38,171 nt of DNA. Origin: Phytoactinopolyspora halophila (GTDB taxonomy: Bacteria; Actinomycetota; Actinomycetes; Jiangellales; Jiangellaceae). A program made the translations under genes and the position numbers. Within the stretch, counting starts at the first letter, position 1; the number at the start of each line of letters is the position of its first letter. The notes beneath the pieces are model-generated. The model saw nothing but the letters and a program-made list of their open reading frames with translations. It did no database searches and was not told where the DNA came from. Below are positions 1 through 38,171 of the stretch, piece after piece. Location of the stretch: assembly GCF_003287285.1 (NCBI RefSeq), contig NZ_QMIG01000033.1, positions 1-38,171 of the forward strand, written 5' to 3'.

Positions 1-22
1 GGGACGAGTGAGGAGTCCGAGC

Positions 23-901
23 GTGACCAGAAATCTGGGCGTCAACACGTGGGTGTGGACGTCGCCGCTCGATGATCGGAAGCTGGCGGAACTGGCCCCG
101 AAGATTGCCGGGTGGGGGTTCGATGTCATCGAGCTGCCGGTGGAGAACGTGGGCGATTGGGACGCTCGTGCCGCGGCGAAGCTGCTCGACGATGTGGGTC
201 TCGCCGCTAGTGTGACGCTGGTCATGGGGGAGGGGCGCGAGCTGGTGGCGGCCGACCGGGGAACGGTCGCCGCCACTCGTGACTACCTGCGGCATGTCGT
301 CGATGTGGCGGCCACGGTCGGTTCGCCCGTTATCGCGGGTCCGGCCTACGCGTCGGTGGGCCGGACCTGGCGGATGGATGATCAGGAACGGGCGGCGCGT
401 TACGCCGAGTTGCGCGACGGCCTGGGGCCGGTGGTCGAGCATGCCGTCCAGGCTGATGTGAGCGTTGCCATCGAACCGCTGAACCGGTACGAGACGAGCC
501 TGATCAACACCGTGGACCAGGCTCTGGAGGCGGTCGAGGGCCTGCCGGTCGAGGGGAGCGGTCTGGCCCTCGACGTGTACCACATGAACATCGAGGAGAC
601 CGACATTCCTGCCGCGATCCGCCGCGCGGCCGGCCGGATCGATCACGTGCAGGTGTGCGCGAACGATCGGGGCGCTCCCGGTGCGGATCACCTGGACTGG
701 CCCGGGATCATCGGTGCGCTGGACACGGCGGACTACGGCGGGCCGCTGGTCATCGAGTCGTTCACGGCGGAGAACGAGACGATCGCCACGGCGGCGTCGA
801 TCTGGCGTCCGCTGGCCGAGAGCCAGGACGCCCTCGCCGTCAACGGATTGGTGTTCCTGCGAGACGTCGTGGCCCGCGGGCCGGAAGGAGGGATGAGCTG
901 A
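23..901 (+). CDS. Sugar isomerase/epimerase, AP-endonuclease-2-like TIM barrel
   Basis: 292-residue protein of the xylose-isomerase-like TIM-barrel family, which includes D-tagatose/D-psicose 3-epimerases and hydroxypyruvate isomerase. The N-terminal NTWVWTSPL motif is typical of the ketose 3-epimerase branch. A metal site is readable as E151 (VAIEPLNRYE), D184 (LALDVYHMN), Q210 (DHVQVCANDRGAPG) and E245 (LVIESF). Gln rather than His at the third ligand is what hydroxypyruvate isomerase-type members have, so the substrate is uncertain. I chose GTG at 23 because AGGAG at 11-15 sits 7 bases upstream; GTG at 8 is in frame but lacks a visible site. A TGA at 9-11 may end an upstream gene, so this could be the tail of an operon reaching outside the window. 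It precedes a secreted sugar dehydrogenase, consistent with carbohydrate oxidation or isomerisation, but a shared pathway is inference. Confidence 0.85.
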   Translation: MTRNLGVNTWVWTSPLDDRKLAELAPKIAGWGFDVIELPVENVGDWDARAAAKLLDDVGLAASVTLVMGEGRELVAADRGTVAATRDYLRHVVDVAATVGSPVIAGPAYASVGRTWRMDDQERAARYAELRDGLGPVVEHAVQADVSVAIEPLNRYETSLINTVDQALEAVEGLPVEGSGLALDVYHMNIEETDIPAAIRRAAGRIDHVQVCANDRGAPGADHLDWPGIIGALDTADYGGPLVIESFTAENETIATAASIWRPLAESQDALAVNGLVFLRDVVARGPEGGMS

Positions 902-965
902 CGAGCTAGCTCGAGCTGGACCGAGCTGAACCGAGACGGCCCAGATCGAGCTGGTCTGACGTACC

Positions 966-977
966 GCCGGCGCCGGC
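966..977. repeat. 12-bp perfect GC palindrome between two genes
   Basis: GCCGGCGCCGGC is a perfect palindrome in the 128-base gap between the epimerase and the large secreted dehydrogenase. The gap also has several spaced CGAGCTG-type repeats near 903-955. It could be a weak hairpin or simply GC-rich spacer; no T-run follows. No confident promoter was recognised before the downstream gene. Confidence 0.3.
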
Positions 978-1029
978 ACGCCGCGCGGGGCTAGGAACGC
1001 ATCAGTTGTTCTTCGTTGGAGGAATCTGA

Positions 1030-4000
1030 ATGAGCGTGGCCCGAAACCTGCGGTGGAAACGGCCGGTAGCCGTGACCGCCGCCGCTACCCTAGGGCTCTC
1101 GTTGCTGGCGGCCACACCGTCGGCGGCACACGAGGGTGACCATGGCGATGCGCACGTACTGATCTTCACGGCGACTCCAGCCGGCCCGTGGCACGATGAG
1201 GCGATCGACTACGGAACGCCGGTCCTGCAGGACGCGCTGGACGATGCCGGTATCACGTCGGAGGCGACGGATGACCCGTCGGTCTTCAACGACGAGGATC
1301 TCGCGCACTACGACGCGTTGGTGATGTTCCAGACCAACGGCGATCCCTGGAACGACGAGCAGAAGCAGGCACTCCAGAACTACCAGCAGAACGGCGGCGG
1401 TATCGCGGCCATCCACAACGCGACCGACATGCGTGGCGACTACGACTGGTGGGACGACCTCGTCGGTACGTTGATGCCGGGACACGCCGACACGAGCCCG
1501 CCGGAGGGCCTCGAAGCGACGGTCCAGGTCGAGGACTCCACCCACCCCGCCACGTCGCACCTGGAGGGCTTCGAGTGGGTCCGCTCGGACGAGTGGTACA
1601 ATTTCTCCACGAACGTCCGGGGCGACGCGCACGTCCTGCTCTCCATGGACGAGACGACGTACGACCCGGGCGGCAACGCCATGGGGTACGACCATCCGAT
1701 CTCGTGGTGCAAGCTCTACGACGGCGGGCGGGCGTTCGCCACGGCCCTGGGCCATTTCCCGTCGCACTATGACGAGCCCGAGGTCATCCAGCACATGGTG
1801 GGTGGCATCGAATGGGCGGCGGGAGCTGCCCCGGGCGATTGCGGCGGCACCGACTGGGGCTCGTACGAGAAGGTGGCCCTGGATCAGAACACCAGCGCGC
1901 CGTTCGGGCTGACCGTCGCGCCGGACCGGCGGGTGTTCTTCACCGAACTCGTGCGCGGTGAGATCCGCGTCTTCGATCCCGAAACGCACACGACGTCCAC
2001 CGCACTGGATCTGGACGTGTACTACGGCGGCGAGGACGGCTTGCTCGGCATCACCGTCGGCCCGAACTTCGAGGACACGGGGCACCTCTACGTCTACTGG
2101 TCTCCGGCCAGTGACGACGACAGCGATCCGGCGAACTTCTTCAACCGGGTCTCGCGCTTCACTGTGGATGAGAACTCGATGATCGACCCGGCGAGTGAAG
2201 AGGTCATCATCGAGGTTCCGGCGCGACGGCAGCCCGACGAGCCGGGACACACCGGCGGCGATCTCGACTTCGATCTGGATGGCAACCTGCTCATCAGCGT
2301 CGGCGACGACGTGAACCCACACTCCGAACCGTCTGGCGGCTACGCCCCCCTTTCCGAGCGGGAAGGCACGTTCCACGATGCGCGCGAGACGTCGGCGAAC
2401 ACGAACGATCTGCGGGGCAAGCTGCTGCGGATCACGCCCGAGGCCGACGGCGGGTACTCGATCCCCGAGGGCAACCTCTTCGACGAAGCCGACGACACCG
2501 ACGACGAGACCCGTCCCGAGATCTACGCGATGGGCTTCCGCAACCCGTTCCGGTTCACCGTTGACCCGGACACGGGCTGGATCGGGCTCGCCGATTACGC
2601 GCCGGACAACGGCCAGGACGCGCCCGACACGCGTGGACCTGCCGGGATCGTCGAATGGAACTTGATCAAGGAACCCGGAAACTACGGCTGGCCACTGTGC
2701 ATCGGCCCGAACGAGCCGTACCGGGACGTCGACTACACCACCGACCCGGTGACGGTCGGCGACTACTTCGATTGCGACAACCCGATCAACGATTCCACCC
2801 GCAACACCGGCAAGACAGAGTTGCCTGTGGCGCGGGAAGCCGACATGTACTACGGCTACCAGACGTCGTCCATACCGGAGGTCATCCCGCCCGGTGGCGG
2901 GCTTGCCCCCATGGGCGGGCCGTTCTACGACTTCGACCCGGACCTTGAGTCGGAGACGAAGTTCCCCGAGTACTTCGACGGCAAGCCGTTCTTCTACGAG
3001 TGGTCGAAGAACGACGTCTTCTCGCTCCTTCTCGACGACGCGGGCGAGTTCCGCAAGGCCAACCCGTACCTGCCGGACATGCAGTTCCTGGCGCCGCAGG
3101 ACATGGAGTTCGGCCCGGATGGTTCGCTGTACGTCCTCGAATGGGGCGGTGGATTCGGGCGAGACAACCCGGATTCCGGTGTCTACCGGATCGACTACGT
3201 TTCCGGCTCGCGCTCTCCGATGGCCGAAGCCACGGCGACGCCGGACTCCGGGCACGCGCCACTCGAGGTGGAATTCTCCAGCGAGGGAAGCCACGACCCG
3301 GAAGACGAGGAGATCACTTACGCCTGGGACTTCGAAAACGACGGCGAGGTCGACTCCACCGACCCGAACCCGGTGCACACCTACACCGAGGACGGGGCGT
3401 ATGACGCTCGCCTGACGGTGACCGACCCGCACGGGAAATCCGGCACCACGACGGTCCCCATTACGGTCGGCAACACCCGGCCCACCGTGGACTTCACCTG
3501 GCCACCGGATGGTGGCTTCTTCGAGTGGGGCGACGAACTCGCGTGGGATCTCGACGTCAGCGATCCCGAAGACGACGAGATCGTCGAGGACGACGTCATC
3601 GTCCAGCCCGCGATCGGGCACGACGACCACGCTCACTCCTTCGATCCGGTGCCCGGCTTGACCGGGTCGTGGACGGCGGATCTCGGCGGGCACTCGCGGG
3701 CTGACAACGCGTTCTACGTCTTCGATGGCCGCTACACCGACCAGGGAACCGACACCGCACCGCGGCTGTCCGGTTCCGAGGCCGTCGTGTTGCAGCCGAA
3801 GATCAAGCAAGGCGAGCACTTCACGTCGTCGGACGGCGTGGACACGGTGTCCAGCGCCGACGTCGAGGTCGGCAACAATGCCATCGCCGGACAGGATGGT
3901 GCGTGGGCCGCGTACGAGCCGGTGAACCTCACCAATGTCGGCTCGATCTCGCTGCGGGTGGCGTCCGCCACCGAGGGCACGGTCGAACTGCGCCGGGATG

Positions 4001-7000
4001 CTCCCGATGGCGAGCTGCTCGGCACCGCCGACGTCGAGCCGACCGGTGGGCTGTCCGACTACACCGACGTCACGGTGGACGTGAACGATCCCGGTGAGAC
4101 GTTTACTCTGTACCTGGTCTTCCCCGGGACAGACGAGATACGGCTGAACTTCTTCGAGGCCAACGGCAAGGGCATCTCGCCGGAAACCCGGCCGGAGGTG
4201 CAGATCACCTCGCCTGACGGAAGCGAGCAACTCGAGGTCGGCGAGGTCGAGATCACGGCTGCGGCCAGTGACGCGGAGAACGAGGTCACCGAGGTCGAGT
4301 TCTTCGTGGACGGCGAGTCCGTCGGTACCGACGGGTCCGCACCGTACTCGGCGACCTGGAACGTCGACGAGGAGGCGCGGTACGAACTGACGGCGGTCGC
4401 GACCAACGATCTGGGCCTGTCCACCACGTCGCGGATCGTCGTCGCCCAGGTCGGCGAGCTGTATGGCGATTTCGAGGCGTTCACGAACACCGAGGCGGAG
4501 TTCGAACGGCTCGGCACTAACGAGTGGGCAATCACCGCGAACGGCGGGAACATGTGGCAAGGTACCGACGAGTACGGCTCGCTGTACCTGCCCGCTGTCA
4601 GCGGGGATCGCTGGATGGCCACGGTCAAGGTCGACGGCCAGGAGAACACCAACGACTCGGCCAAGGCCGGGCTCATCGTGCGCAACGACGTCACCCAGCC
4701 GGGCACGTCACTCGGATACGGGGCCATGGCGATGCGCGCGGGCCTGTCGTTCGAATGGCTCACCGACACGGATGGCAACGGTGAGCTGGACGCCAGCAGT
4801 TCGGCAGGTGAGCACGGCTACCCGGCCTGGGTGCGCATCTTCCGGGACGGTGACGAGTACACCGCGTACTGGAGCACCGACGGTGAGAACTTCACCCAGG
4901 TGGGCGAGCCCCAGGTGCTGCCCGGCGCCGACGATGTCCAGGACATCGGCATCGCGGTGACGGCACACAACGCCACCGAGACCAGCCGGGCCGAGTTCTC
5001 CGAGTTCGAGCTCGATCTCGATCCGGAGGATCCCGGCGATCCAGAACCGGACCCCGACCCCGATTACCCGGGTCCGGTGTGCCGCATGCAGCAGTCGGAC
5101 GAGTTCGACGGTGATGCCCTGCACGCCAAGCGGTGGACGGCCGTACGCACCGCCGGGGACGCCGAGGTGGCGCTCGCCGACGGTTCGCTCGTCCTTCCGG
5201 TCGTCGAGGGCGACATCAACGAAGGCACGGAGGGCCCGATCAGCTACGCGGGCCAGCCTGCCCGGGAGGGCGAGTGGGAGATCGAGACCGAGGTGTCGAT
5301 CGAGCACACCCGCGAATGGCAACATGCCGGGTTGCTGATGCATGGCAGCGACGACGACTATGTCAAGCTGGCGTTCACCCGCAACTCCGCTGGCGATCGG
5401 ATCATGGAGTTCCAGACCGAGACGGACGGCTCGCGGGAGTGGCACGACAACGTCACCCTGCCCTCGGATTTCCCGTCCACTGCCCATCTGCGGCTGGCCA
5501 GTGACGGCGCCGAGCTCACCGCGGCCTACTCGGCCGACGGCGAGGACTGGACCGCGCTGGACGGCGCGGCCCAGGTGATCGAGGACGCGACCGTCGGCGT
5601 GATGGCCGCCGGAGACACGGACACCCCCGAGGTGGACGCGTCGTTCGCGCATTTCAGTGTCACACCGGACATCGATGACGACGGTGCCCGCGAGCCCTCC
5701 GACGAGTTCGACGGCGACGCCGTCGACGGCTGCCGCTGGAGTGTCGGCCGGACCGCGCCGGAGGCCGAGCTCGCCGTCACCGACGGCCAGCTCGTGCTGC
5801 CGGTCACCGAGGGTGACATCAACGAGGGCGAATCCGGGCCGATCAGTTATCTCGGCCAGCCGGCCCCGGAGGGCGAGTGGGAGTTCGAGACCCGGCTCAC
5901 GCTCGAACACACCCGGGAATGGCAGTACACCGGCCTGATGCTGCACGCGGACGACGACAACTACGTCCGGGTGAGCTACACGGCGGGTTCACCGTCCGAG
6001 CGGTTCCTGGAGTTCCAGACCGAGACGGACGGCTCGCGGGAGTGGCACGACAACAACGTCGAGGTTCCCGGTGATCCCGACACGGTGTACCTGCGGCTGG
6101 CCAGTGACGGCTCCGAGCTGACGGCGGCCTATTCCGTCGACGGTGAGGAGTGGACGGACCTCGAGGGCGCGGCGCCGCTCTTCGGCGACGCCACGGTCGG
6201 CGTGGCCGCCGCCGGGGACACCGGCGAGATGGAAGCCGACGCGCTGGTGGACTACTTCCGCGTCGTTGACGGGGAGCAGGACACCACGCCGCCGGAGGTC
6301 GAGGTGACCACCGATCCCGGGGAGCCGGACGGCGAGAACGGCTGGTTCGTCAGCCCGGTGACGGTGACGGCGTCGGCCACGGACGACAGCGATGAGCCGG
6401 TGCTCATCGAGACCCGCGACCCGGACGGGGACTGGGAGGAGTACACCGGCGCCCTGGAGATCAGCGAAGACGGCGTGCACGATCTCCAGTTCCGCGGCAC
6501 CGACGACGCCGGCAACGTGTCCGAACCGGTGGACGTCGCCGTCGAGCTCGACGCGGGCGCTCCCGAACTCGTGGTCGACGGCGTCGAGGATGGCGGCAGC
6601 TACGAGCTCGGTACCGAGCTCGCGGTCGATGCGGACGCGGAGGATGCCGTGTCCGGTGTGGCGTCGGTTTCGCTCGAACTCGACGGGGATGCTCTCGACA
6701 TGCCGGCGACGATCACCCCCGAGGTGGGCGAGCACACGCTCGCCGCCACGGCGAGCGACGAAGCTGGCAATGTCGCGGAGGTCACGGTGACGTTCGAGGT
6801 CGACGTCTCCTACGCGGGAACGCACGAGCTGCTCGACACCCTGTACGGCGAGGGCGTGCTGGAACGGTGGGACTACCACCGGCTGCGTAACCAGCTCGCC
6901 GTCGCCGGACGGGCCGTCGAGCAGGAGCACGACGGGCAGGCCGAGCGTGCCCTCGATCGCTTCATCGGGTTTGCCGAGCGGGTGTCCGATGACGATGCCG

Positions 7001-7047
7001 GCGCGCAGCTGATCGGCGTGGCCGAGGCGCTGAAGGCGAAGCTCTGA
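1030..7047 (+). CDS. Secreted ThuA / PQQ-type sugar dehydrogenase multidomain protein
   Basis: 2005-residue exported protein. A Sec signal peptide (about 1-33, cleavage near PSAA-HEG) follows ATG 1030, with GGAGGA at 1018-1023. Rough domain order: ThuA-like glutamine-amidotransferase fold (40-265); soluble PQQ glucose/sorbosone dehydrogenase beta-propeller (275-725), with the expected His at residue 407 in GHTGGDLDF; PKD domain (728-815); CBM6-like module (915-1045); Ig-like domain (1055-1137); DUF1349-like concanavalin domain (1145-1330); Pro/Asp linker; two further concanavalin-like copies (1354-1546, 1555-1747); two Ig-like domains (1750-1925); and a C-terminal helical FIMAH-like module (1927-2005). 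The family oxidises sugars with PQQ and calcium in the periplasm or outside the cell. ThuA-like domains are tied to trehalose/keto-sugar use. The protein is very acidic, common for secreted actinobacterial enzymes. Probable role: surface or extracellular oxidation of a polysaccharide-derived sugar. Substrate and whether the ThuA domain is catalytic are unknown. Confidence 0.92.
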   Translation: MSVARNLRWKRPVAVTAAATLGLSLLAATPSAAHEGDHGDAHVLIFTATPAGPWHDEAIDYGTPVLQDALDDAGITSEATDDPSVFNDEDLAHYDALVMFQTNGDPWNDEQKQALQNYQQNGGGIAAIHNATDMRGDYDWWDDLVGTLMPGHADTSPPEGLEATVQVEDSTHPATSHLEGFEWVRSDEWYNFSTNVRGDAHVLLSMDETTYDPGGNAMGYDHPISWCKLYDGGRAFATALGHFPSHYDEPEVIQHMVGGIEWAAGAAPGDCGGTDWGSYEKVALDQNTSAPFGLTVAPDRRVFFTELVRGEIRVFDPETHTTSTALDLDVYYGGEDGLLGITVGPNFEDTGHLYVYWSPASDDDSDPANFFNRVSRFTVDENSMIDPASEEVIIEVPARRQPDEPGHTGGDLDFDLDGNLLISVGDDVNPHSEPSGGYAPLSEREGTFHDARETSANTNDLRGKLLRITPEADGGYSIPEGNLFDEADDTDDETRPEIYAMGFRNPFRFTVDPDTGWIGLADYAPDNGQDAPDTRGPAGIVEWNLIKEPGNYGWPLCIGPNEPYRDVDYTTDPVTVGDYFDCDNPINDSTRNTGKTELPVAREADMYYGYQTSSIPEVIPPGGGLAPMGGPFYDFDPDLESETKFPEYFDGKPFFYEWSKNDVFSLLLDDAGEFRKANPYLPDMQFLAPQDMEFGPDGSLYVLEWGGGFGRDNPDSGVYRIDYVSGSRSPMAEATATPDSGHAPLEVEFSSEGSHDPEDEEITYAWDFENDGEVDSTDPNPVHTYTEDGAYDARLTVTDPHGKSGTTTVPITVGNTRPTVDFTWPPDGGFFEWGDELAWDLDVSDPEDDEIVEDDVIVQPAIGHDDHAHSFDPVPGLTGSWTADLGGHSRADNAFYVFDGRYTDQGTDTAPRLSGSEAVVLQPKIKQGEHFTSSDGVDTVSSADVEVGNNAIAGQDGAWAAYEPVNLTNVGSISLRVASATEGTVELRRDAPDGELLGTADVEPTGGLSDYTDVTVDVNDPGETFTLYLVFPGTDEIRLNFFEANGKGISPETRPEVQITSPDGSEQLEVGEVEITAAASDAENEVTEVEFFVDGESVGTDGSAPYSATWNVDEEARYELTAVATNDLGLSTTSRIVVAQVGELYGDFEAFTNTEAEFERLGTNEWAITANGGNMWQGTDEYGSLYLPAVSGDRWMATVKVDGQENTNDSAKAGLIVRNDVTQPGTSLGYGAMAMRAGLSFEWLTDTDGNGELDASSSAGEHGYPAWVRIFRDGDEYTAYWSTDGENFTQVGEPQVLPGADDVQDIGIAVTAHNATETSRAEFSEFELDLDPEDPGDPEPDPDPDYPGPVCRMQQSDEFDGDALHAKRWTAVRTAGDAEVALADGSLVLPVVEGDINEGTEGPISYAGQPAREGEWEIETEVSIEHTREWQHAGLLMHGSDDDYVKLAFTRNSAGDRIMEFQTETDGSREWHDNVTLPSDFPSTAHLRLASDGAELTAAYSADGEDWTALDGAAQVIEDATVGVMAAGDTDTPEVDASFAHFSVTPDIDDDGAREPSDEFDGDAVDGCRWSVGRTAPEAELAVTDGQLVLPVTEGDINEGESGPISYLGQPAPEGEWEFETRLTLEHTREWQYTGLMLHADDDNYVRVSYTAGSPSERFLEFQTETDGSREWHDNNVEVPGDPDTVYLRLASDGSELTAAYSVDGEEWTDLEGAAPLFGDATVGVAAAGDTGEMEADALVDYFRVVDGEQDTTPPEVEVTTDPGEPDGENGWFVSPVTVTASATDDSDEPVLIETRDPDGDWEEYTGALEISEDGVHDLQFRGTDDAGNVSEPVDVAVELDAGAPELVVDGVEDGGSYELGTELAVDADAEDAVSGVASVSLELDGDALDMPATITPEVGEHTLAATASDEAGNVAEVTVTFEVDVSYAGTHELLDTLYGEGVLERWDYHRLRNQLAVAGRAVEQEHDGQAERALDRFIGFAERVSDDDAGAQLIGVAEALKAKL
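5090..6270 (+). repeat. In-frame tandem duplication of a ~200-codon module
   Basis: Two consecutive copies of a concanavalin-like module (about 5090-5665 and 5693-6270) lie within the giant secreted protein. Both begin with DEFDGDA and share GDINEG, HTREWQ and ETDGSREWHDN. A 47-base stretch is identical at 5405-5451 and 6008-6054, an offset of 603 bases (201 codons), so the duplication keeps the reading frame. Flanking parts have diverged, so selection or local gene conversion may have preserved the identical segment. Confidence 0.9.
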
Positions 7048-7197
7048 GCCGGTAGGCCTGGTGCAGGGCCGGAGCAGCTCGGGGCGTCATGCACCGGCGC
7101 GCTCGGCGAGGCGCTTCCGGCGATGAGCGACACCATCGTCGCGGGTGGCGTTCCCGGGCTGCTCCCTTCGATCGGGACCGGTGCCGGACGGTCCCTG

Positions 7198-7240
7198 GTC
7201 TCGGTGCTGGCGGGCGCACGGCGTCCTCCAGCACCGAGAC
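7198..7240 (+). terminator. Hairpin after the giant dehydrogenase gene
   Basis: GTCTCGGTGCTGG (7198-7210) and its exact complement CCAGCACCGAGAC (7228-7240) form a 13-bp stem with a 17-base loop, 150 bases after the stop at 7047. There is no T-run; it is followed by a pyrimidine tract (CCCTCC...). Likely a terminator or 3' stabilising hairpin for the plus-strand gene. It abuts the longer palindrome that follows. Confidence 0.55.
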
Positions 7241-7327
7241 CCCTCCTTCCCCTCCCGCTGATCATGAACACTAAGCGACCTACATAGCACGCCTAGTGTT
7301 CATGATCAGCGGGAGGGGAAGGAGGGG
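7240..7327. repeat. Long palindromic element, copy 1 (34-bp perfect arms)
   Basis: Arms 7240-7273 and 7294-7327 are perfect reverse complements over 34 bases, with a 20-base loop at 7274-7293. The inner arm contains CTGATCATGAACACTA. The element sits between the convergent ends of the secreted dehydrogenase (7047) and the CoxG-like gene (7331), where it could act as a bidirectional terminator. A second copy at 8120-8178 shares the inner 20 bases of each arm and the loop, apart from one deleted base. That makes this a member of a dispersed repeat rather than a one-off hairpin. Confidence 0.85.
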
Positions 7328-7330
7328 CGG

Positions 7331-8077
7331 TCAGTGGCGGCGACGGCGACGCAGCGCGAACCAGAGGACGGCGGTGACCGCGGCGGTCGCGGCGGCCAGC
7401 GGCCCGTACTTGCGCGCGGCGTCGCGCGCGCCGCTCACCTCGAACAGGTCGATGGCTTCGGTCTCCGACGGTGCCGGCGTGGTAGCCGCGCCCGCGGCTG
7501 ACGCCGTGCCGGAGGTCGTCGTACTGGAAGTCGTCGTACTGGAGGTCGCCGCGCCGGAAGTCGTCGTGCCGGTGGTCGTGGTCTGGGTGGCCGCTCCTGC
7601 CGATTCGGCCGGTGCCGCCTGTTCCGGTACCGCCGGTTCTCCCACCTTGCGTTCCAGGCATTCGGCGAACTGCCCGAGGAGCTTCGCCCCGACATCGCTG
7701 ATCATGCCGCGGCCGAACTGTGCCGGCCGACCGGTGATCTTCAAGTCTGTGGTGACGTCGACGCGCGTCTTGTCGCCGTCGCCCACCAGCACCGCTATAA
7801 CGGTCGCGGCGGCCGTGCCGGAGCCGCGGCTCTCCTTGCCGGACGCCTCGATGACGATCCGCCGGGCCGCTTCGTCCTTCTCGGCGAAGTGACCCGTTCC
7901 GCGGTAGAGGAGTGAGATCGGGCCCAGCTTGACTTTCACCGAGCCGGCGAACTCCGTACCGTCGAATTCGGTCAGCGTCGCTCCCGGCATGCATGGCGCG
8001 ATACCCGGAACGTCGAGCAGTACCTGCCATGCCTGATCGACCGGCGTCGGTACGGTGAACTGGTGTTCCAACTGCAT
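7331..8077 (-). CDS. CoxG-like SRPBCC protein with C-terminal membrane anchor
   Basis: 248 residues. Positions 1-145 form a CoxG/carbon monoxide dehydrogenase subunit G-like SRPBCC domain (start MQLEHQFTVP, then PGIAPCMPGA and the LKITGRPAQFGRGM segment). A roughly 65-residue Ala/Thr/Ser linker follows, with runs such as TTTTGTTTSG. The C-terminus is one hydrophobic helix (about 224-242) ending in RRRRRH, a tail-anchor pattern. CoxG proteins are associated with membrane attachment or maturation of molybdenum CO dehydrogenases. Gene position after the small-large-medium subunits fits that role. ATG 8077 follows an AGGAGG-type site on the minus strand. The gene is separated from the medium-subunit gene by 136 bases holding a palindromic repeat, so it may be expressed differently from the rest of the operon. 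Confidence 0.85.
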   Translation of the reverse strand: MQLEHQFTVPTPVDQAWQVLLDVPGIAPCMPGATLTEFDGTEFAGSVKVKLGPISLLYRGTGHFAEKDEAARRIVIEASGKESRGSGTAAATVIAVLVGDGDKTRVDVTTDLKITGRPAQFGRGMISDVGAKLLGQFAECLERKVGEPAVPEQAAPAESAGAATQTTTTGTTTSGAATSSTTTSSTTTSGTASAAGAATTPAPSETEAIDLFEVSGARDAARKYGPLAAATAAVTAVLWFALRRRRRH

Positions 8078-8119
8078 GCTCTACTCCTCCTCAATGTTGT
8101 GCCTCCTCGCCACCCACAC

Positions 8120-8178
8120 CCCGCTGATCATGAACACTAAGCGACTACATAGCACGCCTAGTGTTCATGATCAGCGGG
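8120..8178. repeat. Palindromic element, copy 2
   Basis: Arms 8120-8139 and 8159-8178 are exact 20-base reverse complements around a 19-base loop. Arms and loop match the inner part of the element at 7240-7327, with one base deleted in the loop. This copy lies between two minus-strand genes of the same cluster (medium subunit and CoxG-like gene). There it would act inside the transcript as an attenuator, processing or stabilising hairpin rather than at a convergent junction. Confidence 0.85.
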
Positions 8179-8194
8179 AGTGGGCGAGGGGTGG

Positions 8195-9058
8195 TCATAT
8201 GCTGGCGGCGGTCCGGACGGCCCGGCCCGTCAGCACCGATGCCAGGTGCGTGCGGTACTCCGCCGAGGCCGTCACGTCATCGGCCGGCTCGGTGTTCTCC
8301 GCCGCGTGCGCGACGGCGGCGCCGACGGCATCGGCCGTGGCGGGTGCGCCCCGCAACGCTTCCTCCACGCCGTGCGCGCGCACCGGCCTCGGCCCCATGT
8401 TGGTCAGCGCCACCCGGGCATCGGACATGGTGCCGTTGTCCCGCTGAACCATGGCGGCGACACCCACCAGCGCCCAGGCCTGAGCGACCCGGTTGAGCTT
8501 CTCGTAGTGGCTGCCCCAACCCGAAGAATCGGACATCTTCGGCACCCGCACCGCGACCAGGATCTCGCCGGGGTCCATCGCCGTGGTGAGGTAATCGACG
8601 AAGAACTCCGACGCCGGCACGGAGCGGCGCCCGGACGGCCCGGCGATCTCGAAGCTCGCGTCCAGCGCCATGGTCACGCTCGGAAGGTCACCGGCCGGAT
8701 CGGCGTGGGCGAGCGACCCGCCGAAGGTGCCCATGTGCCGCACCTGCCGGTCCGCGACGGTCCGGGTGGCTTGCGCGATCAATGGGGCGTGGCTGCGCAC
8801 GGCTGGATCGTTCATGATCTCGTCGTGCGTGGTCATGGCACCGATGACCAGATGGTTTCCGTCATCGGTGACGCCGCGCAGGTCGTTGACGCCGCCGAGA
8901 TCGACGACGACGGTCGGCGCGGCCAGCCGCAGCCGGAGCATCGGGATGAGGCTCTGACCTCCGGCGAGGATCTTCGCGTCCTCGCCACCGTCGGCCAGCG
9001 TGCCCACGGCATCGTCGACGCTCGTGGGCCGGGCGTAGTCGAATGCGGCCGGGATCAT
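8195..9058 (-). CDS. Molybdenum hydroxylase FAD-binding (medium) subunit, CoxM/CutM-like
   Basis: 287 residues, the usual length for the FAD subunit of xanthine dehydrogenase-family enzymes. The two FAD pyrophosphate-binding motifs are visible: AGGQS at 32-36 and GTFGGSLAHADPAGD at 110-124. The protein shuttles electrons from the [2Fe-2S] small subunit to the final acceptor. The start at 9058 overlaps the large-subunit stop by four bases (ATGA), indicating translational coupling within a small-large-medium operon. The family covers CO dehydrogenase, nicotinate/quinoline oxidoreductases and relatives; this subunit does not identify the substrate. Confidence 0.93.
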   Translation of the reverse strand: MIPAAFDYARPTSVDDAVGTLADGGEDAKILAGGQSLIPMLRLRLAAPTVVVDLGGVNDLRGVTDDGNHLVIGAMTTHDEIMNDPAVRSHAPLIAQATRTVADRQVRHMGTFGGSLAHADPAGDLPSVTMALDASFEIAGPSGRRSVPASEFFVDYLTTAMDPGEILVAVRVPKMSDSSGWGSHYEKLNRVAQAWALVGVAAMVQRDNGTMSDARVALTNMGPRPVRAHGVEEALRGAPATADAVGAAVAHAAENTEPADDVTASAEYRTHLASVLTGRAVRTAASI

Positions 9059-11457
9059 GGCCGGTCACTCCCTTCACGAGCAGCGCGAGCATCACGGATC
9101 GCTTGCCACACCCGCTCGGGGGTGCACGGCATGCGGATGTCGGAGACACCGAAGGGACGCAGCGCGTCAACGATGGCGTTCACGACGGCCGGTGTCGATG
9201 CGATGGTCCCGGCCTCGCCGACGCCTTTCGCTCCCAGCGGGTGCCCCGTGGCCGGTGTCTCGGTCCGGCCGGTGATGATGTCCGGCAGGTCGGCGCTGCT
9301 GGGAACGGTGTAGTCGACAAACGTTCCGGTCAGCAGGTTGCCGTCCTCGTCGTACACGGCTTCTTCATACAGTGCCTGCGCGATGCCCTGCGCGATGCCG
9401 CCGTGCACCTGCCCGTCGACGATCAGCGGATTGATGACCGTGCCGACGTCGTCGACGGCGACATACGAACGGATCTTCACCTGCCCGGTCTCCGTGTCGA
9501 CCTCGGTGGCACACAGGTGCGTTCCGTGCGGGAACGAGAAATTCTCCGGGTCGACGACGGCGTCGGCGTCGAGATTGGCCTCAACGCCGTCGGGAAGGTC
9601 GTGGGCGGTGAAGACGGCGAGCGCGCAGTCGGCGAGCGTCTTGCCCGCACCCGGCGTTCCCTTGACCCGGTACTGCCCGTCGACGAACTCCAGATCGGCC
9701 GGGTCGCATTCGAGCAGATGAGCGGCGATGGGTTTGGCCTTGTCGACGACCTTCTCACAGGCGCTGACCAGTGCGGTCCCGCCGACGGCGAGGGAACGCG
9801 AACCGTAGGTGTCCAGGCCCTTGTGGGAAGTGCGCGTGTCGCCGTGCAGTACCTCGACGTCGTCGAACGGGACGCCGAGACGGTCGGCCACGATCTGGCT
9901 CCAGGCCGTCTCGTGGCTCTGCCCGTGCGGCGACGTCCCGGTGATCACCTCGACCTTGCCCGTGGGCAGCATCCGCACCGAGGCGGTCTCCCAGCCGCCG
10001 GCGCCGTAGCGAAGCTGCCCGAGGATCCGCGAGGGGGCCAGGCCACACATCTCGGTATAGGTGGAGACGCCGATACCGAGCTGCACCGGATCACCTGACT
10101 CGCGGCGTTCGGCCTGTTCCCGGCGCAGCTCGTGGTACCCGAAGAGCTCCATTGCCTGGTCGGTGGCCGCTTCGTAGTTGCCGGAGTCGTATGTCAGCCC
10201 GGCCACCGTGGTGAACGGGAATTCGTCGTGCTGGATCCAGTTGCGACGGCGCAGCTCGATCGGGTCCACGTCGAGCTCGGTGGCGAGCTCGTCCATGATC
10301 CGCTCGATCGCGTAGGTCGCTTCTGGCCGGCCCGCGCCACGGTAGGCGTCGGTCTTGGTGGTGTTGGTGAACACCCCGCTGCACTCGAACCGGTAGGCCG
10401 GGAACTTGTAGATGGCGTTGAACATGAAGGCGCCCAGCACCGGCACCCCCGGTGTGACGATGCCGAGGTAGGCACCCATGTTGGCCAGCAGCTTGACGGA
10501 CAGGCCGGTGACGGTGCCGTCGCGGCGGGCGGAGAGCGTGATGTCCTGGATCTGATCGCGCCCGTGGTGCCCGGAAAGCATCGTCTCCGAACGTGACTCG
10601 ACGAACTTTACCGGCCGGCCGAATCGGCGAGCGGCGGCGAACGCGATGAACTCTTCCGGCGTGACCTGGAGCTTGCCGCCGAAACCGCCGCCGACGTCGG
10701 GCGCGACCACGCGGATCTTGTGCTCGGGAACGCCGGTGGACATGGCGAGCATGAGCCGCAAGATGTGCGGGATCTGGGTGGCCGACCACATCGTGATCTG
10801 ATCACCGGTCGGGTCGACGACGACGCTGCGCGGCTCCATGAAGGCCGGGATCAGCCGCTGCTGGACGTAGCGGCGTTCGAGCACGACCTCGGCGTCCGAT
10901 TTCGCTTGCGCGACGTCACCACCGGTACCGGCCTCGGCGGAGTCCAGCACCCACGTGTAGCACTTGTTGGTTCCCGCGTCCTCGTGCACGAGCGGGGCAC
11001 CGTCGGCGAGGGCGTCCTCCATGTCGACGACGACGGGCAGCGGCTCGTAGTCGATCTCGATGGCTTCCAGCGCGTCCTGTGCGCTGGCGCGGTCCCGGGC
11101 GGCGACCACGGCGACGGGTTCGCCGGTGTGCCGCACCTCGTCGACGGCGAGCGGGGGATAGCCGGGAAGGACGGTGTCCTCGGTGACCGGCCACGCGCAG
11201 GGGAGTGATCCTTGCATGTCGGCGACATCTCGCCCGGTGAACGCCGCGACCACGCCGGGAAGCTCGAGTGCGGCGTCGACGTCGACGTGCGTGATCCGGG
11301 CGTGCGCCAGTGGGCTGCGCAGGATCGCCAGGTGCAGCATGCCCGGAAGATTGATGTTCTCGGTCCACATCGTGCGCCCGGTGATGAGCCGGGCGTCTTC
11401 CTTGCGGCGGCGATCACGGCCGACTTCGGCGCCGGGTTGATCCTCGGTGACGGTCAT
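9055..11457 (-). CDS. Molybdenum hydroxylase catalytic large subunit (form II CoxL-like)
   Basis: 800-residue molybdopterin-binding subunit of the xanthine dehydrogenase family. Residues from 371 read AYRGAGR. Form II 'CO dehydrogenase-like' proteins carry this signature, whereas bona fide form I CoxL has AYXCSFR with the copper-bridging cysteine. The C-terminal GVGEAGT segment supplies the conserved active-site glutamate. CO is therefore not the safest substrate call; an aromatic, N-heterocyclic or aldehyde substrate is as likely. I start at ATG 11457 ([11 protein letters not shown]), which overlaps the small-subunit stop by four bases. The reading frame extends 126 codons further upstream, but that part lies antisense-free within the small-subunit gene and shows no family similarity. 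It is second in the operon. Confidence 0.93.
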   Translation of the reverse strand: MTVTEDQPGAEVGRDRRRKEDARLITGRTMWTENINLPGMLHLAILRSPLAHARITHVDVDAALELPGVVAAFTGRDVADMQGSLPCAWPVTEDTVLPGYPPLAVDEVRHTGEPVAVVAARDRASAQDALEAIEIDYEPLPVVVDMEDALADGAPLVHEDAGTNKCYTWVLDSAEAGTGGDVAQAKSDAEVVLERRYVQQRLIPAFMEPRSVVVDPTGDQITMWSATQIPHILRLMLAMSTGVPEHKIRVVAPDVGGGFGGKLQVTPEEFIAFAAARRFGRPVKFVESRSETMLSGHHGRDQIQDITLSARRDGTVTGLSVKLLANMGAYLGIVTPGVPVLGAFMFNAIYKFPAYRFECSGVFTNTTKTDAYRGAGRPEATYAIERIMDELATELDVDPIELRRRNWIQHDEFPFTTVAGLTYDSGNYEAATDQAMELFGYHELRREQAERRESGDPVQLGIGVSTYTEMCGLAPSRILGQLRYGAGGWETASVRMLPTGKVEVITGTSPHGQSHETAWSQIVADRLGVPFDDVEVLHGDTRTSHKGLDTYGSRSLAVGGTALVSACEKVVDKAKPIAAHLLECDPADLEFVDGQYRVKGTPGAGKTLADCALAVFTAHDLPDGVEANLDADAVVDPENFSFPHGTHLCATEVDTETGQVKIRSYVAVDDVGTVINPLIVDGQVHGGIAQGIAQALYEEAVYDEDGNLLTGTFVDYTVPSSADLPDIITGRTETPATGHPLGAKGVGEAGTIASTPAVVNAIVDALRPFGVSDIRMPCTPERVWQAIRDARAAREGSDRP

Positions 11458-11975
11458 GTCGTCACCTCCTGGGCGGCATCGGCTGACTGGGATGTACGGG
11501 GAGCGGCGGCGCGCATGTCCGCCGCGGCTTGCTGCACGGCCCGGACGATGTTCTGGTAGCCGGTGCACCGGCACAGGTTCCCTTCGAGACCCTCGCGGAC
11601 CTCGTCGTCGCTGGGCTCGGGATTGTCGGCGAGCAGGTCGACGGCTGCCATGATCATGCCCGGCGTGCAGTAGCCGCACTGGAGGCCGTGGCAGCCGTGG
11701 AAGGCCTGCTGCATGGGATGCAGGGCATCGTTGGGGCCGGAGAGCCCTTCGATCGTGGTGACGTCGGACCCGTCGGCCTGGGTGGCCAGGACGGTGCAGC
11801 TCTTCACGCTCTTGCCGGCCAGCAGTACGGTGCATGCTCCGCAGTTGCTGGTGTCGCAGCCCACCACGGTGCCGACCTTGCCGAGGCGGTCACGCAGGTG
11901 GTGGACGAGGAGGGTGCGGGGGTCGACGTCGTCGTCGTACCGTACGCCGTCGACCGTCAGGCTGATTCTGGTCAT
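11454..11975 (-). CDS. Molybdenum hydroxylase [2Fe-2S] small subunit, CoxS-like
   Basis: 173-residue iron-sulfur subunit. The N-terminal plant-ferredoxin-type cluster uses C40, C45, C48 and C60 (CDTSNCGAC...C). The C-terminal helical cluster uses C100, C103, C135 and C137 (CGYC...CRC). It passes electrons from the molybdenum centre to FAD. ATG 11975 ([10 protein letters not shown]) is preceded by GGGAG about six bases upstream and matches the family N-terminus. An in-frame upstream extension is unsupported. It is the first gene of the small-large-medium order; the operon promoter should lie upstream of 11975. Confidence 0.93.
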
Positions 11976-12075
11976 GGGCACTCCCGCGTACGCCGGGGGG
12001 CGATCCAGGACATATCGACCCCGATGGTGCGCGTCGTCACAGGCGCCGCGAGCGCGCCCCCACCTCCTTTTGTTC

Positions 12076-12101
12076 AAAGCTTGTATTGAAAGCTTGTGTT
12101 G
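12076..12101. promoter_or_regulatory. 13-bp tandem direct repeat upstream of the hydroxylase operon
   Basis: AAAGCTTGTATTG (12076-12088) is followed directly by AAAGCTTGTGTTG (12089-12101), 12 of 13 bases identical, in an unusually AT-rich patch about 100 bases before the small-subunit start. A strong Shine-Dalgarno-like AGGAGG (minus strand, 12063-12068) sits next to it with no convincing start codon after it. A regulator-binding direct repeat is possible; no regulator gene is adjacent. Confidence 0.35.
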
Positions 12102-12192
12102 AAAGACCGTGATGCCCGACGGCGCCATGGTCCCGGTGCGCGCTTATGGAACCAGCAAAGTCCGTGGGGCCGCGGGCTGGCAAGAGGTTTGG

Positions 12193-12214
12193 TCAAACAG
12201 ATTGGTATCTGTGA
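12193..12214. promoter_or_regulatory. Candidate operator palindrome in the divergent gap
   Basis: ACAGAT (12197-12202) and ATCTGT (12207-12212) flank TGGT, with GTCA/GAC extending the symmetry outside. The 462-base gap 11976-12437 lies between the divergently read molybdenum hydroxylase operon and the small zinc-ribbon gene. It otherwise shows only the direct repeat at 12076 and no protein-coding signal. A dimeric repressor site is plausible but unproven. Confidence 0.3.
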
Positions 12215-12437
12215 CGGCGAGCGGTGTCAGTGAGCTGTTTCACGTCCGGACAAATGGCGATCATGTTCGCTTTTCGGTCACGATGACACGTGGCGCGGCG
12301 GGTGCCGGACTCGGGCACGGGAGCCGCACCGGAATATGAGCGGCGGCATCTGCCGGGCGACATCGGCGTCGCCAGTACATGATCTCGAGGCTCGCGGCAA
12401 GGATGGCGCCTGCCTGGTCGCGAGGAGGCAACACATC

Positions 12438-12599
12438 ATGCTGTACGACTGCCCGGAATGTGGCCTGCCCGCCACGGTGACGCATCGGGCCAGGCTTTCC
12501 AGCACGTCGGGCCAGATCGAGCATGTCGACGTGCGCTGTGCTGCGGACCACCGGTTCCTGGGGCCGGCCGACAGGTTACGCGTCCTGCTGCCGCGCTAA
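12438..12599 (+). CDS. Small zinc-ribbon protein, 53 residues, unknown role
   Basis: A short gene supported by AGGAGG at 12423-12428, nine bases before ATG 12438. The product begins MLYDCPECGLPATV and later has VRCAADHRFL. The CPEC pair with a downstream C-x3-H pair is consistent with one zinc ribbon or knuckle. No catalytic domain, signal peptide or membrane segment is visible. Such single-knuckle mini-proteins are common in actinobacteria and are often nucleic-acid or protein binding, but no function can be assigned. It stands alone between a divergent hydroxylase operon and a desaturase; a long inverted repeat follows its stop. Confidence 0.7.
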   Translation: MLYDCPECGLPATVTHRARLSSTSGQIEHVDVRCAADHRFLGPADRLRVLLPR

Positions 12600-12649
12600 G
12601 GGTCCGTCGCTGAACACCAGTCCAGCCGTCACGAAAACTGGAAAGGCTT

Positions 12650-12715
12650 CTTCTTGGGTTTGTGCAACGCCCAGGACCCTCCACGCTTGCCTGGACGTTC
12701 CGCAAACCCAAGAAG
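12650..12715. terminator. Inverted repeat after the zinc-ribbon gene
   Basis: CTTCTTGGGTTTG (12650-12662) and its exact complement CAAACCCAAGAAG (12703-12715) form a 13-bp stem. The 40-base interior can fold further (CCAGG with CCTGG, AACG with CGTT). It starts 51 bases after the mini-protein stop and precedes the desaturase promoter region. Terminator is the simplest reading; a structured RNA leader is the alternative. There is no T-run. Confidence 0.5.
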
Positions 12716-12734
12716 TGAGATGGAAGGTGGGGTT

Positions 12735-12750
12735 TACCCCCGTACGGGTA
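12735..12750. promoter_or_regulatory. CsoR-like TACCC/GGGTA box before the desaturase
   Basis: TACCCCCGTACGGGTA has five-base arms TACCC and GGGTA around six bases, 77 bases before the chosen desaturase start. The shape recalls operators of copper-sensing CsoR/RcnR-family repressors. No copper gene or regulator is nearby and GC-rich palindromes occur by chance, so this is a weak call. Confidence 0.25.
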
Positions 12751-12826
12751 GGGGTCCTATCTCCGGGCTGAATCGGGGTACTTGCCGGACTGTTTGCGGG
12801 TTCGCGGCTGCGTAGCGTGTCGACAT

Positions 12827-13936
12827 GTGAACACAGAAACCTCGACGCTCACCAGGCATTCCGATCGCCCGGCTGAAGCGCCCCGGAAGAAGTACGTGAG
12901 CGCGTACTCGGAACTGCTCACCTCGGTTCGGGACGCGGGCCTGCTGCGGCGTCGGCCGGGCTACTATGCGGTGCGCGTGGCCGTGCTGGCGGCGTTACTC
13001 GCGGGATGTGGCGTGGCGTTTGCCGTGCTGGGCGAGTCATGGTGGCAGCTGGCCGTGGCGGGTGCGTTCGGCCTCCTGCTCAGCCAGGTGGCATACCTCA
13101 GCCATGATGCCGCACACCGGCAGATCTTCACGTCGGGCAAGCTCAACGAGTGGAGTGCGCTGATCCTCGGTAACGCGATCGTCGGGCTGAGCTACGGCTG
13201 GTGGATGTCGAAGCACAGCCGGCATCATGCGAATCCGAACAAGGTCGGCGCCGATCCTGACGTCGTGGACGGGGCTCTCGTTTTCACGGCGGATGCGGCC
13301 ATGCGGCGGCGCTGGCGACGCGGATTCGCGGGCTGGTTCGTGGCGCGGCAGGGGACACTGTTCTTCCCGTTGTTGCTGCTGGCCGGGCTTAACCTGCACG
13401 TCGCGAGCGTGCGCACCGTGTTCGGCCGGGGACGGGTGAAGCACCGCGCCGTCGAGATTCCCGTGCTGCTCGCCCGGCTGAGTCTCTACCCGCTCGTGCT
13501 CTTCACCGTCCTCTCGCCCGGCCTGGCCGCCGCCTTCCTGGCAGTGCAGCTCGGCGTGTTCGGTTTCAGCATGGGAGCTACCTTCGCACCCAACCACAAG
13601 GGAATGCCGGTGCTCGCGGCGGACATGAACATCGATTTCCTGCAGCGGCAGGTGCGCACGAGCCGGAACGTCCGGGGAAGCTGGTTCGTCGATGTCGCTA
13701 TGGGCGGGTTGAACTACCAGATCGAGCATCACCTCTTCCCGAGCATGCCGCGTCCCAACCTGCGCAAGGCGCAACCCCTGGTGCGCCAGTACTGCGCCAC
13801 GCACGGCATCCCGTACATCGAGACTGGGATGCTGGAGTCGTGGGGAATCGTCGTCCGGCATCTGAACGAGGTGGGTGTCGGTGACCTCGATCCGTTCCAG
13901 TGTCCGCTGGCTGCCCAGCTGCGAGCTGTGAACTGA
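12827..13936 (+). CDS. Membrane fatty acid desaturase, three histidine boxes
   Basis: 369-residue integral membrane di-iron desaturase. The boxes are HDAAH (93-97), HSRHH (130-134) and QIEHH (298-302), the last followed by LFPSMPRPNL. Hydrophobic segments lie at about 50-68 and 75-92, with more between boxes two and three. The family inserts a cis double bond into acyl-CoA or acyl-lipid chains using oxygen and electrons from a reductase/ferredoxin partner. The QxxHH third box is of the linoleoyl-CoA/front-end type also seen in mycobacterial DesA3-like enzymes; regiospecificity cannot be read. GTG 12827 gives a sensible N-terminus but lacks a ribosome site, and TAGCGT lies 8 bases upstream, so translation may be leaderless. 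TTG 12782 is an alternative. No dedicated reductase gene is adjacent. Confidence 0.88.
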   Translation: MNTETSTLTRHSDRPAEAPRKKYVSAYSELLTSVRDAGLLRRRPGYYAVRVAVLAALLAGCGVAFAVLGESWWQLAVAGAFGLLLSQVAYLSHDAAHRQIFTSGKLNEWSALILGNAIVGLSYGWWMSKHSRHHANPNKVGADPDVVDGALVFTADAAMRRRWRRGFAGWFVARQGTLFFPLLLLAGLNLHVASVRTVFGRGRVKHRAVEIPVLLARLSLYPLVLFTVLSPGLAAAFLAVQLGVFGFSMGATFAPNHKGMPVLAADMNIDFLQRQVRTSRNVRGSWFVDVAMGGLNYQIEHHLFPSMPRPNLRKAQPLVRQYCATHGIPYIETGMLESWGIVVRHLNEVGVGDLDPFQCPLAAQLRAVN

Positions 13937-13979
13937 TGGTGCACTGTAACGCGGGATGGCGGCGTGGCCGGTGAAGCAC

Positions 13980-15329
13980 TCATGAATGATGGTGCCGGGC
14001 TAGACGTAGCAATCCGGCGCCGGCGATGTACGAGAGGAGCCCGGCGACGGGCAGACCGGCGAGGTAGTCCGGAGCCGGATCCGCGACCGCGATCGTTATG
14101 AGACCGAGAACGACGCCGGCGATCCCCGTCACGACGATCCCGCGCCGTGCGGTCCCGGGCAGCCGTAGCCGGCCGGCGGTCGGAGCGCTCCCGATGATCT
14201 GTCCCTTTCGCAGCCCAGCCGAACGTGCCTCGATGCGGGCGAAGACGCCGACGAACACGGCGAGGACGGCCGCGCAGGCCAGTACCCAGGGCACGCGGAG
14301 GAGTAGCCATTCCCCCGAGTCGACGGCGGGCTCGGGCATGAGGCCTGTCGGATAGAGCGTGACGGCGGCGACGACACCCGCGCCCATGTGCCACAGGAAC
14401 ATCGTCAAGATTACGGTGTTGATGCCGACGACCACCGTCCACACGCTTCTGCGCTGGAGGAATATGTTCAGCCGGCGGCTGAGCAACAGGGCACATGCGG
14501 CTTGCGTGACCCCCAGGACGAGCAGCGCGAACGACGGTGGTGAGGTGTTCTGGAATGCCTCTCCCGGGACTCCCACCATGCTGACCGGATACGGGCCGAA
14601 GGCCGTGAGGGCGATGAGTAGCGCGACGCCACCGATCGTCAGAGCGGCCAAGATCGCCGGACGGGCGTTGCCGCTACCGTCGCGCCAGGCGAAGCCGATC
14701 TGGTGGAAGACCAGCCAGACGAGCAGGTAGTTGGCAGCACCGATGACGGGCACGTCGGCGTGCATGCGGGCGATGTCGATGACGAGGACGGCGACGAACG
14801 CCACGGCGGGAAACGCCAGCCCGAACCGGCGGTGGAGTTCGTAGAGGAAGGGGGCGAGAAAGACCAGGCTCACGTAGGCGGCGAGGAACCACAGGGGGAT
14901 CTGGGCAGCCCACACGGCGAGCGCGACGAGCTCGGGGTCGGCTCCGAGCAACGGAAGCCCGAGGCCGGCGGAGCCCAGGATGACGATGAATGCCGTCGTC
15001 GGCCGTAAGAGCCGCTCGCTCCGGCTGAGCAGCCACCCCAGCAGGTCACCGCCGCGGGCGTAGTGCGAGTGCAGCGACGTGCCGTTGGCATACCCGCCGA
15101 CGAGGAAGAACAGCGGCATGACCTGCAGAAACCAGGTCACCGGATGGGACCAGCCAAGGTGGGAGAGCGCGTTGCTGCCGCCGATGCCGTCGTCGGTGGA
15201 GACCACCAGGGCAAGCCAGTGCCCGATGACCACGATACATATCGCGAACGCTCGCAGGAGATCGACTGCCCGGTTCCGCTCGCCGGGCGTGTGCCGCGCC
15301 GCGTGACGTACGCCGCCGACAAGACTCAT
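13980..15329 (-). CDS. Acyltransferase family 3 membrane protein
   Basis: 449 residues with about ten transmembrane helices. The N-terminus has the family's signature RAVDLLRAFAICIVVIGHW (R/H pair of the first helix) and the PLFFLVGGYAN segment in the next. These integral membrane enzymes O-acylate sugars, peptidoglycan, antibiotics or other small molecules, using an acyl donor from the cytosol. I start at ATG 15329 (MSLVGGVRHA), preceded by AGGGGTGA; an in-frame ATG 21 codons upstream adds a non-family extension. It lies 78 bases after the unknown 250-residue gene on the same strand and could share the FAD monooxygenase transcript. It converges on the desaturase with a 43-base gap lacking any clear terminator. 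Confidence 0.85.
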   Translation of the reverse strand: MSLVGGVRHAARHTPGERNRAVDLLRAFAICIVVIGHWLALVVSTDDGIGGSNALSHLGWSHPVTWFLQVMPLFFLVGGYANGTSLHSHYARGGDLLGWLLSRSERLLRPTTAFIVILGSAGLGLPLLGADPELVALAVWAAQIPLWFLAAYVSLVFLAPFLYELHRRFGLAFPAVAFVAVLVIDIARMHADVPVIGAANYLLVWLVFHQIGFAWRDGSGNARPAILAALTIGGVALLIALTAFGPYPVSMVGVPGEAFQNTSPPSFALLVLGVTQAACALLLSRRLNIFLQRRSVWTVVVGINTVILTMFLWHMGAGVVAAVTLYPTGLMPEPAVDSGEWLLLRVPWVLACAAVLAVFVGVFARIEARSAGLRKGQIIGSAPTAGRLRLPGTARRGIVVTGIAGVVLGLITIAVADPAPDYLAGLPVAGLLSYIAGAGLLRLARHHHS

Positions 15330-15407
15330 GGCACTCACCCCTGTACCCACCAGGCTAGCGAGCGGGTCGCGCCACACGAGTGGCACCGGCACCGTGCTGC
15401 GACGCGA

Positions 15408-16160
15408 TCAGGCGAGACGGTAGAGGATCGGCTGGGCCGAAATGTGATTCGCGGTGAAGTTGGCGAGGACGAACCGGCGGAATGATGTGCGCAAGACCAT
15501 CTTCGGCGCGATGTCGCGCAGCCGATCCCAGCGGCAGTGGTTGATGATCCCGAAGTCCTCGCGCTCGCCGTCGAGCGGTTCCATCACCCGCGAATTATCG
15601 AGACCGGTGTTGACGTTGAACCATCCGGCCGTGTACTCCCACACGGGCACGATCTGTTGCGGGTCCGCACCGTAGAAGAAGTTGAAGAGGAAAACCCCGG
15701 GGCGGCTGGCATCCACATCGCCCATGTTCCGGACGTTGGCAGCGGCAATGTCCGCGGTGCGGCGCGCGACCGCGGTGACGCGCGCCGCGAGTTGCTTGTA
15801 GGCCGGATCAAGGCGAAGGTGGCGCGCGCCAGCTGGATCGCGTGTCTCGATGAGAATGACGAGGTCATAGCGTGCACGTTCAACTCCGCCGGACTCGGTG
15901 GCGCGGCGCAACAGCCGATGATTCTGGGCGGCGACGAGGTTGGCGAACCCGCGGAACACGCTCGCGCGCACGACGTCGTCGTGGGTCTGCAGCTCGGCGG
16001 CGAGCCGTTTCGCGTCAGGGATGAGCTGCCGCATCGTTGCGCTGCTGCGCAGGAACATGGGCCGCCGGTCGATCTCGGCGGCAAGCAGGAGGTAGCCGGT
16101 ACCGCTCGGGGACTGCAGCGGGGCTGTTGCCGGGTTCAGATGCTGGTTGACGATGCGCAC
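15408..16160 (-). CDS. Unrecognised 250-residue cytosolic protein
   Basis: Real gene by context and coding character: GTG 16160 is preceded by GGAG six bases upstream, and it starts 38 bases after the FAD monooxygenase stop, in the same direction. The protein has no signal peptide or transmembrane helix. Two beta-rich stretches (about 22-34, GYLLLAAEIDRRP; about 154-180, VFLFNFFYG then VWEYTAGWFNVNTG) separated by helices could be a two-domain alpha/beta-barrel arrangement, but this is a guess. A conserved-looking aromatic/Asn cluster (FNFFYG, WFNVNTG, NHCRWD) suggests a ligand pocket. I cannot assign a family. Its location suggests it works with the monooxygenase. Confidence 0.75.
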   Translation of the reverse strand: MRIVNQHLNPATAPLQSPSGTGYLLLAAEIDRRPMFLRSSATMRQLIPDAKRLAAELQTHDDVVRASVFRGFANLVAAQNHRLLRRATESGGVERARYDLVILIETRDPAGARHLRLDPAYKQLAARVTAVARRTADIAAANVRNMGDVDASRPGVFLFNFFYGADPQQIVPVWEYTAGWFNVNTGLDNSRVMEPLDGEREDFGIINHCRWDRLRDIAPKMVLRTSFRRFVLANFTANHISAQPILYRLA

Positions 16161-16198
16161 GGTGAGCTCCGTTCTTCGAGTGGCGCGGGAAGCGCCCG

Positions 16199-17344
16199 TT
16201 AGCGGTACACGAGCCCGGATAGGCGCCGAGCGAGCCGGCGACGGAACGGGGGAATCCTGCCAAGAGTCCCGAGGACGGCGTTGCGCAGCGGCCGCATTGC
16301 GCGACGGACGGTGGCGAGCCGGGTCAGCCGGTCGGCGAGCTTGACTACCTGGAGTGCGATCGGCCTGCGCGCAGCGCCGTAGTCGTCGAGCTGTTGCGCA
16401 GAGCCGCCGCGCAGGACGCGGTCCAGGATCGTGCCGAGAGCGACGGCGTCGGTGATGCCCGTGTTCATTCCCTGGCCTCCGGCCGGGCTGTGCACGTGCG
16501 CGGCGTCACCAGCGAGAAGGATCCTGCCCTGCCGATACGTGTCGGCGACGCGGTGATGGACGCGGAACCGGGAGCCCCAGATCACGTCGCGGACCTGAGC
16601 TCGGGTGGCTTGCGGACCCCGGGTGTCGAGCAGGTGTTGCAGGAAGTCGGCGTCAGGCATCTGTGGTGCCTCGTCGACCGTGGCGACGATGCGGTGGATA
16701 CCGTCCGGCAGCGGCGCGACCACGACCATTCCGGCGGGGGAGAAGTAGAGGATGACCTCGTCGTGGGGTGCACCACCGCTCAGCCGCACGTCGGCGAGGG
16801 TGAAGGACTCCGCGTACGTTTCGCCGCCGAAACCGATGCCGGCCTGTTCGCGCACGGTGCTGTGCATGCCGTCGGCCCCGACGACATAGGCGGCGCGGGT
16901 CTGGCTCCCATTCGAGAAGGTCGCGGCGACGCCGGTGTCGTCGTGATCGAGCGTGGTCAGGGTGTAGGGGCGGTGCACTGTCCCTCCGAGCTTGATCAGC
17001 CGCTCCAGCAGCACCCGTTCCGTCATCGCTTGGGAGATCATCAGCGTGTATGGGTAGGCGGTCGGCAGATTGTCGAATGGCACCGGAACGAGCACCCGGT
17101 CGCGGTCTCGGATGGTGAATCGCGGCGCGTGAACTCCGAGAGCGGCGAGCCGTTCGGCCACGCCGTGCGGTTCGAGCGCTTCCAGCGTCAGCGAGTGCAC
17201 GACGGCCGCGCGGGACGTGTTGTCCCCGGCGGCTTGATTGTCGACGACGGTGACCTCGTGGCCGCGGCTGACCAGGGAGATCGCGGCCGTCAGCCCGGTA
17301 GGCCCGGCGCCGACGACGAGAACGCCGGTGGTGGTGGGGAGCAT
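16199..17344 (-). CDS. FAD-dependent aromatic-type monooxygenase (PHBH fold)
   Basis: 381-residue flavoprotein hydroxylase. GAGPTG (12-17) is the dinucleotide-binding motif, GADGMHS (156-162) the DG motif binding FAD and NADPH, and LAGDAAH (277-283) plus GGQGMNTGI (289-297) the GD motif. The family hydroxylates phenolic or polyketide substrates, and some members inactivate antibiotics (tetracycline and rifamycin monooxygenases). At 381 residues it lacks the C-terminal thioredoxin-like extension of longer hydroxylases. AGGAGG lies five bases before ATG 17344. It is divergent from a TetR regulator. A TTGACC-N17-TAGAGT promoter is visible and two composite operators overlap the promoter region, so substrate-induced derepression is likely. 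The natural substrate is unknown. Confidence 0.9.
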   Translation of the reverse strand: MLPTTTGVLVVGAGPTGLTAAISLVSRGHEVTVVDNQAAGDNTSRAAVVHSLTLEALEPHGVAERLAALGVHAPRFTIRDRDRVLVPVPFDNLPTAYPYTLMISQAMTERVLLERLIKLGGTVHRPYTLTTLDHDDTGVAATFSNGSQTRAAYVVGADGMHSTVREQAGIGFGGETYAESFTLADVRLSGGAPHDEVILYFSPAGMVVVAPLPDGIHRIVATVDEAPQMPDADFLQHLLDTRGPQATRAQVRDVIWGSRFRVHHRVADTYRQGRILLAGDAAHVHSPAGGQGMNTGITDAVALGTILDRVLRGGSAQQLDDYGAARRPIALQVVKLADRLTRLATVRRAMRPLRNAVLGTLGRIPPFRRRLARRLSGLVYR

Positions 17345-17358
17345 GGCCGCCCTCCTAG

Positions 17359-17388
17359 GTCAACATATGTTGGCCAACGTTTGTTGAC
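17359..17388. promoter_or_regulatory. TetR operator candidate 1 (30 bp, double palindrome)
   Basis: Begins GTCAACA and ends TGTTGAC. It contains the perfect palindrome CAACATATGTTG followed by a second, imperfect one centred on AACGTT. It lies between the monooxygenase minus-strand -10 element and its ribosome site, and matches the site at 17416-17445 at 26 of 30 positions. Two overlapping or adjacent palindromes per site suggest binding by two TetR dimers. Confidence 0.75.
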
Positions 17389-17391
17389 TTC

Positions 17392-17420
17392 ACTCTAGTA
17401 CCCCGGACACGCCGGGTCAA
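17392..17420 (-). promoter_or_regulatory. Sigma-70-type promoter of the FAD monooxygenase
   Basis: On the minus strand, TTGACC (17415-17420) is followed by 17 bases and TAGAGT (17392-17397). The -35 overlaps the first bases of operator 2, and operator 1 lies just downstream of the start region. A repressor on either site should block transcription. Confidence 0.6.
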
Positions 17421-17445
17421 CAATTGTTGGCAAACGTTCGTTGAC
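17416..17445. promoter_or_regulatory. TetR operator candidate 2 (30 bp, double palindrome)
   Basis: Same 30-bp layout as the site at 17359: GTCAACA at the left, GTTGAC at the right, with the perfect palindrome CAACAATTGTTG in the left half. The centres of the two sites are 57 bases apart. This copy overlaps both the monooxygenase -35 and the proposed tetR promoter, so autoregulation is expected. Confidence 0.75.
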
Positions 17446-17452
17446 CTAGCAT
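17424..17452 (+). promoter_or_regulatory. Probable leaderless promoter of the TetR gene
   Basis: TTGTTG (17424-17429), 17 bases, then TAGCAT (17447-17452), with ATG at 17460 only seven bases downstream. No ribosome site is present, so the transcript probably begins at or next to the start codon. The -35 lies inside operator 2. Confidence 0.5.
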
Positions 17453-17459
17453 TGCCGGG

Positions 17460-18035
17460 ATGCGGAGGGCATCAGAGGAAACGAAGGCGACCATCCTGGA
17501 CGCGGCTCGAGACCGGTTCGCCGCAGATGGCTACGAGCGCGCGACGATCCGCGCCATAGCCGCGGACGCGTGTATCGATCCGTCGATGGTGATGCGCTAC
17601 TTCGGAAGCAAGGAGAAACTGTTCGCGGCAGCGGCGCATTTCGATCTCGAGCTTCCGTCACTCGTACAGGTGCCCCGCTCCGAGGTCGGCGAGCGGCTCG
17701 TCCGGCACTTCCTCGATCGATGGGAGGGGGACGAGGCGTTGATGATATTGCTGCGCTCCGGTGTCACGAACGCTGTCGCCGCCGAGCGGATGCAAGCGAT
17801 CTTCGCCGAGCAGCTGGCACCAGTGGTCGCGGAGGTCGCAGCCGATCCATCCGCTCCAGCATCCACCCGCGCTGGCCTGGTAGCCAGCCAGATTCTTGGC
17901 CTCGCGTTGTGCCGGTACGTGTTGCGGTTTCCCCCCGTGGTGGAGATGAGCCGCGAAGAGGTAGTGAGGTGGGTAGCGCCGACGGTTCAGCGTTACCTGG
18001 CGGATCCTGCGGTCCCTCCGCCCACGCCGCGGTGA
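17460..18035 (+). CDS. TetR/AcrR-family transcriptional regulator
   Basis: 191 residues. The N-terminal helix-turn-helix (about 10-55) reads ATILDAARDRFAADGYERATIRAIAADA then PSMVMRYFGSKEKLF, a classic TetR DNA-binding domain. The variable C-terminal ligand domain follows. It is transcribed divergently from a FAD monooxygenase across 115 bases holding two near-identical 30-bp palindromic sites, the standard arrangement for a self-regulating repressor of a neighbouring enzyme gene. Translation is probably leaderless. The inducer is probably the monooxygenase substrate, which the sequence does not reveal. Its stop codon overlaps the first bases of a 20-bp terminator stem. Confidence 0.92.
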   Translation: MRRASEETKATILDAARDRFAADGYERATIRAIAADACIDPSMVMRYFGSKEKLFAAAAHFDLELPSLVQVPRSEVGERLVRHFLDRWEGDEALMILLRSGVTNAVAAERMQAIFAEQLAPVVAEVAADPSAPASTRAGLVASQILGLALCRYVLRFPPVVEMSREEVVRWVAPTVQRYLADPAVPPPTPR

Positions 18036-18081
18036 TCATCGAGGATGTGCCCGATGCCCGCCGGGCACATCCTCGATGATC
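18034..18081. terminator. Bidirectional hairpin at a convergent junction
   Basis: Arms 18034-18053 and 18062-18081 are perfect 20-base reverse complements with an 8-base loop. The left arm begins GATCATCGAGG, overlapping the tetR stop at 18033-18035. The stem ends 20 bases before the stop of the minus-strand deacetylase gene, so it can end transcription from both sides. No T-run, as often in high-GC actinobacteria. Confidence 0.8.
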
Positions 18082-18101
18082 CTGGGTGGAGGGGCGTGAG
18101 G

Positions 18102-20915
18102 TCAGCGCACCGGTTCGGCGCCGGCGGCCGTACCGCCGTCGGTGATGAAGGCGACGAGCGCAGTCAGCTCGGCACCGGAATCATACCCGGTGTCCTCGCC
18201 GGAACGAGCTGCGCTGTCGAGCGGCACCTCGACGGTCGTCGATCCGCCGGCTAGCTCCGTACTCACCGAGCCCACCACGGCCTCGCCGTCCCAGACGAAG
18301 ACGTTCGCCTGCCCGGCCGTGCTGGTCCGCAGCCGGACGGTGGCCCCGTCGTCGGACATCCGGGCCGAGGCGATCCGCAGCGTTCCCGGTTCGAGACCCG
18401 GGCCGCCTCCGAGTGGCACGCCGTCGATGGCGGCCTGCTCGATGCTCTGCGGAGAATCGACACTTCGCGCCGCCTCCGACGGCAACGTCGGCTCCACCGG
18501 GTCGGGGGCCGACTCCTCCAGCCCGGGCAGCGTGGCGAGTCCCCAGCCGAACGGGTTGGCCTGTACCCCACCGAAGGTCGACCAGCCGATCCGCGTCTGC
18601 CCGGTGTTGTCCTGGGTGTCGGAGTCGTAGAGCAGGACGTTGAAGCCCATCCGCTCGGGGTCGACGGTGTCCGGCAGCACGTCGAACGGGATCTTCGCCT
18701 CGATCGTGTACCCGTCGTACGGATCGCGCACCACCGACGCGACCTCTATGCCGGGTGCCGTTTCGGCGCCCGGGCCCTGGTTGTTGTCCGCATCACGCTG
18801 GAAGCACGGCGGATTGCCATTGTCCGGATCGTCGGTGACGGGGAAGATGCCCGTCTTGAACGTCGTGGCGCTGTGCTGTGACGTCCCGCGCGGATCGACG
18901 GTGATCTCCACCGAGTCGGTTCGCCAGTGCCGCTTGCAGTCCTCCGGCGGGAGCACGTTGCCCAGCTCGTCGTCGGTCACGTCCACGAAGACGTAGAGCG
19001 CCTCGTCGGTGAAGCTCACCTTCGCCGATGCGGAGGCGTCAGCGGCCGCGACCTCCTCACCTTCCCAGTGCGTGGAGGCGTCGAGCTCGTCTGCCGGATA
19101 CTCGCCCTCGCCGGCGACGCCGTCCAGTACTGGCGCCTCATCCACCTGCGGCACCTCGGTGGTGGGAACCAGCTCAAGGACCGCCTCCTGGACGTCGGTG
19201 GTCGAATCGACCGTGGTGACGACGTCAAATGGATAGCCGCCTCCGGGCGCGTTGCTCGACGTCGGCAGCGAGGTGTCGACGTTGGTGACCTCGAACGTCA
19301 CGGATGTGGTGGCGCCGGGTGCGAGATCGTCGAATGCCTGCTCGGCCGGGCTGGCCTCGAAACCGTCGGCGAGGTCGAGGGTGACCGAGCCGCTGGCCGG
19401 GGCGTCGCTGTCGTTGGTGACCTCGACGGCAACCTCCTCGCTGCGCCCGGACCCGACGGAGGCCGTAGGCGTGATGAGCGTTTCGAGCTTCGGCAGGCCC
19501 CGCTCGTGGGTCCACTCCTGGAAGTCCGCGATCTCGGGCCGAGCGGCAAGTCTGCCCTGGATCTGGTGGACCGTCTCGACGACCGTCTCGTTCGTCCCCG
19601 ACGCGCCATCCCGGGTGGTGATGGATGCCGCGAGCGAATGGCGCTCGCCGACGGGCGCGTCGTCGGGCGGCGTGACGACGACGTCGACACTGCTCTCCTG
19701 ACCCGGGCGCACGACCCGCGGCGTGTCACCGGTCTCCTCGACCGTCCAGCCGTCGGGAACCCGGAGATCAAGCTCGGGCCGCACGAGCGGCTTGCGAGCT
19801 GCCGTGACCTGTACGGTCGCGGTGAACGACGTGCCCGGAAGCACGGTGAACGTCTCGGTGTCGACCGTCAGCCCGGTACCGAGGGGGAGACCGTCATCGG
19901 CGGGCAGCACCGCGCCCTCGATGGCGGCCGTCGGCCCGCTGGTGGGCTCGGGATATGGCGTGCGGCTGCCGATCAGAGTGAACCAGTCGCACGCGATCTC
20001 GTCGGGATCCTCCGGAGGCGGCGGGAAGGTGTGCCAGCCCTGGGTGACATACTCCCACTGGGCGCGGCGTTCGAGCATCGCCCACCTCTCGCCCGCGGCC
20101 TCGGACATCCGGCCAGCCCAGACACCGAAGACCCGATCCGTCGGGTCGTCCGCGTCGAAGGGCGTGGTCTCGCAGGCCGGGCCAGGCTCGGCGGATCCCG
20201 AGGCGCGATGTTGCAGGATCCGGGCAGCGGTCCAGGGCTCCAGGCCCTCGCTCTCCACCTGCTCGGGATAGGCGTCGGGATCGGCGGCAGCCTCGTACGC
20301 CTCGACGGCCAGCCGGGCAGCTTCCTGGTGGTTGCCGTGGTTGCCGGGTGAGGGATCCATCGTGACGATCACCTCGGGCCGGGTCGCGCGCACCACCCGG
20401 ACCACCCGTTCCAGCGTGTCGCCGCCGTCCCCGTCCCAGGCCTCCCTGGTCAGCGGCGCGCTCAGGGTGTAGAAGAAATCGATCTTGTCCAGGTTGTAGA
20501 TCCGCTCGATGCCGGCATAGCCGACCGCGCGGCGCTCCTCGGCCTCGCGAATCAGCCCCAGCTCCGGGCCCTCCTCAAGCCCGACGGCGTTGCCGCCGCC
20601 CTCGCCGCGGGTGACGGTGATGACTCCCGCACGCACGTCGTCGAACTCGTTCCACTGGCCGAACGCGGCGAGCGCGCCCGCTTCGTCGTCGGGATGCGCG
20701 CCGACGAAGAGCACGTCGAGGTCGGCGGCATCGCCGGGGGCGTTGCCGGGTGCATCCTCGGGAGCGTTGCCGTAGGTCCCGCCAGGGGTGCTGGCAGCGG
20801 CATCACCCCTGGTGGCATCGTGGGCGCCGGTCCCGTCGGCGCTGGCGCTCGCGGCCAGCGAAGCGATGAGGAACGGGGCTGTCACGACGGCCGTGACACG
20901 CGTCCGTAATCGCAT
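18102..20915 (-). CDS. Secreted PIG-L deacetylase with NEW3 and CBM9-like domains
   Basis: 937 residues. Signal peptide about 1-26, then an Ala/Pro/Gly-rich stretch to 65. A PIG-L/LmbE-type zinc deacetylase domain (about 67-330) has AHPDDE at 73-78 and HGNHQE at 193-198, giving the H74, D77, H196 zinc set. Two NEW3-like beta-sandwich domains (about 345-455, 480-560) and a CBM9/DOMON-like carbohydrate-binding domain (about 595-795) follow, then an extra beta domain (about 840-935). PIG-L enzymes remove acetyl groups from N-acetylglucosamine units in lipids, disaccharides or mycothiol precursors; a secreted form with a CBM9-like domain points to an extracellular glycan. It is the last gene after the ABC transporter operon (40-base gap, AAAGGA before ATG 20915), so it probably prepares the imported sugar. 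Alternative: self cell-wall modification. Confidence 0.9.
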   Translation of the reverse strand: MRLRTRVTAVVTAPFLIASLAASASADGTGAHDATRGDAAASTPGGTYGNAPEDAPGNAPGDAADLDVLFVGAHPDDEAGALAAFGQWNEFDDVRAGVITVTRGEGGGNAVGLEEGPELGLIREAEERRAVGYAGIERIYNLDKIDFFYTLSAPLTREAWDGDGGDTLERVVRVVRATRPEVIVTMDPSPGNHGNHQEAARLAVEAYEAAADPDAYPEQVESEGLEPWTAARILQHRASGSAEPGPACETTPFDADDPTDRVFGVWAGRMSEAAGERWAMLERRAQWEYVTQGWHTFPPPPEDPDEIACDWFTLIGSRTPYPEPTSGPTAAIEGAVLPADDGLPLGTGLTVDTETFTVLPGTSFTATVQVTAARKPLVRPELDLRVPDGWTVEETGDTPRVVRPGQESSVDVVVTPPDDAPVGERHSLAASITTRDGASGTNETVVETVHQIQGRLAARPEIADFQEWTHERGLPKLETLITPTASVGSGRSEEVAVEVTNDSDAPASGSVTLDLADGFEASPAEQAFDDLAPGATTSVTFEVTNVDTSLPTSSNAPGGGYPFDVVTTVDSTTDVQEAVLELVPTTEVPQVDEAPVLDGVAGEGEYPADELDASTHWEGEEVAAADASASAKVSFTDEALYVFVDVTDDELGNVLPPEDCKRHWRTDSVEITVDPRGTSQHSATTFKTGIFPVTDDPDNGNPPCFQRDADNNQGPGAETAPGIEVASVVRDPYDGYTIEAKIPFDVLPDTVDPERMGFNVLLYDSDTQDNTGQTRIGWSTFGGVQANPFGWGLATLPGLEESAPDPVEPTLPSEAARSVDSPQSIEQAAIDGVPLGGGPGLEPGTLRIASARMSDDGATVRLRTSTAGQANVFVWDGEAVVGSVSTELAGGSTTVEVPLDSAARSGEDTGYDSGAELTALVAFITDGGTAAGAEPVR

Positions 20916-20955
20916 GGATCCATCCTTTCGGGGGAGAGGGGCAGGACACCGGGCA

Positions 20956-21759
20956 TCACTTCACCGCGCCTTCGACCATGCCGCGGATGAAGTGGCGCTG
21001 CAGGATCAGGTAGAGGACCACCACCGGCAGCGCGACGAGCGTGGCGCCCGCCGCGAGCAGCGCGGTGCCGGCGGTGTATTGCCCCTGGAAGAACGCGAGT
21101 CCCAGCGGTGCGGTCCGCAGGTCCTCGCTCGTGGCCATGACCAGCGGGATGAGGAACTCGTTCCAGGTCCACATGAAGACGAGCACGAGCATGGTGGTGA
21201 TCGCCGGACGGCCCATCGGCACGAGCACCTGCCACAGGGTGCGCCAGTGGCCGGCGCCGTCCAACCGCGCCGCCTCCACCACCTCGCGCGAGCTGGACCG
21301 GAAGTAGGCACGCATCCAGAACGTGCCGAACGCTACGGACTGGGCGACCTGCGGCATCACGATCGCGACGAGGGTGTTCGTCAGCCCCATCGGTTCGAGG
21401 TCATAGTAGAGCGCGACGACCAGCGCCTCGGCAGGGACCATGATGCCGAGAAGCAGGACGTAGAAGATGACCTCCGAACCGCGGAACCGCATCGTGCCGA
21501 AGGCATAGCCGGCCATCACCGAGAAGACGGCGGACATCCCGACGACGAGCACGGCGACGACGGCGCTGGTGCGCATGTACGAGCCGAACCGGCCCTGGGT
21601 CCACGCCTCGCCGAAGTTGCTGACATCCACCCATCCGGTGGCGCCGGCCTGCTCCGGCGAGAACGCCGTGGACAGGATGAGGAGTACCGGGTAGAGCGCG
21701 ATGGTCGCGAAGAGGACGAGAATCGCGTAATTCGTGAGTCGTTCGGAACGCGAGATCAT
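20956..21759 (-). CDS. Sugar ABC transporter permease, MalG-type
   Basis: 267 residues, six membrane helices, with the EAA loop VEAARLDGAGHWRTLWQVLVP contacting the ATPase. Short N-terminus and C-terminal GAVK are typical of the MalG-like (CUT1) permease. ATG 21759 overlaps the stop of the partner permease gene by four bases and has GGAGGA upstream. No ATPase gene is in this operon; CUT1 importers in actinobacteria commonly share a single MsiK-type ATPase encoded elsewhere. Confidence 0.92.
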   Translation of the reverse strand: MISRSERLTNYAILVLFATIALYPVLLILSTAFSPEQAGATGWVDVSNFGEAWTQGRFGSYMRTSAVVAVLVVGMSAVFSVMAGYAFGTMRFRGSEVIFYVLLLGIMVPAEALVVALYYDLEPMGLTNTLVAIVMPQVAQSVAFGTFWMRAYFRSSSREVVEAARLDGAGHWRTLWQVLVPMGRPAITTMLVLVFMWTWNEFLIPLVMATSEDLRTAPLGLAFFQGQYTAGTALLAAGATLVALPVVVLYLILQRHFIRGMVEGAVK

Positions 21760-22820
21760 CCAATCCTCCGTCCTGTGCTCCCGGCCTCGGTGTCGGGACG
21801 TTCTCCGGCCGCTCCAGCTGCCCCGGTTGCTCCGGTTGCTGCGGGTGCTGCCGGGCTTTCCGGAGAGCTCCCGGGCCGGCGCGCGAAGCGGCGGCGCGCG
21901 AAGCGGCGGCGCGCGCCACGTCCACGCGAGCCCCGATCCGCGTCGCCGCCGATCCGGTTGATGATGACGGTGACGACGAACACGATGGCCGTGAGCACGA
22001 GCGCGAGCGCGGTTGCCGTGCCCACCTCGCCGACGACGAACGCCTGCCGGTAGACCTCGTACGACGGCACCGTGGTGCGGTGACCGGGACCACCACTCGT
22101 CATGACGTACACGAGGTCGAACGTCTTCAGCGCGGCGATGACGGTGAGGGTGAGCGCGACAGCGAGCTCGCCCCGGACAGCAGGCAGGGTGATGGCGAAG
22201 AACTCCTGTCGGGGCCGGGCGCCGTCGAGCCGGGCCGCCTCGTACAGCTCGCGCGGGATCTTGGCCATGCCGGCCAGGAACAGCACGAAACACAGCCCGG
22301 TAGCCACCCACGTGCCCACCAGGCCGACGGACGGCAGGGCCCAGGTGTGGTCACCCAGCCAGGGACGGGCCAGCCCGTCGAGACCGACGGCCCGTAGCAG
22401 GCCGTTGAGCGGGCCCTCCGGCGCGTAGATCTGGCGCCACGCGATGGCGACGACCACCATGGGCACCACTTGCGGGAGGAAGATCAGCACGCGGAAGAGG
22501 CCGAGCCCCGGCATCCGGCGGGCGCGCATCATGGTGGCCGCGAGGAGCAGGCCCAGCGTGGCCGGGACAACGGCGTAGAAGACGATCAGGACCAGCGCGT
22601 GGACGAAGGCGCCCCGGAGGTCCGGATCGGTGAACACCGCCGCGTAGTTGGCCAGCCCGACCCACTCCCCGCTGCCGAGACCGTCCCACTCGTAGAGCGA
22701 GAACGTGGCGCTGCGGACGAGCGGCACGCCGATGAAGGCGACGAACACCACCACGGCCGGCAGGATGTACAGGTAGGCCAGCTTGCGTGGCTCGCCCGGC
22801 GGACCTGGTCGACGTCTCAT
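21756..22820 (-). CDS. Sugar ABC transporter permease, MalF-type, with basic tail
   Basis: 354 residues. Residues 12-290 are a normal six-helix CUT1 permease, with the EAA loop ELYEAARLDGARPRQEFFAI at about 191-210. Residues 291-354 form an unusual tail: an Arg-rich part built on a 15-base DNA repeat (RRFAR twice), then Ala/Gly/Pro-rich sequence. Typical relatives end near residue 300. The ATG overlaps the binding-protein stop and its own stop overlaps the next permease start, so the three transporter genes are translationally coupled. Confidence 0.92.
   Translation of the reverse strand: MRRRPGPPGEPRKLAYLYILPAVVVFVAFIGVPLVRSATFSLYEWDGLGSGEWVGLANYAAVFTDPDLRGAFVHALVLIVFYAVVPATLGLLLAATMMRARRMPGLGLFRVLIFLPQVVPMVVVAIAWRQIYAPEGPLNGLLRAVGLDGLARPWLGDHTWALPSVGLVGTWVATGLCFVLFLAGMAKIPRELYEAARLDGARPRQEFFAITLPAVRGELAVALTLTVIAALKTFDLVYVMTSGGPGHRTTVPSYEVYRQAFVVGEVGTATALALVLTAIVFVVTVIINRIGGDADRGSRGRGARRRFARRRFARRPGSSPESPAAPAATGATGAAGAAGERPDTEAGSTGRRIG
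21880..21915. repeat. 15-bp tandem repeat in the permease tail
   Basis: The unit CGCGCGAAGCGGCGG occurs at 21880-21894 and 21895-21909 and is followed by a partial third copy. It keeps the frame and codes for the repeated RRFAR in the cytoplasmic C-terminal tail. Probably slippage-generated and variable between strains. Confidence 0.8.
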
Positions 22821-24265
22821 TGGTCTTCGACGTGCTCCAGGTACTCGCTCTCCAGGTGGTCGAGGAATTCTTCGGGGCTGCGCTCGCCTCCGAGCAGGTC
22901 CTGGACGGCGGCGGTGAGGGTGTCGAAGAACGTCGGTGTCGCGTAGTCGAGGTAGGGCACCACGAGGTCCTCCTCACCGGCGCGTGCCCAGGCGTCGAAC
23001 ACCTCGGCCTGGAGGCCGTCGACGTCCTGCTCGGCGGCATCGACGACGGGAAGGTTGCCGGTCTCGGTGATCGTCTCCATCGCGTCGGCGCTGGTGATGA
23101 AGTCGATGTAGGCGGCCGCTGCGTCCTGGTTCTCGCTGTTAGCAGGAATGGAGAACGGGATGCTGATACCCCCGGTGACCAGCCGCTGCCCGCTGGCGCC
23201 GGCTGGGGGAAGCATGAAGCCGACGTCGCCGCCCATGGCTTCATCGAGGTCGGCCACGAGCCAGGTGCCGGCCACGAGGAAGACGCCCTCACCGTCGGCG
23301 AACTGCTGCCAGGCCTCGTCGTAGTCGAGACCGGCGAAGCCCTCGGTGAAGTAGCCCTCGTCTACCCAGGACACGATCGTCTCGGTGGCCTCGACGTTCT
23401 CCGGCGACAGCCATGTCGAGCCGGGCCGGCCGAAGCCGAGGTTGCTGATCGTCTCGGCGTCGGCGAACTGGTTCTGTACGAACCCGTACTCGTGGATTCC
23501 GGCGAACGGATCGAGATTTCCGAACTGGATGGGAAGCTCACCGGCCTCGTGGGCAGTCTCCAGGGCGGCTTCGAACTCCTCCTGGGTTTCCGGCGGATCG
23601 ATGCCGAGTTCGTCGAGCTTGGACTTGTTGTAGAAGGCGCCGACGATCTCGCCCATCTGGGCGAGCCCGTACAGCTGGCCTTCCCCGTAGACCTCACCGT
23701 CGTCGCTGTACATGGCCAGCGCCCGCACCGATTCGGGGAACCGTTCGAACCAGCCGTAGGCCTCGGCGTAGTCGTCGAGCGGCGTCAACAGGTCATTGCC
23801 GACATACTGGCCCATCTCCGTGCGGCTGTTGTTGGCCTGGACGACGTCGGGCGCGTCGTCACCGCTGAGCGCCAGCCGGAGCGTGGTCCGAAGATCGTCG
23901 GTCGAGCGGGAGACCCGCTCGATGGTGATGTTGGGGTATTCCTCTTCGAACGCCTCGTTGAGCGCGTCGATCTGCTCGGACTGCCCACCGCGGACCTCCT
24001 GATCCCAGACGACGAGCGTCACGTCGCCCAGATTCCCCGGGTCGGTCTCGACGTCGGTGCCGCTGCCGGTGCCGGCGTCACCCGCGTCGTCGTCCGCGTC
24101 ATCGTCGCTGCCGGGAGCGCACGCCGCGATGAGCGTGAAGGCGGCTGCGGTGGCCGCGAACCGGATCCACGTCCGTGTCCTGGATACCGGCATCCTGGTT
24201 TCTCGGGGGCTGGTTTCCTGGGGGCTGGTTTCTCGGGTGCTGGCCCATGGCCTTGCTGTGCTCAT
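22817..24265 (-). CDS. Sugar ABC transporter substrate-binding lipoprotein
   Basis: 482 residues. A lipobox LIAAC places the lipidated cysteine at residue 49 of the longest form, followed by an Asp-rich linker and a family 1 extracellular solute-binding domain (VTLVVWDQEVRGGQSEQIDALNEAF onward). Such proteins capture oligosaccharides at the membrane for the two permeases encoded next. ATG 24265 has AAGGG about eight bases upstream. ATG 24193 would give a more standard 25-residue signal (MPVSRTRTW...) but has no good ribosome site. The intervening codons are a short repeat (ETSPQETSPRET). It is the second gene after PfkB, 31 bases downstream of it. Confidence 0.92.
   Translation of the reverse strand: MSTARPWASTRETSPQETSPRETRMPVSRTRTWIRFAATAAAFTLIAACAPGSDDDADDDAGDAGTGSGTDVETDPGNLGDVTLVVWDQEVRGGQSEQIDALNEAFEEEYPNITIERVSRSTDDLRTTLRLALSGDDAPDVVQANNSRTEMGQYVGNDLLTPLDDYAEAYGWFERFPESVRALAMYSDDGEVYGEGQLYGLAQMGEIVGAFYNKSKLDELGIDPPETQEEFEAALETAHEAGELPIQFGNLDPFAGIHEYGFVQNQFADAETISNLGFGRPGSTWLSPENVEATETIVSWVDEGYFTEGFAGLDYDEAWQQFADGEGVFLVAGTWLVADLDEAMGGDVGFMLPPAGASGQRLVTGGISIPFSIPANSENQDAAAAYIDFITSADAMETITETGNLPVVDAAEQDVDGLQAEVFDAWARAGEEDLVVPYLDYATPTFFDTLTAAVQDLLGGERSPEEFLDHLESEYLEHVEDQ
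24195..24243. repeat. ~18-bp imperfect tandem repeat at the binding-protein start
   Basis: About two and a half copies of a CTGGTTTCTCGGGGG-like unit (plus strand) code for repeated ETSP residues before the signal peptide core. Because the repeat sits between two candidate start codons, copy-number change would lengthen or shorten the leader without shifting the frame. Confidence 0.6.
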
Positions 24266-24296
24266 TCGTCTGCCCTTTCGTGTGCGTCCCGGATCC

Positions 24297-25400
24297 TCAC
24301 CATCTGGTGCGGAATCCGAGGGTGGCGATGGCCCTGGAGACCTCTGGGACCTCGTAGCCGGGGAGAATGTCGTCGAGAAACGCGTAGCTGTCGGCCAGCG
24401 CCGGATCCTTGGAACCGTTCTCGTTCCACCAGGCGGCGATATCCCCCCACCCTGGGGCGGCTAGCGCGCCGCCGAAGTGCCGCACGGAGAGCGCAGCCGC
24501 GAGATTGGCCAGCCGCAGGCTGTGTTCGAGAGGCCAGGCAGCCGCCGTGCCCAGCATGAGGCCCGCGAGAAAGACGTCACCCGCGCCGGTCGGATCCATC
24601 GCCTCGACCGGTATGGCCGGTGCGTGCACCGTCTGGCCGGTAGCGCGATCGTAGGCGAGTGCTCCGTCCGCGCCACACGTGACAACGGCCAGCGGGACGA
24701 GCTCGGAGAGTACCTGCACGGCGTCCTCGGGCGTGTCGGTCCGGGTGTAGCTCATCGCCTCGACCGCATTCGGGGAGAACGCATAGCAGCCACGCAGGCT
24801 GGCTTCGAGCTGTTTGAGATCCCATCGATCTTCCGGGTCCCAGCCGACGTCGGCGAAGACCATGCCGCCGGTCTCGATGATGGCGTCCACCCACGGCTGG
24901 CGTTCGGCGCTGAGATCGATGAAGGTGGCCCGGGCGGCCGGGGGCTGGCGGATCAGCCGGGACTGCACCTCGGGTGTGTGCCCGTGGCTGATCATGGTGC
25001 GATCGCGCTCGTAGACCACGGACACGGTGACCGGCGAGTGCCAACCGGTGACGTAGCGGGAGTACGTCAGATCGACACCCTCTTGCACACCCAGCGTCTG
25101 GCGGCAGTAGTCGCCGTAGAGATCCTCGCCGAACGCCGCGGCCAGACCCGTGCGCAGGCCGAGACGGGAACAGGCGACGGCGAGGTTGGCCACACCGCCG
25201 GGGGCGGAGCCCATGCCTTCAGCCCACACCTCGGTGCCCGGGCGTGGGCTGCCTTCGAGGCCGATGAAGATGATGTCGAAGAAGACGGTTCCGGTGAGGA
25301 AGACGTCCACCTCCGGATCGTCGTCCTGCCGGTGGGCAGCCAGCGGATCGTAGCCGGCCCTGCTCGGGCTGGAGTACTGGTCGCGGGGAATGCTCGGCAC
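24297..25400 (-). CDS. PfkB-family carbohydrate kinase
   Basis: 367 residues with start GTG 25400. The N-terminal PfkB region (VFLTGTVFFDIIFIGL, GGVANLAVACSRLG) binds sugar. DPTGAGD at 269-275 is the second signature, with D275 as catalytic base and the anion hole for ATP. These ribokinase-like kinases phosphorylate ketoses, ribose, nucleosides or aminosugar derivatives. An in-frame ATG at 25439 is unlikely because it would lie inside the predicted -10 element; GTG 25400 has TGAGG upstream. It is the first gene of the kinase-transporter-deacetylase operon and is divergent from DeoR and GH4 genes. Most likely it phosphorylates the imported sugar so the GH4 enzyme or later steps can use it. Confidence 0.88.
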   Translation of the reverse strand: MPSIPRDQYSSPSRAGYDPLAAHRQDDDPEVDVFLTGTVFFDIIFIGLEGSPRPGTEVWAEGMGSAPGGVANLAVACSRLGLRTGLAAAFGEDLYGDYCRQTLGVQEGVDLTYSRYVTGWHSPVTVSVVYERDRTMISHGHTPEVQSRLIRQPPAARATFIDLSAERQPWVDAIIETGGMVFADVGWDPEDRWDLKQLEASLRGCYAFSPNAVEAMSYTRTDTPEDAVQVLSELVPLAVVTCGADGALAYDRATGQTVHAPAIPVEAMDPTGAGDVFLAGLMLGTAAAWPLEHSLRLANLAAALSVRHFGGALAAPGWGDIAAWWNENGSKDPALADSYAFLDDILPGYEVPEVSRAIATLGFRTRW

Positions 25401-25434
25401 GTGTACCTCAGCTGTCGGGTTGTCGTTTTGTAAG

Positions 25435-25464
25435 AACATAGCGTTTGGCGCGCGAAATTGACAA
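25435..25464 (-). promoter_or_regulatory. Promoter of the kinase/ABC/deacetylase operon
   Basis: Minus strand TTGTCA (25459-25464), 18 bases, TATGTT (25435-25440). The start of transcription would fall near 25428, upstream of GTG 25400, supporting that start. The region is AT-rich compared with its surroundings. Confidence 0.5.
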
Positions 25465-25490
25465 GAAGTGTTTGATGAGATCCGGCAATG

Positions 25491-25503
25491 GCGCATTATG
25501 CGC
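25491..25503. promoter_or_regulatory. Palindrome GCGCATTATGCGC in the divergent promoter
   Basis: A perfect 13-base palindrome (central T) lies midway in the 170-base gap between the PfkB operon and the DeoR gene. It is a candidate operator for the DeoR-family regulator, although DeoR proteins often use shorter direct or inverted repeats, so this needs binding data. Confidence 0.35.
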
Positions 25504-25570
25504 GCAGTTTCATGCAGTATGGATCGTAGCTGACGCGCACACCGGGGCAGATGATTGATATTGTTCGTTT

Positions 25571-26323
25571 GTGCTCGCACAGCGAAGATACGAATTGATC
25601 ATGCAGATCCTGCGTTCCGAAGGGCCGGTCGCCGTCGGTACGCTCGCGGAGCGCCTGGGTGTCAGCCAGGCAACGGTCCGGCGAGACCTCGATCGTCTCG
25701 AACGCCAGGAGTTGCTGACGCGTGTGCGCGGCGGTGCGGCGGCGAGCACGTCGGTGGAGCCGTCGTTCGCCGAGGTCGCCACCGTGGCTCCGGACACGCG
25801 TGCCGCGGTGGCCCGGCGGGCGGCCGAGCTCGTGCGCGACGGCGACGTATTGCTGCTGGACATCGGCACGACGGTGCACCAGCTGTCCAAGCACCTGCGG
25901 GGCCGCTCGGTGGCCGTCATGACGGCCAACCTCGCCGTCTACGAGGAACTCGTGCCGGACCCGGAGATCGAGCTTATCCTTCTCGGTGGTGTCGTCCGGC
26001 GCAACTATCGTTCGCTCGTGGGCTACCTGACCGAGGACAGCCTGCGGCAGGTACGGGCGAGCCGGCTGTTCATGGGCACCAGCGGGGTACGCGCCGACGG
26101 CGCGGTCATGGACACCACGGCGATCGAGGTTCCGGTCAAGCGTGCCATGATCGCCGCGGCCGATCAGGTGATCTTGATGGCGGACGATTCGAAGTTCCCG
26201 GGCGCCGGCTTCGCGTCGGTGTGCACACCGGATGCCCTGAACATCGTCGTCACCAACGAGGGCGCCGATCCCGGCACTCTCGACGTACTGCGCGAATCCG
26301 GAGTCGAGGTGATAGTTGCATGA
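25571..26323 (+). CDS. DeoR/GlpR-family transcriptional repressor of sugar use
   Basis: 250 residues. The N-terminal winged helix (about 6-58) includes RRYELIMQILRSEGPVAVG and the DeoR recognition helix VSQATVRRDLDRLE. The C-terminal DeoR sensor domain (about 75-235) has DIGTTVHQLSKHL and ILLGGVVRRNYRSLVG, which binds a phosphorylated sugar. Such proteins repress adjacent sugar operons until a sugar-phosphate intermediate appears, matching the kinase next door. GTG 25571 has no ribosome site, so translation may be leaderless. Its stop overlaps the GH4 start by four bases (ATGA), tying regulator and enzyme into one transcript. Confidence 0.92.
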   Translation: MLAQRRYELIMQILRSEGPVAVGTLAERLGVSQATVRRDLDRLERQELLTRVRGGAAASTSVEPSFAEVATVAPDTRAAVARRAAELVRDGDVLLLDIGTTVHQLSKHLRGRSVAVMTANLAVYEELVPDPEIELILLGGVVRRNYRSLVGYLTEDSLRQVRASRLFMGTSGVRADGAVMDTTAIEVPVKRAMIAAADQVILMADDSKFPGAGFASVCTPDALNIVVTNEGADPGTLDVLRESGVEVIVA

Positions 26324-27651
26324 GGCTGACGATCTTGGGCGGCGGGGGCTTCCGGGTTCCTCTCGTCCACTCGGCGCTCGTCTCGGAGGATTCCGGTGTC
26401 GAGACCGTCGTGTTGCACGACACTGATCCGCAGCGCGTGCGGGCGGTGCGGTCGGTGATCGACGAAGCGTCGCCAGGTCACGGACCGGAGGTGATCGTCG
26501 AAGACGATCTCGCCACGGCAGTGCAAGGAGCCGACTTCGTCTTCTCCGCCATCCGGGTCGGGGGCCTGCGTGGCCGCACGTGCGACGAGCGATCCGCGCT
26601 GGCGGAAGGCGTGCTCGGCCAGGAGACAACCGGAGCGGGAGGCGTCTGCTATGGCCTGCGCACCATCCCGGTGGCGATGACGATCGCCGAAGCGGTGCGC
26701 CGGCACGCGCCAGAGGCATGGGTCATCAACTTCACCAACCCTGCTGGCATGGTCACCGAGGCCATGAGCCGGGTGCTGGGTGAGCGCGTCATCGGTATCT
26801 GTGACTCTCCGGTCGGGCTCTTCCGCAGGGTTGCCCGGGCGCTGGAGGTGGATCCAGCAGCTGCCTGGTTCGACTATGCGGGTCTGAACCACCTGGGATG
26901 GCTGCGACGGGTCCTGGTGGATGGCGAGGATCGCCTGCCGCGCTTGCTCGCCGACGACGACGCCCTGGCGTCGTTCGAAGAGGGGCAGCTATTCGGCGGT
27001 TCGTGGTTGCGCGCGCTCGGCATGATCCCCAACGAGTACCTGTATTACTACTACTTCACGCAGGATGCGATCGCCTCGATCTCCGAGGCCACGGCCACCC
27101 GCGGGGAGTTTCTCAGGGAGCAACAAGACGCCTTCTACCGTGCCGCGGGCGAGCCGGGCGCGGCCAAACGCTGGGAGGAGGCACGGCGCGAGCGCGAAGC
27201 CACGTACATGTCGGAAGGCCGGCAGGCATCGGGCGCGGGGAGCCGGAACGTCGCCGACCTTGACGGCGGTGGCTACGACAAGGTGGCCCTGTCGCTGATG
27301 CGGGCCATCGCGGCCGACGAACGAGCCACCCTGGTGCTCAACGTGCGTAACCGGTCGGCCGTACCGGATCTGGACGAGGACGCCGTCGTCGAGGTTCCCT
27401 GCCTGGTAGGCCGCAACGGGGCACACCCGTTGGCGGCGGGAGCGCTCGACTCGCATGCGGCCGGCCTGATGACCAGCGTCAAGGCCACGGAACGGGCGAC
27501 GATCGACGCGGCGCTATCCGGCTCGCGGTCCGCGGCCGTGAAGGCGCTGGCCATCCACCCGCTGGTGGGATCCGTCCGCAGCGCCGAACGCATCCTGACA
27601 CGGGAACTGGAAGCGCTGCCGGAGCTCAACGCCGTCCTCACCCTCCGATGA
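26320..27651 (+). CDS. GH4-family glycosidase (6-phospho-beta-glucosidase-like)
   Basis: 443 residues. The N-terminal NAD-binding Rossmann motif is LTILGGGGFRVPL. NFTNPAGMVTEA (137-148) and GICDSPVG (159-166) follow, with C161 the expected manganese ligand, and GLNHLGW with H191 the second ligand. GH4 enzymes cleave glycosides by NAD-dependent oxidation at C3 with elimination, and many require a 6-phosphorylated substrate. With an ABC importer rather than a PTS, the phosphate would have to come from the PfkB kinase, or this member may act on unphosphorylated sugar. It overlaps the DeoR stop by four bases. A palindrome follows ten bases after the stop. Confidence 0.9.
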   Translation: MRLTILGGGGFRVPLVHSALVSEDSGVETVVLHDTDPQRVRAVRSVIDEASPGHGPEVIVEDDLATAVQGADFVFSAIRVGGLRGRTCDERSALAEGVLGQETTGAGGVCYGLRTIPVAMTIAEAVRRHAPEAWVINFTNPAGMVTEAMSRVLGERVIGICDSPVGLFRRVARALEVDPAAAWFDYAGLNHLGWLRRVLVDGEDRLPRLLADDDALASFEEGQLFGGSWLRALGMIPNEYLYYYYFTQDAIASISEATATRGEFLREQQDAFYRAAGEPGAAKRWEEARREREATYMSEGRQASGAGSRNVADLDGGGYDKVALSLMRAIAADERATLVLNVRNRSAVPDLDEDAVVEVPCLVGRNGAHPLAAGALDSHAAGLMTSVKATERATIDAALSGSRSAAVKALAIHPLVGSVRSAERILTRELEALPELNAVLTLR

Positions 27652-27660
27652 CCCCTCCCT

Positions 27661-27682
27661 CCCGGTGATCATGATCGCCGGG
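27661..27682. terminator. Near-perfect palindrome at a convergent junction
   Basis: CCCGGTGATCAT joined to ATGATCGCCGGG forms a loop-less 22-base palindrome with one G-T wobble. It lies between the GH4 gene stop (27651) and the stop of the minus-strand unknown gene (27695). It shares the TGATCAT core with the palindromes at 7240, 8120 and (in part) 18034. Terminator role is likely for both strands. Confidence 0.55.
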
Positions 27683-27694
27683 AAAAGCCAGAGG

Positions 27695-28318
27695 TCAGGG
27701 TGTTGCCGTGCCCGTGATCTGGCACGCCTGGGACCACTGGGCCGCGTCCACTGGCTCGCCCGGCTGGGCGTCGGCGCCGATCCACGCCCGGCACTCGTCA
27801 ACCGCCGCAGCGAGAAGGTCGTGCAGGCGGCGGTCGGTGTCACGTACGCAGGCCTCAGCGATTCCCGTCACGGCGGTTCGGATCGCCGTCGGCCCCGCAT
27901 GTCGGCGGAAGCCGGCGTGCGTGCTCGGCATGCCAGCGGTGAACGACCGTGCCCAACGTGCCGCATCGGGAACCTGATCGAGCGCGCCGATGCTGTGTGC
28001 GCTCAGGGTTCCGGCCGGCCGCCCGTCGAGGTCGTCGAGGATGCGTTCGCTTCCCAGAATGGCTACCGCCAGCACGCGTTGCCGTTCCGCGCTGACTACC
28101 GGTAGCGCGGCGGCAGCGACGCGGCGGACGATGATCGCATCCAGCCGGGTGTCGTCGTCGTTGAGGCCGATGACCGACGGAATGAGGTGAGCCAGGTGCG
28201 GGCGATGCTGATCGGAGATGGTGTCGTTCACCATTCGCGCGAGTGAGGACAGTAATGGATGAGTGCAGGCGGGATGGTCACTCCAGCGCTCACCGGCCAG
28301 GTACGAGGCGAACTCCAT
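27695..28318 (-). CDS. Unrecognised 207-residue protein (MEFASYLAGERWSDHP start)
   Basis: The start MEFASYLAGERWSDHPACTHPLLSSLARMVNDTISD resembles, from memory, a conserved actinobacterial hypothetical family; I cannot give it a function. Predicted mostly helical and soluble, with no signal peptide or membrane segment. H/C/D-rich spots (HPACTH, HRPHLAHL) could bind metal. ATG 28318 is chosen for the family-like N-terminus; GGGGG lies about nine bases upstream. An in-frame ATG at 28405 adds 29 residues of low plausibility. Monocistronic and convergent with the GH4 gene. Confidence 0.7.
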   Translation of the reverse strand: MEFASYLAGERWSDHPACTHPLLSSLARMVNDTISDQHRPHLAHLIPSVIGLNDDDTRLDAIIVRRVAAAALPVVSAERQRVLAVAILGSERILDDLDGRPAGTLSAHSIGALDQVPDAARWARSFTAGMPSTHAGFRRHAGPTAIRTAVTGIAEACVRDTDRRLHDLLAAAVDECRAWIGADAQPGEPVDAAQWSQACQITGTATP

Positions 28319-28647
28319 GAAGCACGCCCCCTGGCGTGGGCGGCGATGCTTGCCCCGGGACAGGACCGGGAGCGCGAGAGGTGGGTCCGTGTTGAGGCCC
28401 GGCATGACAGTACCCCCACGGGATCGGTATGCGTCTCTCCTTCTAGTGTGCGTGGTTCATCCTGCTCGCGCCAGGCCCATTTGGCCGTGGCGCTGCCGTG
28501 TTGAGGTACCGACTTCGATGTCGAGGCGTGCATCTCATCCCTGATCTGGCGGGTTTTCCGCATGTTTCGGTGTTGAAGTGCCGCTCTGCGAGCGCGTAGC
28601 TGTCGCAGCGACCGGGCATCCCTGCGGATTCGTGGCCGCTGCGGTGA
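28319..28647. other. 329-base gene-poor spacer
   Basis: Between two minus-strand genes. Short open frames here have no ribosome site or family features. On the minus strand, CTAGAAGGAGAG near 28440-28451 is purine-rich and could be a ribosome site for an unrecognised short frame. No hairpin or repeat stands out. It must contain the promoter of the unknown gene and the end of the phosphatase-side transcript. Confidence 0.4.
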
Positions 28648-29361
28648 TTACGAGGTGAGCGAATGGATCCGGGCGCTCACGTGCCCGTTGTAGTTGCCGA
28701 GCCGGATGGCGGCGACGTCGCCGGATTCGTCGAGCACGAACGTGAGGACGGTGACCGAACAGTTCTCCGGTGGGTCGAGCAGCTGGTGCCCGCCCTCGGG
28801 AAGGTCGAGCGCAGCGGCGACGCTCACCCGGATCGGGCCACCGTGGGTGAAGATCAAGGCCGTGGGGGTGGCGCCGGCATTCGCGTCCGCAGAAGCCTGT
28901 CGTGCGAGATCGTGCAATGCTTCCGCCACGCGGACACGCAGATCGGCGAATCTCTCGCCGCCGCCACGTGGAATGTCCTCTCCGCGGCGGACCGCTGCGA
29001 TCTCATCCGGGAAACGCTCGGCGACCTCGGCGCCGATCAGCCCGCTCCACGCGCCGGTGTCGATTTCGCGGAGCCGCTTGTCCACCTCGACCGTGGCTCC
29101 GGTGGAGGACACGTACGGCGCTGCTGTCTGCGTCACCCGTTCGAGGTCGCTCGCGACGACGAGAACGGGATCCGGGAAGGCGGCGGTCAGGTATGTGGCC
29201 ACGTCCTCGGCCTGGGCGCGTCCCCGTGCCGAGAGGCCGGTGCCGTGCTGCCCCTGGATGCGACCCTCGGCATTCCACTCCGACTCTCCATGCCGGATCA
29301 GGACGAGCCGGGCTTCACGGTGAACGGAATGTGCTGGCTTCTCGGCCCATCGGAGACTCAC
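28648..29361 (-). CDS. Histidine phosphatase (phosphoglycerate mutase-like)
   Basis: 237 residues of the branch-1 histidine phosphatase family. LIRHGESEWN carries the catalytic H24 (RHGE at 23-26). A second conserved His is in FTHGGPIRVS, and the proton donor Glu is in KRLREIDTGAWSG. Members are cofactor-dependent or -independent phosphatases of sugar phosphates, nucleotides, riboflavin precursors or phosphoproteins; context does not pick one. Start GTG 29361 has AGGTGG on the minus strand just upstream. Neighbours are an unknown protein and a DUF58-type operon; no operon link is evident, with 218 bases before the latter. Confidence 0.88.
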   Translation of the reverse strand: MSLRWAEKPAHSVHREARLVLIRHGESEWNAEGRIQGQHGTGLSARGRAQAEDVATYLTAAFPDPVLVVASDLERVTQTAAPYVSSTGATVEVDKRLREIDTGAWSGLIGAEVAERFPDEIAAVRRGEDIPRGGGERFADLRVRVAEALHDLARQASADANAGATPTALIFTHGGPIRVSVAAALDLPEGGHQLLDPPENCSVTVLTFVLDESGDVAAIRLGNYNGHVSARIHSLTS

Positions 29362-29579
29362 ATGACCACCTTTTCATGCCGCGGAGACGCCGTGGCGATA
29401 CGGGTTCCGGCCATGCACGTCGGGCGCGCGCCATGCACGCCGGATGCCCCTCGACCGGGCCCAGAAAGCGCTTTCTCCAGTGCGCTCACCGTGCACGGCT
29501 CGGGCGATCCTCGTGGCATCTCTCGGGTGGCGGCGGCTGTCGAGCGGCTTGGGCGGAGAGGAGGGGGCAGGGACGCTGG

Positions 29580-30029
29580 CTACGCGGAGAGCAGCAGGGC
29601 GACGACGACCAGCAGCTGGCTCGCCGCTTGTACTATCCAGAACCGGTGCAGCGACGGGATCAGCGCGGGCCACTCGACCTTGCTGCCCCATGGAACGACG
29701 GCGACCAGCGCGGCCAGCGTGTGGGTCGCGTGCACGCCCGTGACGGTGGGGATGATCCAGAGGGACAAGCCGGGATCGTTGACGAGGACGGTGAACGCGA
29801 CGATTCCGAGAAAGATCGTGGCCGCATGCGACCTGGGATGAATCACTACGGCCACGGCGGAGGCCACCAGGATGACGACGTGAAACGCGGACGGTTCGCT
29901 CCACCGCATCGTCGTGCCGATGGTGAGTGCGCAGGCGAGACCCAGTGCGACGTGCAGCTGCCACGATGGCAGGCACTTCCCGACGAGCCCGTCGGACGCG
30001 TCCATCGAATGCTCGGGGGATGGGGTCAT
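29580..30029 (-). CDS. Small four-helix membrane protein, last gene of DUF58 operon
   Basis: 149 residues with about four transmembrane helices (starting near 27, 50, 85 and 128). The family is not recognised. ATG 30029 overlaps the DUF58 stop by four bases (ATGA), so it is co-translated with it. The 218-base stretch 29362-29579 downstream shows no gene. Role inferred only from context: a membrane partner of the DUF58/DUF4129 system. Confidence 0.75.
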   Translation of the reverse strand: MTPSPEHSMDASDGLVGKCLPSWQLHVALGLACALTIGTTMRWSEPSAFHVVILVASAVAVVIHPRSHAATIFLGIVAFTVLVNDPGLSLWIIPTVTGVHATHTLAALVAVVPWGSKVEWPALIPSLHRFWIVQAASQLLVVVALLLSA

Positions 30030-31459
30030 CGTTGCCGGCTCCTTCGCGGCGTGCGGGCGAGCCGGGCGAGATCGAGCGCGAGCCGAGTAGGGTCGGCGGA
30101 GGTCACGACCACGCCGTGGGACGTCAGTGCGGCGAACCGCTCGTCGCGCTCGGCCAGGACGACTCGCAGCGCCAGCCGTGTTGCCGTGTCGCCGGGGTCG
30201 ACGTGTAGCGGCTGGGGCATGACGTCGACGGCCAGGACGGGATGGCCTGCCCGGCGCCAGCCGGCGGTGAGCTCGACGATGGACGCGTCGAGAAAGACCG
30301 ACGTGACGACGATGATGGCGCCCGGCGGGAACGGTGGCATCTTGTCCGCCAGCGGGGTGAGATCACCGGAGCTGGGACGGTGGGTGCGGGACGCGAGGTG
30401 GCTGCGCAAGCGGATCAGGTGCCGGCTACCGCTGCCCGGCCGGACCATTGCCGACCGGCTGCCCGTTCCGCCGGGAACTCCACCCGGTCCACGTCCACTC
30501 GTCGGGGCGGAAAGGTCGAGCAACCCGACCCGATCGCCGTGCGCCAGGTATCCGGCCGCGATCGACGACACCGTGTCGACGGCGATGTCGATGCTGGTCC
30601 GCGGGACCTGCGTCGCATCGTCCGCGGGTTCGGCGTCGGTGACGGCGGACCACCGGTTCACCTCGGCGGACAGATCGAAGCGGTTGTCCATGCAGCACAT
30701 GACGTCAGCGTCGGCGTCGACGAGGGTTCGCCTCGTGTACAGCTGCTCGTCCGGTCCGGCCTGTCTGGCGGTGACCCGCCAGTCGACTCGCCGGAGGCGA
30801 TCACCGGGGACGAACGGCGAGATCTCGTGCAGCTCGGTTCCCTCGCCCGGCCTCCTGGTCCGGTGTGCACCGACCATGCCGGCGGGGCGGGGTGGCAGCG
30901 GTCCGGTGGGCAGCCGGGAGGACACGGCGGGCAGCACCTGCGTGGTGAACGCTTCGCCTTCGAACGGCCCCGCGACCCAGTACGCGTCGGCGGTCGCGGC
31001 CAGGTGGTCGGGCCGGGCGATCGCGTGCGTTCCCCACGTCGTGATCTCCATGGCGGTGACGACGGGCCGGGGCTCCGCATCGCGTGCGGGTGCGCTGACG
31101 GCGATCCGTTCGCCGTCGCCGTCCTGGACGTCTGGTGGTAGCAGCACCGTGGCGAGCTGGGCGTCGGAGGGATGGATCGTGGTCGCCAGCCGTGTCGTGT
31201 GGCCGGCCTCGACGCGTGTTGGCCCCTCGACCCGGACGTTCGGCGGCGAGGTGAGACCGGGCTGGCGGCTCCACTCGCGGGCCAGTGCGCTGTGCCGCCC
31301 GTGGGCGAGAGCGACGCTCAGCGCCAGCGGCAAGCCCAGCAGGAGCAGCTCGACCCGGCCGAGGACCAGCGCTGCGGCCGCGAGGACGAGTGGCAGGCCG
31401 ATCGCCCGGCTGTAGGCGGGTGTGGGCAGCCATCGCCGCTGCCTGGCGAACCAGCTCAT
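30026..31459 (-). CDS. DUF58 domain-containing membrane protein
   Basis: 477 residues. Two hydrophobic helices at about 18-50, then an extracytoplasmic-type beta region, then the DUF58 signature FVPGDRLRRVDWRVTARQ and LYTRR around 225-255, and a VWA-like C-terminal fold (VTSVFLDASIVELTAGWRRAGHPVLAVDVMP). DUF58 proteins usually accompany MoxR-type AAA ATPases and transglutaminase/DUF4129 proteins in operons thought to assemble or remodel membrane or secreted factors. ATG 31459 overlaps the preceding stop. No MoxR ATPase is present in this window beside it, which is unusual. Confidence 0.88.
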   Translation of the reverse strand: MSWFARQRRWLPTPAYSRAIGLPLVLAAAALVLGRVELLLLGLPLALSVALAHGRHSALAREWSRQPGLTSPPNVRVEGPTRVEAGHTTRLATTIHPSDAQLATVLLPPDVQDGDGERIAVSAPARDAEPRPVVTAMEITTWGTHAIARPDHLAATADAYWVAGPFEGEAFTTQVLPAVSSRLPTGPLPPRPAGMVGAHRTRRPGEGTELHEISPFVPGDRLRRVDWRVTARQAGPDEQLYTRRTLVDADADVMCCMDNRFDLSAEVNRWSAVTDAEPADDATQVPRTSIDIAVDTVSSIAAGYLAHGDRVGLLDLSAPTSGRGPGGVPGGTGSRSAMVRPGSGSRHLIRLRSHLASRTHRPSSGDLTPLADKMPPFPPGAIIVVTSVFLDASIVELTAGWRRAGHPVLAVDVMPQPLHVDPGDTATRLALRVVLAERDERFAALTSHGVVVTSADPTRLALDLARLARTPRRSRQR

Positions 31460-32001
31460 GATGCACCGTCCCGTGGCCCGCCTGCCGGGGCGGGATAGTG
31501 CGACGTGCCGGTGGGCTGGTGTGCCGTACCGGGGGTGTCCGCAGGGGCATCGAGGTTCTCGATCGCGGTGATGATGGCTGCGATCTCGTCGATGGTGGGG
31601 CTGAACGTCTCGGTCGTCAGGGCCTCGTGGACGGCCGGGCCCAGGAGTTCGGGCACGCGCGGATCGTCCCACGAGATGCCGAGGCGATTCAGCTTGGTCG
31701 TGGCCAGCCGGCGCAGGCGATGTTGCAGGCTCGCATCGGGCCGGGCGCCCGACCGGTTACGCCGGGAGATACTCGATGCGAGGCGGGAGACCTGGTGAGA
31801 TCCGCCGCGGTGGATGCGCTTGCCGACCCGTGGCCACCGCAGGTACCTGCCCTCGGGCCAGAAACGCGGCGCCCACACGAACAGCCCGGCGACGATCACG
31901 CCGATAAGCACCGGGCGCCAGCCCTGCACCCCGAACGCGAACGCGACGAGGCCGGTGGCGATGCCACACAGCGGCCCCAGCACATCCCAGCGCTTCATCA
32001 T
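31456..32001 (-). CDS. Unrecognised two-helix membrane protein in DUF58 operon
   Basis: 181 residues. Two closely spaced transmembrane helices at about 8-44 (GPLCGIATGLVAFAFGV, PVLIGVIVAGLFVWAP), then a basic cytoplasmic region (HRLRRLATTKLNRLGISWDDPRVPELLGP). Starts at ATG 32001, overlapping the DUF4129 gene stop by four bases, and itself overlaps the DUF58 start. No family recognised. The tight coupling on both sides indicates a component of the same membrane complex. Confidence 0.8.
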   Translation of the reverse strand: MMKRWDVLGPLCGIATGLVAFAFGVQGWRPVLIGVIVAGLFVWAPRFWPEGRYLRWPRVGKRIHRGGSHQVSRLASSISRRNRSGARPDASLQHRLRRLATTKLNRLGISWDDPRVPELLGPAVHEALTTETFSPTIDEIAAIITAIENLDAPADTPGTAHQPTGTSHYPAPAGGPRDGAS

Positions 32002-32765
32002 GTCCCCGTCCGCGCGGGGGTGGCGAGAGTTCGCAGGATGTCGTCCAGAGCGTGCCGGGCGGCTTCGATCTCGTCGGCGCCGATATCGGGATGGGTGGAG
32101 AAGCGAGCCCGATGATAGAGATCGCGCAGGCGGGTCGTCGCGGCAGCGTCCGCGTGGTGCCGCTGTAACAGGTGCGCGGTGAACTCGCTCGGTGTCTGGG
32201 CCGGATCGCGGGCGACCCCGGACTCGGCGGCTGCCGATTCGAGAGCCGACCAGGCAGCGATGACGGCGTCGCTTCCGGTGTGCCGGTGGTGGGTCAGGGC
32301 CTCGCTGGCGGTCTCGACGGCGTCGCGCAACTCCTCGCTGTGGTCGGGAAGGACATCCGGGTCGCCACCGACGACGACGCTGTGCCGGCGGGCTGTGCGG
32401 AGTCGGCGAAGCCGGCGCAGGATGGCGATGAGGACGACTGCGCCGAGAACCACCAGCAGGATGGTGAGGATCTGGCCGATGACGGAGAGGTCGGGGAGCT
32501 CCTCCTCTCCAGTGATCTCTTCGGTCCAGGGCGGTTCGCGATCGCCGATCCGCTCCATGGTTGGTACGGGCTCTGGTTCCGCGTCCGAACCGTCGATCTG
32601 CCAGTCCGGTGGGACGACGTCGATGCGACCCATCCCGATCACGGCGAGGATCAGCAGCATCGCGGCAACGAAGGTGGCCGCAGCGGGCAGTCCCGTACCG
32701 AGCAGACGATCGGCACGGGAGGTTCCGCTGGCCGATCTCGGCTGGTCTTGCCCCGCTGCACCCAC
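31998..32765 (-). CDS. DUF4129 domain-containing membrane protein
   Basis: 255 residues. One helix at about 25-47, an acidic extracytoplasmic loop with several Pro/Glu (48-94), a second helix at about 95-115, then a C-terminal helical DUF4129-type domain (about 150-245, with PAQTPSEFTAHLLQ and LYHRARFSTHPDIG). DUF4129 occurs with DUF58 and transglutaminase-like proteins. GTG 32765 follows AGGA. It is the first gene of a four-gene ATGA-linked operon and divergent from the VKOR gene; the promoter should lie in 32766-33012. Confidence 0.85.
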   Translation of the reverse strand: MGAAGQDQPRSASGTSRADRLLGTGLPAAATFVAAMLLILAVIGMGRIDVVPPDWQIDGSDAEPEPVPTMERIGDREPPWTEEITGEEELPDLSVIGQILTILLVVLGAVVLIAILRRLRRLRTARRHSVVVGGDPDVLPDHSEELRDAVETASEALTHHRHTGSDAVIAAWSALESAAAESGVARDPAQTPSEFTAHLLQRHHADAAATTRLRDLYHRARFSTHPDIGADEIEAARHALDDILRTLATPARTGT

Positions 32766-33012
32766 ATCTCGATCCTGGCATATCCGTCATTCGATTCCGG
32801 CAGCCGACGAGACGGCCGGATGCCGGTGCCGGGTGTGCCGCCGGTTGTGCTGCCGTTCTGCGGCCCGGCTGTGCCGCCGGGAACGTGCCGAGGCAAACCA
32901 GGTGAGCTGGGCATGCGAATCGGGGCACGATTTGGGCATGATCTGGGCACTCGGAGCGGGGTGCAGTACGTTGGAGAAGGCGGTGACGATCCGCGGACGA
33001 CAGGGTGACGTG

Positions 33013-33762
33013 ATGACCACACAGATGCCGGCGGGCGGTCAGCAAGGTGCCGGGCGCGCCGACGAGCAGGTCGACGGGGAGCTTGGCGTGGCCGACCAGC
33101 CTGGGGACGAGCTCGACCACCTCACCGATGCCGAGCTCGCCGAGGCCGAGGCGGAACTGGATCGGGAGCGGGCTGCGGAGCCGCACGTGTCCGGGCCCGT
33201 TCTCGGCTGGCTGATGGTGATCGGGGGCGCGATCGGGCTGTTCGCGTCGGCGATCTTGGCGATCGAACGGATCCTGCTGCTCGAGAACTCCGACTACACG
33301 CCGTCGTGCAGTTTCAACCCCGTGGTGAGCTGTGGCCAGGTCATGGAGAGCTGGCAGGGCGAGCTGTTCGGGTTTCCGAACCCGTTCATCGGTGTGGCCG
33401 CGTTCCCGGTGGTGGTCACGCTGGGTGTGGTGGCGCTGACGGGCGCGCGACTGCCGCGCTGGATGTGGTTGGGCCTCTGGGGCGGCACGGTGTTCGGCGC
33501 TGCCTTCGTGACCTGGCTGTTCACCCAGAGCGTCTACATGATCGGGGCGCTGTGCCCGTACTGCATGGTGGTGTGGCTGGTGATGATTCCGATCTTCGTC
33601 TACACCACGAGCTACGTGCTCGCCGAACGCCACCTTCCGGCGCCGGCGGGCGTGCGGCGGGCGGTGGTGCGCAACCGCGCGCTCATCACGCTGGTGTGGC
33701 TGCTCGCCATCGCGATTCTGATCACGGTGGAGTTCTGGGATCGCTGGTATCTCGTCTTCTGA
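33013..33762 (+). CDS. Vitamin K epoxide reductase family protein
   Basis: 249 residues. A roughly 60-residue acidic N-terminal cytosolic extension (DAELAEAEAELDRERA, probably coiled-coil) precedes a four/five-helix VKOR domain. Loop cysteines C99 and C107 and the active-site CPYC (181-184) are present. Bacterial VKOR reoxidises DsbA-like proteins using menaquinone, supporting disulfide formation in exported proteins. No fused thioredoxin domain and no DsbA gene adjacent, so the partner is encoded elsewhere. ATG 33013 has AGGG about seven bases upstream. The 247-base gap 32766-33012 separates it from the divergent DUF4129 operon. Confidence 0.9.
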   Translation: MTTQMPAGGQQGAGRADEQVDGELGVADQPGDELDHLTDAELAEAEAELDRERAAEPHVSGPVLGWLMVIGGAIGLFASAILAIERILLLENSDYTPSCSFNPVVSCGQVMESWQGELFGFPNPFIGVAAFPVVVTLGVVALTGARLPRWMWLGLWGGTVFGAAFVTWLFTQSVYMIGALCPYCMVVWLVMIPIFVYTTSYVLAERHLPAPAGVRRAVVRNRALITLVWLLAIAILITVEFWDRWYLVF

Positions 33763-33829
33763 TCCGACCGGACTGCCGGTGATTCTCCGGCCCGTGGCTC
33801 ACGTGCCCGAATGCGTTAGTCTGGTAGTT

Positions 33830-33865
33830 GTGCGAGGTCTGTTGCTCCTTATCAGGCCGCGCTGA
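33830..33865 (+). CDS. Leucine leader peptide of leuS (11 residues)
   Basis: GTG 33830 to TGA 33865 encodes VRGLLLLIRPR with four consecutive leucine codons (CTG TTG CTC CTT), each different, followed by one isoleucine. It lies 111 bases before leuS and just ahead of a hairpin and a T-run terminator. No ribosome site precedes it; TAGTCT at 33817-33822 could be a -10 giving a leaderless message beginning at the GTG. Ribosome stalling at Leu codons when leucyl-tRNA is scarce would expose alternative pairing. Leucine attenuators upstream of leuS have been predicted in some Streptomyces. Confidence 0.8.
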   Translation: MRGLLLLIRPR

Positions 33866-33906
33866 CGGCAGAAGCTGATGCCTGTCGGGCGTCGGTGTCA
33901 GCGCGG
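33857..33906 (+). promoter_or_regulatory. Attenuator stem overlapping the leader peptide end
   Basis: CCGCGCTGAC (33857-33866, covering the last codons and stop) pairs exactly with GTCAGCGCGG (33897-33906). A competing arrangement pairs GGGC(G)TCG (33887-33894) with CGAGCCC (33907-33913), which would occupy the left arm of the terminator. GCTGA (33874-33878) can also pair with TCAGC (33898-33902). A ribosome stalled on the Leu codons covers the first stem and would favour the antiterminator. The pairing scheme is my inference. Confidence 0.65.
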
Positions 33907-33908
33907 CG

Positions 33909-33935
33909 AGCCCCTCCTGTGCTGAGGGGCTTTTT
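33909..33935 (+). terminator. Intrinsic terminator before leuS
   Basis: AGCCCCTC (33909-33916), seven-base loop, GAGGGGCT (33924-33931), then TTTTT (33931-33935). It is the only hairpin in the window with a proper T-run, and it stands 41 bases before the leuS start rather than after a gene. This is the position of a leader attenuator, not a simple end-of-gene terminator. Confidence 0.85.
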
Positions 33936-33976
33936 GATGTCTGGAGACCGATCAACTAGGTGAGGATAGCTATCTG

Positions 33977-36910
33977 ATGAGCCAGACGGACACGAGCACC
34001 GCGATCGAGTCGGCAGAAGGCGGACCTGACGACGACGTGCCGTTCCGGTACACCAACGTCGTGGCCGCGCAGATCGAGGAGCGCTGGCAGGACTACTGGG
34101 AGGCGAAGGGCACCTTCCACACCCCCAACCCCGTCGGGTCGCTGGCCGAGCCCGACGCCCCGGCACCGGGTTCCAAGTTCTTCCTGATGGACATGTTTCC
34201 TTACCCGTCCGGGACGGGGCTGCATGTCGGCCATCCGCTGGGTTACATCGCGACCGATGTCATCGGCCGGTTCCGCCGGATGTGCGGATACAACGTGCTG
34301 CATGCCCTGTCCTACGACGCGTTCGGCCTGCCGGCGGAGCAGTATGCGGTGCAGACGGGGCAACATCCGCGCACCACCACGGAACAGAACATCACCAACA
34401 TGCGCCGCCAGCTGCGACGGCTGGGTCTGGCGCACGATCCGCGCCGGTCCTTTGCTACCACCGATCCGGGCTACATCAAGTGGACGCAGTGGATCTTCCT
34501 GCAGATCTTCAACTCCTGGTACGACCCCGGGGCCGACGGCGGCCGGGGCCGGGCACGCCCCATCGACGAGCTGGTCGCGGCCTACGAATCGGGCGAGCGT
34601 GCGACGCCCGACGGGCGTCCGTGGGCGGAGCTGACCGGGGTCGAGAAGCAGAAGCTGATCGATGATCAGCGCTTGGCCTACGTGTCCGAGTCCCCGGTGA
34701 ACTGGTGTCCCGGACTGGGCACGGTGCTGGCGAACGAAGAGGTCACCGCCGAGGGCCGGAGCGAACGGGGCAACTTCCCCGTCTTCCAGCGCAACCTGCG
34801 GCAATGGATGATGCGCATCACGGCGTACGCGGACCGCCTGGTCGACGATCTGGACCGCATTGACTGGCCGGACAAGGTCAAGGCGATGCAGCGCAATTGG
34901 ATCGGCCGCTCCGAGGGTGCCACGATCAACTTCGCGGTCGACGGCGCCAGTCGCGCCGGTGCCGGCGACGGCGACGGCGACGTGATCGAGGTCTTCACCA
35001 CCCGTCCGGACACCCTGTTCGGGGCCACCTTCATGGTGCTGGCTCCGGAACATCCGCTGGTCGACACGTCCGTGCCGCAGGCCTGGCCGGACGGAACGAA
35101 GGACGCCTGGACCGGAGGGTACGCCACGCCGCGCGAGGCCGTGGCGGCATATCAGGAGTCGGCGGCCTCGAAGACCGATCTGGAACGGCAGGTCGAGGGG
35201 CGCCAGAAGACCGGCGTGTTCACCGGCACCTTCGCGATCAATCCGGCTACCGGCGAGCGGATCCCGGTGTTCGTCGCCGATTACGTGCTGATGGCCTACG
35301 GCACTGGAGCGATCATGGCCGTGCCGGGCCAGGACGAGCGCGATTGGGAGTTCGCCGAGCGGTTCGAGCTGCCGATCATCCGCACGGTGCAGCCGCCGGA
35401 CGACTTCGACGGCAACGCGTACCTGGGCGACGGACCGGCCATAAATTCGGCGAATGACGAGATCTCGCTGAATGGATTGGGTGTCGACGACGCCAAGTCG
35501 GCGATCATCGCGTGGTTGCAGTCGCGGGGAGTCGGCGAAGGGACGGTGACGTACCGCCTGCGCGACTGGTTGTTCAGCCGGCAGCGGTACTGGGGTGAGC
35601 CGTTCCCCATCGTCTACGACGAGAACGCCATGCCGCATGCGGTACCCGAAGACCAGCTGCCGGTGCTGCTGCCGGAGGTGCCGAACTACTCGCCGAAGAC
35701 CTACGCCGCCGACGCCGCGGACACGGAGCCGGAACCCCCGCTGGCGCGGGTGCCCGAATGGGTTGAGGTGGAACTGGACCTGGGGGATGGGCCCAAGCGG
35801 TACTGGCGCGACACCAACACCATGCCGAACTGGGCCGGCTCCTGCTGGTACGAGCTGCGCTACCTGGACCCGGACAATGACGAGCGGCTGGTCGACCCGG
35901 AGATCGAGCGTTACTGGATGGGACCGCAGCCGCAACGCCGGACCGACGATCCCGGTGGGGTCGACCTGTACGTCGGCGGTGTGGAGCACGCCGTGCTGCA
36001 CCTGCTGTACGCGCGGTTCTGGCACAAGGTCCTGTACGACCTGGGGCACGTCTCCAGCGAGGAGCCGTTCTATCGCCTGTTCAACCAGGGCTATATCCAG
36101 GCCTATGCCTACACCGACGCCCGTGGCCAGTACGTTCCCGCCGCGGACGTGGAGGAGCGGGCCGACCGCGACGGCACCACGTACGTGTACGACGGCCAGG
36201 TCGTTAACCGCGAGTACGGGAAGATGGGCAAGAGCCTGAAGAACGTCGTCACCCCAGACGAGATGTACGAGGCGTTCGGGGCCGACACGTTCCGGGTGTA
36301 CGAGATGTCCATGGGCCCGCTGGAGGCGTCGCGTCCGTGGGAGACGCGCGCCGTCGTCGGCTCGCACCGGTTCTTGCAGCGACTATGGCGCAACATCATC
36401 TCGGAGCGGACCGGCGAGGTCGTTGTTTCTGACGCGTCCGCCAGCGACGACACCCGTCGTGCCCTGCACCGCACGATCGAAGCGGTGCGTTCGGACATGG
36501 AGTCGATGGGCTTCAACACGGCCATCGCGCGGTTGATCGAGCTGAACAACCATGTCACCAAGCTGGACGTGGTGCCGCGTGAGGTTGCCGAACCGATGGT
36601 CTTGATGGTGGCTCCCTTCGCCCCCCACATCGCCGAGGAGCTGTGGTCCCGGCTGGGTCACGCCGAGTCCGTCGCGTACGTGCCGTTCCCGGAAGTCGAT
36701 CCCCAGTGGCTGGTTGACGAGACGGTCACCTGCGTCATCCAGGTGGGCGGCAAGGTGCGCGAGCGGGTGCAGGTGGACCCGTCGTCGGACGACGACACGC
36801 TGCGGGAGCTGGCGCTGGCGTCGGAAGCCGTGCAGCGCTCGCTGGGTGAGCGTTCCGTGCGCAAAGTGATCGTCCGGGCGCCGAAGCTGGTCAACGTCGT
36901 TCCTGCTTGA
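33977..36910 (+). CDS. leuS: Leucyl-tRNA synthetase
   Basis: 977 residues, class I aminoacyl-tRNA synthetase that charges tRNA-Leu. The HIGH signature appears as HVGH at 83-86 after FPYPSGTGL, and KMSKS as KMGKS near 749-753. The CP1 editing region (about 255-450) includes the conserved [13 protein letters not shown] and [20 protein letters not shown] segments. The C-terminal anticodon-binding and tail domains end in [15 protein letters not shown] 33977 has GAGG about 11 bases upstream. Expression is probably controlled by the leucine attenuator just upstream. The stop overlaps the degV region by a few bases; leuS-degV-comEA order is common in Actinobacteria. Confidence 0.98.
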
Positions 36911-36912
36911 TT

Positions 36913-37821
36913 ATGGGCAGGCGGGAGGAGGACGGCTCCCACGACGCCCGTGCCCGGGTTGAAGGCCCGGTGTGCGTCGTCACCGACTCGACCGCCTGCC
37001 TGGCTCCGCAGCAGCTGGAACGGCACGGCATCCGTATGGTTCCGCTCCAGGTCGTGGTGGGCGGCGTCGCCAAGACCGAGGGCACGCAGGTGGGACCGGG
37101 CGAGGTGGCCGAGGCCCTACGCCGGCACGTCCCGGTCAGCACGTCACGACCGAGCCCGCAGGCGTTCCTTGACGTCTACCGGTCGGCTGCGGACGACGGC
37201 GCATCGCACGTGGTGTCGGTTCACCTGTCGAGGAGCGTATCGGGAACCGTCGATGCGGCCCGGCTGGCGGCGAAGGAGGCGCCCCTCCCGGTCGACGTGG
37301 TCGACTCCCGTTCGCTCGGTATGGGGCTGGGTTTCGCCGTCCTCGCAGCAGCCGAGGCGGCCGCTGCGGGGTCTGATGCAAAGAGTGTCGTGGACATCGC
37401 GGCCCAGCGCGCGGCGAGCTCGGCGGCCTTCTTCTACGTCGATACGCTTGAGTACCTGCGCCGGGGTGGACGGGTGGGTGCGGCCTCCGCCATGGTTGGA
37501 ACGGCGCTGGCGATCAAGCCGCTGCTGCATCTCTCCGGCGGGGTGATCGAGCCGTTGGAGAAGGTCCGGACGAGCGGGCGCGCAGTGGCTCGGCTGGAGG
37601 ACTTGGCCGTGGGATACGCGGGCGATGCTGACGTCGACATGGCCGTGCACCATCTGGATCACGCGGATCGGGCGCAAGCCCTGGCCACGAGGCTATCCAG
37701 CCGGATCTCGGCGCTCCGATCGCTGGTGGTCGCCGAGGTTGGCGCGGTGATCGGGGCGCACGTCGGGCCGGGGCTGTTGGCGGTGGTCGTCAGCCCGCTG
37801 GCTGCCGCGCCCCACGCATGA
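36913..37821 (+). CDS. DegV family fatty-acid-binding protein
   Basis: 302 residues. VCVVTDSTACL near the N-terminus and STSRPSPQAFLDVYRS are the DegV signatures. RRGGRVGAASAMVGTALAIKPLLHL is the lid/ligand region. DegV/FakB-type proteins bind a fatty acid; FakB works with the FakA kinase, which is not visible here. ATG 36913 lies two bases after the leuS stop and is presumably co-transcribed with it, possibly under the same attenuator. TTG 36907 is an alternative start. No ribosome site precedes 36913; a GGAGGAGG lies inside the coding start, so a downstream start is conceivable. Confidence 0.9.
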   Translation: MGRREEDGSHDARARVEGPVCVVTDSTACLAPQQLERHGIRMVPLQVVVGGVAKTEGTQVGPGEVAEALRRHVPVSTSRPSPQAFLDVYRSAADDGASHVVSVHLSRSVSGTVDAARLAAKEAPLPVDVVDSRSLGMGLGFAVLAAAEAAAAGSDAKSVVDIAAQRAASSAAFFYVDTLEYLRRGGRVGAASAMVGTALAIKPLLHLSGGVIEPLEKVRTSGRAVARLEDLAVGYAGDADVDMAVHHLDHADRAQALATRLSSRISALRSLVVAEVGAVIGAHVGPGLLAVVVSPLAAAPHA

Positions 37822-37925
37822 GGGACCGGGAGGGGGCGTCCACAGCCCGGAATTCCGGTGTCACGCCGTCCACAACTGATGAGTAACCCGTGGCCGGGTA
37901 CGTCGCGGATACCTAGTTTCGCGGC

Positions 37926-38171
37926 ATGCGCCTTCCGTTTCTACCCCGACGTGCCGATGACGAGCTAGCCGATGCCATCCGTACCCGGATGGCGCACGTT
38001 GTCGGGACACGCCGCGAGGGCCCCGACATGTCGCACGGTGAATCGCGATCCTGGGGCGGCTGGGTGCCCAGCGTTCCGGTGCAGGTGCGCGCACCGCAAG
38101 AAGATCCACCCGGTGCCGCGCACGAGCCCGGTGCCGCGCACGAGCCCGGTGCCGCGCACGAGCCCGGTGCC
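37926..38171 (+). CDS. Probable ComEA N-terminus, cut by window end
   Basis: An open frame from ATG 37926 to the last base (82 codons, no stop). It begins MRLPFLPRRADDELADAIRT and continues into a Gly/Ala/His/Glu/Pro repeat (PGAAHE three times or more). The helix-hairpin-helix domain expected of ComEA would lie beyond the edge, so the call rests on the leuS-degV-comEA gene order and on the typical variable N-terminus. Transcription may be leaderless: TAGTTT at 37914-37919 lies six bases before ATG. Alternative: another secreted or cell-wall protein. ComEA binds DNA at the membrane for uptake. Confidence 0.5.
   Translation, partial: MRLPFLPRRADDELADAIRTRMAHVVGTRREGPDMSHGESRSWGGWVPSVPVQVRAPQEDPPGAAHEPGAAHEPGAAHEPGA
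38110..38171. repeat. 18-bp tandem repeat at the window edge
   Basis: The unit CCGGTGCCGCGCACGAGC repeats about 3.4 times and runs off the end of the window, in frame, giving PGAAHE repeats. The number of copies is not known from this window and may vary by slippage. Confidence 0.85.

Follow-up and report, generated by a model that had tools for sequence, protein, structure and literature searches.

A probable leucine attenuator, very probably leaderless, before leuS of Phytoactinopolyspora halophila, at odds in its anatomy with the textbook scheme of competing helices

In the usual teaching, ribosome-mediated attenuation works through two base-paired structures that compete, and leaderless polycysteine uORFs were reportedly described in mycobacteria by Canestrari in 2020. 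The latter resemble the element treated here as leaderless control-codon leaders of actinobacteria and differ from it in lying at cysteine genes; conserved terminator hairpins were not seen in mycobacterial cys leaders according to the accessible part of PMC1262725. The closest described systems belong to Streptomyces, where leuS attenuators consisting of an antiterminator and a terminator were predicted in 2005 in S. avermitilis and S. coelicolor (PMC1262725), and where leuL2, with the peptide MRAVRLLLSEPR, was mapped in 2021 as a leaderless frame before leuS of S. lividans, followed by a hairpin and a U run (PMC8079986), both as given in the accessible parts of these papers. Other actinobacterial leaders described there and in the accessible part of PMC10272879 include the LEU element before leuA, which is a pseudoknot whose Leu run pairs with the Shine-Dalgarno box (PMC1262725), and the ilvB-II uORF motif of Corynebacterium, for which pairing of an arm of P2 with the P1 loop is the proposed antiterminator (PMC10272879). 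The leuS leader element as such is thus already known, since these accounts, as far as accessible, describe it in Streptomyces, and the sequence analysed here holds a member in another lineage. That sequence, called the window, is the whole stretch of 38,171 nucleotides from Phytoactinopolyspora halophila (contig NZ_QMIG01000033.1, positions 1 to 38,171), and the following features are found before and at its leuS gene.

33817..33822, plus strand: -10 hexamer TAGTCT, ending 7 nt 5' of the GTG at 33830
33830..33865, plus strand: leader peptide frame MRGLLLLIRPR followed by a stop, 11 codons, GTG start, TGA stop
33848..33850, plus strand: putative control codon CTT, at a conserved place 5 nt 5' of helix A
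33856..33866, plus strand: helix A, the 5' arm GCCGCGCTGAC, holding the stop codon (covariation and fold)
33874..33896, plus strand: inner hairpin inside the A-A' loop (fold; not general, the loop of relatives being 3-46 nt)
33897..33907, plus strand: helix A', the 3' arm GTCAGCGCGGC, abutting the terminator without a gap (gap of 0-1 nt in 85/91 relatives)
33908..33935, plus strand: intrinsic terminator, hairpin 33908-33932 and T run TTTTT 33931-33935 (fold and covariation)
33977..36910, plus strand: leuS, leucyl-tRNA synthetase, 977 aa (TIGR00396 match)

The leader frame carries four different consecutive leucine codons within its 11 codons (CTG TTG CTC CTT at 33839-33850, read from the sequence), exactly as an earlier note on this DNA had described it. 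That note had also placed a 10-bp stem over the stop codon; the stem does cover the stop, and its length is 11 bp (A:A', 33856-33866 with 33897-33907). Together with the inner hairpin, A:A' folds at -36.1 kcal/mol (z -5.3), with none of 200 shuffles equally stable, and the terminator hairpin, whose stem begins one base after A', has 9 bp and a folding energy of -15.5 kcal/mol. The ATG of leuS at 33977 lies 41 bases 3' of TTTTT, which agrees with the distance given before, and further terminator-like sites exist in the window, five consecutive T occurring at none of those listed. The identity of LeuS is given by the profile match to TIGR00396 at 904 bits (cut-off 548), and a gene for the GAG isoacceptor of tRNA-Leu is present in the genome. 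No Rfam family, T-box models included, reached its gathering score in the window, and a search relaxed to E <= 5 returned sX13 as its sole match (14.1 bits against a gathering score of 50); a T-box riboswitch, considered as a candidate, was rejected, no Rfam T-box model matching at gathering score in the window. The leuS element is very likely a Leu-tRNA attenuator, and with nearly the same confidence it is read as a ribosome-mediated transcription attenuator of leuS with the anatomy described here.

The occurrence of the leader was followed in relatives. Searching 40 of them for LeuS gave 30 leuS loci, at 25 of which a leader was evident at once; a 26th was recognised later (L027, the same as L065), and none was seen at four of the 30 loci inspected (L021, L026, L028 and L029). 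A covariance model, R1, was built from 24 leaders, all of them CTT-bearing and with A' aligned close to the terminator. R1 matched 22 of the 22 genomes of the order, which in effect represent one family; 162 of 393 genomes of the class, from 64 of 137 genera, under strict filters; and, across the phylum, 20 of 396 genomes, namely 16 of the class and 4 from one genus of another class. Outside the class, no genome beyond those of L360-L363 matched in this draw of 396 under strict filters. The claim of a Leu-codon attenuator before leuS, of the type predicted in Streptomyces (PMC1262725, accessible part), is supported by the comparison. At L360-L363 (family f79) a complete leuS leader with the same layout is present, for example with the peptide MAAHLLLIWPR followed by a stop; families f4 and f36 have genomes listed in the phylum draw without an R1 match. 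The S. lividans peptide MRAVRLLLSEPR, followed by a stop, was found in L024, L063, L064, L070 and L076.

The analysed set comprises 93 leaders from 25 families, with a LeuS frame downstream of 92 of them, the contig of the 93rd running out. For want of a LeuS match, 11 R1 loci were set aside, 10 of them having a cimA-like gene and one, L139, having been fetched too wide; also left out were the near-identical L007, L010, L013-L015 and L017-L020 and the duplicates L030 (= L141) and L142 (= L024). The pairing tests were run on 90 of the 93 leaders, without L124, whose upstream sequence is missing, and without L016 and L135, in which the fold rule gives no terminator. A pattern scan of named genomes gave at least 118 stretches, 80 of which were listed, mostly from Streptomyces, with Kitasatospora, Streptantibioticus, Actinophytocola, Jiangella, Actinomadura and Serinicoccus also represented; among these 80, LeuS lies within 400 nt downstream in 76, and 77 have TANNNT at 6-7 nt 5' of a start codon. 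Two of the scanned stretches (L195 and L221) have neither LeuS nor the hexamer with a start and resemble stray matches, while in two others (L176 and L180) the sequence ends too soon. The LeuS proteins downstream of the leaders are of two deeply divergent kinds, 56-80% and 37-46% identical to that of the window, besides a short match at a contig end (L054) with 35% identity; loci that bear on this include L053, L060-L062, L068-L069 and L072-L074. The presence of the leader before both kinds suggests either replacement of the gene under a kept leader or joint transfer. In one genome (G012) two very different leuS genes, L025 on C5 and L053 on C30, each have their own copy of the leader.

All 92 leaders with readable upstream sequence have a TANNNT hexamer close to the start codon, its end lying 6 nt away in 63 and 7 nt away in 29 of them, the start being taken as the nearest in-frame one with a hexamer 4-9 nt upstream, of which spacings only 6 and 7 occurred; the background for this spacing, counted along a single strand over 1.17 Mb of the own genome, is 120 of 34733 ATG/GTG (0.35%). 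Because 92 of 92 hexamers sit 6-7 nt before the start against such a background, the leuS leader is very probably leaderless, and TAGTCT would put the transcript start on or beside the GTG at 33830. For S. lividans leuL2, leaderlessness is reported in the accessible part of PMC8079986. The exception, met in the pattern scan, is a Serinicoccus stretch (L203) with TACCAT 9 nt before ATG. These leaders also bear on a simpler explanation, by which the hairpin is a plain terminator of the upstream gene and the frame before it a chance ORF: a VKOR-family gene indeed ends at 33762, 67 bases 5' of the leader frame, whereas in the 25 families sampled the leader is kept at leuS together with a -10 hexamer of its own and the position of its control codon is fixed, and we consider this explanation scarcely credible.

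Differential conservation was observed for the parts of the leader. The A:A' and terminator helices are paired in 97.9% of cells, in an alignment that was fitted to the model. Two-sided changes occur in 12 of 18 pairs, and 142 compensatory cells were counted over 94 rows, one of them a spurious minus-strand match of L053 in the A2 alignment that was dropped elsewhere; none of 500 shuffles scored as high, and slid controls gave 13 compensatory cells or fewer. In the terminator, 6 of the 7 modelled pairs show two-sided changes. At the place 5 nt 5' of helix A, 85 of the 93 leaders have the codon CTT, 7 have CTC and 1 has CTG, a CTT count that is biased upward because R1 was trained on CTT-bearing leaders; in the own genome CTT makes up 4.2% of the 17446 Leu codons of 359 long frames, the codon table being restricted to long frames with GC3 > 0.80. 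The comparison of Leu codons and stem changes in related genomes, which the earlier note had proposed as a check, yielded both a kept control codon and compensatory changes; two of its refuting conditions, a Leu run not kept in relatives and the lack of a start near 33820-33830, are answered on such comparative grounds. Directly 5' of the control codon, 54 of 92 leaders have CTC, 23 have CTG, 14 have CTT and one has CGC, hence CTC or CTT in 68 of 92. Both CTC and CTT are normally read by the GAG isoacceptor of tRNA-Leu. Four Leu codon types are present in just 7 of 92 leaders, so that the idea of four distinct codons as a sensor of several isoacceptors finds no general footing among the relatives, where CTT is the constant element and the use of four different codons a detail of the lineage.

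Stop position and loop vary more freely. The stop codon lies before helix A in 13, inside it in 71 and after it in 9 of the 93 leaders while the CTT stays 5 nt from A, and it is therefore the distance, not the stop, that seems to be constrained; the A-A' loop ranges from 3 to 46 nt. The gap from A' to the terminator is 0 nt in 47, 1 nt in 38 and 2-4 nt in 6 of 91 leaders, figures that carry a selection bias, since the A2 alignment was fitted to R1, which sets A' near the terminator. The GCCGCG of helix A (33856-33861 and in relatives) is near-invariant even where it is mostly non-coding, with the stop before A. In comparison with Streptomyces leuL2, the element has the same gene, the same peptide class and a hairpin with a U run, and one model fits both lineages, whereas the member in the window belongs to another lineage, starts with GTG and carries CTG TTG CTC CTT. 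In their accessible parts, the leuL2 reports mention neither the constant CTT nor the spacings of 5 nt and of A' to the terminator, nor the lack of a competing helix. The accessible parts of the open-licence literature likewise gave no description of these features or of the cimA cousin treated below.

By the classical explanation, the stalled state frees A' or the loop to pair with the terminator arms, and an antiterminator thus formed excludes the terminator. Much of the element is of this kind: control codons, a helix overlapping the stop, an intrinsic terminator and a gene of the same amino acid are shared with the trp-type attenuator, every classical part except the competing helix being present; an antiterminator is marked in two Streptomyces leuS leaders (PMC1262725) and a pairing of terminator with loop is described for Corynebacterium ilvB leaders (PMC10272879), each in the accessible part of the paper; and A' of the window could, by eye, pair over 7 bp with the terminator loop. 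In the relatives, however, upstream segments paired with the terminator no better than did their dinucleotide shuffles (mean z for the leader 0.01, n=90; loop 0.08, n=81; A' -0.14, n=89). Permutations within families gave p 0.40 for A' and 0.09-0.99 for pairings of the Leu run or the CTT-spacer with the terminator, and the pairing of the Leu run with the terminator, for which p <=0.005 was obtained when families were pooled, fell to 0.09-0.23 within families; the loop against the terminator was assessed by z alone. The positive controls, A with A' and T5 with T3, were reached by 0 of 2000 permutations. Minimal members such as L119, with a 3-nt A-A' loop, have little else available to pair. The leader, the loop, A', A and the Leu run, tried as antiterminators, are all unsupported, with z near 0 and no within-family signal. 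No competing antiterminator is thus detectable by excess or by covariation, an invariant one being of a kind that would show in z only, and the plausible antiterminator of the earlier note did not reappear as a helix in excess or covarying. The element differs from the trp type in this respect (an invariant weak pairing would escape these tests), in that A:A' and the terminator of leuS are compatible and flush, and in being probably leaderless; with the ilvB-II uORF motif it shares a uORF, a first helix (P1), a terminator (P2) and an actinobacterial host, and differs in the antiterminator, none being found at leuS. At equilibrium the pairing of the terminator exceeded 0.8 in 84 of the 90 leaders when no ribosome was present, in 89 when CTT occupied the A site and in 84 when the stop codon did, and since it stays paired in all three ribosome states, base pairing alone is not the switch. 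The classical competing helix is on balance an unlikely explanation.

A further explanation is translational, the Leu run or a leader helix masking the Shine-Dalgarno sequence of leuS as in the leuA LEU element, which is likewise a Leu-codon leader peptide. In some relatives CUCCUUAUC is by eye complementary to GAUGAGGG before leuS; over 86 loci, however, permutation within families gave p 0.59 for the Leu run, 0.33 for A, 0.84 for A' and 0.40 for T3 against the Shine-Dalgarno region, and a conserved terminator lies between leader and gene, so that this explanation is very improbable. Masking was rejected as a candidate, the true partners having no advantage over permuted ones in the 86 loci, and the Shine-Dalgarno pairing of the LEU element was not found at leuS.

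Ribosome docking is put forward, tentatively, as the most likely route to read-through, with the classical competing helix ranked after it and an action of A:A' alone third. RNA polymerase would start at or next to the GTG at 33830, and the leader would be translated as a leaderless message. With ample charged tRNA-Leu, the ribosome would pass CTT into helix A and hold A:A' open, upon which the terminator would form and leuS would be off. With scarce charged tRNA-Leu, it would pause with its A site at one of the Leu codons, CTT being the last of them. A distance of 5 nt separates CTT from helix A, the start of which would correspond to +12 from the P site, about the mRNA entry of the ribosome, and A:A' could therefore form fully against the waiting ribosome; frameshift hairpins stand at a similar distance. 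Once the ribosome advances past CTT, A:A' would open irrespective of the stop position. As no gap separates A' from the terminator, a ribosome stalled at 5 nt from their junction would be brought by A:A' to the terminator base, where the terminator hairpin would have to zip within the exit channel of RNA polymerase, and crowding would prevent closure of the lower terminator pairs, giving read-through into leuS. We infer the direction of regulation, the ribosome stall and the steric docking step; the clash itself is built on general dimensions of ribosome and polymerase and is proposed with the same caution as the route. With CTT in the A site, a +16 ribosome footprint masks 4 nt of A, and A:A' is then more than 0.8 paired in just 58 of 90 leaders and 0.50 paired in the window, an objection to docking in its simple form. 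The near-invariance of GCCGCG also exceeds what docking would need, as other base pairs could serve.

It may instead be A:A' alone which, lying flush, hinders or helps closure of the terminator, the ribosome just opening or permitting A:A' and making no contact with polymerase. The flush gap and the mutual compatibility of the helices suit this account, which nevertheless would leave the exact 5-nt distance of CTT from A unexplained and would place the no-translation state on the side of the starved state; it seems rather improbable. More broadly than for leuS, it is conceivable, with still more reserve than for docking at this locus, that actinobacteria use a separate attenuator class, ribosome docking, with two compatible tandem hairpins and no antiterminator, in which a ribosome at one rare codon, 5 nt from the first hairpin, would sterically block the terminator, and with the same chassis carrying Leu codons at leuS or Ile codons at cimA.

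The isoleucine cousin was met among weak R1 matches of the class search, which led to Ile-codon leaders before a cimA-like (citramalate synthase) frame at 10 loci. A model built from the Ile leaders, R2, matched 176 of 393 class genomes, some of the matches being leuS leaders themselves, and 16 of 16 further R2 matches taken up precede a cimA-like frame. One such leader lies in the genome of the window.

L319:13926-14015 (= G000:C5:93926-94015), minus strand: Ile leader MTHWMIII followed by a stop, preceding cimA

The protein after it is a citramalate synthase (TIGR00977, 629 bits, cut-off 450). Other Ile leaders before cimA were observed at L123, L130-L134, L136-L138, L140 and L364-L379, in many genomes of the class. 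A parse limited to gaps of 0-2 and to helices at 0-10 nt from the Ile pair succeeded for 47 of 49 cimA leaders (L369 and L379 remaining unparsed), with a gap from helix to terminator of 0 in 44 and 1 in 3 and a loop of 3 to 56 nt. In 43 of these 47 the helix has an Ile codon at 4-6 nt on its 5' side. Compared with leuS this spacing is less strict, the nearest Ile codon lying 4 to 8 nt away (8 nt in L374, L376 and L377). In the own genome, a strict scan of 1.21 Mb for the architecture returned one match, the leuS leader, with one in the shuffled control as well, and a relaxed scan returned 19 matches against 12, its two best-scoring ones being the cimA leader at the top and the leuS leader; the relaxed scan was not blind, because the -10 pattern had been loosened after cimA leaders had been seen. 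Counting of matches within the own genome was rejected as a proof of significance, given 1 against 1 and 19 against 12.

The textbook scheme of competing helices does not describe the anatomy of this probable and probably leaderless leucine attenuator. Near-constant in it are two spacings and one rare codon, and drift is seen in the length of the loop, the place of the stop and the other residues of the peptide. If docking is true, the contact between ribosome and polymerase would itself be the switch. The fixed place of the control codon would also make the sensed amino acid readable from sequence, as the isoleucine members at cimA suggest. The element, found in many actinobacterial genera, probably serves to have more LeuS made when charged leucine tRNA is short.
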